Below the pieces are notes generated by a model, which saw only the letters and a list, made by a program, of their open reading frames with translations, was not told where the DNA came from and made no database searches. The translations under genes were made by a program, and so were the position numbers. Source: Pocillopora verrucosa (Eukaryota > Cnidaria > Anthozoa > Scleractinia > Pocilloporidae). Taken from it: a stretch of 64,000 nt of DNA. Where the stretch lies: the NCBI RefSeq assembly GCF_036669915.1, contig NC_089320.1, positions 19,329,964-19,393,963 on the forward strand, given 5' to 3'. Positions within the stretch are counted from its first letter, which is position 1. The number at the start of each line of letters is the position of its first letter. Below are positions 1 to 64,000 of this stretch, piece after piece.

Positions 1-794
1 TCTTTCTTAACCTCTGGGTGGAAAATTGAAAAAAAAATTCACTTTTTGGCCTTGTTTGATAGTTGAAGCACAACTACATGAAATTCTGTGCTCGCATCAA
101 AAGAAGAAACAGCAATCAGATAGGCTGAATGTCTGTCATAAAGATGGAAGTGGTCAATGTCAACAGACATTATATGCAAATTTTTTTTCTCGCAACGGAA
201 GTAAACCAGACAATATCGGGCACTTTTAATTCAAAACATACAAACATCTTGTCACCAAAGTGGTGTCTAGACTAGCACTACACCAACCCCTTTGTCACAT
301 TAGCTTCATCTCCATCACAGTCTCTCTAGCCCTGAATCATATTAAACAATCCAGTTCAGTTACCAGAAAAATACTTTAGAATTCTAAGTGCTCTTAATTT
401 CAGTTTTAATTTTGTTTGTTTGTTTGTTTGTTTTTTTTTTGCCTTTGTAAGTTTTCTGCTGTATGATTGTTAGCTGAGTACTTTAGACTAATAAAAATCA
501 TTGTACATAGACTTTTTTACTGACAGGGTTGAAGGTTATTCAGCAGTTGTGCTCTGAATTTCATATCAGATCTGTGTATAAGATCTGACATTCAGCAGCT
601 GTAGCTGGCTTCTATAAAAAGTTTCATTAATGTCTTTTGTTATAAACTCAAGGTTCAACAGCAATATGTTAGTGGTTGACTTTATCACAGCTTGCCACCA
701 AATATCACCTGCTTTACACAACTAACCATTTTCTTCAAAACTTAAACCAAAGCCTGTAAAGAATTGCCTTTTTTATTTATTTCTTTGTCATCAG
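1..794. other. Intronic sequence upstream of the first visible ZMYND11 exon
   Basis: No exon matching the N-terminal winged-helix part of ZMYND11 was recognised here. The stretch holds T-rich low-complexity DNA, including a short GTTT repeat near 413-440, and ends in a polypyrimidine tract with TCAG just before the PHD exon at 795. It is read as intron of the gene that continues downstream. Confidence 0.6.
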
Positions 795-3700
795 GATGAA
801 ATAGAGAAGCAAAAGAAAAAATTAAGTTCCAACACTCATGACTGGTATTGCTGGGAATGTCACAAAGCAGGAGAAGTGATTGCATGTGAATACTGTCCTC
901 GTGTGTTTCACAGGAAGTGTGCTCATTCTGGTACAGTTGCAAATGGCAAATGGAAATGCCCATCCTGCCAGGTAATCAGTAATTTCTTTGTTCTGTGTAC
1001 AGGCTGGAGACAGAGTGACAGGGGCTACTCTAGTGGCCTCTGGATGGAATGGTCTGGGCTCCAGCTCTGTGGGGTCATAGTGTTGTGTTCTTAGGCACAA
1101 CAATTCTCTTCCGCAGTGGGTGTCTCCACTCAGGGTAACTTGATGAAATGCAAGGGGCTTATCTGCAATAAACTGGCATCTTACTCTAGAGGATTAATAA
1201 TACTCCTGGTCACTTTCTGCAACTGATATACTCCTGCAGCTGTGAGCTACAGTGTGGTACACAGTGTTTTTCTTTCCAGGCAGTAGCTGGTAAATTGACT
1301 CCTAGAGTACTGTTATCTCATCTAACTGGGTTGAAATGGCTGATAATTATTGAAAATTGAATGGAAAAAGGATTGCTCTACGGGTTTGAAAATTTCTTTC
1401 ACCTGTCGTCCTCAAAATAAGGGAGAAGTTTTCATGCATAATTCATATTGTTTGAGTTGAATGGGATGATATCAGGTTTATTTTTAAACTTCAAGTTAGT
1501 TGATGTCTGTCTGGACAATTTTTTCACAAGTGGAAGTGATAAAGGCTGATAAAGCACCCACTTTCATTTAAACATTTAAGCTTCTGCAAGAGCTACCCTA
1601 TGAAGTTGTAAAGAAGGTAATAGAAATATTAACTTTGGTTGATCTTATTTTTATTGTTATCTTTGCTGTTCCTGTGACCACAGCCCCAGAAGCTCTCTGC
1701 CTTGATGGCAAACAAGACACCAGACCAGCTTGCTAAATTGCTGAAATTTACTCTGGAGAGAATGAAAGAAAAGGTAACTCAGTATACTTCTTGTGGTTTT
1801 TTTTAATATTGTCTATATTTATGCTAGGGAGGGGTTTTGGAAACTCTAAATGGTAATTACATCTCAAAAGGCAAAATATTCAAAGGGAAGTGTGAAGGAA
1901 AGCAAAGTGGGAAGTTCAGATTAAAAAGATCACCTTTATTTCTTACTGAAACTTGACAATCAAGGCTAAATTGTGTTGTTTACCTAAATACATCTGCAAA
2001 CTTAGAGAGGTTCTTTTGAAATCATCATATGTGACTTCATAAGCATTTTACAAAAAGGCAGCATACACACATGTTGCTCAATTGGATAAAACGATCATAT
2101 ATGTGCTATAATATTAAAACTTCACATGAAATTTGCTGTGATTTGTTCACATATGCATGGTAGCCGAAAGAAAATTTTAAGAAATACCAGATAAGTTTCC
2201 AAGAAATTATTAACCTGGAAATTATGAAAATCTAGTTTTTAGGCTCAAAAATAGGGGGCGACTTATGCATGGGATCGACTAATACTGGATTAAATACAGT
2301 AATTGTGTTGGTGAGGGTGAATAACAATGCAGGAACTTGATTGAAATCAAAGCCATTGTTACTTGTTTGTTCAGTGTTTTTACATATTTGTGGCAGAAAC
2401 CAATTTGTCCTTTTCCTTCTGAGGACTGACTGTTAAGACATTCATACTCTGCAATCAACTTGTACTTTATGGTGCAAGCTGCATTACCACTTCACAATCA
2501 AAGTTGCTGTAGGAAGTTATTAGATTGTGAACAAATTATCAAGTTATTGAAAGACATCAAGTTATCAAGTCATTTTTATTAAGTTTATATCACTGATGAT
2601 TCTGTTGAAACATTAGAAGTTGCTCTTGAGGAAATTCTTGACTCAAGCAACAGTTGTTATTGGTCATACCATGTTTTTTGGCAATCCTCTTTCAAGTTAG
2701 ATGTATATTAGATATGCAGTAGGATTGTCTCTCTATGTTATTGAGAGGTAATAAAGTAAGTGACTGTCTTTGGCAGGCCAAGGAATTGATGGAGCCAATT
2801 TCTCTAGATGAGCATCCAGATTATGAGGACTTCATATTCAAACCAATGGATCTTAAGAATTTAGAAAAGGTTTGTAATACATAGTGTTTTCTGGAAGCAC
2901 CAGTGTAGGCTGCTCTTTTCTTAAGTGGCATCTGCTTTAATCAGGTAATTGGTGGCTGGCTTCTGATAAATCTCTGATGAACTCTGGCTTTCAAACATGG
3001 ATGAAAAATACACAGTCAAACAAATGCAAGACATGTCTCTACCTGGCTTTGTGTATTCCAAAGGATGAATTAACTTCAGTTGTAAATCTCACTTCACAGG
3101 TTAAGAGATGTAAAATAGAACTCAGTATTCTTGCATATATGCCAGATGGTTTCAAAAGATGTATGAGTTTATGCTTAGATCTTATCTTTTTATATATTTT
3201 GTGTAACAGGTGTGATGCAATGTTGCATTTTATTCCGCAGCTGGTTGAAAAGAAATCATTTAAGTCTCCTAAAGAATTCAGGGAAGAATCTCAATGGATA
3301 TTTCACAATGCGATCATTTATTTTGGAGGTAATAAAGAAATATACTGTTAACATAAATCAGAGTTCTCAAAACAAATAGGTACCTATCTTAAAGCATACA
3401 GGTGTGCTTCTTGGCTGAAGTGTTGTTGGTATGTAGCGAACAGTTGTGATATTTGGCAGGAAAGTTCTGATAAAAGGTAAAAATTCTCTCTATGAGAGGA
3501 ATTTTTTTTTTTAGGTGCACAAGCTTTACAAGAGCTGTAACTCTTTCAGTACTTAATCAGTAGGCCACTTCTTATTGGAAACTTCATTTGCACAAGCTTT
3601 ACAAGAGCTGTAACTCTTTCAGTACTTAATCAGTAGGCCACTTCTTATTGTAAACTTCATTTGGAATTTGAATGAAAAGTTATAATTTTTGTTTTGTAGA

Positions 3701-6225
3701 TGATGATGATATCACAGATCTTGCAGAAGCCATCATGGAAGACTGCGATGGAGAGGTGGGTACCTAATGTAAGCAATTTAGTGTAGCCTTTGTCAAGGAA
3801 GCTTGGTTGTCACATGCTAAATTTATTTTGGGTTTTTTAAATTTTTTTTAATTTTTAGCTTGAAGAGATGGTTAGATGCCCAGACTGTTACTTGATGTCA
3901 AATTTACGAACTAAAAATTGGTTCTGCAAACCTTGTGTAAGTATTATTTGAAAATATGTAATATCCAAGGTTTGATGATAATTTTTAGGGCTTCTCCATT
4001 TAATATTAAAGCTGATGATTAGATTCTCATTAATTTTGAGTTAAATAGTAAAATTAAAAAGGGATGCACCTTTCCTCTAGAGCAAGTATGTAAAAACAAA
4101 GATTAAGTAACCTAGCCAAAATTATGTCAAAACTCATACTAAAACTTCAGAAATGCAGCAACAGACTTATGTTCCACATGAGTGACTGTTCAAAATATCT
4201 TTATGTCACATTTTAGTTGTTAGAACAGACTCCCCCTACCTCCTCTTCAATCAGTTTAATGAACAACTAAAAACAACTCTTCATGTAACTCTGATGATGA
4301 CTGCTGCTCAGGTTGTCAAAATGTCAGTCACTTCTACAGACAACAGTCCATCTCAGGACTCCTTCACCCAGATAGTCACACTACATACTCATTTCTGATG
4401 TTGTAAATAGTTTTTGGATCAGTAACTCAGAGTGGGATTTCCTTTTTTTTTTTTTTTTTCTTTTCGATTACAGTATTTCCCCCATGAGCTTGTGTGGGCA
4501 AAGATGACAGGGGAACCACCATGGCCTGCTAAGGTAAGGTGATCTCATTGTTTTTGTGCATCAGAAGAAAAATTTCAATCCTATTTAGCTCTGCAGCATA
4601 AATCAGGCCTATCAAATGTTGCAGAGACAATGTTGTGATACTTTGATTATCGTCAAAAAGTGATAGGTAACTGTATAGAGACATGCTATGTTGTTGTGGT
4701 AACATGTTGGCAACAGTTATGTGATTTTTCTTTCAGTTGTTGAGTTGGAATAATGATGAGACGAAAGCTCTGGTGCGATTCTTTGGGGCTGCACATCAAA
4801 GGTATTAGTGTATAATAGTTGAAATTATGTTTTTCATTCTGTTGGTTTTTTAACCTTCAGTAGTTCAGTCAAGCTTTGTTCGATTGAGATAATTGGAAAA
4901 AGAATTTTGAAAAACAATGAATAATTTTTTTTTACACAACTGAAGTTCTTTTTTCCGTGTCAACCGATAGGGCCTGGGTTGGCCGGAAACACGTGATGCC
5001 AATCACAAGTAAGCCGGAAGTCAAAAAACGATCTCAAAGATGGGTCCAGGCTAATGAAGAGATGAAAGAATATCAGAGGCAGCTGGCTCTGCTGTACCCG
5101 GACGCTAATAAAAAGGTATACGATGCTTTACAACGGTGTGATTTCCTCAGCTGTCCACAAAGAGAGCGCTGAAAGAGTTGGAGTTCCTTAGGTCGGTCGA
5201 CATGATCCATTTTTCAGTCAAGGACCAAAAGCAATATAGGATTTCGTTCGTTTGTGCCTCGTAGTCGAGACATTTCACTCCCTTCTGAGCCAATCAGAGG
5301 CAAACCAAAACTAGCTTGTTCAACCGTGTCTAAGGTAGTTTACGGGTTATTATTTAAGTTCTTACATGTCTCTCTGTTGTGATTTCTTTTGTTACGGCAT
5401 TATTAGACAGTTTTAAAGCGCCCTGAACTGATGGGAATCACTCTGTTTTAGGAAACTACCCCTCTGCCAAAAACCGAGACCAAGGAATGTCAGACGGATG
5501 TAGTCTTGAATGAGGAAGACAAAGAAAAGATAAAACAGTTGGAAGAAAAGGTTCGGCAGCAAGAAGAGGAACTGAAGTCACTCCAGGCGGACTTGAAGTG
5601 CGAGCGGGAGCGCGCTAAGCAGCTGGTCGAAGGAGCGAAAAAAAAGAAGGAAGAACAAGACCAACGAGTGTTACGTGACAAGTCTGTGAGTGAACAGAAG
5701 GAAACATCCGAGAACTGTGGCAGTAGCGGCCCAACTATTGACCTTTCCATGACTAGGGATCAGTCAAGTGTTATAAAAATGTTACAGGAGGCGCTCGAAA
5801 GAGAGAGACAAGATAAGAAAGAACTTATAGACAAAGTCACGCGTGATACTCAAAAGAACAGGGAGCGTGACATACAACAGGCTGTGAAGAGAGCCGTGAA
5901 TAAGGAGAGACTGGAACGAGAGCGTATCACAGAGGAGGCAGTGAAGAAAGCTGTAGAGAAATGCAAACAGGAAAGAGACAGGCATACTCAAAAAACGCTG
6001 CAGATTGCTAAAGACGAGGCTGAAAAATCAGTGCAGGATGCAGTCAGCTTGGCTAAGAAGAAACAATGGTGTGCGAATTGCCATGCCGAGGCTTTTTATC
6101 CGTGTTGTTGGAACACAAGCTATTGTACTTTGGAATGTCAAAAGGCTCACTGGTGCTCACATAGGTTCCATTGTTTGAGGGTTACTTGTAGCTGCAATCG
6201 AGATAGCCCGATGACGCAATCGTGA
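795..6225 (+). CDS. ZMYND11: ZMYND11-like chromatin reader, 5'-partial (PHD-bromo-PWWP-coiled coil-MYND)
   Basis: In mammals ZMYND11 (BS69) is a nuclear corepressor that reads H3.3K36me3 and tunes transcription elongation. Ten exons are placed at 795-971, 1684-1773, 2777-2869, 3241-3328, 3700-3755, 3859-3936, 4474-4533, 4737-4801, 4971-5115 and 5452-6225. All have GT-AG borders and joining phases, giving 541 codons plus stop. Exon 1 encodes a PHD finger (WYCWEC, ACEYC, FHRKC, WKCPSC). Exons 2-5 give the bromodomain region, and exon 6 a CPDC/CKPC zinc module. Exons 7-9 encode a PWWP domain ([19 protein letters not shown]). Exon 10 encodes a long charged coiled coil and a C-terminal MYND finger ([18 protein letters not shown]). 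The 5' end lies outside the window. The PWWP segment reads GEPPW where human has GFGFW, so one aromatic-cage position may be changed. Assignment is secure from domain order and the MYND match. Confidence 0.95.
2236..2302. repeat. Possible MITE fragment in ZMYND11 intron 2
   Basis: The stretch contains GGGGGCGACTTATGCATGGG and GATCGACTAATACTGG. This resembles the termini of a dispersed element recalled from other invertebrate genomes. Only one copy is seen in this window, so the call rests on memory. Confidence 0.25.
3516..3661. repeat. 73-bp tandem duplication, two near-identical copies
   Basis: Copies at 3516-3588 and 3589-3661 differ at a single base seen (TTGGAAAC versus TTGTAAAC). They lie in the intron just ahead of the ZMYND11 exon at 3700 and do not touch coding sequence. 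The high identity points to a recent duplication. Confidence 0.9.
4240..4400 (+). repeat. Dispersed-repeat fragment in ZMYND11 intron 6
   Basis: The stretch around CTGATGATGACTGCTGCTC and AACAGTCCATCTCAGGACTC resembles a repeat that I recall as common in anthozoan genomes. That link is memory-based. No second copy was found in this window. Confidence 0.35.
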
Positions 6226-8407
6226 CGTCATGATTAGCCCACGTTGACCGCTGGTCTCAATAATGTAAGGTGACATGTACATGTAATCATGGTAACAGGT
6301 GGGGTTGTCTGATGTAGCAAGGTTTGTTTGTTAAGCGGCGTAGTCATAAATTGTATCCCGTTCGCATCCAGGCTCGAATTCTTCCGATCTTTTAAGTCTG
6401 CTTATCGTTTCTTCAAGAAAAGAAACTTCTGGGAAGTAGCGAGGGCTTAATCCCGAACTGCGGCCGTTGTCGAACCCAGTTCACTTTGAGTTCTTCCGTG
6501 CGAACGGGATATGTAACTAACAGTGCAACCCTACAATTACCCACAATGTTCTTTTCTGAAACACTCCCTAAATTAGCAGACTGCATCACTTGAAAGTGCT
6601 GTCAATATTTCACCATCAGTCAGAGTTCATAGAAGCTGAAACTTTTACGTAAACCAACGATAAATGCGTTGTTCTGGAAATTTGTGCATTGGAAGCTTAT
6701 TGCCTTGTTTGACAATTTCGTGAATTGAAGCAAGCTGAGGTAATAATTACAAAGTACCAGCCAAAGTAATCAAGTCATGGTGAAACCTTTTCATGGAAAG
6801 ATAACGAACGGTTTGACATATTGTTCGTTTGTAATTTGTACATTCCTTGTAAGTGGTGTCGCTTATTTCGCGTTTTGCTTTCGTTTTGTTTTCGTTTTGT
6901 TTTGTGTGTGCGTTTTTATATGCCTTTTGTATGTCTTCCTCATGCTATATATTTTGTTTTTTTTCCTTTTTTTTTTTCAGCTGTTTGTTCTTTTTTTGTA
7001 TTTATACCTTTTTTACAATTTCCTTTTTTAGATCTTTTTGTTTGTGTGTTTGTTTGTTTGTTTTTGTCTCTCAATGCTCTAACCTTATTCCTCGTTATAA
7101 TATTTCGGTTGGTTTCTTCTTTTATAGATGTGGCTTTTGTAAAAAGTTTCAAGTTTCCTTTTTTTACTGGTTTAGTTTTTCGTATTCTTGTACCTACCTT
7201 TTTCAAAAGGCTTTTCCAACGTGTTTCCTATCTCAGTGCTAGCAAGGCGCAGCGAAATGCTATCGACAAATTAGTGTGCCCGCAACAAAATAAAATTTTA
7301 CGTGGCATATTTATCGACTAAAAATGAATTCACCTAGAACATACATTACGACTGAACACACATTATACAGAATCCTTTTAGTAATGTCTGCATGAAAAAG
7401 GAGACTGGACCGTATGTTTTCTTTAACCGTAGTTCTGCATTAGGAAAACGTTTTCAGTTTGAGAAAATTCCGAATTCTAAATTTCTATTTTTATGATTGC
7501 ATCCAAAGAAGATGCTTGTAAATAGAGCAAAAACGAGCTAGTGTAATTGTGTACTGTAACACTATGCCTCGGTGGAGGTTAAATGCCTTCCAAGGCGGTA
7601 GATTCTGATAGTTTTGATATGAGGTTAAATTCAAATGCAATATTTTTAAGATCATCAGTCTAGAAGATTAACTTCTTAAACAGCATTTGTTTTTTTATTC
7701 AACTAATTGTGCAGTATACACATTGACGCTTTCAATCTAGACGTCATAATAAAACTCTCCATACAGATTTTGCTGGTTTGGAGATTGTAACCTTGAGGTT
7801 AATATGTTATCAGATTCTCCTAAATTTTGTTTTTCTTACAAGGAGAAATTAGAAATTGATCGCTTCCGGGAAGGAACGAGTTCACTGAATTGTTATGAAA
7901 TTAGAAACGAAAAATGTTGAGTAGAAATAGAATAAGATTCCCAAAAGAGTTTATTATATGATTTGGAAGCGTGTCATAGTTCCAGTTTTAATCCTATCGA
8001 CGCATAAAACAATAGCAATACCCAGATCCCTCTCGCGTCTGCGCCTTTAAAAGCGTGAGAGATCCAGCGACAAGATCAAGTTGGGGAGTGTTAAAGGAAA
8101 AAAAGCCTGGAGGAAATTATATTTAGCGCTCAAACTGACCCTAAAGATTTTTTTCCCGCTTTTCTATTGTATTGCTGTTGGTATTTTTGCTGCAGTTTAA
8201 GTTTCTTTTCATCTGGCGTCATTGGAATAACTCGAATTAGAGGAAATTTAGTTATCATCCAGAACGTCAATGTGAGTGACAAATTTATTCTCTAAAATGA
8301 AGACAAATTTACCACTGTACATTGTTTGCTTGGTGGTCCTTCGTTGCAGTTATATAAAATTTAAATGAGTTTGTACTGCACTCTTCAGAAGAAAGGAAGA
8401 TAATTGT

Positions 8408-8562
8408 TCGTGCGTACAGATAAGTCGTCGGAGCTGGCAGCCTGTCATGTACGAAGAGTATAACCTAGTACTCGGACTGTTGACGAGTGGGGTTCGTGAA
8501 TTGCCGGAATCATAAGAATTTAGGCTGGGCTCCGTAAGTGGCAGTTTTTGTACGCACGAAAA
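8408..8562. repeat. Block bounded by a 12-bp perfect inverted repeat
   Basis: TTCGTGCGTACA near 8408 is the exact reverse complement of TGTACGCACGAA near 8551. Inside the ends, CGGAGC is mirrored by GGCTCCG. This could be a small fold-back element or a structured RNA. No known RNA family was recognised. Confidence 0.4.
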
Positions 8563-8867
8563 ATGTTTAAAACGTAAGGCACTGTTTAAGGAGGAATTAT
8601 TGGTTTTTAGGGGTAAATTTTATGTTAACTTAAGTTTTGTGAGTTGTTTCAAACGCTTGACCCTGTGAAGAAGGTTAAATGGCTAGAAGTTTTTAAATCT
8701 TGGTATTTATGAGTAGTATTTATTAGAGGTAGTGCACTGTCCATGACAACTCCCTGCTTTTAGGGTTTGGTTTGGTGTATCATTTATTTCCCTCTGTTAT
8801 TCAATATGCCAATTATCATAGCAAACGTATTTGCTTAAACCAATCAGAAAGTGGTGTTCGCTTTGAC

Positions 8868-8961
8868 AAAGAGCTAACGCTCGAGCCTCTTACTAAATTG
8901 CCCTGTTATACTCTTGCACCTACGCAGCACCTCAGTTTCTTTGGAAACTTACTCTCTTTAT
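8868..8961 (+). repeat. Fragment of the 15.6-kb fold-back family
   Basis: It shares GAGCTAACGCTCGA and the tail CGCAGCACC...GTTTCTTTGGAAACTTA with the element and its flank at 15738-15881. It is a partial copy, with no left arm seen here. Confidence 0.6.
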
Positions 8962-9756
8962 CTCGACTCTGGCTCATCATGCTTTGGAAACTTAACGTGA
9001 GGTGAAGATGACCTTCCACGCGCTTTTTGTTGGTATCATAACCACATTGCAGCGCTTTCGCATCGGTCAACCCGTTTTCTGATTGGTTTGTTGCATAATC
9101 TACTTTGTTGTAATTGGCTTACCTTGTGTAGATGACACCTCTTACGTCATTGGGAACACTAGGGTGAAGTTTAGTGAATGGCTGTTAGGCAGTGATTAAA
9201 GATCGCAAACAGTTGATGTGATATGGGTATGTTGTTATTTTAAAAAAAAATTACTCCATTATCAATTTGAGATTTATGCCTCGCCGATATAAGTATTACG
9301 GATGAATTAAAGTATTTTTTGATTCCTAGAATAGATCAAAAGGAAAAAAAGGAAAGGAAATTGGTTTTCCCCCCCCCCCCCCTCCCCAACTCCTTGCCTA
9401 TCATCTCGGTGTCAGTCAATAAATCAATTAAGTAAATGGTATCTTTTCGTTGAAGTTGGTGAGCCCAATGGAAAAACAAAATCATGAAAAAAAGGAAAGG
9501 AGAAAAACAAAGAAATAAAATCGTGACCCAACGATTTCTAGCTGTGCAGACAAGACCATGAGAATGTCTATGTTTTATCCCTGAGGGCACGTCTAAGTCT
9601 ACCGACACTACCTCTGAAATAAGGCGAAGACAGATTCCTCATCAAATCATTGGCAAATATTCAAAGGTTATTTTACAAAAATAGAGTTGATATTTTCCCG
9701 AATTATTTCTCCGCCCTTTCGCAAAGATGTTGGACTCTTAGCCGCGGATTTCGAAA

Positions 9757-9868
9757 GGTGGATAACGCTATCCACTGGACAAATCACTATCCGTTGGATA
9801 ATGTCGTACGTTTTGTTTTTTGACGTATATCCGCTGGATAGCGATTTATCAATATTGGACTGGACAGA
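9757..9868. repeat. Palindromic MITE-like fragment
   Basis: The left arm around CAAATCACTATCCGTTGGATA is the imperfect reverse complement of TATCCGCTGGATAGCGATTT on the right. A short AT-rich loop separates them. The inverted structure and repeated GGATA/TATCC motifs mark a small non-autonomous DNA element. Confidence 0.65.
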
Positions 9869-10071
9869 GTTATTTTAGAACACAAGCCGCACCCAGGCCG
9901 CGCCCGGATCGGTTAAAACAAGAAGGCGACTTAGGCGATCGAGTAAGGAATTCGCTCGCTGCGAGAATGCCTTGGTTTTCCACAGTTGCAGAGTGGCAGA
10001 CGTTTCGTCCCGACTCATCGTTAGAAAAAAAGTGAACCAAGATCGTCAATAATTTGATTGATCTGAACAAA

Positions 10072-13000
10072 ATGTTATCTAACTGCGCTTTGCGGCCGCT
10101 TCGCCGATGTCTCCCTGATACAAATCATCCGACATGTTTTAATTATCTGCCTACTTGTTTACTTGCGTTTTCTCGTTCACTTTGCATCGCCCATTCAATG
10201 GAAGCATGGACTATTGACGGATATGGTTCCAACGATGTTTTAGAACTGAGCAATGTACCGTTGCCCAAGCTTCAAAAATCAACAGATGTTTTAATTCGTG
10301 TACGCGCAGCATCTGTGAATCCAATAGACTACAGAATGAGGAGTGGTTATGGTCAGACTTTATTGAATTTGTGGCGTAAGGCCGAAAAGGTGGACGAATT
10401 TCCACTGATTTTAGGAAGAGATTTTTCCGGAGAAGTGTTGAAAACAGGAAGGCTAGCCAGAAGATTTGAAAAAGGGGATGAGGTAGAATTTTGTACACAA
10501 TTAACTTATCTCGTAACCTACGAAGCGGCAAGGTTGCTTAAATATGTTGACTATGAAATAAGCAGTGCACGACGTTTTAATGGTGAGACTGTCAAACGTC
10601 TCATGTTTATTAAGACGCCATTTATTTTGGCTGTGATGCTATCTTAAGAAGTTTGAAATCAGAATCGAGCTGAGTTGTTTATTGAAATACACTTACTACA
10701 AAGTTTAAATTAAGATATGAGATGATTGCTAGAGGCACCTCAAGTATTACCAACGAGAAGAAGAGGATGTTAAAGTTTCAAGTTGATTGGTATATATCAA
10801 AACATTTTATCTTTTATCTTAGAAGGATGCAGATTTTGTTCAGAAGTTAAAACTATTTATTTGTTCTTCTCCACGTTCTCTAAGGTTTGGGGAACTCCAA
10901 GTGTAATTTCTGGAGGGACACATGCCGAGGTTGTAGTTGCCAGCCAAGATGAGGTAATTTGATTTAGTTTAGTATCGAAAACACTGATAAAGTGTAGATC
11001 AATTTGTTGCTGTTGGTGCTAAAGACATTTTTTTTCTGTCTTGGAATACTGAACAGTAGATCTCGATAAAACCCTCAATATGGACCCACCAAGAAGCAGC
11101 ATCTCTTCCATATGTAGCGTGCACAGTGTGGACAGCTCTGATTAGTAGAGCAGGCCTTAAACCAAATGAGTGCCACAAGAAACGGCAAGTAAATCATCAT
11201 AAGCAGAGATATGATCTTTGCAGGTGGACTGCAATTTAAGCAATTGCTGAAAAGAAGCTTTAAAAAAATTGTTTGGCAAATTTGGTTCACTTTAAGCCCT
11301 GTGCATTGTAGCTCAGGCAGTAATAACATCAAGCTAGTATTTGGGCAGGGGTTTTGAATCCAGTCTTCTCTGAAATTGCTTAAGTTGCCTCCCACAGGCA
11401 AGAGTCATCTCTTTACTTGATTTTCATGTGCTCTTCAAATGAAATTTGTTTCATAAAAAAATTGTAAAGCATCTTAGATGGGCTAGTCAAGTTAGATAGT
11501 AACCTCATGTTTTTACATTGCCCAAGACAGCAAACTATACGACGTAGTTGTGTCAGAGGTATCGCCCTGAAAAGTAATACTCTATGACTGAGTGACCTTT
11601 AAAAGTTTTCAAAATGTTTTAGGGGTACATTGCTGTGTGCTTTTTGTTAATAAATAATCCCATAAAATATTTTTATGTAATGTCAATACACTTCTCTTAG
11701 GGAAAGTGGAATGGTGTGTTTAGACATGGAGGATTACACAGAAATTTGGTTTAAGTTTCTTGTATTTTTTCTTAGATAGGGGAAAATAATGTCATTTTTT
11801 TCCTTTTTTCCACAGTGTTCTTGTCCTTGGTGGGTCAGGTGGAATAGGAAGCTTTGCCATTCAGGTAGTACTGGGTTGTACTGAATCTTGTCAAATGTTA
11901 TGTTAACAATGCTCAGAGGACAGTTGCAGAACATGTACACACTCAAGAGGGCTTTACTTTCTTCCTTTCTCATAGCTGTTAAAGGCCTGGGGAGCATATG
12001 TTGTTAGTACTTGTTCCAGTGATGCTGTTGAACTCGTGGCTGGTCTTGGAGCAGATCATGTAGTTGATTATACTGCATCTAACTTGGAAGATGAACTGAA
12101 AACAGCTGGGAGGTAAGAGCTTGATGTGTGCATTGTGTTGCTCAAGATATTTTTCTTTTTTTTTTTTTTTCCTCTAATTTATGAAAAGAGTGATATGGAC
12201 ATGAATTTTTATTGGGTTTGAAATAGTAGAATGTAAAAGAATGTAGTACAATGCAGAATTGATAGAATGAGATTCCATAAGATGGTGGACTAGTGAAATT
12301 TGGGACATTGAATTTAGCTACCTCGCCTTTGGGGTAAACATAGATGACATAATTGCTACATGTTCATGGGTACTTATTGTTTACAAAGACCAGGAGTTTG
12401 AGGATCAAAACATGTCTATTGAACTCACTGAAACAAACATTAATTGAAAGTGTTCATTTAGCCAGTGATAGACATTAACTAAAGTTACAAAACATTCCAT
12501 AACAGAGTGAAGTGATCTCAAATTTCTGCTTGTTTGTTTTAATAAGATGCATCGTCATTCTCTTGATATTTATGTCAGTTTCCATTTTAGAATCAGAGTA
12601 TAAGCCTAAAGATAAACAAATTTTTACTCCTATATGATTATCAGTTGTGTTCATGTAGTCTATTCACTTACAATACTCCTTTCAGCAACATCTCTTATGT
12701 AGTGGTCTCTCTTAAGACTTAGGTACTTGTGACTTAAAGCTATTTGCAGAATTTTCTTGAACATAGTGTTCCATTCTAAGTGCAGTTCATAATATTCCAT
12801 GGTTATTCGTCTTTTTCATGTGAATTTCCTCATTTTGTTGTCAGCTTTGATGTAGTTCTTGATCCTTTTGGAGGAGATCTGAGCAGGCAGTATGCCAGAC
12901 TGTTATCAAAATGGAAAGGGTCAATTTTTGTGACATTGGCCCCACCTGTTCTGAGCAATACTGATAAGCTAGGTGCTGGTCTAGGACTCCTGTCAGCTGG

Positions 13001-14356
13001 ACAAAATTTGGCATCAACTGCCATTCCAGAGGTAAAATTGTTAATGATTTGCTAGTAGGGAAAAACTTAACCCTCAACTCCTAAGAACTGATTGTCAATT
13101 CTCCCCTCTAGCTGCTACACATTTCCTTGTGAATTAGTCAGGAGAATTTGGTGTTAGATCAAGATCATGTAATATGTTTGAGTATTCTTGTTATCTGTTT
13201 GCTGGATGATGTATGGATATTATAGGACAAAGTTACCTGTCAATCACTTCTGACAAGTGTTCAACTGGTACAAATTTTACATCAATTTTGGTCTAAAGTA
13301 TGTGATTGGAATTAAAGTTTTAGTCATCAATTTATTTTTATTTTGACAATAGTGTTGTTAGCTTAAAGCTATTACAGGGTGATCTGATTATCTGGAACAT
13401 GAAACTGAAGGGAAATGGTGTTCTGCTTAAGTGTTCATCAGATCTTTTTTAATAGAGTTTTTTTTTCATTGCAGGCACTATGCAGTGGAAATTTAGTTTC
13501 TTGGGGTTTCTTTAGTCCAAATGGTTCTGCGCTTGATCACATCCGCTCTCTTTGTTTGTCTGGGATGGTATGTCATTCATATTTAATTCTTCATTCATGG
13601 AAACTCGTTAGTTATTTTCATTTGATCACATAGGATCTCAAATGAAGGCTTGATAAGGGTATCTGTTAATAATATGACTTAAACAAAAAAAACCCTAGGG
13701 TTGCAATCTTGCTTAACTCACTTCTAATTAGGTCAAAACCATTTTACTTGTGGATATGCACAGCACAGGGATGAGAAATGTAAGGATTTAATGTGCAAAT
13801 AGGAGCCATAAGAGTCTGGGGAGAGCATGCATCCTCTTAAAGGCAGTGGATTGTTAAATAATGTTAACTCACTTTTTCAATTTCATAGTTCAGAATACTA
13901 ACCCACTGGCTACCCAAACCCTTGTTAGTCCCTAGAGGTTCAATTCTGTTTCTTGGAATCACAGGCTTTTAGTATAATCACTGTATATTTAATGAGTTCA
14001 CCACTGTGCCACTTTGACTATTCTCATTTCATCAGGGATTGTGGTGAGTTAGTTGTTTTATTTGCAACCAGCTCATATCAGTACCTGCTAAAATTTGAAT
14101 AAATATTCACCGGTGCATGGATATTGATTTAATTTTACAACATTGCACTATTGGGTGGGAGGAACAGAACATAAAGTTGACTAATTCATTTTTTTTGTTT
14201 TCATTTCACATGCCCAAGATTAAGCCCATAGTTCAAGAAGTGTTCCCATTTTCAAAGACAAAAGATGCCTATGCAAAATTAGAGGGTGGTCATGCAAGAG
14301 GAAAGATAGTTGTCAGTATGGATCCTGTTGATGCAACAGTAGAACCTTCAGTTTGA
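10072..14356 (+). CDS. RTN4IP1: RTN4IP1-like mitochondrial NAD(P)H oxidoreductase
   Basis: RTN4IP1 (OPA10) is a matrix medium-chain dehydrogenase/reductase that acts in coenzyme Q biosynthesis in mammals. Eight exons are placed at 10072-10482, 10885-10953, 11060-11184, 11816-11864, 11976-12112, 12845-13031, 13475-13567 and 14219-14356. They total 402 residues, close to the ~396 of human. The start is the first in-frame ATG (AACAAAATG) and opens an Arg-containing leader that looks like a mitochondrial presequence. An internal ATG at 10198 would give a leaderless form. Family marks are AASVNPIDYRMRSGYG, LILGRDFSG, the Rossmann glycine motif VLVLGGSGGIGSFAIQ, and C-terminal FPFSKTKDAYAKLEGGHARG. 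The exon 3 donor is GC (CG|GCAAGT). Phase and the conserved residues on both sides require it. Convergent with GART. Confidence 0.94.
13067..13260. repeat. TTAA-ended MITE, subfamily A (RTN4IP1 intron 6)
   Basis: It begins TTAACCCTCAACTCC and shares CCTCTAGCTGCTA, ACATTTCCTTGTGAATT and TTTGAGTATTCT with the copy at 49147-49363. Its right terminus has decayed. Confidence 0.75.
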
Positions 14357-14957
14357 TTTTCATGACTCTTCTGTTCTTAAGTTATCAAATAGGATTTACT
14401 GGCAAGGTGTTCAGAGACAAGTTAATCAGTAAATTAACTCATAAAAGGACCACTTTTTTCCGCAAGTTTAAGAAGAGCCTACGTGCCTTACGACACAAAT
14501 TTGATTACTTATGTTATCAGAGAGTCGTGTTATTCCCTTAATGGGTTATTTACTTCAGCATCATTGAAGAGATGTTGTTTCCATGACAATTGTATGTACA
14601 ACAACAAAAAAAGAGAGAAAAGCTTGACACCCAACAGTTGGCCTGTGTGTGTTTGTGTGTGTTGGGAGGGGGAGGTTGATATATGCAGTTTTTTACGTCA
14701 TCTGTATCAAAGCTTTCTATCGGACAGTCGTTTAACAATATCTCGGGCAAAAACTTTATTTTCTACATGAATGCTTTACAAGTGCACGGATCCCTCTCAT
14801 CTACTAACATTTCCATGCCACTTTCATGTCTTCACTTAATAAAGCCAAGCATACTTTAATACTTAATGCCCTTCACCCAATTATAGCACTCAGCTTATAA
14901 TATTGCTGAAGTAGCCTAGAATAAGACACTTAGTTCAAACACTTGTGTGTGGTGGGA
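14357..14957. other. Convergent 3' ends of RTN4IP1 and GART
   Basis: This 601-bp spacer separates the two stop codons. An AATAAA on the plus strand at 14838-14843 could end RTN4IP1. A TTTATT at 14755-14760 is AATAAA on the minus strand and could end GART. If both are used, the two transcripts overlap tail to tail by about 100 bases. A short GT run lies near 14645-14660. Confidence 0.55.
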
Positions 14958-25499
<10,542 letters not shown>

Positions 25500-25849
25500 G
25501 CTGTACTTCAAGAAATCAAAGATCAAAGAAATCACAGTTCTAAATCCACGTGCAGGAGATAGACATTGTGTGCGCATGCGCATTCTTTGGCGCGCTCGGC
25601 GTCATTTTAATATTTTTAGCGCGCTTCTACTTTTTGTGGTATTTTTTGGAGAGGGATGAAAGAGTATGACAAGTTTACCAACAATCCTAACTCTGCGGAT
25701 ACTCGTGGTGTTTTCAAGCTCTTCGGATGTTTTAATGATCAAAGTGCGAACGAAATGCGAAAAAAGCCCGAAAACTTTAAGTTTGAGATTGGATTTACTG
25801 TGGTAATTAAATTATAGACTGTACGATTTTACGCTACTATCTGCGTCGG

Positions 25850-26460
25850 TGTATAAACTGCAAGATTTTAAGCCGTTAACTAACGGGATAAAATCTCTCA
25901 GTATGTATATATATCGACTGGAAGAATTTACGCCGTTAGTTACTAGCGTATAATCTCACATACATTTATAATACCGACTGGAAGAATTAACGCTGTTAGC
26001 TACTGGCGTAAAATCTTACAGTATATACATTACCGACTGAAAAAAATTAGGCCGTTAGTTACTGGCGTAAAATCGTACAGTATAAATGTTGTGGTTCAAT
26101 TATATCCTTGGTGCAAATTTTAATTTCTTTTGTTTCAAACTCATTATCCTTCATTACAATACCCAAAAACAAAGGAAAATGAAATTTGAACCAAGGATAA
26201 AATTGAACCACAACATACACAATACCGACTGGAAGAAATTACGCTGTTAATTACTAGCGTAAAATCTTACTGTATACACAATACGAACTGAAAGAATTTA
26301 CGCCGCTAGTTACTGGCGTAAAATCTGACAGTATATATGTTACTGACTCAAAGAAATTACGCCGTTAGTAACTGGCGTAAAATCGTACAGTATATATATT
26401 TCCGACTGAAAGAAATTAAGCCGTTTCTTACTGGAGTAAAATCTTGCGGTTTATATAGAG
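25850..26460. repeat. Minisatellite of ~60-bp units, each with a short hairpin
   Basis: About eight units recur at ~59-60 bp: unit starts near 25850, 25913, 25973 and 26033, then 26226, 26284, 26343 and 26402. Most carry TTACGCC, a ~10-base spacer and GGCGTAA, which can form a 7-bp hairpin. The unit near 26226 has TTACGCT with AGCGTAA, a paired change. A palindromic element at 26087-26215 splits the array. Confidence 0.9.
26087..26215. repeat. 129-bp palindromic MITE inserted in the satellite
   Basis: TGTTGTGGTTCAATTATATC at the left end is mirrored by GATAAAATTGAACCACAACA at the right end. The arms continue inward for about 30 bases (CCTTGGTGCAAATTT versus AAATTTGAACCAAGG). It interrupts the ~60-bp array, so it inserted after the array formed. 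Confidence 0.88.
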
Positions 26461-27311
26461 GGTCTCCGATAGGTTTAAAATAATAATAAATAAAAAATAA
26501 TGACAATCTTTAATGAGGAAACTTTTTCACTAAAAAGTGGTTTACAAAAAGGACCTCGAAAATTAAAAATTATATAAAAATTATAGTTTTTTGAGGTCCG
26601 GGATTGCACTCGTTTAAAGTCCAGGATCCGGGCATTTAAAGTAAGAAGGGAACGAGATGCGGGATTGCTATTATTAACAGGACACGAGAATCAGCAATTT
26701 TGAGAAGCAGGATTCGGGAAATAATCTCTTAAACGAACCGAGAACCAGGATGTCCGCTGACGAGAATTTATAAAGAAATTGATCTTCTCAGTCATGGAAA
26801 GCACTAGGCATACAGGCTCTCTAGCAGTCAAGAGGCGAAGGGCTGCTCAGCGACTCTCTTCAGTTAATGCGCGGGAATGAAAATTATATCAGAAGCCATA
26901 GTTAGTAGAGGAGCCAGTCTCCTCTACTAACTATGCAGAAGCGAAGTTGCCAATTTGTCAAAAATCCTCAATGGCCCACAGGGAAACGTGGTCTAAGACT
27001 GCTGCGTCAAGTGAAATGCTTAACGGCGTTGAAAAACCTCCTGCAAGTCTCAGAATTATACCGATATGCTGCTCTTAACCTGTCGAGTTACATGACTTTA
27101 GATGTGAAGAATATTCACTCGGTTGTACATCACAAAGATTAACTTTTCACAGTGTTAGACTTCCCAAGGAACTTTGGAAATATAGCCTAAGAAGGCTTAA
27201 TGAGGAAAACCCATTGGGCGGCGTTCTATTTAACAAATCCAAATTCTTGGTATCCTGTACCCTGTCGGCCATACCAGCAATTCAACCGTTACCACCTGAC
27301 AGGAAACAACG

Positions 27312-27704
27312 ATGGCAAGAGCTCGAACTTCCCGTCGTACCACTACCAGAGAGAAATTCAGCCAGTCGAACCCGGTAAGCTTCGAACAGTCTGACTTCGA
27401 GGAGCAGGAAGAAAACAGCGGTAAACAAAACGAAGAGGAAGGTGGAATATTGGAGTACGATTCCCCGGGTGATGATGACATTCCATCTTTGGAACGAGAG
27501 ACTGATTTTACCTCGGAAGAGGTTCTTGCTTCGGGAGAAGTATTCGCTGTAACAGCAGAATTGTGTTCAGTAATTATTTCTTTATTTCCGTTGGTATGGA
27601 ACCATGGGATTGCCGTGACCTTTGTGTTTCATGCACTTGTTGAAATTGTTATTCGTTTCTTTGATACTGACCTGCCTGTACGTTTGTCCGTGATCGAAGT
27701 TTAA
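27312..27704 (+). CDS. Unassigned ORF, possible first exon of an unknown gene
   Basis: An ATG in good context (CAACGATGG) opens a 130-codon frame. The first ~76 residues are strongly acidic and Ser/Glu-rich after a basic start (MARARTSRRTTTREKF), and read as plausible disordered protein. The second part is hydrophobic and looks intronic. In-frame splice donors are possible near 27573 (TCA|GTAATT) and 27594 (TTG|GTATGG). No homologue was recognised, and no downstream partner exon was found before ARL13B begins at 28203. Confidence 0.35.
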   Translation: MARARTSRRTTTREKFSQSNPVSFEQSDFEEQEENSGKQNEEEGGILEYDSPGDDDIPSLERETDFTSEEVLASGEVFAVTAELCSVIISLFPLVWNHGIAVTFVFHALVEIVIRFFDTDLPVRLSVIEV

Positions 27705-28202
27705 TGAAAGGAAGTCATTACCGTGACTAGCGTACGTTATTCGTGCAAAACTTTGAAAACTTCTAAAATGAACAATGTCATCATTTTGGTGAAAAGAGAT
27801 AAACTCACGCCTTATGGTGACTATAGACTTCAACTGATTAATGCTGGTTAAGGAAATCGTCACCCACCGGAAAGGCCCTTCTAAGTTTAGGAAATAGGCT
27901 AAGACAAAATTATACCGCTGACAATAGGCCAAAGTGATCCTGGGCTCGAGATTGATGGCCTTCGTCATGTTTAGCTACCAAGCCTTTCAACCGAATACAG
28001 GTAAGCTGGGGAGTACTTCGTGTAGAGTCGTTGCCGTGGAAACAACCCGGCCGCAATCAAAAGTCACGTGACGAGCTCTTAGCAAAAGGAATATAATCGA
28101 AATGAGTTTAAAGTGGTCAATGTCGGGTCATGTTTCAGGTGCAGTTCCGTGAAATTTTGGTGAATTTTCAACTCAGATACGTCATCAGTGATGATTAGTC
28201 TT

Positions 28203-31200
28203 ATGGCAAACTGTTTTACTTGGGTGAAGAGGAGAAGGGAACCTTCAAAGTACGTTTTAACAGAGTCTGATTTACATTGTGACAAAAAATAGTGTTGATG
28301 TCGAAATATTGTGGTCGAAAATGTGATTTCAAGTGATCAAACCTTAGATGCATCTTTCTGTTCTTTCTTCAGGAAAGTTACCCTTCTTATGGTGGGTTTA
28401 GATAACGCAGGGAAAACGTCTACTGTAGCTGATCTGACGGGAGGTAGGAAAGTAAAATTACATTTAATTTTATAATCTATTCTTGGCGGTAGTTCCTCGT
28501 ACCATATGAGTTTGTAGTTACTAAAATCAGCTGCCACTTCCTGATGACATCCGAGTACATTCATAAACGTTATGAGAGGAAAATATTGGTTTGTGGCCAA
28601 CCATAGTAGAGGCACGGTTAGTAAGGGTTATTGAAAGATACTTTTTCGTGGTGATGGAAGTTTCTAGTCCAATCCGTGAGCCATTTTGACGAGGTTTCCT
28701 CTCTAGTTATTATCTGAATTGGGCCGATCGGCACCCAGCATACACGAGAACCCTCTTGGGGAGCTTTTAATAAATTTATACTTATGTCATAATTTTGTTT
28801 TCTATAGTCACAGTCCAAATCAAAATAGGAAAATGGGACATTTTTATAATGTTTAAGTTGGGGTTTCTGTGAGGAAACTAAAAATTTTCTGCTTTTCTAA
28901 ATGAATCTTTACAGACTGAAGAAATTCAATAGTTAAAGAGAGCTGACTGCAAGAATTTGGTTTAGCTGCCTAATATGTTAAAATGTTGGGGAGGCTCCAA
29001 ATCTTGAATTCTCTGTCTCCTTGATAAGATAAGCAGAATCCTGCCTGCTTTCTATTAGGTTCTTACTTTAAATCAATTGGAGAACAGACTCATAGCTAAG
29101 GTCACCATGAACAAAGTTTTTCATTTTTATCATAGAGACAAATAGATTCTATCCCACAGTGGGTTTGTACCATGATACATTATTGAAGATGTCAAAATGT
29201 GGTGAGGACATCAGTAACACACTTGGCTGTTTTGTTGTCACCACATTTTGACATCATCCGTAACCTATTACTGAACACATGCATGGCAACTTGAAATTTT
29301 TAGGTTAAAGGTTTAGTACTAAGAGATTCCATTTGAGGCCTAGAAATTAGCACTTGTGTGAAATGAATATTATTTTCTGTATTAATTATCCTAGATGTAC
29401 ATGCTTTCATAGAGGAAAACTCATGACTGCACTGGTCTACAGTGACATAGTTGTTGCTGGATTTGATATTTATTTGATTCACAAATAATGTTTACTTGTG
29501 TTGTATTCTCTTTGCAGAGTCCACAGAGGGAATTACCCCAACAGTTGGCTTTTTGAACTCATCATTTTCATTGTATAGATTCAGTGTGACAGTATTTGAT
29601 GTAGGAGGTGGTGCTAAGATTCGTTCAATTTGGAAAAATTATTATGCTGAGGTCAGAATCTACAAGTGTACATTATCAGTTAATGAATTTTTCTTGCTAT
29701 TGAAATTTTTTGTGTGATTGAATTTTAAAATCTATAGAGTTTATTACATTAAAATCTTTTTAAAGTCTTTTATGGATTGATTAATTTCTTTTTCATTTTT
29801 GTTTTGTAGTCATATGGAATAGTATTTGTGATAGATGCCAGTGACACAACTAGGCTAGAGGAAAGCAAGAAAGCTCTTTATGAAACAGAGATGCAACCCC
29901 GTGTTGCAGGAAAACCTTTACTTGTGTAAGAAGACACTCCAAATTATGCTTATGAATATTTAACAACCTGTCACACATGTATGATTTTTTCTGTTTTCAA
30001 GACTGCAACACATATTATTACTTCTCCCTGATTGGTATGACCAGTCCTGTTAACATCCCCTCCCCCCTCTCCCCTCCCCCCCACCCCCTTCTCTAGCAGT
30101 TTGTCAAGTTTAAAAGTTTTCTATGACCCATATACAGTATGCCCCTGGGTCTAGAATCTGAAGCATGGACAGTTACTAGCTCTCTTACTCAAGAACACGA
30201 CACAGAGTCCCTTACTAGAGCTAGATCATAAACCTTTCTTTTTTTGTCACAAGCACTTTTGGACAATTTTACATTGTAATACATTCTTAAGTTAACATTC
30301 TTTATATTTCTGTGACAATGTAATGGCTAAGAAAATCAATTTAGCCTTTTTTTTACACAAATTGTTAACTCATCTTAAATTTTCTTTGTATAAAGACTTG
30401 GAAATAAACAGGATAAGGAGGGAGCTCTGAATGAAAATGAACTACACAGGCAGCTTGAGCTAGACACACTTGCCGAAAAATACAGTTGTCCATGTAAAGT
30501 GGTAAGTTATTACATTCAGGTTATTTCTAATATTGACTTTTTGCCAGCATTATTTGAAATCATTTTTTTAAAGATGTTTTAATTAGATCATTTCTTATCT
30601 TTCACCAGTTTTGTTGTTCAGCAGTACTTGGTAGAGGAAATAAAATAGATAGACAAATTAAAAAAGGTGAGTTGAAAACCATTTGTAAACATGTTTATGT
30701 GGAATTTTTTTATAGAAACTGTCAAACTCATAAATATATTTTTATAACTTGGTGAGTAATTCAGTACTTCTTCCCTCAAATGTTTTGCATTCTTAAGGAT
30801 GATATAAAGAATAAAAATTGGCAGCCCTGAATAGAAAGAAAGGATGCTTGGGAAATCTAAAAAGATCACTTATGTCTAATTGTTCTTGTTTATATGATAT
30901 CTATAGGCTTCCGATGGCTCCTTGCTGAAATATCCAATGATCATGTCAATCTGTCGAGAAGAGTGGAGAAAGACATGGCTGAACAGGTGATTATAACCAT
31001 CTCAGTCATAGAATTTATTTTTTCAGCAGGCATCTGGCAGGGCGGTATGGCTATTTCTTGCCTGGTCATGCCATTCTAGAGGGCTCTCATTGGGAGAGGG
31101 GTGGGGGGCATTTTTGTCTGTTGTCTACAATAAAAGCTCATATAGGGAGGATTGGATCATTTGAGAATTACTGTGTGGATGACATGATGGCTCTGCCGGA

Positions 31201-33232
31201 GAAAAACATTCTGAGGGCTAAGCCGAAAAGGAAGAAAGGTTTGAGTGGGGTACAGCCCTTTTAAACCTCGGCACCTTAACCTTTTTGTTCTGTCACTACA
31301 CTCTCTTGTTATATATATAGAAACAGATTGCCTGAAACTTGCTAATCTGTGGCTAACTTATTAGTTAACGTCTAGTTTCTAGCAATTATTATTTAAAATA
31401 ATGACTGAATCATTTCCTTGTTAATTGCAGAAAAAGGCACAGGATGAAGAAAGAGAGCGCAAAAGAGAAAGAGTCAGATTAGCAAGGGAGGCAAGGTTGG
31501 TGGTAGAGGACTTATGTGTGCAAGACATTAACTTTGCCATCTTTTTTCATTAGATTTTGTTATTCTTGTGATATTAAATTTGTTTTTAACTATTACCTTA
31601 GGGAGAAAGCCGAAAGAGAAGCTGCAGAAAGAGAGAAACAGCAGGTGGAGGAGTCAGACGATGGTGTTGTTGTTAGCAAGGTGAGATACTTAGAAAGCAG
31701 TTCTTTACCATCACAGGTACTTAAGCCCCTATTTTTAGTCATCAACAAAAGAAGCCTCATGTGACGAGCAGTAAATAAGTTATGATATTGTTCTGATGAA
31801 GGTAGGTTTAGAATTTAATGCTGGTCAAGATTGTTAGTGGGTAAATGATCTGTGCTATTACAGATTGATGCATAATTATATGTCATTTCATTACGCAAAA
31901 CTAAGACCAGATTGGGTGTGGTATTTCATCCAAGCGTCTGAACTTAACTCTTTTGGTCTGAAATCAGGACAAAAAGAAGAAAGACAGAGATACACCAGAA
32001 CCTCAAACCTCATCCAAGAAAAAGAAAAAGGGGAAAGAAAATAATCATGAGCCTGATGCACCAGAGAAAGGGAAGAAAAGTAAGAAGAAAAAGAAAACAA
32101 AACAGGATGAGGACATGGTGGATGGACAAGATACTAGAAATGTATGTTCATGATGGAAGCATGTGCTTTTGTTGTAACTGTGAGAGTATCTATAGGGTTC
32201 AAGTACTGAGGGGAACTTGGAAGGAATGTGCACATGTAACTTTTCAGTTGTTTTTTTTTTCCAAACAGATGGAAGACCAAACCCTCAGTAATCCTAGTCC
32301 ACTAGAAGAGCACTTAATTGAAGATAGGTCCAAAACTCGCGATGAAACAATAGAGCATTTACAACAAGGAGGTTGGGCTGAAATGAGAGAAAGTTTCCCT
32401 GTACATGAAAATACTACACCGGAGGATAGTGAAGTGAAAACAAAAAAGAAGAAAAAGAAAAAGAAAAAATTAAATAAAACAGCTCCAATGGAAGGAGAGG
32501 AAACAGAACTTCCACCACTCAATGCTTGGGGAACTCCACCGAGTACATTAAATGGATTTCCAGGAAGTAGTGGGGTATCTCCGAGAAGACTAGAGCCATT
32601 GGGGCTACCTCGTACATCAGGTACTGTGAAAGAGACCCTTGTGATGTAAATGACTCACAGATTGGCACGAGAATATCTTAATTAGTAAAGAAAGACAGCG
32701 CTTCCTTGGCATAACACTGTAATTGTTTTCTTCTTATTCAGTCTGTGGGCTTCTTCTTGTGTCAGTCTATATTTAATGATAATTCAGATAGTAGTCTTGA
32801 GTTAAGATAAACATGTGGAGTTTTTATTGAAGCAAAAAGGCTAAAATTTACTCAAACTATACCTCATCATGAAATAACTCTACCTTAATTTTTTATTTCT
32901 TTATGTATTGTATTTTCTCAGGAAACAAAGCCATACCTTCGTTATCAATCCCAGAAGGCGATGAGGTAAATTTTGCAAAGATTCACATTCATAACTTCAA
33001 TTATTGAAATTCTTAAATAGCAAAGAACTTTTCTTCCCATGAGAGGCATTTATATTGAGTACTGCTTCTGAACAAACTCTTTAAATCGAACATATTATTC
33101 CAATGTGTCTATAATTATACAATGACAACGACTTATTTCTCCACACAGGAACCAAACAGTCTTCCTCCTATTCGAGGATCATCGTGGACAAGAAGCAGAC
33201 CAAACAGTGAAGATTGTGATGTGGTCACATAG
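28203..33232 (+). CDS. ARL13B: ARL13B-like ciliary small GTPase
   Basis: ARL13B is a membrane-anchored ciliary Arf-family GTPase that acts as a GEF for ARL3 and shapes ciliary signalling. Thirteen exons are placed at 28203-28249, 28373-28443, 29518-29651, 29810-29925, 30396-30501, 30609-30666, 30907-30986, 31431-31495, 31602-31680, 31968-32141, 32269-32620, 32922-32965 and 33149-33232. Phases join, giving 469 residues (human 428). The tiny first exon (MANCFTWVKRRREPS) keeps a Cys at position 4, resembling the palmitoylated N-terminus. G motifs are GLDNAGKT, PTVGF, FDVGGG and GNKQDKEG. As in human, the residue after DxGG is Gly instead of the catalytic Gln. A charged coiled coil follows (DEERERKRERVRLAREA), then Lys-rich tracts, and a C-terminal RRLEPLGLP segment before a Pro/Ser tail. 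Confidence 0.96.
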
Positions 33233-34083
33233 AATATTACAATTCTATTTTTCTCGGTCACATTTAAATCAACACTTATCTTGATCATTTACAATGCCGC
33301 TCAGTCAAATTAAACTTGAAAGCCTTCAGGTTGTTGCTTGAACTTTTCCCCACTGTCGTGGAAAGATTTTCCTCTCAGGGAGGATAATCTTTATATTTCT
33401 GGGAAAACCTTGTAATTTGACTCCTGATGGCAATTGGGTCAAAAATGGGTCACAAAGGTCCAAAAGTCTCTGATTTAGCTGAGCCGCATCTAAAAACATG
33501 TCACATATTTGGTGAAAATTTTATTTTTCCTGTAAATACACATTTCTTGTCTGTTTTTATAGAGAAAAACACCGCATCATATTTAAGGAAATATTGCTAA
33601 GCAATATCTAAGCATTTCCACCTCAATTATATTAAGACTATATACAATTCATGTATCCTCATTGTATCTCCATAGCATTGAGATAATTTTGTAAATACCA
33701 AAGAAATCCTCTATTAAAGTGAATTATCTTTACATTTTGTGTTATGTGGTCAACTCCCCTTTCCTTGTTGTTCGGTTTTTCATGAGAGTAAGGCTCATTT
33801 AGGTTAGAAAAATAAATGTGGATTCACCTTAACCTTTTAACCCCTATGTGTAGTGGCTAATTTCTCTTTGCATTGTCGCTGTTGAATTGAGCATTAAGAT
33901 CACAAATATATAAAGAAATATATGAATTGAGCTAAGGAAAAAACAAAGAGACAACACTTTATCGCGACAAGCCTGTTTCGTGATTAGATTATTCTTTGGA
34001 AGCTACTTCTATATAATTATTGAACACTGTAGTACGGAAAAACAAAAACATAGACTTCCTTATTAAAAAAAAATTATATATAC

Positions 34084-34147
<64 letters not shown>

Positions 34148-34151
<4 letters not shown>

Positions 34152-34292
34152 CGAGAGGAAAAAAGGACGCAACTACATTTCCCGACAAGCCTGTTTCGTG
34201 AATCGCTTCACTCTTCAGAGGTTTAAGAGTGAAGCGATTCACGAAACAGGCTTGTCGGGAAATGTAGTTGCATCCTTTTTTCCTCTCATAAT
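34148..34292. repeat. 68-bp-arm inverted repeat, 66/68 paired
   Basis: The left arm 34148-34215 and right arm 34225-34292 flank a 9-base loop. Only two mismatches are seen. Both are CpG to TpG/CpA differences, consistent with methylation decay after a recent origin. Confidence 0.92.
34178..34222 (-). ncRNA. Hammerhead ribozyme-like motif, type I, short stem III
   Basis: On the minus strand the order is CTGAAGA (fits CUGANGA, 34218-34212), then the stem II hairpin GTGAAGCGATTCAC (34211-34198), then GAAA (34197-34194). CAGGCTTGTC (34193-34184) follows, in which CA can pair UG around GGCU and GUC is the expected cleavage triplet. GGG after the site can pair with CCU before CTGAAGA. The plus-strand partner in the right arm has TTTAAGA at the CUGANGA position, so it looks inactive. 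Activity was not tested. Confidence 0.6.
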
Positions 34293-34355
34293 ATTTATTC
34301 TGCTCTGCTTCAACGTATTGAGCACTGTTCCACGCGAAAATCGACTTGCAGACTT

Positions 34356-34406
<51 letters not shown>

Positions 34407-34437
34407 CATCATCTCAAGGAGCTTCTGACTGATAAAG

Positions 34438-34522
34438 AAATTTTCCTTGTCAGTACCATACGAAATTTATGGTGAACAGTATGGAGAATATGCACATTGT
34501 TATTGTGTAAAAGATTTAAAGA
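34438..34522. repeat. Partial TTAA-family MITE, subfamily B
   Basis: TTCCTTGTCAGTACCATACG and GAACAGTATGGAGAATATGC match the subfamily B copies at 35900-36088 and 51965-52169. The element abuts the TA microsatellite and lacks clear termini. Confidence 0.6.
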
Positions 34523-34844
34523 CCAAGAAATATCAGGGATTTTATTGTCATCTGCAAATTTGTAAGTCCCTTTCTTACGTAACCTGTTATCTTTTTTCAC
34601 TGTCGTCTCCGAGCCTAGGTTTCGCGGGTGGTAAAAGTTTTCTGGCTACCATTCATTTTGGAGATACAGGGCTCAATTTAATTGAATGTGCCGACTGGTA
34701 ACTACGGACACGTTCACGGTATCATACATAACGTAATCGTAACAAGTCTCGCTCTCGCTCCCACTCCCGCTGAGATTTGAAGTTTGTTTGGTTTGCTGGG
34801 CAAAAGGATTTTTTCTAAGCTGTAATTCTAACGTTTAAGCCATA

Positions 34845-37404
34845 ATGAGCCGTGAGAAGCCATCTGTGTTGATAGACATTACTTCTGACACCGTCTGACC
34901 ATGGTAAGTACTGGTAAAATCGATCAGGATTGAAATGATGAGTCATTCTAAGCGTTAACAATTCAGTGAAGCGCAACACTCGTCAGCTGCATGCCCTGCG
35001 GTCAAATCTTGCAACGAACGAGAAGAAATTGCTGTGCGAAGCTGTGATTAAGACGAAAAAATCTTATATCGTGATTAGGAAAAGGAGAAGTAAATTTGAT
35101 ACAGAAAACGGGATTTCACGGGCCTCGGCAAAATATGCCTTAGATTGTGTTGGAAATCGTTTCCAATTAAATCTTCGCCCTTGGCGCTCACACAATTGCA
35201 ATTTTGGGGAAGACCTCAAAAACGCTCTACAGATTGCTAAAAGATATAGGAAACATCCCAAAATTATTCAACGAAAAAAATCTGATATTAGTCAATTTGC
35301 ACACGGAGAGGTGTACAAAATTGAAAATCAGTGGGTGAAGAACTGTAGAAGAAAGGGCCTCTTAATTTATTCATGGAATCCTGTTGTGCCTTTCTTAATT
35401 CTTGAAAGCATTTTAAGTGGCCCTGTATTCCTTAAGCTGTACTGCATTTGGTGATAAACTTTGAATTTGCTCTCCCAAGGCCTTAATATTCCCACACTAC
35501 AGAGCAATGTCAGGCTACATTGCGTTTTAAAAAGATTAGCATCTAATTGTTTTTTATTTGTGGAAGATCGTGTTTGTCACACTTTTGTCAAATAGAATGA
35601 TCATATCCCTTTGTTTTCCTTCAGGTGTTTTGTTGGAAAACGCCATCTGGAGGAGGCCATGAAGGTGTTTTCCAACGACTTGTCATTTGTGGTGACATGG
35701 AAGCCTTTCTTCCTGAACCCTACAACTCCTGAGGCTGGTATACCTCTCATTCAATACCTGACACAAAAATATGGACCAAGGGCAGGTGCCATGGCCAAGG
35801 ATGGAACTAGTCCTCTGACAAAAGCTGGGTTGAATGTGGTAATGATTATAACATCATTTTTGGTATCTAATGCCACATCAAATTAGGAGCTCCCACATTT
35901 TAAGACCCCAGAGAGTGACTAGCATCTAATTTTTCCTTACAATATCATTCCTGAATCGTACTTTAGTATGACAAGTATAAAGAAGAAGCTTTTGATTGTT
36001 AAACAAATTCTCCTTGTCAGCACCATAGGAAATGTAGAGAGAACAGTATGGAGAATATGCATACTGATGTTGGGGTGTAAAGGGCTAACCACACAGGAGT
36101 ACAAAGTGTTAGGTATCAACAAACAGTCAGGGTAGTGTACAAATTAGTGGGATTTTGCTGCCTTTGTTGGATGATTACATTGACAGAGTACTAATTTATC
36201 TTTTGTTCTTCTTTCTCACAATAGGGCATCAATTTCACAACAGATCGTCTCATAGTCAACACTTTAAAATCTCATTGTATGCTGGATTATGCCAAGTCAG
36301 AGGGGAAGCAAAATCTTCTGGCAGAGAACCTTTTCAAAATATATTTTGAACAAGGAAAGAATATCAATTCCACTGATGTTTTGGCTCAAGTTGCAGTGGA
36401 CACTGGGCTCAACATAGATGCTATGGAAAAGTGAGTATCTTTGTCGATAATCTTACCCCTTTCCTACATACAAAAGATTATTGAAATATGATTTTAATAC
36501 TAAACTTAAGTATGCTCATTTCCTTGGGCATGAGCTGTTTTCTTATTATTTACTTGACTAGTTGTTGTATTTACTTTTTAAGATGTTACCACACTTCATA
36601 TTATATTATGTCCATATTAGCATGTCGTACATAGTTTTTTCAGTGCTTGCCTTTGTGCATAGGTCATTTGTTCAGTCAGTGTAATAATAATTTCTCATTA
36701 GTAAATGGTTTGAACCAAGGGGTAATATGTGATAGTGGAGTCTGATAGTTGGGTTTAACAACTCAGTAAAGCCTCTTCATATGAGCCCCGTTGATCAGGC
36801 AGGCCTGGTTTTCAATATCTCAGTGCATCACTAATTCTCTTAAAAAATCCTGATGTGTTAATATGAACAGGTGATCTGGCCTCGGATCCTGAGATCTCGG
36901 TTTTTCCCTGTAAGATCTCAGGAACCAGGCCAGAAGTGTTTTTAGCCCCTTCTCTCATTTAAGTACACAGATTGAAATTTCTCACATGAACCCAAGACAA
37001 AACTTGTCTTGGTTAACAAGCCAGCCTAGTCAACTGGGCTCATGTGAAGAGGCCCTGAGTCATTTATTAAATCCTATTCAGCCTCTCATTTTATAAATTT
37101 CCTATGGAAAACATATTTGGTTTTTAAGTCCAGTTCATGTTCTGAACAACACTCATTATTTTATTAGCCAGTTGTTAACAATGTTTGCATCTTATTTAGG
37201 CACCTGAAGGACAAATCAGTTGTTTCACGAGTGCAAGAGGAAGCCATGGAGGCTCATGATGAAGGAGTCCATGGAGTGCCTTTCTTCAACATCCACCTTA
37301 AAGGAGAAAGCCAGAAGATTGCTGGATTCTCAGGTGCACAACCACCTGAGACATTCAAGAGTATCTTCCAGCAGCTGCTGAATAGATTCAAAGCTAGTGT
37401 TTAA
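34845..37404 (+). CDS. DsbA/FrnE-like thioredoxin-fold candidate selenoprotein (UPWC active site)
   Basis: The family is the DsbA-like thioredoxin fold (FrnE / 2-hydroxychromene-2-carboxylate isomerase relatives), thiol-disulfide oxidoreductases with a CPWC-type site. Four exons at 34845-34903, 35625-35838, 36225-36430 and 37200-37404 join in phase to 228 codons including stop. Codon 18 is an in-frame TGA in TSDTV-TGA-PW, and exon 2 continues with CFVGKRHLEEA. So the active site reads U-P-W-C if TGA is decoded as selenocysteine. Other family marks are TWKPFFLNP, YLTQKYGP, an extended helical insert, and GVPFFNIHL carrying the cis-Pro loop. No targeting signal is evident, so a cytosolic location is inferred. 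A SECIS-like stem-loop follows 321 bases after the stop. Downstream exons are conserved-looking and intact, which argues against a pseudogene. I cannot confirm whether this animal selenoprotein is already described. Confidence 0.9.
34896..34898 (+). other. In-frame TGA, proposed selenocysteine codon (Sec18)
   Basis: It occupies the first Cys position of the C-P-W-C motif and lies five bases before the exon 1 donor (TG|GTAAGT). Three exon junctions follow. If read as stop, the mRNA should be sensitive to nonsense-mediated decay. Confidence 0.88.
35900..36088. repeat. TTAA-family MITE, subfamily B (selenoprotein intron 2)
   Basis: It begins TTAAGACCCCAGAGAGTGAC and ends GGGGTGTAAAGGGCTAA. Internal ATTGTTAAACAAATTCTCCT and CAGTATGGAGAATATGCATA match other subfamily B copies. 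Confidence 0.75.
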
Positions 37405-37708
37405 GGTCACACTTCTGACGTAGTTCTACTCTTTTGCACATTGTTAGCTAATAATACTTTTGAAAAAAGCTTTTAGAGCAAGGGTTTTTTCAGCATTATG
37501 GTATATATATAATCAAGAAAAAAAAAAAGTCTTCTAGGTTACTCAAATCCAGTTTCTGTAGCAATATTTTGACCACTTTCCTTCTAGTTAGCTTGGCTTG
37601 TGCTCATCCAAAGCCTGGATATCTTAAGAGACCAGGCATTGTCTTCTGAAAACTTACCTTTGTTTTAATGCAAGGCTGCTAACTCTTCTAGTCTTCTTGT
37701 ACTTGATG

Positions 37709-37792
37709 AGTTCATGTGTCTAACATGATTACCTTTGAGAAAACCTACTCTCAAGGGTTTGATGATAAGAATCACAAGGAATTCAAGACAGT
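37709..37792 (+). promoter_or_regulatory. SECIS-like element in the selenoprotein 3' UTR
   Basis: The core is ATGA at 37725-37728, then TTACCTTTGAG, an apical loop AAAACCTACT, CTCAAGGGTT, and TGAT at 37760-37763. The arms give nine pairs next to the loop (one G-U), followed by U-U positions, and the loop starts with unpaired A residues as in eukaryotic SECIS elements. Below an internal loop, helix I can form from GAGTTC/GAATTC and TGTG/CACA. All required parts are present in the correct order for selenocysteine insertion through SBP2. Confidence 0.85.
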
Positions 37793-38239
37793 ACAAGACA
37801 ATTGAAACTTAAAACACATTTCAATACACGTTGTATGACACAGTTTAGGCCTACAGTGATATGTTATTTCTTAAGATGGATGTAGTTAGTTAAAATTTCA
37901 AATGAATGCAAAACCCATTGGACCAAGCAGACTGTTTTAACTAGTGTAGTGGTTAGAAAGCTGTAATGTTTTATGAGGCTTGGAACAGTAATGTCACTGA
38001 AGGTCTGTGACTAAATGATTATCTTGGGATAAATTTGTGGTCATTCTAAGATTTGATGTTGACTGTCACAAAGATGTGCAGGGTGTTTGTGAGTGGCCTC
38101 ACGTTAAAATTGATTTGTAAAGGGACTTTTGCACCAGTCATTGGGCATATGAAAGTAACTGTAGACTTAATGTAGATGACAGCTTTGGAGTAAAAGTGCT
38201 TGCTAAAACTTCAGTGTTGCCTTAATTAACTAAATTTCA

Positions 38240-38325
38240 CTCTGAAGAAGGGCTAATGCTCAAAGTGTCAGTTTTGAAACTCTTAGCAGTGGCCAATTTA
38301 TATTATCAACTCAACTTTTACAACC
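38240..38325 (+). repeat. Decayed right-arm fragment of the fold-back family
   Basis: GAAGGGCTAATGCTCAAAGT and GCAGTGGCCAATTTATATTA correspond to the right arm at 15738-15805. Several differences are CpG to TpG/CpA changes. Confidence 0.7.
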
Positions 38326-39033
38326 AAAATCATCTTGCAAACAGTAGGTCAGCCATGCCATGGCACTGGGTCATATAGAAAATGGCTTTTTCAAATAGTT
38401 TGTAGAAAACGTGATGCTTCTATCTGGACACAGGATCACCAAGGGCATGTGATTTAAATGACCATTTTCAAGCATGCAACCAGTTCTGACAAAGAGGGGT
38501 AATATTTCCCCCAGCCCCATCTTAATCAGCTTATTTAGTGTAGAGTACCACTAGTTTGTGGAACATGCCACTGGAATCGAAATCCTGTCGGAAATAGAGT
38601 AAAAATAATGTACAAGGGCCTGTTAGAGTGCAATCTCGTTCGCAGCCAGTTCTACCTTAAGTAAGTGATAAGGAACCTGACTCTTCTTCCCATTCCACTC
38701 CAAAACCTACGGTTTGGGAAAATGAGAGAGCCTGGGCTCTACGAAGCTGGAACTCATGGTCCCGACGAACTAAAACCCTCATTCCCCAACCTCCCTTCCC
38801 CTTCCCTTTATTCTCCCCTGCCTGCTACAGTCAAATATAAAACAAACACAACGTAACAACATCGACTCACCTTAGATATGAAATTTTATTAAAAAGTATA
38901 TAATTATGTATTCACTTTTGAAGAGCGCGCGCTCATCTCTTCCAATAAATAATTTCTTGGCTATGAAATGACCGTTAAGAATTACAATTCATTTATAATC
39001 CGTCCACTAAATAATAATTTCCCAGATTGTACA

Positions 39034-42000
39034 TCAACTATCGCCATTGGTTGGACTCACGTTAGCGACGCAAACAATCAGTCTGCTCTTGATTAGGTGT
39101 GTTTCCACAGTGAGTTCATTGCTTGGTAATTCACTGTCAAGACTCAGGGGGTACACAGATCTGTTACCCTATAAACAAAAGGCAGACACTCGATAAGTAA
39201 TTAATCAGCCAATGTTTTGCGTCTAGCGTGGCGTCACGTCTTAGCTTTTCGTCATTCATCGAATACAATCGACTCGCGCTAGGAATGAATCGTTAAGGGT
39301 CGGGTCTGGGACCCGTTTCTCGAAGATCCCGGTAACTTATCGGGGCCGTAAAGCACTTCTGTTTTCATTCAGTACGGGAGTTTATAAGACTTCGGCTAAA
39401 GAAACAAAATGAATTGGTTAGGTTGCCAGAATCTGCTCCGCCATTCTTCATTAATTTTGATTCTAAATATAGCTGTGAGCCCGTTAATTCGCCGGGACTT
39501 TCGAGAAACGGGCCCCAGTGAAATGAGATTGTCCATACGGGGATATCTTCCTTAAAAATTTGGAATTGGGCGTTGAGCATGGTCAGGCCCAAATCGTCAA
39601 ACAATCCAAAACATCAAACAATAACCCCCAAAAAAACGAATTTAGACGGCTTACCTACCAGTTACCGTTACTGATTATAGATTAATAGGAGTATATCGTG
39701 TATTTCCTCAAAGCTACAAGGCTACTTGACTGTCCGGCGAAGAAAAGCTTTTAATAGTTGCGGCAACAAACATTGAAATCTGGGAAGATTTTGTGATATG
39801 AAACGTGATTTAAATAAGAGGCTCGTGACCAAAGGCGGAAAAAGCTATTTTCCCACAATACTGACCTGAACCAGTGGATACTGTATACTGGAATTTAGCA
39901 GTATTGAGCGTACTCCATTGTCACCGCAAAAACTAAGACATACTTCATCACCGTAAAAATCAGCTTTCACACAAAATAAAACCACTTTGGTGCCTATAAG
40001 AGATAGAGGCAAATATGTAACAGTTGTTGATCGGCATAGACATACTGGCAATTGCTGGAAACTTAAAGAACATGAGAGACAGTTTACTTAGTAAGTTTAG
40101 TTTGGTTAAGTTTGAAGAATAAACTGATCAACTGGACAAGGTGCTGGAAAAAAAAAGCAACAACAAGGTAAGTTACACGTTATCGACACAAATGCTGATA
40201 TAATTTACCTGGAGGTGCTTTATTCGAGTTATATTTGATAAGGAAAGTCTCCCTGTCTTTCTCCCCCGGAGCAATACAGCGGTACGGCATAACCAAGGGA
40301 AGCCGTAAAGTTCCGGCTGATTCCAGACATTTCCCCAATGCAGCTTGTAAAGTGTTTTCCATGCTATTAAAAAGGTTGAGATAAAGTAACGCTACAAGAA
40401 TTAGTCTCCCGATAAATAGATACCTTTGCCTTAGATAAACCCTCATAAGTCAATGTAATCTTAACAGTTTTCGGAGATTTCTATAAGATCGAGAGGTAAC
40501 CTATCCTTTGTCTATACCATACGATATCCATTCCCCATCTGCACAATCAAGCAACACTCGAGGAGAAAGACTGGGTACCTAAGTCTAAAATAACTGAACA
40601 GGAGAAAGGGGGGCTTCAGTCTCTCCACTTCATTCTCTCTTGGGTAAAGCTAAAGATAAACTCACATTGCTAAAGAAAAGACGACTAATAAGATCTAACC
40701 TTTTTTCGTGTTCTGAGAGCAAATTTTGTATTTCAAAATACTGGTTTCTCACAGCGATTTGTATAGCGGTCTGCTCGTAGTTTGACTGAACTTTTGTGTC
40801 CACACCATGCTTCAATAACACTCCAACAACTTCCTCATGGCCTTTCTTACACGCCTGCCAAAAATATACCATAAGTGAAAGTTCATTGTCTAATTATCTA
40901 TTCCTATAAATAAAGCACGTGTGTTATTCACGATGACCACTGACCCTCATGAGTGCCGTCTCGCCTGCCGGCTGTTGCCAATTGATGTGGGCCCCACACT
41001 CCAGTAGGATTTGCACAGTTTCTGGAAAACCCTGAAAAAAAAACGATAAACTTAGTAGTGCCCATTTGTACTTCACGAAGAGGATGTCTTCCTCAGCGGA
41101 GAACACGCGAGGAGTGACGAGCCGGAAGATAGCTTCAAAGGAAACGACTACCAACCACTTAACAGTCATTCCCTGTCCAGCCTTTTCTACAGTTGTTCTT
41201 TATCACACCGCGGTTAGATTATTGAAAATGAAAAACCAAAATCACATTGGATTTTAAGCCAAGACACAATCACTTAAAGGCTCCTCGTCCGAGTCGAATG
41301 GAAGTTGGAGGTTGGAAGTTCGAATGGAAGGCGGATCGTTGAGATGAAAACAAGAGAACCACGAGAAAAATCCTCGGAACATGGACAAGGGCCGACAACA
41401 AATTCTACCCAAAGAGGGAAGAGGAGGAGCAGACCACCAGACACAACACGGTGGTGGGAGGCGCGCCCTTTCTTCATTGCACTATCCCTACCCGCCAAAC
41501 ATTTCTCCACAGACCTGTTCTGCAGCATGCATGAGTGCTGTCATTCCGGTTCTTTTCTGATCAGTGTTTACACCAGCTCCTTTTTTCAATAGAAGCCTCA
41601 CGATGTCATCCTTGCCACAAGTCGCGGCCCACATGAGTAGTGTCATCCCTGATGCAGTGTCGATGGTATCCGGATTGAACCCAGGCACAGCAAGAGCACG
41701 CCTCACCAGCATGGTGTCGCCGTCTCGAATCGCTTGTTTCAAGGCGGCTGAAAGAGACAAGCATCAAGATTTTGTTGGATGAGCTAAATCGTGGTTTCTG
41801 GGTCTTAACTTATTCAGCCTAAAATATTCAAGTTCGTCATTTATAATCCATTTTAATCTTAGCCATCCTTAGCTATCCTTGTACATTATCCTCTCTTTCT
41901 CCCGCACGTCCCTCAAAAATCCTACCCGTGTTTCCCACCATAATGATCAAAATGTAAACCTGTTACCAGACCCATACGGCCAAAGCAAAACTATACAAGC

Positions 42001-45000
42001 GACACCCAACTACACAGTTTACATGGGGCAGTTCCCAGCCCCTCCCCGCCAGGTAAAATGCAAACTTGTGATAGAGGCGGAAGGGACAAATATGCCATAA
42101 AAACAAGGCTTTCACTATTTGTAACCAAGTATTCTTACTTGTGCGGTTTAAATAAGTTTCCCGAAAAAAATTTGTACAGTTTATTCGGCAGTGACTTACT
42201 CCATGAGAGAATCAGAGGTTCTGCGGCTGGGGAAGGAGCTCTATCACTAACAATCGCTTCCTGCAAAGAAAAATTACATACATTTTAAAAACCATATGAA
42301 TTAAACTTACTTCATCTACCTGTTTCCTTATTAACCTATATTCAAGCATACTCTTACGTACAACATTTTCACCACTGTTTGAGCTGACTTTTCTCGTAAA
42401 CCAATTCTGATTCAGTTTCGGGAGTTTTGGGAAGGCTATAATATAGTATTCAGCTCAAATGTTTTTGTGAGCTGGTAAGATTGGTTCGAATCCATAAACT
42501 ATGACATCACTCCTCTTGCCGTGCGCGTTGACCGAGAAGAACCTGGAGTCTAAACAGTGAATGAGACTCGTCAGTAAAGCATTTCAGCGTAGTATGCATA
42601 TATAATATACACCTTCCTCTATTGCCTTTTCAAATATACAAGAACAGAAATACGTACCATTGATATGGGTAAGTATTATACTTAAGGAATATAATCAACA
42701 TGCGCGGCTCTAAATGGAAAAACCACTTTGGCTTTCTTTTTGGTCCATATCTACAGTTTCACGTTGCTTTTTTGGTGTAAGTTTGGCTTACCTCGACTTC
42801 GTTAAAGAAAGAATGTGGCGAAAAGTCATCCAAGTCGAACTCAAAATCACTTAGATCATCCTCTCCTTCTGAAATGTCTTCCATTCCGCTGTCCTGTTAC
42901 CAACAAAAGAGCAAACAAGTAAACAACGGAATATTTGAAATGAGCAATATCTGACTTGTGGATAATCCTATCAGATGGACCACTCAATAGTTGCGAAAGT
43001 GAAACACGCCGAAAAAGAATTATGGTAATAACCGGGGTATGCTTAAACCTCTCCCCTCCTCAGGGGATAATTTACTTCGAACATGTCGCTTCGTAGCTCA
43101 GTTGGTAGCAGACGGTGCCCAACCTATCTGACAGGCATGGGTTCAAATCTCGTCGATGCCCAATTTCATTTGTTGGGCTTTACTTTCTGCGGTTGGGTTA
43201 ATTGCAGTCGAAATGTTGAGGTCGGACAATTCGTCCCAAAAATAAATAAATAGATAAAAAATACACGATGCCTTTCCAAAGGTCCTGTCCTTTCAAATGA
43301 GAAACACGACCTTGCGAAGATACAACTTACATCTCACTCGAAAAAGTTGAGGTGAAAAAAAGAGACGACAAATTGTTTAGTAGAGTACCTCATAAACCAA
43401 AATCATCCACGTCTCGGGTCTAAGTCCTTGACACAATTAAAAAAAATTTAGTCTACATGTTTTATCATTCTAGCAACGTCCTTTAATAACGACTCGCTAC
43501 TGTGTAATTACAGAGTTATGTTTTATCTCTTTGTGATTCATTTTATTCACGAACTTTCTTTTCATTTATTTATCAAACCTAATTTTCCTTCCTTTTGTTC
43601 ACTTTGATGGAAACGGAATATGTTATTTTTCAACAAAAATTGAAAAAAATATCAAAAGAGAGTCCCACATGATTTGATACGACGTACGTGAAATATCAAC
43701 ACAAATGATTAAAAGCACATTCTATCGCAAGAAACTAGAAGTCGTGGAAACCATTTATGGAAATTCAAACTCACACAAAAACAAAATTCTTCCTGAAACA
43801 ATACATTTTCAATTGGAAATTCGTTAATTGTCCCGATTTTTCGCTATTTACCCACCAGATTCTAGATCTTTTATCCAAATTATACTAACTGAATAAAATG
43901 TGCTGATAGGTCTTTCAACGGAATGTAAATTAAGAAAGCACGAAGACAGTATATAGAGCACCTGGCGTCAAAATGGATTTTTTTCTCGGAAACCCTTCAA
44001 AAAAAAGATTCATTTGATTCAGACCCTCAATTTGCCGAATACGACAGAGAGATTAAAATATTCTTTTCAATCAGTCATTTTTCTCTAGTTCAAAACATCC
44101 GTGTGGGAAAATATGCAGCGAACTTCGATGTTGAGAGATGGAGATTCAAAATCAGAGCCACGTAACAGATGCGATTCAAATACATATGATACTATTAGTG
44201 TTTTAATAGCGAATCGCTGCTTTAATCGGAAAGATACGAAAGCAGGAGTATCGAACTTGACAACATGACAAAAATTTGCATGTGATCCCATTGGGGAAAA
44301 AACAATAATATAAAATGCTTGAATAATAGTATTTCGTTCCAAGAGAAACTTACCAAAATTCTACCATTTTCCCCGTCACCTTGTGTACCATTATGCGTTT
44401 TCCCATCAATATTGCTCTGTTTCGATGTAACTGGCTTATTTTTACTTTCATCATCTTTGCCACTATCCTGAATAATAGCACCGATCAAATCTCCATCCAT
44501 GAGAGCAACCGATTTCGTATTATTCTGCCTTGGTAATAAATCAGCAGCGGTTGTAGAGGCGACAATGTGCTGTTTGTCCGTTTTTTTTCCCAGGGAATCG
44601 GTCATAACCCCCGCAGAACCGCCTGCCCCATTGGAGTTTGGGTGTATTGCAGATGGTTTATCTGTCAACAGCGGCCTTTTAAACTCTCTTCTTGATTTAG
44701 GACGTCCTTCTGTCCTCTTCGCTTTTCCCTTCATCCGGTTTTCCATGTCAACGTGTCGTTTCATTGTAACACGATTATTCAACTGCGACACGTCCCCGTC
44801 GAGCGACGATCTCGTCGCAGAAATTTCCAAGATGTCAGTGTCCCGTTGTGTTCCCCTCGCCTCCTCGATTTTATTTTCGTCGATAGAACTTCGAACAAGT
44901 GGCTGTGACGTTTCCGAACTCAACACACCATCTGTTTTGTTTGAATTTCCGTTTGTATCGAGACTTGGCGACAAATCCACGTTTCCTTTAGTATCGTTGG

Positions 45001-48000
45001 GGTTACGCAACCTCTCATCAACTTGGTTCTTCACTTTCATGGACTTCCCTAAGGTTCGCATTTTCGACAATGAAAGTTTGGACGACACATCAGGTCGAAG
45101 CGATGACTTCACTTCGTTCGAGTTTACGTCTGTTTCTTGCGCTAGTTCGTCGGAGTCTTTTCCTGTTACCATTTCATTATCATCCAGGTTAGGTAAAACG
45201 TTATCGATTTCACCTTGCAGAGCTTTCGTCCGACTTTCGATACTAAAACTTATTGGGGAAAAGTTATCACTACTAGAATCACTGTCGCTTTTCTTCGCCT
45301 CACTCTGATTTTCAACAGAAAATGATTCTCTCATTTTAGTTGTCCTTTCCTTCTTCCCAAGGCTAGTTTCTGTTTCAGTACTCTTCGTCGTATTCCTCGA
45401 CAATTCCAGTTGTAAATTTCCCTGTTCACTCTCAGAATCACTTTGCGAAGAGATCACAATCCACTCTTTCTCTATCGCGGGCTCAGATTCCTGTGGTAGA
45501 TTTTCCCGCTCATCGTCTGTGCTTTGGGATGAAATTTCTATAACTTGGAAGTCGTCCTGCTCTGAACAAACTGTACTTGGATCGACATTGGAAGTTTCAT
45601 TTGCTTTGGAATCCTCATCCCTTTCCTCTTTCGTATTTGACGATATTTCATCCGAAGCACCTTGGATCTCCGAGTCCGCAACAGGACTAAATTCTTGTTT
45701 CTTCCGAAGGGAGACAAGAGCTAATTCTTTACTAGCTTGTCGAGTTAAACCCAAGGGAGCTATTTCATCCAGGTCCAGAAGTAAATAATCTGAGGGACCA
45801 TATTGTGGGAAAGGTTCTTCATCCTTCGCTGGCCGTCCTCGTTTTCTCTTAGCAGCGATTCCTTCGCTTTCTTCAGTTCCTGCTCCGCTATCAGTCTCCA
45901 ACCTTCTGTTCTTCGGCGGACGGCCGCGCCTCCGTTTTTCTGGAGGTGTACTCATTTCACCGTCGTCGTCGTTTTGGTCCTAATAATAAAATTGAACAAT
46001 GTATCAGTGCTACTATCAGTGTAAACTCATTTTCCTCTTTCCTCAACGCTTCAACTAATTACATCATCAAAGGCCTCACTGTGCATCCCTTGCAAGCGCA
46101 CGTGATCTTGTCGATAAAAAAGGGGGAAAGCGTTTGAAAAGTCTCGAGAAATTACAAGCGCATGCACATCAGAAAAAGCAAGATCTGAATATCACAAAAA
46201 TATACAAGCTAAGGACATTCAATCGAGTATTTTGAGCGCGGCGTATGAGAAGTAAAAGCAGATATAGTATCACTAGTTATTTTTCCGGATTACAAAAGGA
46301 AGCAAATACTCACGCTTAAATTATATGATATTCAAATGAGACAACACAAACATTGATTTCAAATTCAAAGGAGAATCTGTTGGGTTGTTTAAACTGTTTA
46401 ACACAATCCTTAAAAATTTTCTTTCGCTAGGAAATAACCTTTCCACCTAAGAGGGCTTTTATCTGATGCTTTTAAATTTAGAAAAATATTTCATTCTACA
46501 AATGGCTAGATTCCATTTGATTCCATTTGCTAGATTCCCTCGCTCTTATTGATAACAATCGAGCGTCTTCCAAAAAAAATTTATAGATCTTTTTTGTACG
46601 TGCTATTACGTTCAGATAATCCATGAAAAACCAATACAAGTGCTCAAGGAAGATTCAAATTCGACTAACGCTCTTTCCTGATGACCGCTTCAACTGCTAC
46701 AATCTAATTCCACAACTTGTATAAAACTATGCAATCAATTGCCACAACAAAACGAACTTGCACCGCTAGTCTGGCATAAGACAACAACGTCGCAGATTTG
46801 TAGGAGTCGGTAATTTCTGCTTTGGTTAATTACAAGAACGTACCTGGAATGCAAAAAAGAGTCACTGCTTCTAAACATGAATTAAGACAGTGGCAGATAA
46901 ATCGTTGTTTGAGCACAAAGCGTCTTGCGTGATACGGACGAGATCCGTTTTTTAAATATGCGCGCGAAACAGGAGAAAATGATGCAATGAAAAGAGAACG
47001 AGAGAAAAGAAAGAACGAGAAAATCACCTAAAAGAGCGACTCACTGAAATTTTTTTTACGATAAGGGTTTTGAGAGCAAACACCTGAGATATAACTATGT
47101 ACACTGAAGGATATTTTAATACTTGACAGTCCGCATATGCAACGATCGTGATTGAAATAGGTCTGTCATGGCCATGTTACATCACATGTTTGTCACGGAT
47201 ATTGATACCCAATGACGGCCTACACGTAACAGTTTCTCGAAAGTTTGTGCTTCTTTGCTTGCCATAAAACGATATCAATTTATTTGCGGGTTTGAACCTA
47301 ATGTGCTATGTGCTACATTATCATTATTTTGTTACTGAAATAGTTTCGACCACGAGAAGATCTCGTTTCGAATAGTGCCTGATACAAGCTAAATAAATAC
47401 TTGAAAACCTTCGGTCTTCGTGGCTGGCAGTTTTATGCGCATATTACGGTTTTGAATGCAGTAAGAGTTAAAACTATCGTTCGTCCCAAACCTCTCGCGG
47501 CTTCGTCGTACACCGCTTAAGAGCTCACAGAACCGAATCACCTGAACATTTTCTGGACTTTGAGGAGGAGTATTTAAACTTATGACTCCATAATCCCATT
47601 ACGAAGCTAGAAACAACAGAACCATGAGTCCACTGACAGTAGGAGTTGGTTGATTGTGGGCTCATGTGCTCATCATATGATTATCACGCCAAGTCACAGG
47701 TTTAAATCTTTTCAAATCCCGTGAGTCCTGGTTTTTCGTTTTATTTATTATTTTCAGACTTCCTCAACGCGATTCAATTTTGCCTTTGCGAAACTCATTC
47801 TAAGAATCAATCCCGACTTAACCGTGGTTCACAAATATAAGAATACTCACCTTCCGGTTTCCTTCATCAGTGTCGCTGTCTTCTCCCGCTACTTCTTTCA
47901 GCCGCTTCTGTGAACGGAAGATTTAAGTTACAGTGAGAGTTCGAGTTGTTTTCTAATGCTAGCGAGGGCCCCTTTATTAACCCCCCGCCCCACCCCCCGT

Positions 48001-51000
48001 GGGCCAAGAATGCGCAGTATGCATTTGTTGCATCTCGTGATTACCTTTTCATTTTTTCATTTTTTTTTGGCGGGGCGGGGGGGGGGGGAGGGTGATCACG
48101 ATTTGGAATAATAAAATAAATAACAAGAACACAGAAAAACTTCTACACTGGGCATGGGATACGCGCAAGCTTAAGAGATTGCTTGGTACAAGGATTAGAA
48201 TGATGGTTTCAGCATCTACTCACAGGTTTTGCATATTTTTCGCTGGATGCGAAAAACGTACGAGCTCCTATTGATAAGTTAAAAAAAACAATTATATTTA
48301 ACCTATTTTGATGTGTTGTGGGTCCTGTTTTCAAAGTGAGTCGAAACAACTCCACTAGCAATAAAAATAGGCTTAAAAACAATCAGTTGAGCCTCAGGGA
48401 GATCTGAGAGAATTCCAAATAATGATAAGTACATCGGGTAAACGACCAAAAGATCACATCAGCTTGAGCATAAGAAACCTATGTATTGCACTCTCTCTAT
48501 CACCAGTGAATTTATTGATGAGCTTCAACTGGAATGAATGCAGAAAAGTAGTCTAGGAAATTCAAGTTTCCACTGAATTAGAACATGTACCTCTTAGATT
48601 CTGGTGAAGCAATACTAATAACTAAGCTTCAAAGCCACATGTTCAGAGTGAGGAAAATTTTAGCTATAAAGCCAATATGTGGCTTCTTAGCACAGTAACT
48701 AATATTCCCTAACTAGTATTAACAGCAACAGCTTGAATCCTGTTGAGGCCTGGAATCAATTTTTTTCAGGCTTATTTCATGCAATTTCTTTGAAACTTTT
48801 AACACCCATGACTGATGAAGAAGAATTTCTCTAACAATATAGATACAATATCAAGTATACAATTGACAAGAATACAGAAAAATATAAATTCAGAGATTGA
48901 GTTGATCCAACCATAAATTCTCCAAGCTAAAAGCAGGGGAATTATATGACAGACAGCAAGAAGAACTATTGAGATCTTGAGAGTGAATGAGTTAATGCAG
49001 CTCTCTTGCAAGGATCATATCATAACTTCTTACTAATCCCCAGTTTAAAATTTGATTGTGACCAGATTCATTTACAAAAATGAGGAACCCACCAGAATTT
49101 GTCCTACTCTTCAAATGTGGCTCTGTAAGTCAGTTGATAGCAGCTCTTAACCCTTTAACTCCCAAGATCTGATTAATAATAATATTCTCTCCTCTAGCTG
49201 CTATACATTTCCTTGTAAATTGGTTATGAGAATTTGATGTTCAATCAAGATAATATCTTGTACCTGATAAGTTTGAGTATTCTCACTACCTGTTTGTTGG
49301 ATAATGTTTGCATACAATAGAGAGAAGTCAAGTGTTAATCACTTCTGGTAGTCAAAGGGTTAATTAGCACTTGGGAGGTAAAGGTTTAACTCTGATCAAA
49401 GCTTGAAATTTTCATAGTTCTTTAATTTCTATAATTTATTTAACTGCAGCTCACATGCAAGCCTCACATCTTTCCTTATAAATTTCCATCAGCTTTGCCA
49501 TTTTACACCATGGCAAGAAAGTTAAATGAATCAGTGAGCCCTGTTAAAATTGTTTGTTGTACTTACTAATAATGAAACTGATTATCATACTGTACTTACT
49601 GGCTTCCTGCCACGCTTTTTATATGATTCTTTCCTTTGCACCCAATACCTCTCAACTAGTTCCTGACAAGTGAGCAAGTTTTCACTTGGTTCCCAAGAGT
49701 CCTCTTCTGATCCATAGCCTTCCCAGCGCACCTTGTATATCACTCTACCATCCTTATAAACATAAAAAAGAACAGTGGGCAATAAATTAAAACAAACAAT
49801 CATGGTATCTATGAAGCAGCACCTTTATTTTAAAAAAAATACATATTTTGGCAGATTGTGCAGAGTTCTAGAATCAATTTTCACCTTTCCAGTAATAGTT
49901 AACCCTTTTAGTCCTGTGAGTGACTAAGACAGAATTTCTCCTTCTTATGAAATTAGAAGATCCTCGCAGCTACGAACACTACTGAAACTAGTAGTTGTAA
50001 ATAGGACCTGAAAAAAATTCAGGCCCCGTACGGGATTTGAACCCATGACCTCTGCGATACCGGTGCAGCGCTCTACCAATTGAGCTAACAAGCCAACTGG
50101 GAGCTGGTCAATGAATTGGGTACAAATAAACATCCAAGTGAATGAAGAATTTAGATATATGAAAATTCACATATTTGCACAGCGGTGGAGAGATGCAAAT
50201 ATGTGAATTTTCATATATCTAAATTCTTCTCCTTCTTATATCTATTCAATATCATGCAGACAAGTAATGAGAATAAAGAAAAATGTCAATAATCTCCTAT
50301 TATTACTAATGAGATCTTGGGAGTGAAAGGGTTAATTTAGGTTCTATAATAATCTGGATCAAGTCTGCATTTTGATTGGTTCTCTCTAATGATCTATTCA
50401 AGTTTATAAAATTATCATTAACAATTTTTTTCCTCTTTATTGTATCAAATAAATAAATTGGTACTGCTGGTCTGTTTAGGTAATAGATCAAAGAAAATGT
50501 CACAATGTGGTAAAAACAGCAGTGACACAGGCAGAATCAGCTTAGACACTACCCTCACACAGTGCCTCTTCCCACCCAGGTACATAATGGACACCAGAAC
50601 ACTGTCAAGGAGATTGAGGGGGACTGGGACTGGGATAAGCTAAAGATACATGCAAGCACATGCAAACTACAATTGGCAACAAAATTGTTGACACATTGAC
50701 CTTTTCAACCATCTATCACTTCAATTTTATCTCTTTAGCCAATGTTCATTTCACCTATTCACCTCCTTCACCCCAAAGTAATGTTGTATTACAATTCCAT
50801 GAACCTCAAGCTACATACCAGCAACAATGAAAGGGGGAGGAGGGTCTTGTCAAAGATTTTAATTGTGGCAAAGACAGGAGCGTTATTCTTCAAATAAGAC
50901 CCTTCAAATATGATGTTTCAACTAATTTTGATGCTTATTGGAGGCTTACAACTCACATTTTTCCTTTCTTTTGGTTTTGTTCTTCTCTTCTTCCTAAGCA

Positions 51001-53424
51001 GGGGTAAGTTTAAAAGGAGAAGGAGAACAAGAAATACTGGGTGGCCAGGTTATCACAAGTGCCACGTTGTTTCATCAGATTACAGGCTAACCTGGGAACA
51101 ATTCAGTCAAAACGTTCCATGAAGTTGGCAAAAAAGGATCAAGCAAATTCTGAAAGTGTAGCTGATGTACAATATATCTTGCTCTCAACATGTGTCTTTA
51201 TAGCTTAGTTAGCATTTATGGACTGGCTAGTATTTGAGAGGAACAGGTTTGAATCCCATTGAAGCCTGATTTTTTTAATGGCTTTTTTTTTGCAGTCCAC
51301 CTTCAAAGATCATTTCTTTGCTTGATTCACTCATCTTAACCTGTTGCGGGTAAATTCTTCAATTAATTCCACTCAAAAATAGGGATGTGGCTGTTGTGAA
51401 AATTTTTTCTGGAGCAAACTTCCATCAAAGCATAACCTTAAATATGCTAAAGAAGGCAGAGTAGTGGTAGATTTGGTTAAAAACCGACTCATGTTGACTG
51501 ATCTGCTTGGTCAGCAACATCTAGACTTTCTTACCTCTCAAGATGGAATATTTTACACCTCAAACACAACTTTCACAACGTGGGGGAATATTTTTGTAGA
51601 GAAACTAATTTATCAACATTATTTTTAACTACATGAACCCCAAACAATTCCAATGTATAATCTCTCAGCTATTATGGGCTGCACTGCTTTCCACCATTGA
51701 AAATTATTCTGGTCTAAATGCATAAAACCATATTGCTACATAACTCAAATTCTAAAACCAGACTATTCTACACTAATTGTCTAAATGGTTTTTAAAATGT
51801 TTTGATTGGGGCATCTTTATTGTTTAAGCAGAAGGTTATGAAATGATTTTCCTTTGCCTTAAATAAGACAAATAACCTATCAGATATACTTGTATACTAC
51901 CACTCCCAGATAATCCTAAAGTTTTCCAATTGCACAACAAGTCTCTTGATCTCCTCACAGTCTATTAACTCTTTGGCCCTTCAGAGTCATTGGAATCTAA
52001 TTTCAATATCACCCCTGAATCACACATTAAGGTCCAGAGAATAAAGGAAATGATCAACAACTAAAGAAGCTCTTGACTGTTAAACAAATTCTCCTTGTTA
52101 GCACCTCAGGAAATACATGGAGAACTGTATGGAGAATATACATACTGATGTTAGGGTGTCTAGGGTTAATTCTCCTAAATCAGAGCAAATCTGGAGCTTA
52201 ATTTTACACTAGTGGAGAAATTAGTTCCTGTTTCAAAGATGGTCATATTTAACCCTGAGAGTGACCAGCACCTAATTTCTCCTAACAGTAATGTGGCTGT
52301 ATCATTCATTAAGATCATGAGAGTAAAGGAAATGATCATCACCCAAATAGGCTTTGATTGTTAAACATATTCTCCTTGTCAGTACTAAAGGAAATGTATA
52401 GAGAAGAGAATGGAGAGAATGGAGGGTTATGGGAAATCTGTTTCATTTTGAAAATATATAAGTCCACTTTATTGTCTCAGTTAGAGAAGAGAAACCAAGA
52501 CAGAGTAGTTAAAAACAAATTTGGGGGTAGGGGTGGCAGGAAATCTAAGATTGCCAGAGGTGGACATCTCTGCCAGAGCAAGCCACCAAATTCATCTGGA
52601 GGATTGTAAACTGAAAACCCCACACTACCTTTGACAGGCCTTTGCAGAGGGAAAAGGAAAGAATTTTGACAGTTTTATCCCTCCCTAAAGAGACGATATC
52701 AATTGATATTAAAAGAGACTTGTTTAAACATAAAGCGGTAAAAACGAACTAAAAAATATCAATTGAGGGTCTTCATGCCTTGAATACCAGTGCAACCTGA
52801 ACAATATCTAAAAATTTCCCCACTACATACTGATAGATCTGCGATGCTGACTTATATTTTCGGAAGACAAGAAACACAGAAACACACAGGCATGACACTA
52901 CCTAGGTCGATATTACAGACATCAGAGACTTCCCGATCAGTAAATATACCGATATTCACCTGCCATCTCTCAAGGAAAAAATTTTGTGGGGATTTGTCTA
53001 GCGTGTTTGCTTAAAGTTAACAAACTTCCTTCGTCGCGTGAGGTAAAGAGTCCCTTTAATTCCCGTCAAACCTGCATTGCGACACTACCTTACTACAATA
53101 GCCTCGATTACTGAGAATTAACAGTTCCCAATTGGATTTCTCCCGGAAAAATGGCAGGTAATCTTGCTGTAGGGTATGTTCATGAGCTAAGTTTGACATT
53201 CGGTTTAATACAAAGATCGACTGAAACATCATTCAAGTTTAATGAACATTCGGCCGGCCAGGCTGAAATTATGTATGCATGACCGATAAATACTTTATCG
53301 CGTTGTACAGAATGCCGAATAGTTCACGGCACAGACAACTTCAACTTACCTTCTTTTTCGCTTCAAGTATTCTTTCCACTTCATAAATGTCATCTGTGTT
53401 GTCAGACTCGCAGTCAAAATCCAT
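39034..53424 (-). CDS. MPHOSPH8: MPP8/MPHOSPH8-like chromodomain-ankyrin protein
   Basis: In mammals MPP8 reads H3K9me3 in the HUSH silencing complex with TASOR and periphilin. Twelve exons in transcript order are 53424-53350, 49752-49600, 47907-47851, 45979-44354, 42893-42792, 42260-42200, 41747-41515, 41031-40945, 40854-40700, 40363-40209, 39993-39866 and 39168-39034, giving 988 residues (human 860). The chromodomain (about residues 12-66) contains DDIYEVERILE and VIYKVRWEGYGSEEDSWEP. It keeps the aromatic cage as Tyr14, Trp35 and Tyr38. The 542-codon exon 4 is disordered and Ser/Glu-rich, and starts with two AT-hooks (RRRGRPPK, KRGRPAK). Ankyrin repeats span exons 7-9 (SGMTLLMWAATCGKDDIVRL, GMTALMHAAEQ, GETALM). 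The C-terminal domain (VVLFCVKADFYGDEV) matches the MPP8 tail. The exon 9 donor is AAAAAG|GTTAGA. A GTGAGT 34 bases further would break frame. Confidence 0.93.
39305..39517. repeat. TIR element with ~38-bp GC-rich ends (MPP8 intron 11)
   Basis: CTGGGACCCGTTTCTCGAAG at the left end is mirrored by TTTCGAGAAACGGGCCCCAG at the right end, with further pairing of CCCGGTAAC against the inner right arm. No open frame lies inside. It is a non-autonomous DNA element. Confidence 0.85.
43085..43162 (+). repeat. tRNA-like SINE head (MPP8 intron 4)
   Basis: It has A box TAGCTCAGTTGG (43094-43105) and a B-box-like GGTTCAAATCT (43140-43150). The D-arm region has shifted (GGTAGCAGAC), the B box ends in T instead of C, and no proper cloverleaf could be drawn, so a functional tRNA is unlikely. 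Confidence 0.55.
48069..48094 (+). repeat. G-run with G-quadruplex potential (MPP8 intron 2)
   Basis: CGGGGCGGGG, a long G run and GAGGG lie about 75 bases from a C-rich tract (CCCCCCGCCCCACCCCCC near 47980). Either strand could form a quadruplex, or the two tracts could pair. Confidence 0.6.
48797..48995. repeat. TTAA-family MITE, subfamily C (MPP8 intron 2)
   Basis: It starts near TTTTAACACCCATGACTG and ends GATCTTGAGAGTGAATGAGTTAA in pattern. Its interior parallels the element at 49899-50335 once the SINE insertion there is removed. Confidence 0.55.
49147..49363. repeat. TTAA-ended MITE, subfamily A, best-preserved copy
   Basis: It runs from TTAACCCTTTAACTCC to GTAGTCAAAGGGTTAA. The ends are inverted copies of about 13 bases beginning with TTAA, the target and terminal signature of piggyBac-type elements. 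No open frame is present. Confidence 0.8.
49948..50226 (-). mobile_element. tRNA-derived SINE with hairpin 5' head, inserted in a MITE
   Basis: Reading the minus strand, a 36-bp perfect palindrome comes first, then a tRNA-like region with A box (50087-50076) and B box GGTTCAAATCC (50043-50033). A short body follows with TAGTTTCAGTAGTGTTCGTAG. It shares the tRNA head and body with the plus-strand copy at 17218-17365. The anticodon arm mispairs, so it is not a working tRNA gene. Confidence 0.75.
50144..50229. repeat. Perfect 36-bp-arm palindrome with 14-base loop
   Basis: The arms at 50144-50179 and 50194-50229 are exact reverse complements (ends GAAGAATTTAG and CTAAATTCTTC). The loop is CAGCGGTGGAGAGA. 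It forms the upstream end of the SINE insertion. Confidence 0.95.
51965..52169. repeat. TTAA-ended MITE, subfamily B (MPP8 intron 1)
   Basis: It starts TTAACTCTTTGGCCC and ends TGTCTAGGGTTAA. Internal GACTGTTAAACAAATTCTCC and TATGGAGAATATACATACTG define subfamily B. Confidence 0.78.
52249..52430. repeat. TTAA-family MITE, subfamily B, second copy (MPP8 intron 1)
   Basis: It begins TTAACCCTGAGAGTGACC and ends GGAGGGTTA. It lies about 80 bases from the previous copy in the same orientation and shares TGATTGTTAAACATATTCTC. Confidence 0.72.
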
Positions 53425-55043
53425 GATTTCAATTGAAAATTAAAGATCCCTTTCAAAGTTCAGAACATTGTTGAGGGAATTGAGAGATGTCATTCCACTT
53501 GAGCCTGCAATAGAAAAGGGCAGCGAAATGTTTACGGCATCCAGTCTTCCCTCGCCGAGAGTATTTTAAGGCAAATAAGAAGTAACTTGTCTTGTCCGTG
53601 TACTCTTATCTTGCTAACAGTTTCAGTAAAATCATTTTATTTGTTGCGTCACAAACACTGGAGTGCTCTATTGCGCGCGAGCACCTCGTTTGAAGCCACG
53701 GGCGCACCTCCTGGGAGGGCACGCGCGCTACGTGTTCTCAATGAACTTCAATCACTTCAGTGTGTCCAACGACATGCTTTTTAAATTGTACATAGAAAGG
53801 GAATAGCTCTACCTGAGTCAATTTTTTCTGATCTTTAATTGCCGCTGAGTTTCCAAAGCTATTATAGACCTCTTGAAGTAAAACCATCCCCGAACAGTTT
53901 ATTAATAACTCCAAAAGTAATGAAAATTCACTTTCCCCCGAACGAATGGCTAACTGATTAAAGAGAGAATTACCTCTATACTCTGGTTCTTGCATAGAAA
54001 ACCAAAAACAGAGTCCATCTTGTCTCACGCTAATGATTGACGCCAACTTTTGTTTTTTTTTGTTTTTTTTTTTCAAAACTTTTAAAGGCAGTAAATGGCA
54101 AAACAAAATATTTCAACCGAAAATTAAACGGCGTAAGTTGACAGTAACTTTTCAGTAGACCACTCGACTCTATTAAAGCATAGAGCGATTGCAAAAAATT
54201 TTTGGGAAGGGAACGAAGAGCACCTTTAAGAGTTGACCGAACTGACTTAATTTTATGCGTTTACTTTTGCCACACCTTTGTCACGCTTGTCTTTAATGAC
54301 CATTCTGTGTCAGTAAGATGTAAAATCGACATTGTCAGATTCTGCACTACAATCTGAGCTCTGATATTTGATACATCAGGAGCCATTCAAGAAAATGAAA
54401 CAGTATCTTTACAGTTTTTGTTTATTTGTCCGAAATCTGTATTTCGGTTTCCTCCCATTTTTTTTCGCTTCTTCTCAGTGAGAACTTCTGGGTAACGGGT
54501 GAAACTACTCCTACAGACTAAGCGAGAGTTACAGTTGGAGACTGTATCAAACAAGATTTTTGAAGTGTTTCCACGTAAAAACCCGTTCATAATGAATACT
54601 TAAAAATAAACCAAAAGAAAAGAAAGCACTATAAAATAACTTCATTAATAGAAAAAGAGATTCTATGTTAGGAATAAGTATATTTACGTCAACTTTTTTT
54701 TACCCTTTACAGTGGCCAATTTACATTTTCAACACAGTTGTTAACACTAAATTACCTGCTATATTTAGGCTCGACTCAGAGTCATTTTAGCCCGAGCCGT
54801 TTGGCCAAAACGTATTCATATTTAAGAACATAAACTGTATTGCTACGGTATCTTTATTCGTTTTTTTGGAGAGCATCGTGAAAATAAAAACTGAAAAAAT
54901 ATGATAACAAAAAGAATCGTAACGATCACGTGAGTGTGCAAGCGGGCTAAAATGTACCAAAATCTCCATTTTGGCCCGCAAAAAGCGCCACAATACCCAG
55001 CAAAATTGGAAAAAATGTGTTACGGAAAGTCTAGAAAGGGTAG
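53425..55043. other. Intergenic region between MPP8 and the class C GPCR
   Basis: The first few hundred bases should contain the MPP8 5' UTR and promoter. A fold-back family fragment lies at 54700-54770 (CAGTGGCCAATTTACATTTT, GTTGTTAACACTAAATTACC). TTTATT at 54853-54858 is a minus-strand AATAAA that could end the GPCR transcript. No conserved gene was recognised. Confidence 0.6.
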
Positions 55044-58000
55044 TCACAAGGAAGTATCTTCGACCACACTTTTATAATCCTCGTTTCTTAGAATTACAGG
55101 GTCTTCCAACTTGTCCATAGTCATCGCAGTGTTATGAAATGCGCATTCTCCATCGTTTCCTGTGTTGCAATCTCCTGATTCTGCTAGAATTCCCTTTCCA
55201 CAACTTTCTGAAGATGCCCTATTTACATGGGTTGGCGAGATACCATTACGCATGTGCAACTCCACAACATCTCTATGCGTCATTTGATCACGTATTGTCG
55301 TAGGACTGTCCCACGTAAATCTCCTCGGAGCTCTTTTGCCGTTAGACTCGTTTAAATTTACATCTTTGACCAATGTAGGCTTACCATTGCTCTCTAACGA
55401 CAAGGGAGGTGGCTCGGATACCGTTCTCCTGGATCGATGGAATGTGTTTGACATCATTTTTGCCATCGTATCTCGCGTAAGGGCAGCTTTCACAAACTCA
55501 GGTGTATTTTTCTCCGGGTGTAGCAGAATAATGAACAGCTTTGGTGCAAAATTGCAAAGCAGAAAACTAAAAGCGCTACAAAGTTGAGCACAACAGTTCA
55601 AAAACGTTCGAGTCCTCTCTGTCTTTAAGCTTGTAAAGATGGCTATTACAAGGCCCCATGTGATTAACTGAATATACATGGTAAAAGCTATGTACTTTGT
55701 CTCTTTGAAATTGCTTGGCAGTTTTCTAGCTCTAAAAGCGTAACATGTCACCATCAGCGACAAAAAAAGTTCGTATGCATATATAGTAACATGAATTATC
55801 TCTCCAACGATAGACTCATTGTGTTCACACGTAATAGTCTTATGATGGAGTGGTACTATAATTACATGAACGCTGGGAGGTTCAAAAAATAGGAGGACGA
55901 TAATGAAAACCACAGGTAAAATATTAAGAGATCCAAGAGCTATAAACTGATACTTTCTGTTGTAAATCCAGCAAGACTTCGACGATACAGCCCCCTGGAA
56001 ATCAAATACATGAAGCAAGCGAGCAGTTTTCAGAAACAAAATTGAGAGGCTAATGTTGACGCAAATTGGGACAACGAACATGTATGCCGTGCATAAAAAC
56101 GGAGTCGGCTTAAAAATGAGAAAGCAAGCTGCCAAGAAAGCTACAAAAATGTTCAGCAAAAACACATAGCTGAGTTCTTGATTTGAAGATTTTACTATCG
56201 GAGTTGTACGGTATTTCACAAATACTCCAAACGTTAGTAAAGTAAGGATGACACCAATTGCCGCAGCCACTAATAAGCCGATGCCTTGAGGATCATCAGG
56301 AGATAAATTATTCAGCGGAAGAGGCTCACACGCTGTATTGCCTTGATTGGGCTTTTCATCTGCTAAACAAGCTGTGCAGTTTGTTGAGCTGTAACTTGTA
56401 CTTACTGAGCCAGACCGACAAGGGATACATTCCCAGCAACAATTCATGATTGCAGATTGTCTCGTACCTGGAGGACACGACTCACTGCAACGAGAAGATG
56501 GAACAACCTTGCTGCCATTGTTCCACACTAACAGCTCCCTCTTAAGCTGTAATCTCTGCTCATTAAATCTACCCCAGGTTCCCACCTGTTTAAGAATAGG
56601 AGTTTCCCCTGGAACGAGCTGGTAGTTGACGATATCGTATGCTACTGAACGCAGAGAATCCCCGTTTTCGTTAAAGCTAATATCACCCGTCAGTCCCTGA
56701 AATTGAACATTCCTCAGAAAGCGTAACACATTGTCGGCGAGAGCATTTGAAAGTGGGCATGTGGTTTTAGACAAGTTGTATGGGCCTTGTTGGCAGCGGT
56801 AAACTGCATCAATTGCATGCGCAGCAGCCTGAACCGCATCAATGACGTAAGCTGAGGTTGTAGAGTGCATGATTGAAAATAAATCCTCGTTTATCCTGGT
56901 CAGCTGATCTCCGCAACCCTTCCAAGGAAACTGAGAGCAGTTGTTCACTTGTTGCCAAAATTCTTTCGACCATTCATTTTGAAAGCGCGGTGAAGACGCG
57001 TTGATAGACACGAAATCCTCTTCGAAGCCGGATGCGTTGAAACGGCGAAAAGTAGTTCCGATGACTGCACTGTACTCAAGAGAATATAAGGATGTTAACA
57101 CAGAAGTTGCTTCTGACCAGCCATCCGGAGCGATCCAAGTACGATCAAACAATTTCTGTTTATAACATTCCTGGAAGAAATAATGAAGAGTTGAAATGCC
57201 TCCCGTCCAAAGCAAGATGACTTTGACAGTGGTTGCCTTTTTCAACCTTGTGACGATTCTCTGAATTTTGTTTTCGTAATTTGCGGAAGGGATGTAATCT
57301 ATGCTGTGAATACAGAAAGTGTTTCGCTCATGTGCTACATGCTCCAAAGCTCTTACGCCATATCTTCCGTAAGAGCTGTCGCTACCGATTACCCAAATGT
57401 AAGTCCAATTGAAATAGTTGATGACATCACTGATTGCTACGGCTTGTTGACTGTCCGGGGGTACAGTGCGGAAAAATGTCTCGTAATAAGGTAGGCTTAG
57501 CTCGTCACTTGTTGCCGAAGGACTGATAAGTGCCGTGTTCCCAGCTTGTAGCATACTTGCCACGACAACTGAACTAGCAGAATCACTCGGACCAATGACC
57601 GCTGCAATTGGACGAGTTGAAACATTTACGAGGCATGAGCTGAAAACCTGTTCGTCTGGAGTGGTTGCGTTAGACACATCACCGCGTTCGGTTGGAGTGT
57701 TATCAGTCACCAATGAGAATGCCATGGCGTTTGCTCTTGAAGGAATTCCACAGGTGTCAAAAATCCGATAGCCCAGTGTTATATTCGGAAGTAGATACGG
57801 GCTCTTATTTACCTGGTCAATTGCGTAAACCATAGCTTGTGCATTAGCAAACTCCTGAATGTTCAATAAAGTAGCGCATTCATCGTCTGCAGTTTTCCTG
57901 TGAAGACTGAAGAGACCGACTACTAAAACATCACCATACTTGCAGTCTTCGTAAAAGGGTTTTTCTTTCCAACCTTTGGAAAAAGCACCCGATATGATAG

Positions 58001-58046
58001 CGGCGAAGAGAGAGATTTTTAGCGTTAGTTTGTACGAAGTTCGCAT
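55044..58046 (-). CDS. Intronless class C GPCR, metabotropic glutamate receptor-like
   Basis: A single uninterrupted frame encodes 1000 residues of a plasma-membrane receptor. In order: a signal peptide (about 1-23), a Venus-flytrap ligand domain to about 490 (ISPSATSDELS, RTVPPDSQQA, NWTYIWVIGSDSSYG), then a cysteine-rich NCD3G linker at about 515-570 (CSESCPPGTRQ, CCWECIPC, NCTAC). A seven-helix domain follows at about 587-840, starting GIGLLVAAAIGVIL and ending PKLFIILLHPEKN. The cytosolic tail is ~160 residues. The SATS motif is where mGluRs bind the amino-acid backbone, so an amino-acid ligand is plausible but unproven. CaSR-like or orphan class C membership is possible. The lack of introns contrasts with every other conserved gene here and suggests origin by retroposition or an intronless family expansion. 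Confidence 0.93.
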   Translation of the reverse strand: MRTSYKLTLKISLFAAIISGAFSKGWKEKPFYEDCKYGDVLVVGLFSLHRKTADDECATLLNIQEFANAQAMVYAIDQVNKSPYLLPNITLGYRIFDTCGIPSRANAMAFSLVTDNTPTERGDVSNATTPDEQVFSSCLVNVSTRPIAAVIGPSDSASSVVVASMLQAGNTALISPSATSDELSLPYYETFFRTVPPDSQQAVAISDVINYFNWTYIWVIGSDSSYGRYGVRALEHVAHERNTFCIHSIDYIPSANYENKIQRIVTRLKKATTVKVILLWTGGISTLHYFFQECYKQKLFDRTWIAPDGWSEATSVLTSLYSLEYSAVIGTTFRRFNASGFEEDFVSINASSPRFQNEWSKEFWQQVNNCSQFPWKGCGDQLTRINEDLFSIMHSTTSAYVIDAVQAAAHAIDAVYRCQQGPYNLSKTTCPLSNALADNVLRFLRNVQFQGLTGDISFNENGDSLRSVAYDIVNYQLVPGETPILKQVGTWGRFNEQRLQLKRELLVWNNGSKVVPSSRCSESCPPGTRQSAIMNCCWECIPCRSGSVSTSYSSTNCTACLADEKPNQGNTACEPLPLNNLSPDDPQGIGLLVAAAIGVILTLLTFGVFVKYRTTPIVKSSNQELSYVFLLNIFVAFLAACFLIFKPTPFLCTAYMFVVPICVNISLSILFLKTARLLHVFDFQGAVSSKSCWIYNRKYQFIALGSLNILPVVFIIVLLFFEPPSVHVIIVPLHHKTITCEHNESIVGEIIHVTIYAYELFLSLMVTCYAFRARKLPSNFKETKYIAFTMYIQLITWGLVIAIFTSLKTERTRTFLNCCAQLCSAFSFLLCNFAPKLFIILLHPEKNTPEFVKAALTRDTMAKMMSNTFHRSRRTVSEPPPLSLESNGKPTLVKDVNLNESNGKRAPRRFTWDSPTTIRDQMTHRDVVELHMRNGISPTHVNRASSESCGKGILAESGDCNTGNDGECAFHNTAMTMDKLEDPVILRNEDYKSVVEDTSL

Positions 58047-61000
58047 TATGGCCCCAAATGAAACAATTCTAGAACCTTAATTACATATTCATAACCTTCT
58101 CTTGGGAACTCTAAAAAAATTTGCCTGACAATAGACTATTGTAAGCCTAACTGTAAACAACAATTCATTTCATTTTTTTTATTCAAAGACTTTGAAACAA
58201 TAACGTAAATGTTTTCCTTAAGTTCAATTCTCTAGCAACAGTTCTGAGAAACAATGACAGTTTTACGGTGGGGTACTTCTAGCAAGCAAAATTCTTCACG
58301 CCAATAAAATTTTATTTTTCTGCCAGCCTCATGTGAACCTAGCACATGCCTTGGGGCCTGTTAACCTAGTCTCTGTTGCCCACTAAGCAGAACGTCTGAC
58401 TGTGTAATCGAAATTTAAGTGAGTGTGGTTTTCTTTGGCGTCTAATAATGATTCTTTATATTCTACCAGTACCACAGCGAGGTGATTTTGAAATGACCAA
58501 TCGTAAGCCGGTCAAATTTGACTAAAATTTAGTAATTATAAACGTCTCTGTTTCTAGTTTCTATTTCGTTATTCCTTCTTGTCCTTTATTTATTCCTTAA
58601 CGTGTTGCTTGGGTAACTTTAAGGAAAAGTTTAATAGAACTTTAGTTTGGTTCGGTCGACAACAGACCAATTTTGATTGCATTGAACTTAATCAAGAGTT
58701 TAGAAACGTTCTTCGCTGCGTCACCATGAATAACTTGAAATATTGCCTGTTATAATTTGAGTACTCACATCGCATTATCCACAAACTTACTGGGTTCCGA
58801 ATCCGTGACCTGTACCAGAAGCTCTAGGGTGAAATAGCTCAGAGTTCGTTCGCATCCTTGTTGCACAAATAAGCAGCTTGCGCTATCTTCCAGCTCTATC
58901 CATCGTTTGTCTTGTTTTAATTGTCTCTAAATCAGTTGAGGAATAGCAGAGCACGAGCTTGCCAACACGCGAGAACATAGCGAGGAGCGCTCGACGCCAC
59001 GCGAGAACAAGCGTAGTATGCGAAACCGACGGCGGAGGTGAGTAAACATTCGTGATCAGCATAAATTATATGTAAAACCGAACACAATCCTGATTTAGCT
59101 CGCAGACCATCATTTTATTTTATTTTATTTCAAATTCACCATCATGTCATTCTGTCTGATACGCTGAATACTTTCGGTGGTTCCAAACGTATGCACTCCT
59201 GTTTTATAAGAACGTTCAAGCTGAGATCAACCAACAGGAGAGTCAGTTATTTTGCACATTTTTTGGGAAAAGTATAAATAAAAGTAAAAGAATGCAAAAC
59301 TGTGGTCTTACAGGATCATTAGTTCAAATACATAGGGGACATTCTTAAACCCTAACCGTGATGTGGTTTTCGTATTGCATGATACACTGAAAAACAACTC
59401 AGTTTGCGGTCGATCTTAGTCTAGTCAATGAAATATAATACCACAGAAATTTAAGAAAAAGTTAAGAACGTTGTCAGGCTCAAATCATACAAAAAATAAG
59501 AACGTTCAGCCTCAGCTCCAAAATGAAATGTTTCTTAAGAAAAAGAAAAGAAAAAAGAGATAATGATTTCTCACACGACGGTCTCGAGTGTCCTGCACCG
59601 ATCAAGTAGAAGTGGTGAACTTCTGGCCAACACCGAGTCGCAAGCTCACGGTAGTTTCCGTTTTAATTTTTCAGTTCGAAAATAAGAAACAAGAACAACA
59701 ACTTTATTTTTCCACGATGTTCAATTATCAGGAAGAAAACCATTCATCATTAATGAACCAATGCTTAAATGAATCTTAAGAAATTCCAGTAAGTTACAAC
59801 CAGTACTAATTAAAAATTCTGAGGATCGTTAATGACTTTATAGGGAAACGTGCCCGCTCTCAATGAATGTTTTAGATTATACTGGACTACATGGATTCAA
59901 AAGGTAAGAGAAAATGTTCATGCATTGCCGCAGCTCAACGGGTAGACTATTCCAACGGGCTTATCATCTAGGCAAAGTTGATTGAGGGTGATGGAGTTAC
60001 GGATCTGCCTCGGTACCTGTTGCAATCATTCTTTATTAAAAAGACTCTCATACTCGTGTTACTCTCACTTCTTTGGACCTAGCCTTTCAATCTTATAACG
60101 TGTGAATTTTAATTGCGTATTAAATAAATCATTCACCTCTTCATCGTGCTATAATTACTTTTGTACATCAAAATAAAAATTCTCCCGAGATCAGTTTAGG
60201 GCTTGAATTAATCATACAATAAACCTTTATACCTGAAGCGAAGAGTAAAGCGCGCCAATTTGGATTCATTGAAATGGGTGGAGAGGATTAGGGTTAAAAT
60301 GCGCCACTTATTTTGAACCCGGCGGGATGTACCTCCCATACTGCGGCCTCATTCCAAGAAGAAAATGGTTAATTGATATCTGTTTTTCAATTTTTACTTA
60401 GGTTACAAAAAATAAGATTCATGTCCGTCTCACGCAACATGCTGTAACACAGGGGGTAATGACCTGGATAAAATTGTAAAATGTTCACTCATTGTCGGAC
60501 TTATTCCTACTTTTAGTTTGGAAGGATACAGAACCCGGCTCCAGCTTTCCGAACGGCCCCCTTAGGTCATTAAATATTCTGTCTATAATTAAACGGTAAA
60601 TGAAAAACTTAAAGAGGGCACACAGTATATTGACCTTAGTACGTGAGCGTACTGATTCGCACGAGACTGACTGTGCCTTATATATAAAATGTGTTCTCTC
60701 CTGTGCCAAGAAGTTATTCATGGTGATTCGACCTAAAGAATTCTTTACAAATTTCTTCAATCGACCTCGATCTCCGTGAGACCTCGATTGAAACAGAATC
60801 CATGTTCCATGGCAGGCAGATACTACCATAGAGGGATGTCACACGCCTAATTAAATGAAAAGGGTTTTACACGAAAACACACGTTGCTTTGGTTTTGCAT
60901 TTTCTCGCAAAATATGTGATCCATGATCGTAAACAATGTTCTTTAAAAGAAAACGGAGCGATTAGGATGTGACTGGAGGTACATTTTGTAACGTCCGATC

Positions 61001-61813
61001 AAAGAAAAATTCTCATCATTATACGCTTTGTTTCTTTGATTTACCCATTGCTGTTTAACGATTAAAACTTGCGATGGAATATAACCTATTTACTGACGTG
61101 CTTAATCTCCTATCATTTAGCATTTTAATTACGTTTTTGCATGCGTAGTATTTCTTCTTCATTCAAGTGTCAATTTCTCGCATGTCAGGTTTGTTTGCGT
61201 TTGTTTTCAAAGAGAACTAGTTGTCTAGGACCCAGAAAACAACAAAACTGTCTTGATAGCTCAACAGAGCTATTGAGAATTTTAAAAATAATTATCTAAA
61301 CTTGTTTCTTTTTTCGTAATACATGCACATTTTAACGTATCCGATCACATTGCATGCCACAAGCAGGCAACAAGCCAGGAATTCGAAGAAGCCACCGAAG
61401 TCTTGCAATACTCCGCAAAAAACATGTATATTACTATCGTCTGTTTGATCAATCTTAAAGATAGGGTGTTTTCCTGCTTCCAGAAAAGTGTTCGGCCACG
61501 ATCAAGTATTTGTGGTTTTGTAAGATGAACGTAAAAGGAAACATGACACACTGCTTTCAACACGTTTCAACTATGTCCACGCTTGAATGATCCCTTTAAA
61601 GCCCTAAGGGCTTTGATTTCACTGCAGAAACAACAAATAGATTAAAATATTTTTATCGGTGGTGTCATTGAATGTTCGATTAATTTTTATACAAAATATT
61701 TCTTCTTTGAAATAGAGTCTTAAATTTATATAATCGTTTATCCACATTCGATCCCTGTGTCTCGACAGGTTCTGTGATCCAAGGCTAACTCCCCTTACGC
61801 CAGCGGTAGTACC

Positions 61814-62023
61814 TTATCGCTCCGGGTCCTCATCGTCTGAAGAATTAGTCATTAAATTAAGCGATCCTTTTAACTCTGGCAAATCATGCTGCAACTCTAG
61901 TCCAAACGCAGAGATGAGTGTTTTTAGCGTCTCTTCGTCAACACTGTCTAGTATACTCCACTGGTCACATGGATCCGCTGAGGCCTTGACGGGGTGTGTG
62001 TGGCATTTATTGTGATCACACAT
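61814..62023 (-). CDS. Unassigned small ORF, acidic C-terminus
   Basis: From ATG at 62023-62021 it encodes 69 residues starting MCDHNKCHTHP. There is a helical middle (SVDEETLKTLISAFGLEL) and an acidic end (SSDDEDPER). It reads like real protein, but no homologue was recognised. An AG just upstream (GTGACAG) would also allow it to be a terminal exon of a gene beginning beyond the window edge. Confidence 0.35.
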   Translation of the reverse strand: MCDHNKCHTHPVKASADPCDQWSILDSVDEETLKTLISAFGLELQHDLPELKGSLNLMTNSSDDEDPER

Positions 62024-63434
62024 AATGTCTGTCACTGTTTACAACCGTTGCTTCTTTGAACAGAGCAGAACGTTTTTGCAATCAGACCAGCTGGTGATAT
62101 CTTCTATACAAAACGCAGACGTTCTGTCGTGATGTGAAACTCACGTAGCTAGATTCGTCCTTCAGTAACAATTAGACCGAGGTGCTTGGATCTCTTACGA
62201 TTATGTGACACGAGATGGCACTTCAAACACCTAGCTATAAACAAGTTGACTCACTGTTTGTGTTGGCCTCGCTGATAAAATGCGTCTTGAAAGCACGGCC
62301 GATAGAGTTAGTCCTTACGTGATTAACAAGTCTTGAGAACTTTGTGGAGTGTGAGATTGTAGATTCTGTTTTACCGTACCACTCCTATTGCTCACGAGAG
62401 TAACACGTCTACACTGCGACTTGGCTATTTTGGGAATGAGTTTTTGTGTACATATGTAATTTTTAATAACAGACGAAATCATCACCTCTGGGAGCGCGCA
62501 TAGTTTGAATGAATTTGTTGACTCAGTGAGTAGTACCCTGGAGAAACGTCGAGGTAGCGGGGAGGGGGGGGAGGAAGGAGAAAATGGCACAAGTAATGCA
62601 AGACTCGTAGAAGAAAAAGCCCCCACCAACTTGAGGACAGTGTTTATGAATAACAAAATATAATTCAACTTTGGTATCATATGTAATGTTTTGGCCCTTT
62701 CCATTTGCAATCCTGCTTTTCTTGAGTTGTAACGACATTTCTCTCTCTCCTCCCTAATCTATTCTTTAACGCACTGAAGCGTGACACTGTATATCCACCC
62801 CTAGTGAAACCTTAAAACCATGGCATTTTGTTCCCAACCGCCATAGAATTATTTTCCTTGTGTGCACGTATTTTTTTTTCTGTGACTGTTGTAGGGTATG
62901 AAAAGAGAAATGATATGAGGTCTGATATTGCAGGATGTTATACCTGTGCCAGGTAACTTACGTCAGGCAAAACCGTGAATGGCTTATGTCATGTGAAGTG
63001 AAACACGTACTTGTGCTCGCATGTTAAGCAAAAAAAATTATCGTGTTTTGATGAATATATATGTTCGACACGAACTGTGCAAAATCCAGAACGTGAATGG
63101 TGTTCAAATAAGTTGCCACGGTGGAGGGTCAATGCCAAACCGCAATGGGATATTATCAATTTAGTTTAAAAGCTTCATCATTTCTTTATTGGTTGTTTTG
63201 ATGACATTGAATATTGGTCTCTGCCGAACTCGTGCCCAGAATGAGTGGAAGATTTGTACCTATGACAACTGAGAGAGCCACTATGGACAGAGACATGCTT
63301 GGGTTTGTGTTGTTTTGATAAAAGATTATCACAATAATAACAGAGAGGTGACAAAACAAAACAGATTATTGGTTGAATCAAGCCATTGAAGTTTGGAATT
63401 ATCTTAATTCCCTGGAGCATTGAGCACTTAAAAG

Positions 63435-63701
63435 TTGAACAATTGTAAAACTTTGGAATGTGGAACGATTGGCGCCGTGATTTCTGCCGTAACAAGCTGT
63501 GTCACGCAGTCTTCAAAGGAAGCGTGCGTGGGCTGGTTGAGCCGGTCAATATTGTTCGCAAGCTTCCCCAGGAGGTCGTCAACAAGGCCTCACGTTTTCA
63601 TCGTTACGCATTCCCTAACATGTCACGTATGCCCAAACTTCAAATGTCACATATTTCGAGTTGGGGTGACCAAGGACCAAAAAACAGGCAAGGTTGAGTA
63701 A
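63435..63701 (+). other. GC-richer stretch open in two forward frames
   Basis: Two overlapping frames stay open for 79-88 codons. One contains FHRYAFPNMSRMPKLQMSHI and ends near a possible donor (CAAG|GTTGAG). It is more GC-rich than its surroundings. It could be an exon, a pseudogene or chance. Confidence 0.25.
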
Positions 63702-64000
63702 GAGACCTGACCAGTTTCTTTCATGTTTCTATCCAGAATACTAAAACTACTCCTTAAATTAATTCGATGATGAATTTTAAAAACGAATATCGAATCAAGA
63801 TTCACAGTTTGCAGCGTAGAAACATACACACTTACTAAACAGATGAGCCGTTAAAAGGAACATCATGAGCTAGTCACATGCAGTCATAGGAACGACAATA
63901 ATCTGCTTTTTGATGAAAGAGAAACAAATTCCTCGATAAAAATAAATATGATCTCCCTCCAAAATTCACTTTTGATCTCAGGAGGGGAAGCACACGATGA

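Follow-up and report, generated by a model that had tools for sequence, protein, structure and literature searches.

A candidate selenoprotein gene of the animal Sec-DsbA/FrnE family in the coral Pocillopora verrucosa

A locus in the genome of Pocillopora verrucosa (353 Mb, 52 contigs) was analysed within a 64-kb stretch of DNA, here called the window, and, as judged from its sequence, it is in all likelihood a true selenoprotein gene of an animal. We regard its identification as an anthozoan selenoprotein gene of the metazoan Sec-DsbA/FrnE family as highly probable. The reading of an in-frame TGA as selenocysteine (Sec) is supported by the exact replacement of a catalytic Cys, the intact exons downstream of it, two SECIS-like elements in the 3′ flank, genes for tRNA-Sec and SepSecS elsewhere in this genome, and database gene models that break at this site in 13 of 17 other members of the same clade. 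The gene is a new member of a known family and is not new in kind.

Joining of four exons at GT/AG borders yielded a single frame of 684 bases, the sole internal stop of which is the TGA, and the spliced product of 227 codons is a FrnE-type DsbA protein. The features of the gene are:

34845..34903, plus strand: exon 1, opening with the ATG and comprising codons 1-19 plus the initial two bases of codon 20; donor TG/GTAAGT
34896..34898, plus strand: in-frame TGA, candidate Sec18 of the UPWC active site, aligned with the first Cys of CPWC in FrnE and relatives
35625..35838, plus strand: exon 2, starting inside W20 and continuing with CFVGKRHLEE; join to exon 3 as in the database protein P0001
36225..36430, plus strand: exon 3, across which P0001 is uninterrupted
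37200..37404, plus strand: exon 4, with VPF (presumed cis-Pro loop) and the stop TAA at 37402-37404

The TGA, in the exon 1 context ...ITSDTV-TGA-PW, was read by eye as codon 18 of the ATG-started frame, and an in-frame TAA, likewise read by eye, is located 9 bases upstream of the ATG. With Sec at the TGA the translation runs ...SDTVUPWCFVGKRHLEE..., and besides Sec18 and Cys21 the protein contains one further Cys, Cys109. Two stop-free joins existed for the end of exon 2 (35835 and 35838); the former was rejected and the end was set to 35838, since only this join yields the LNVGI found in the expressed relative P0001. A second copy of the gene was not found in the window by local tblastn (next best E 0.39).

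The protein matched the Pfam family DSBA over residues 21-227 (7.6e-25), and the best of three matches in a search of solved structures was FrnE (PDB 5cp1/5cnw; 3.6e-29, residues 7-218). In the FrnE alignment residue 18, encoded by the TGA, is paired with the first Cys of the CPWC motif, and the GVPFF stretch with the matching loop, which we take to be the cis-Pro loop; a whole-length DSBA domain, the UPWC motif and this loop are all present. While the CPWC and GVPFF positions of 5cnw and 5cp1 match the coral protein, FrnE has Cys where the coral protein would have Sec and comprises 260 residues instead of 227. A preliminary description of the locus, made from the sequence alone, had noted that the TGA stands precisely where CPWC has its first Cys, and had followed the frame through three further exons to a normal stop; the frame together with the FrnE alignment bears out the former, and the 684-base frame ending at TAA 37402-37404 the latter. 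Searches of NCBIfam with five relatives returned only matches far below the cut-off, to a seleno-lipoprotein family in two of the five.

Relatives were collected by a protein search (120 listed of 156 matches) and a profile search (120 listed of 786), which when pooled gave 190 different proteins among the matches listed. The residue at the site was Cys in 125 of these and Trp in four (P0006, P0009, P0110 and P0244), while the motif was unreadable in 61. The in-frame UGA is aligned with a Cys that is conserved in homologues, and among the 129 listed relatives with a readable motif the 125 with Cys include Trichoplax. The closest named matches among those listed came from Oculina (81% identity at 57% query coverage), Montipora (72% identity at 86% coverage) and Acropora (68% identity, likewise at 86% coverage). 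Among prokaryotes, 80 loci were kept of at least 528 confirmed, with the site codon TGC in 67 and TGT in 13 and with a Sec codon in none of the 80, although bacterial Sec forms exist in the literature. Eleven stretches in viral contigs fitted a search pattern, none of which was confirmed as a relative.

A tree was calculated from 31 rows chosen from the listed relatives, bilaterian sequences not being among them, and it contained a cnidarian-placozoan clade of 18 rows including the window (support 100/98), several rows of which were assigned by tree placement alone. Besides the window, ten of the other 17 rows start downstream of the site, P0001 among them, and three (Exaiptasia, Nematostella and Rhopilema) carry an unrelated N-terminus joined at Cys21 (CFVGK), so that 13 of these 17 have models interrupted at one and the same point; the remainder have Trp (P0006, P0009 and P0244) or, in Trichoplax, Cys at the site. 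Because the active site is absent from these 13 database proteins, the nature of the enzyme is hidden in public annotation. P0001, which stands for 49 member sequences and a contig of 1817 bases, is 99% identical over 86% of the coral protein; its start is the Met that comes first behind the TGA, which leaves exon 1 uncovered, but it is uninterrupted over exons 2-4 and therefore appears to derive from spliced RNA. In P0006, P0009 and P0244 the parts corresponding to exon 1 and exon 2 are uninterrupted. Splicing of exon 1 to exon 2 is predicted for P. verrucosa. The fourth protein with Trp, P0110, clusters with a plant row and a green-algal row. P0244 and P0012 form a second coral lineage of the family in the tree (100/100), and since its motif reads WPWC, P0244 may represent a second Sec gene.

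In the 3′ flank, two SECIS-like hairpins were located upstream of the two earliest poly(A)-signal words that follow the stop codon:

37716..37775, plus strand: SECIS-like element 1, with ATGA at 37725, apical AAAA and TGA at 37760
38007..38069, plus strand: SECIS-like element 2, with ATGA at 38015, apical AAA and TGA at 38054
38888..38949, plus strand: the earliest pair of poly(A)-signal words downstream of the stop codon, ATTAAA at 38888 and AATAAA at 38944

The preliminary description had mentioned one SECIS-like stem-loop in this flank; its presence is confirmed, but there are two, both of them beyond 37404, where the described region ended. The Rfam model SECIS_1 covers each hairpin at full length (model positions 1-64 of 64) with 18.4 bits, which is below the curated cut-off of 35 bits, and with E-values of 0.86 and 0.87 in a search of 501 bases; neither was listed in a wider search of 6.2 kb reporting up to E 10. 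The first element is better folded than the second: its helix II has -13.1 kcal/mol and its fold a z-score of -4.1, compared with -7.1 kcal/mol and only -1.2 for the second, which was equalled or surpassed in folding by 26 of 200 shuffles. On a stretch of 72 bases, a local 5′ hairpin is favoured over helix I of the first element, and this helix forms in a longer fold. Within the window a loose SECIS pattern gave 8 plus-strand and 11 minus-strand matches, and none of these sites was more stable than the one at 37725 (-13.1 kcal/mol), which ranked first. With a strict pattern (ATGA, AA or CC, TGA or GGA, and helix II of -7 kcal/mol or better), the thresholds of which were chosen after the candidates had been seen, three matches remained, two of them on the plus strand (37725 and 38015) and one on the minus strand (36958). 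Among 1000 dinucleotide shuffles of the flank 37405-38949, seven contained at least one strict match and none contained two, and a helix II of -13 kcal/mol was not reached in any of the 1000.

The two elements can be aligned over about 80 bases, and none of 2000 shuffles aligned as well; with the core motifs masked the alignment was equalled by 40 of 2000 shuffles, and for this reason their common descent is only suggested. What sets the locus apart is a single feature, the tandem SECIS pair of a one-Sec gene, and precedents are known from other families: two SECIS are described on the one-Sec genes Ciona SelW1, Nematostella Gpx_a, amphioxus DI_b and human Sep15, with the upstream SECIS of Sep15 described as nonfunctional. 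These resemble the coral gene in having two elements and belong, as described, to other families. It is conceivable, and on balance doubtful, that the pair is a tandem duplication kept in the coral lineage and that both elements act on the single UGA, only 18 codons from the start, raising the output of the N-terminal Sec or tuning it to selenium. An inverted-repeat hairpin was also seen in intron 3 (36875-36935), with mir-605 as the best Rfam match (30.8 bits versus a cut-off of 98); all Rfam matches to microRNAs, snoRNAs and ribozymes in the region were under their cut-offs.

The machinery for selenocysteine is represented in the same genome by two tRNA-SeC genes and by SepSecS. Both tRNA genes have the anticodon TCA and reach a score of 77.8 bits, the cut-off being 47; they are located at:

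contig C2, 873038-873123: tRNA-SeC gene
contig C4, 13864413-13864498: tRNA-SeC gene

The two, which were also read by eye, are identical over the match of 86 bases and differ in their flanks. The tRNA-Sec model gave 19 matches in the genome, three of them over the cut-off, the third being a tRNA-Ser. As this model also gave matches in 14 of 14 control genomes, in five of them over the cut-off, the tRNA-Sec call is based on ARAGORN and the anticodon. For SepSecS, six exon matches were found in a row on contig C1, with a model that gave matches in 3 of 14 control genomes, Bacillus subtilis included; the RNA and SepSecS models are unspecific at low scores. A separate FrnE-type exon at C2:4472680-4472865 reads CPWC with the Cys codons tgc and tgt and is, to judge by these codons, a Cys paralogue in the same animal.

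The TGA could alternatively be a true stop, with the protein beginning at Met32 (MKVFSND) and the catalytic motif lost, as the start of P0001 and nine other clade rows downstream of the site would suggest. However, exon 1 retains the sequence of the first strand of FrnE (VLIDITSD), P0006, P0009 and P0244 have a full N-terminus through the site, and SECIS-like elements, tRNA-Sec and SepSecS are all present; moreover, a DsbA fold devoid of its first strand and active site would be implausible. A true stop is therefore considered very unlikely. We see a smaller chance still for readthrough of the UGA as another residue such as Trp, independently of a SECIS. Four of the 190 listed relatives do show W at the site, but a gene caller using genetic code 4 prints W for TGA, and the Trp in P0006, P0009 and P0244 is probably a TGA translated in this way; in addition, the residue that usually alternates with Cys at sites of this kind is Sec, and Cys is the residue in 125 of the 129 readable listed relatives. 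It is barely credible that the TGA reflects an error of sequencing, or a newly arisen null allele in a gene with Cys: one base separates TGA from TGT and TGC, yet 13 of 17 other clade rows have models broken at this very point, and there are two SECIS-like elements downstream. The selenocysteine decoding put forward in the preliminary description is thus supported as far as genomic and database sequences can tell.

For the Sec-encoding gene, the following mechanism is proposed. Exon 1 would be spliced to exon 2, placing the TGA in the coding mRNA, and the UGA would be recoded as Sec by the SECIS-bound complex, which consists of SBP2, eEFSec and tRNA-Sec. The product would adopt a thioredoxin fold that includes a helical insert, and Sec18, together with the resolving Cys21 near the cis-Pro loop (VPF), would carry out thiol/disulfide exchange; disulfide exchange or isomerase activity of the coral protein is predicted from its family. 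A location in the cytosol is probable, since a signal peptide was not seen by eye. The corrected gene model would allow the redox role of the enzyme to be studied in reef-building corals.

The preliminary description had named no characterised metazoan member of the subfamily and had left novelty uncertain, which is answered by animal Sec-DsbA/FrnE proteins published in 2010 and 2012. Sec-DsbA was reported in 2010 for Ciona intestinalis, C. savignyi and Branchiostoma floridae (PMC2874816). As described there, these genes resemble the coral gene in having Sec for the upstream active-site Cys and a SECIS downstream, and in earlier models the exon with Sec had been assigned to the 5′ UTR; they differ in that the animals are chordates and in having one SECIS per gene versus two in the coral, the comparison being one by description (PMC2874816). 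In 2012, Sec-DsbA was listed for Nematostella vectensis (two genes), Lottia, Capitella and amphioxus, and Cys forms of DsbA for Amphimedon and Trichoplax (PMC3473315). Nematostella is also anthozoan and its Sec-DsbA is of the same family (PMC3473315). The coral gene adds a new species and locus to Sec-DsbA in animals, as a case from corals with good support; the Nematostella relative P0014 (46% identity) is without the Sec exon. FrnE (DsbA) is counted among the animal selenoprotein families in SelenoDB 2.0 (PMC3965025), and Sec-FrnE has been published for Mamiellophyceae; the remaining literature sources are PMC6627142, PMC7539508 and PMC3640398. A study of an Acropora genome found partial dsbA models and suggested that poor prediction might be due to selenoproteins.

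Two neighbouring regions of the window were also noted, both on the minus strand. Open reading frames at 16532-25601 were recognised by eye as presumably resembling exons of the purine-synthesis gene GART, and a long single class C GPCR reading frame at 55047-58076 is 98% identical to the database protein P0121.
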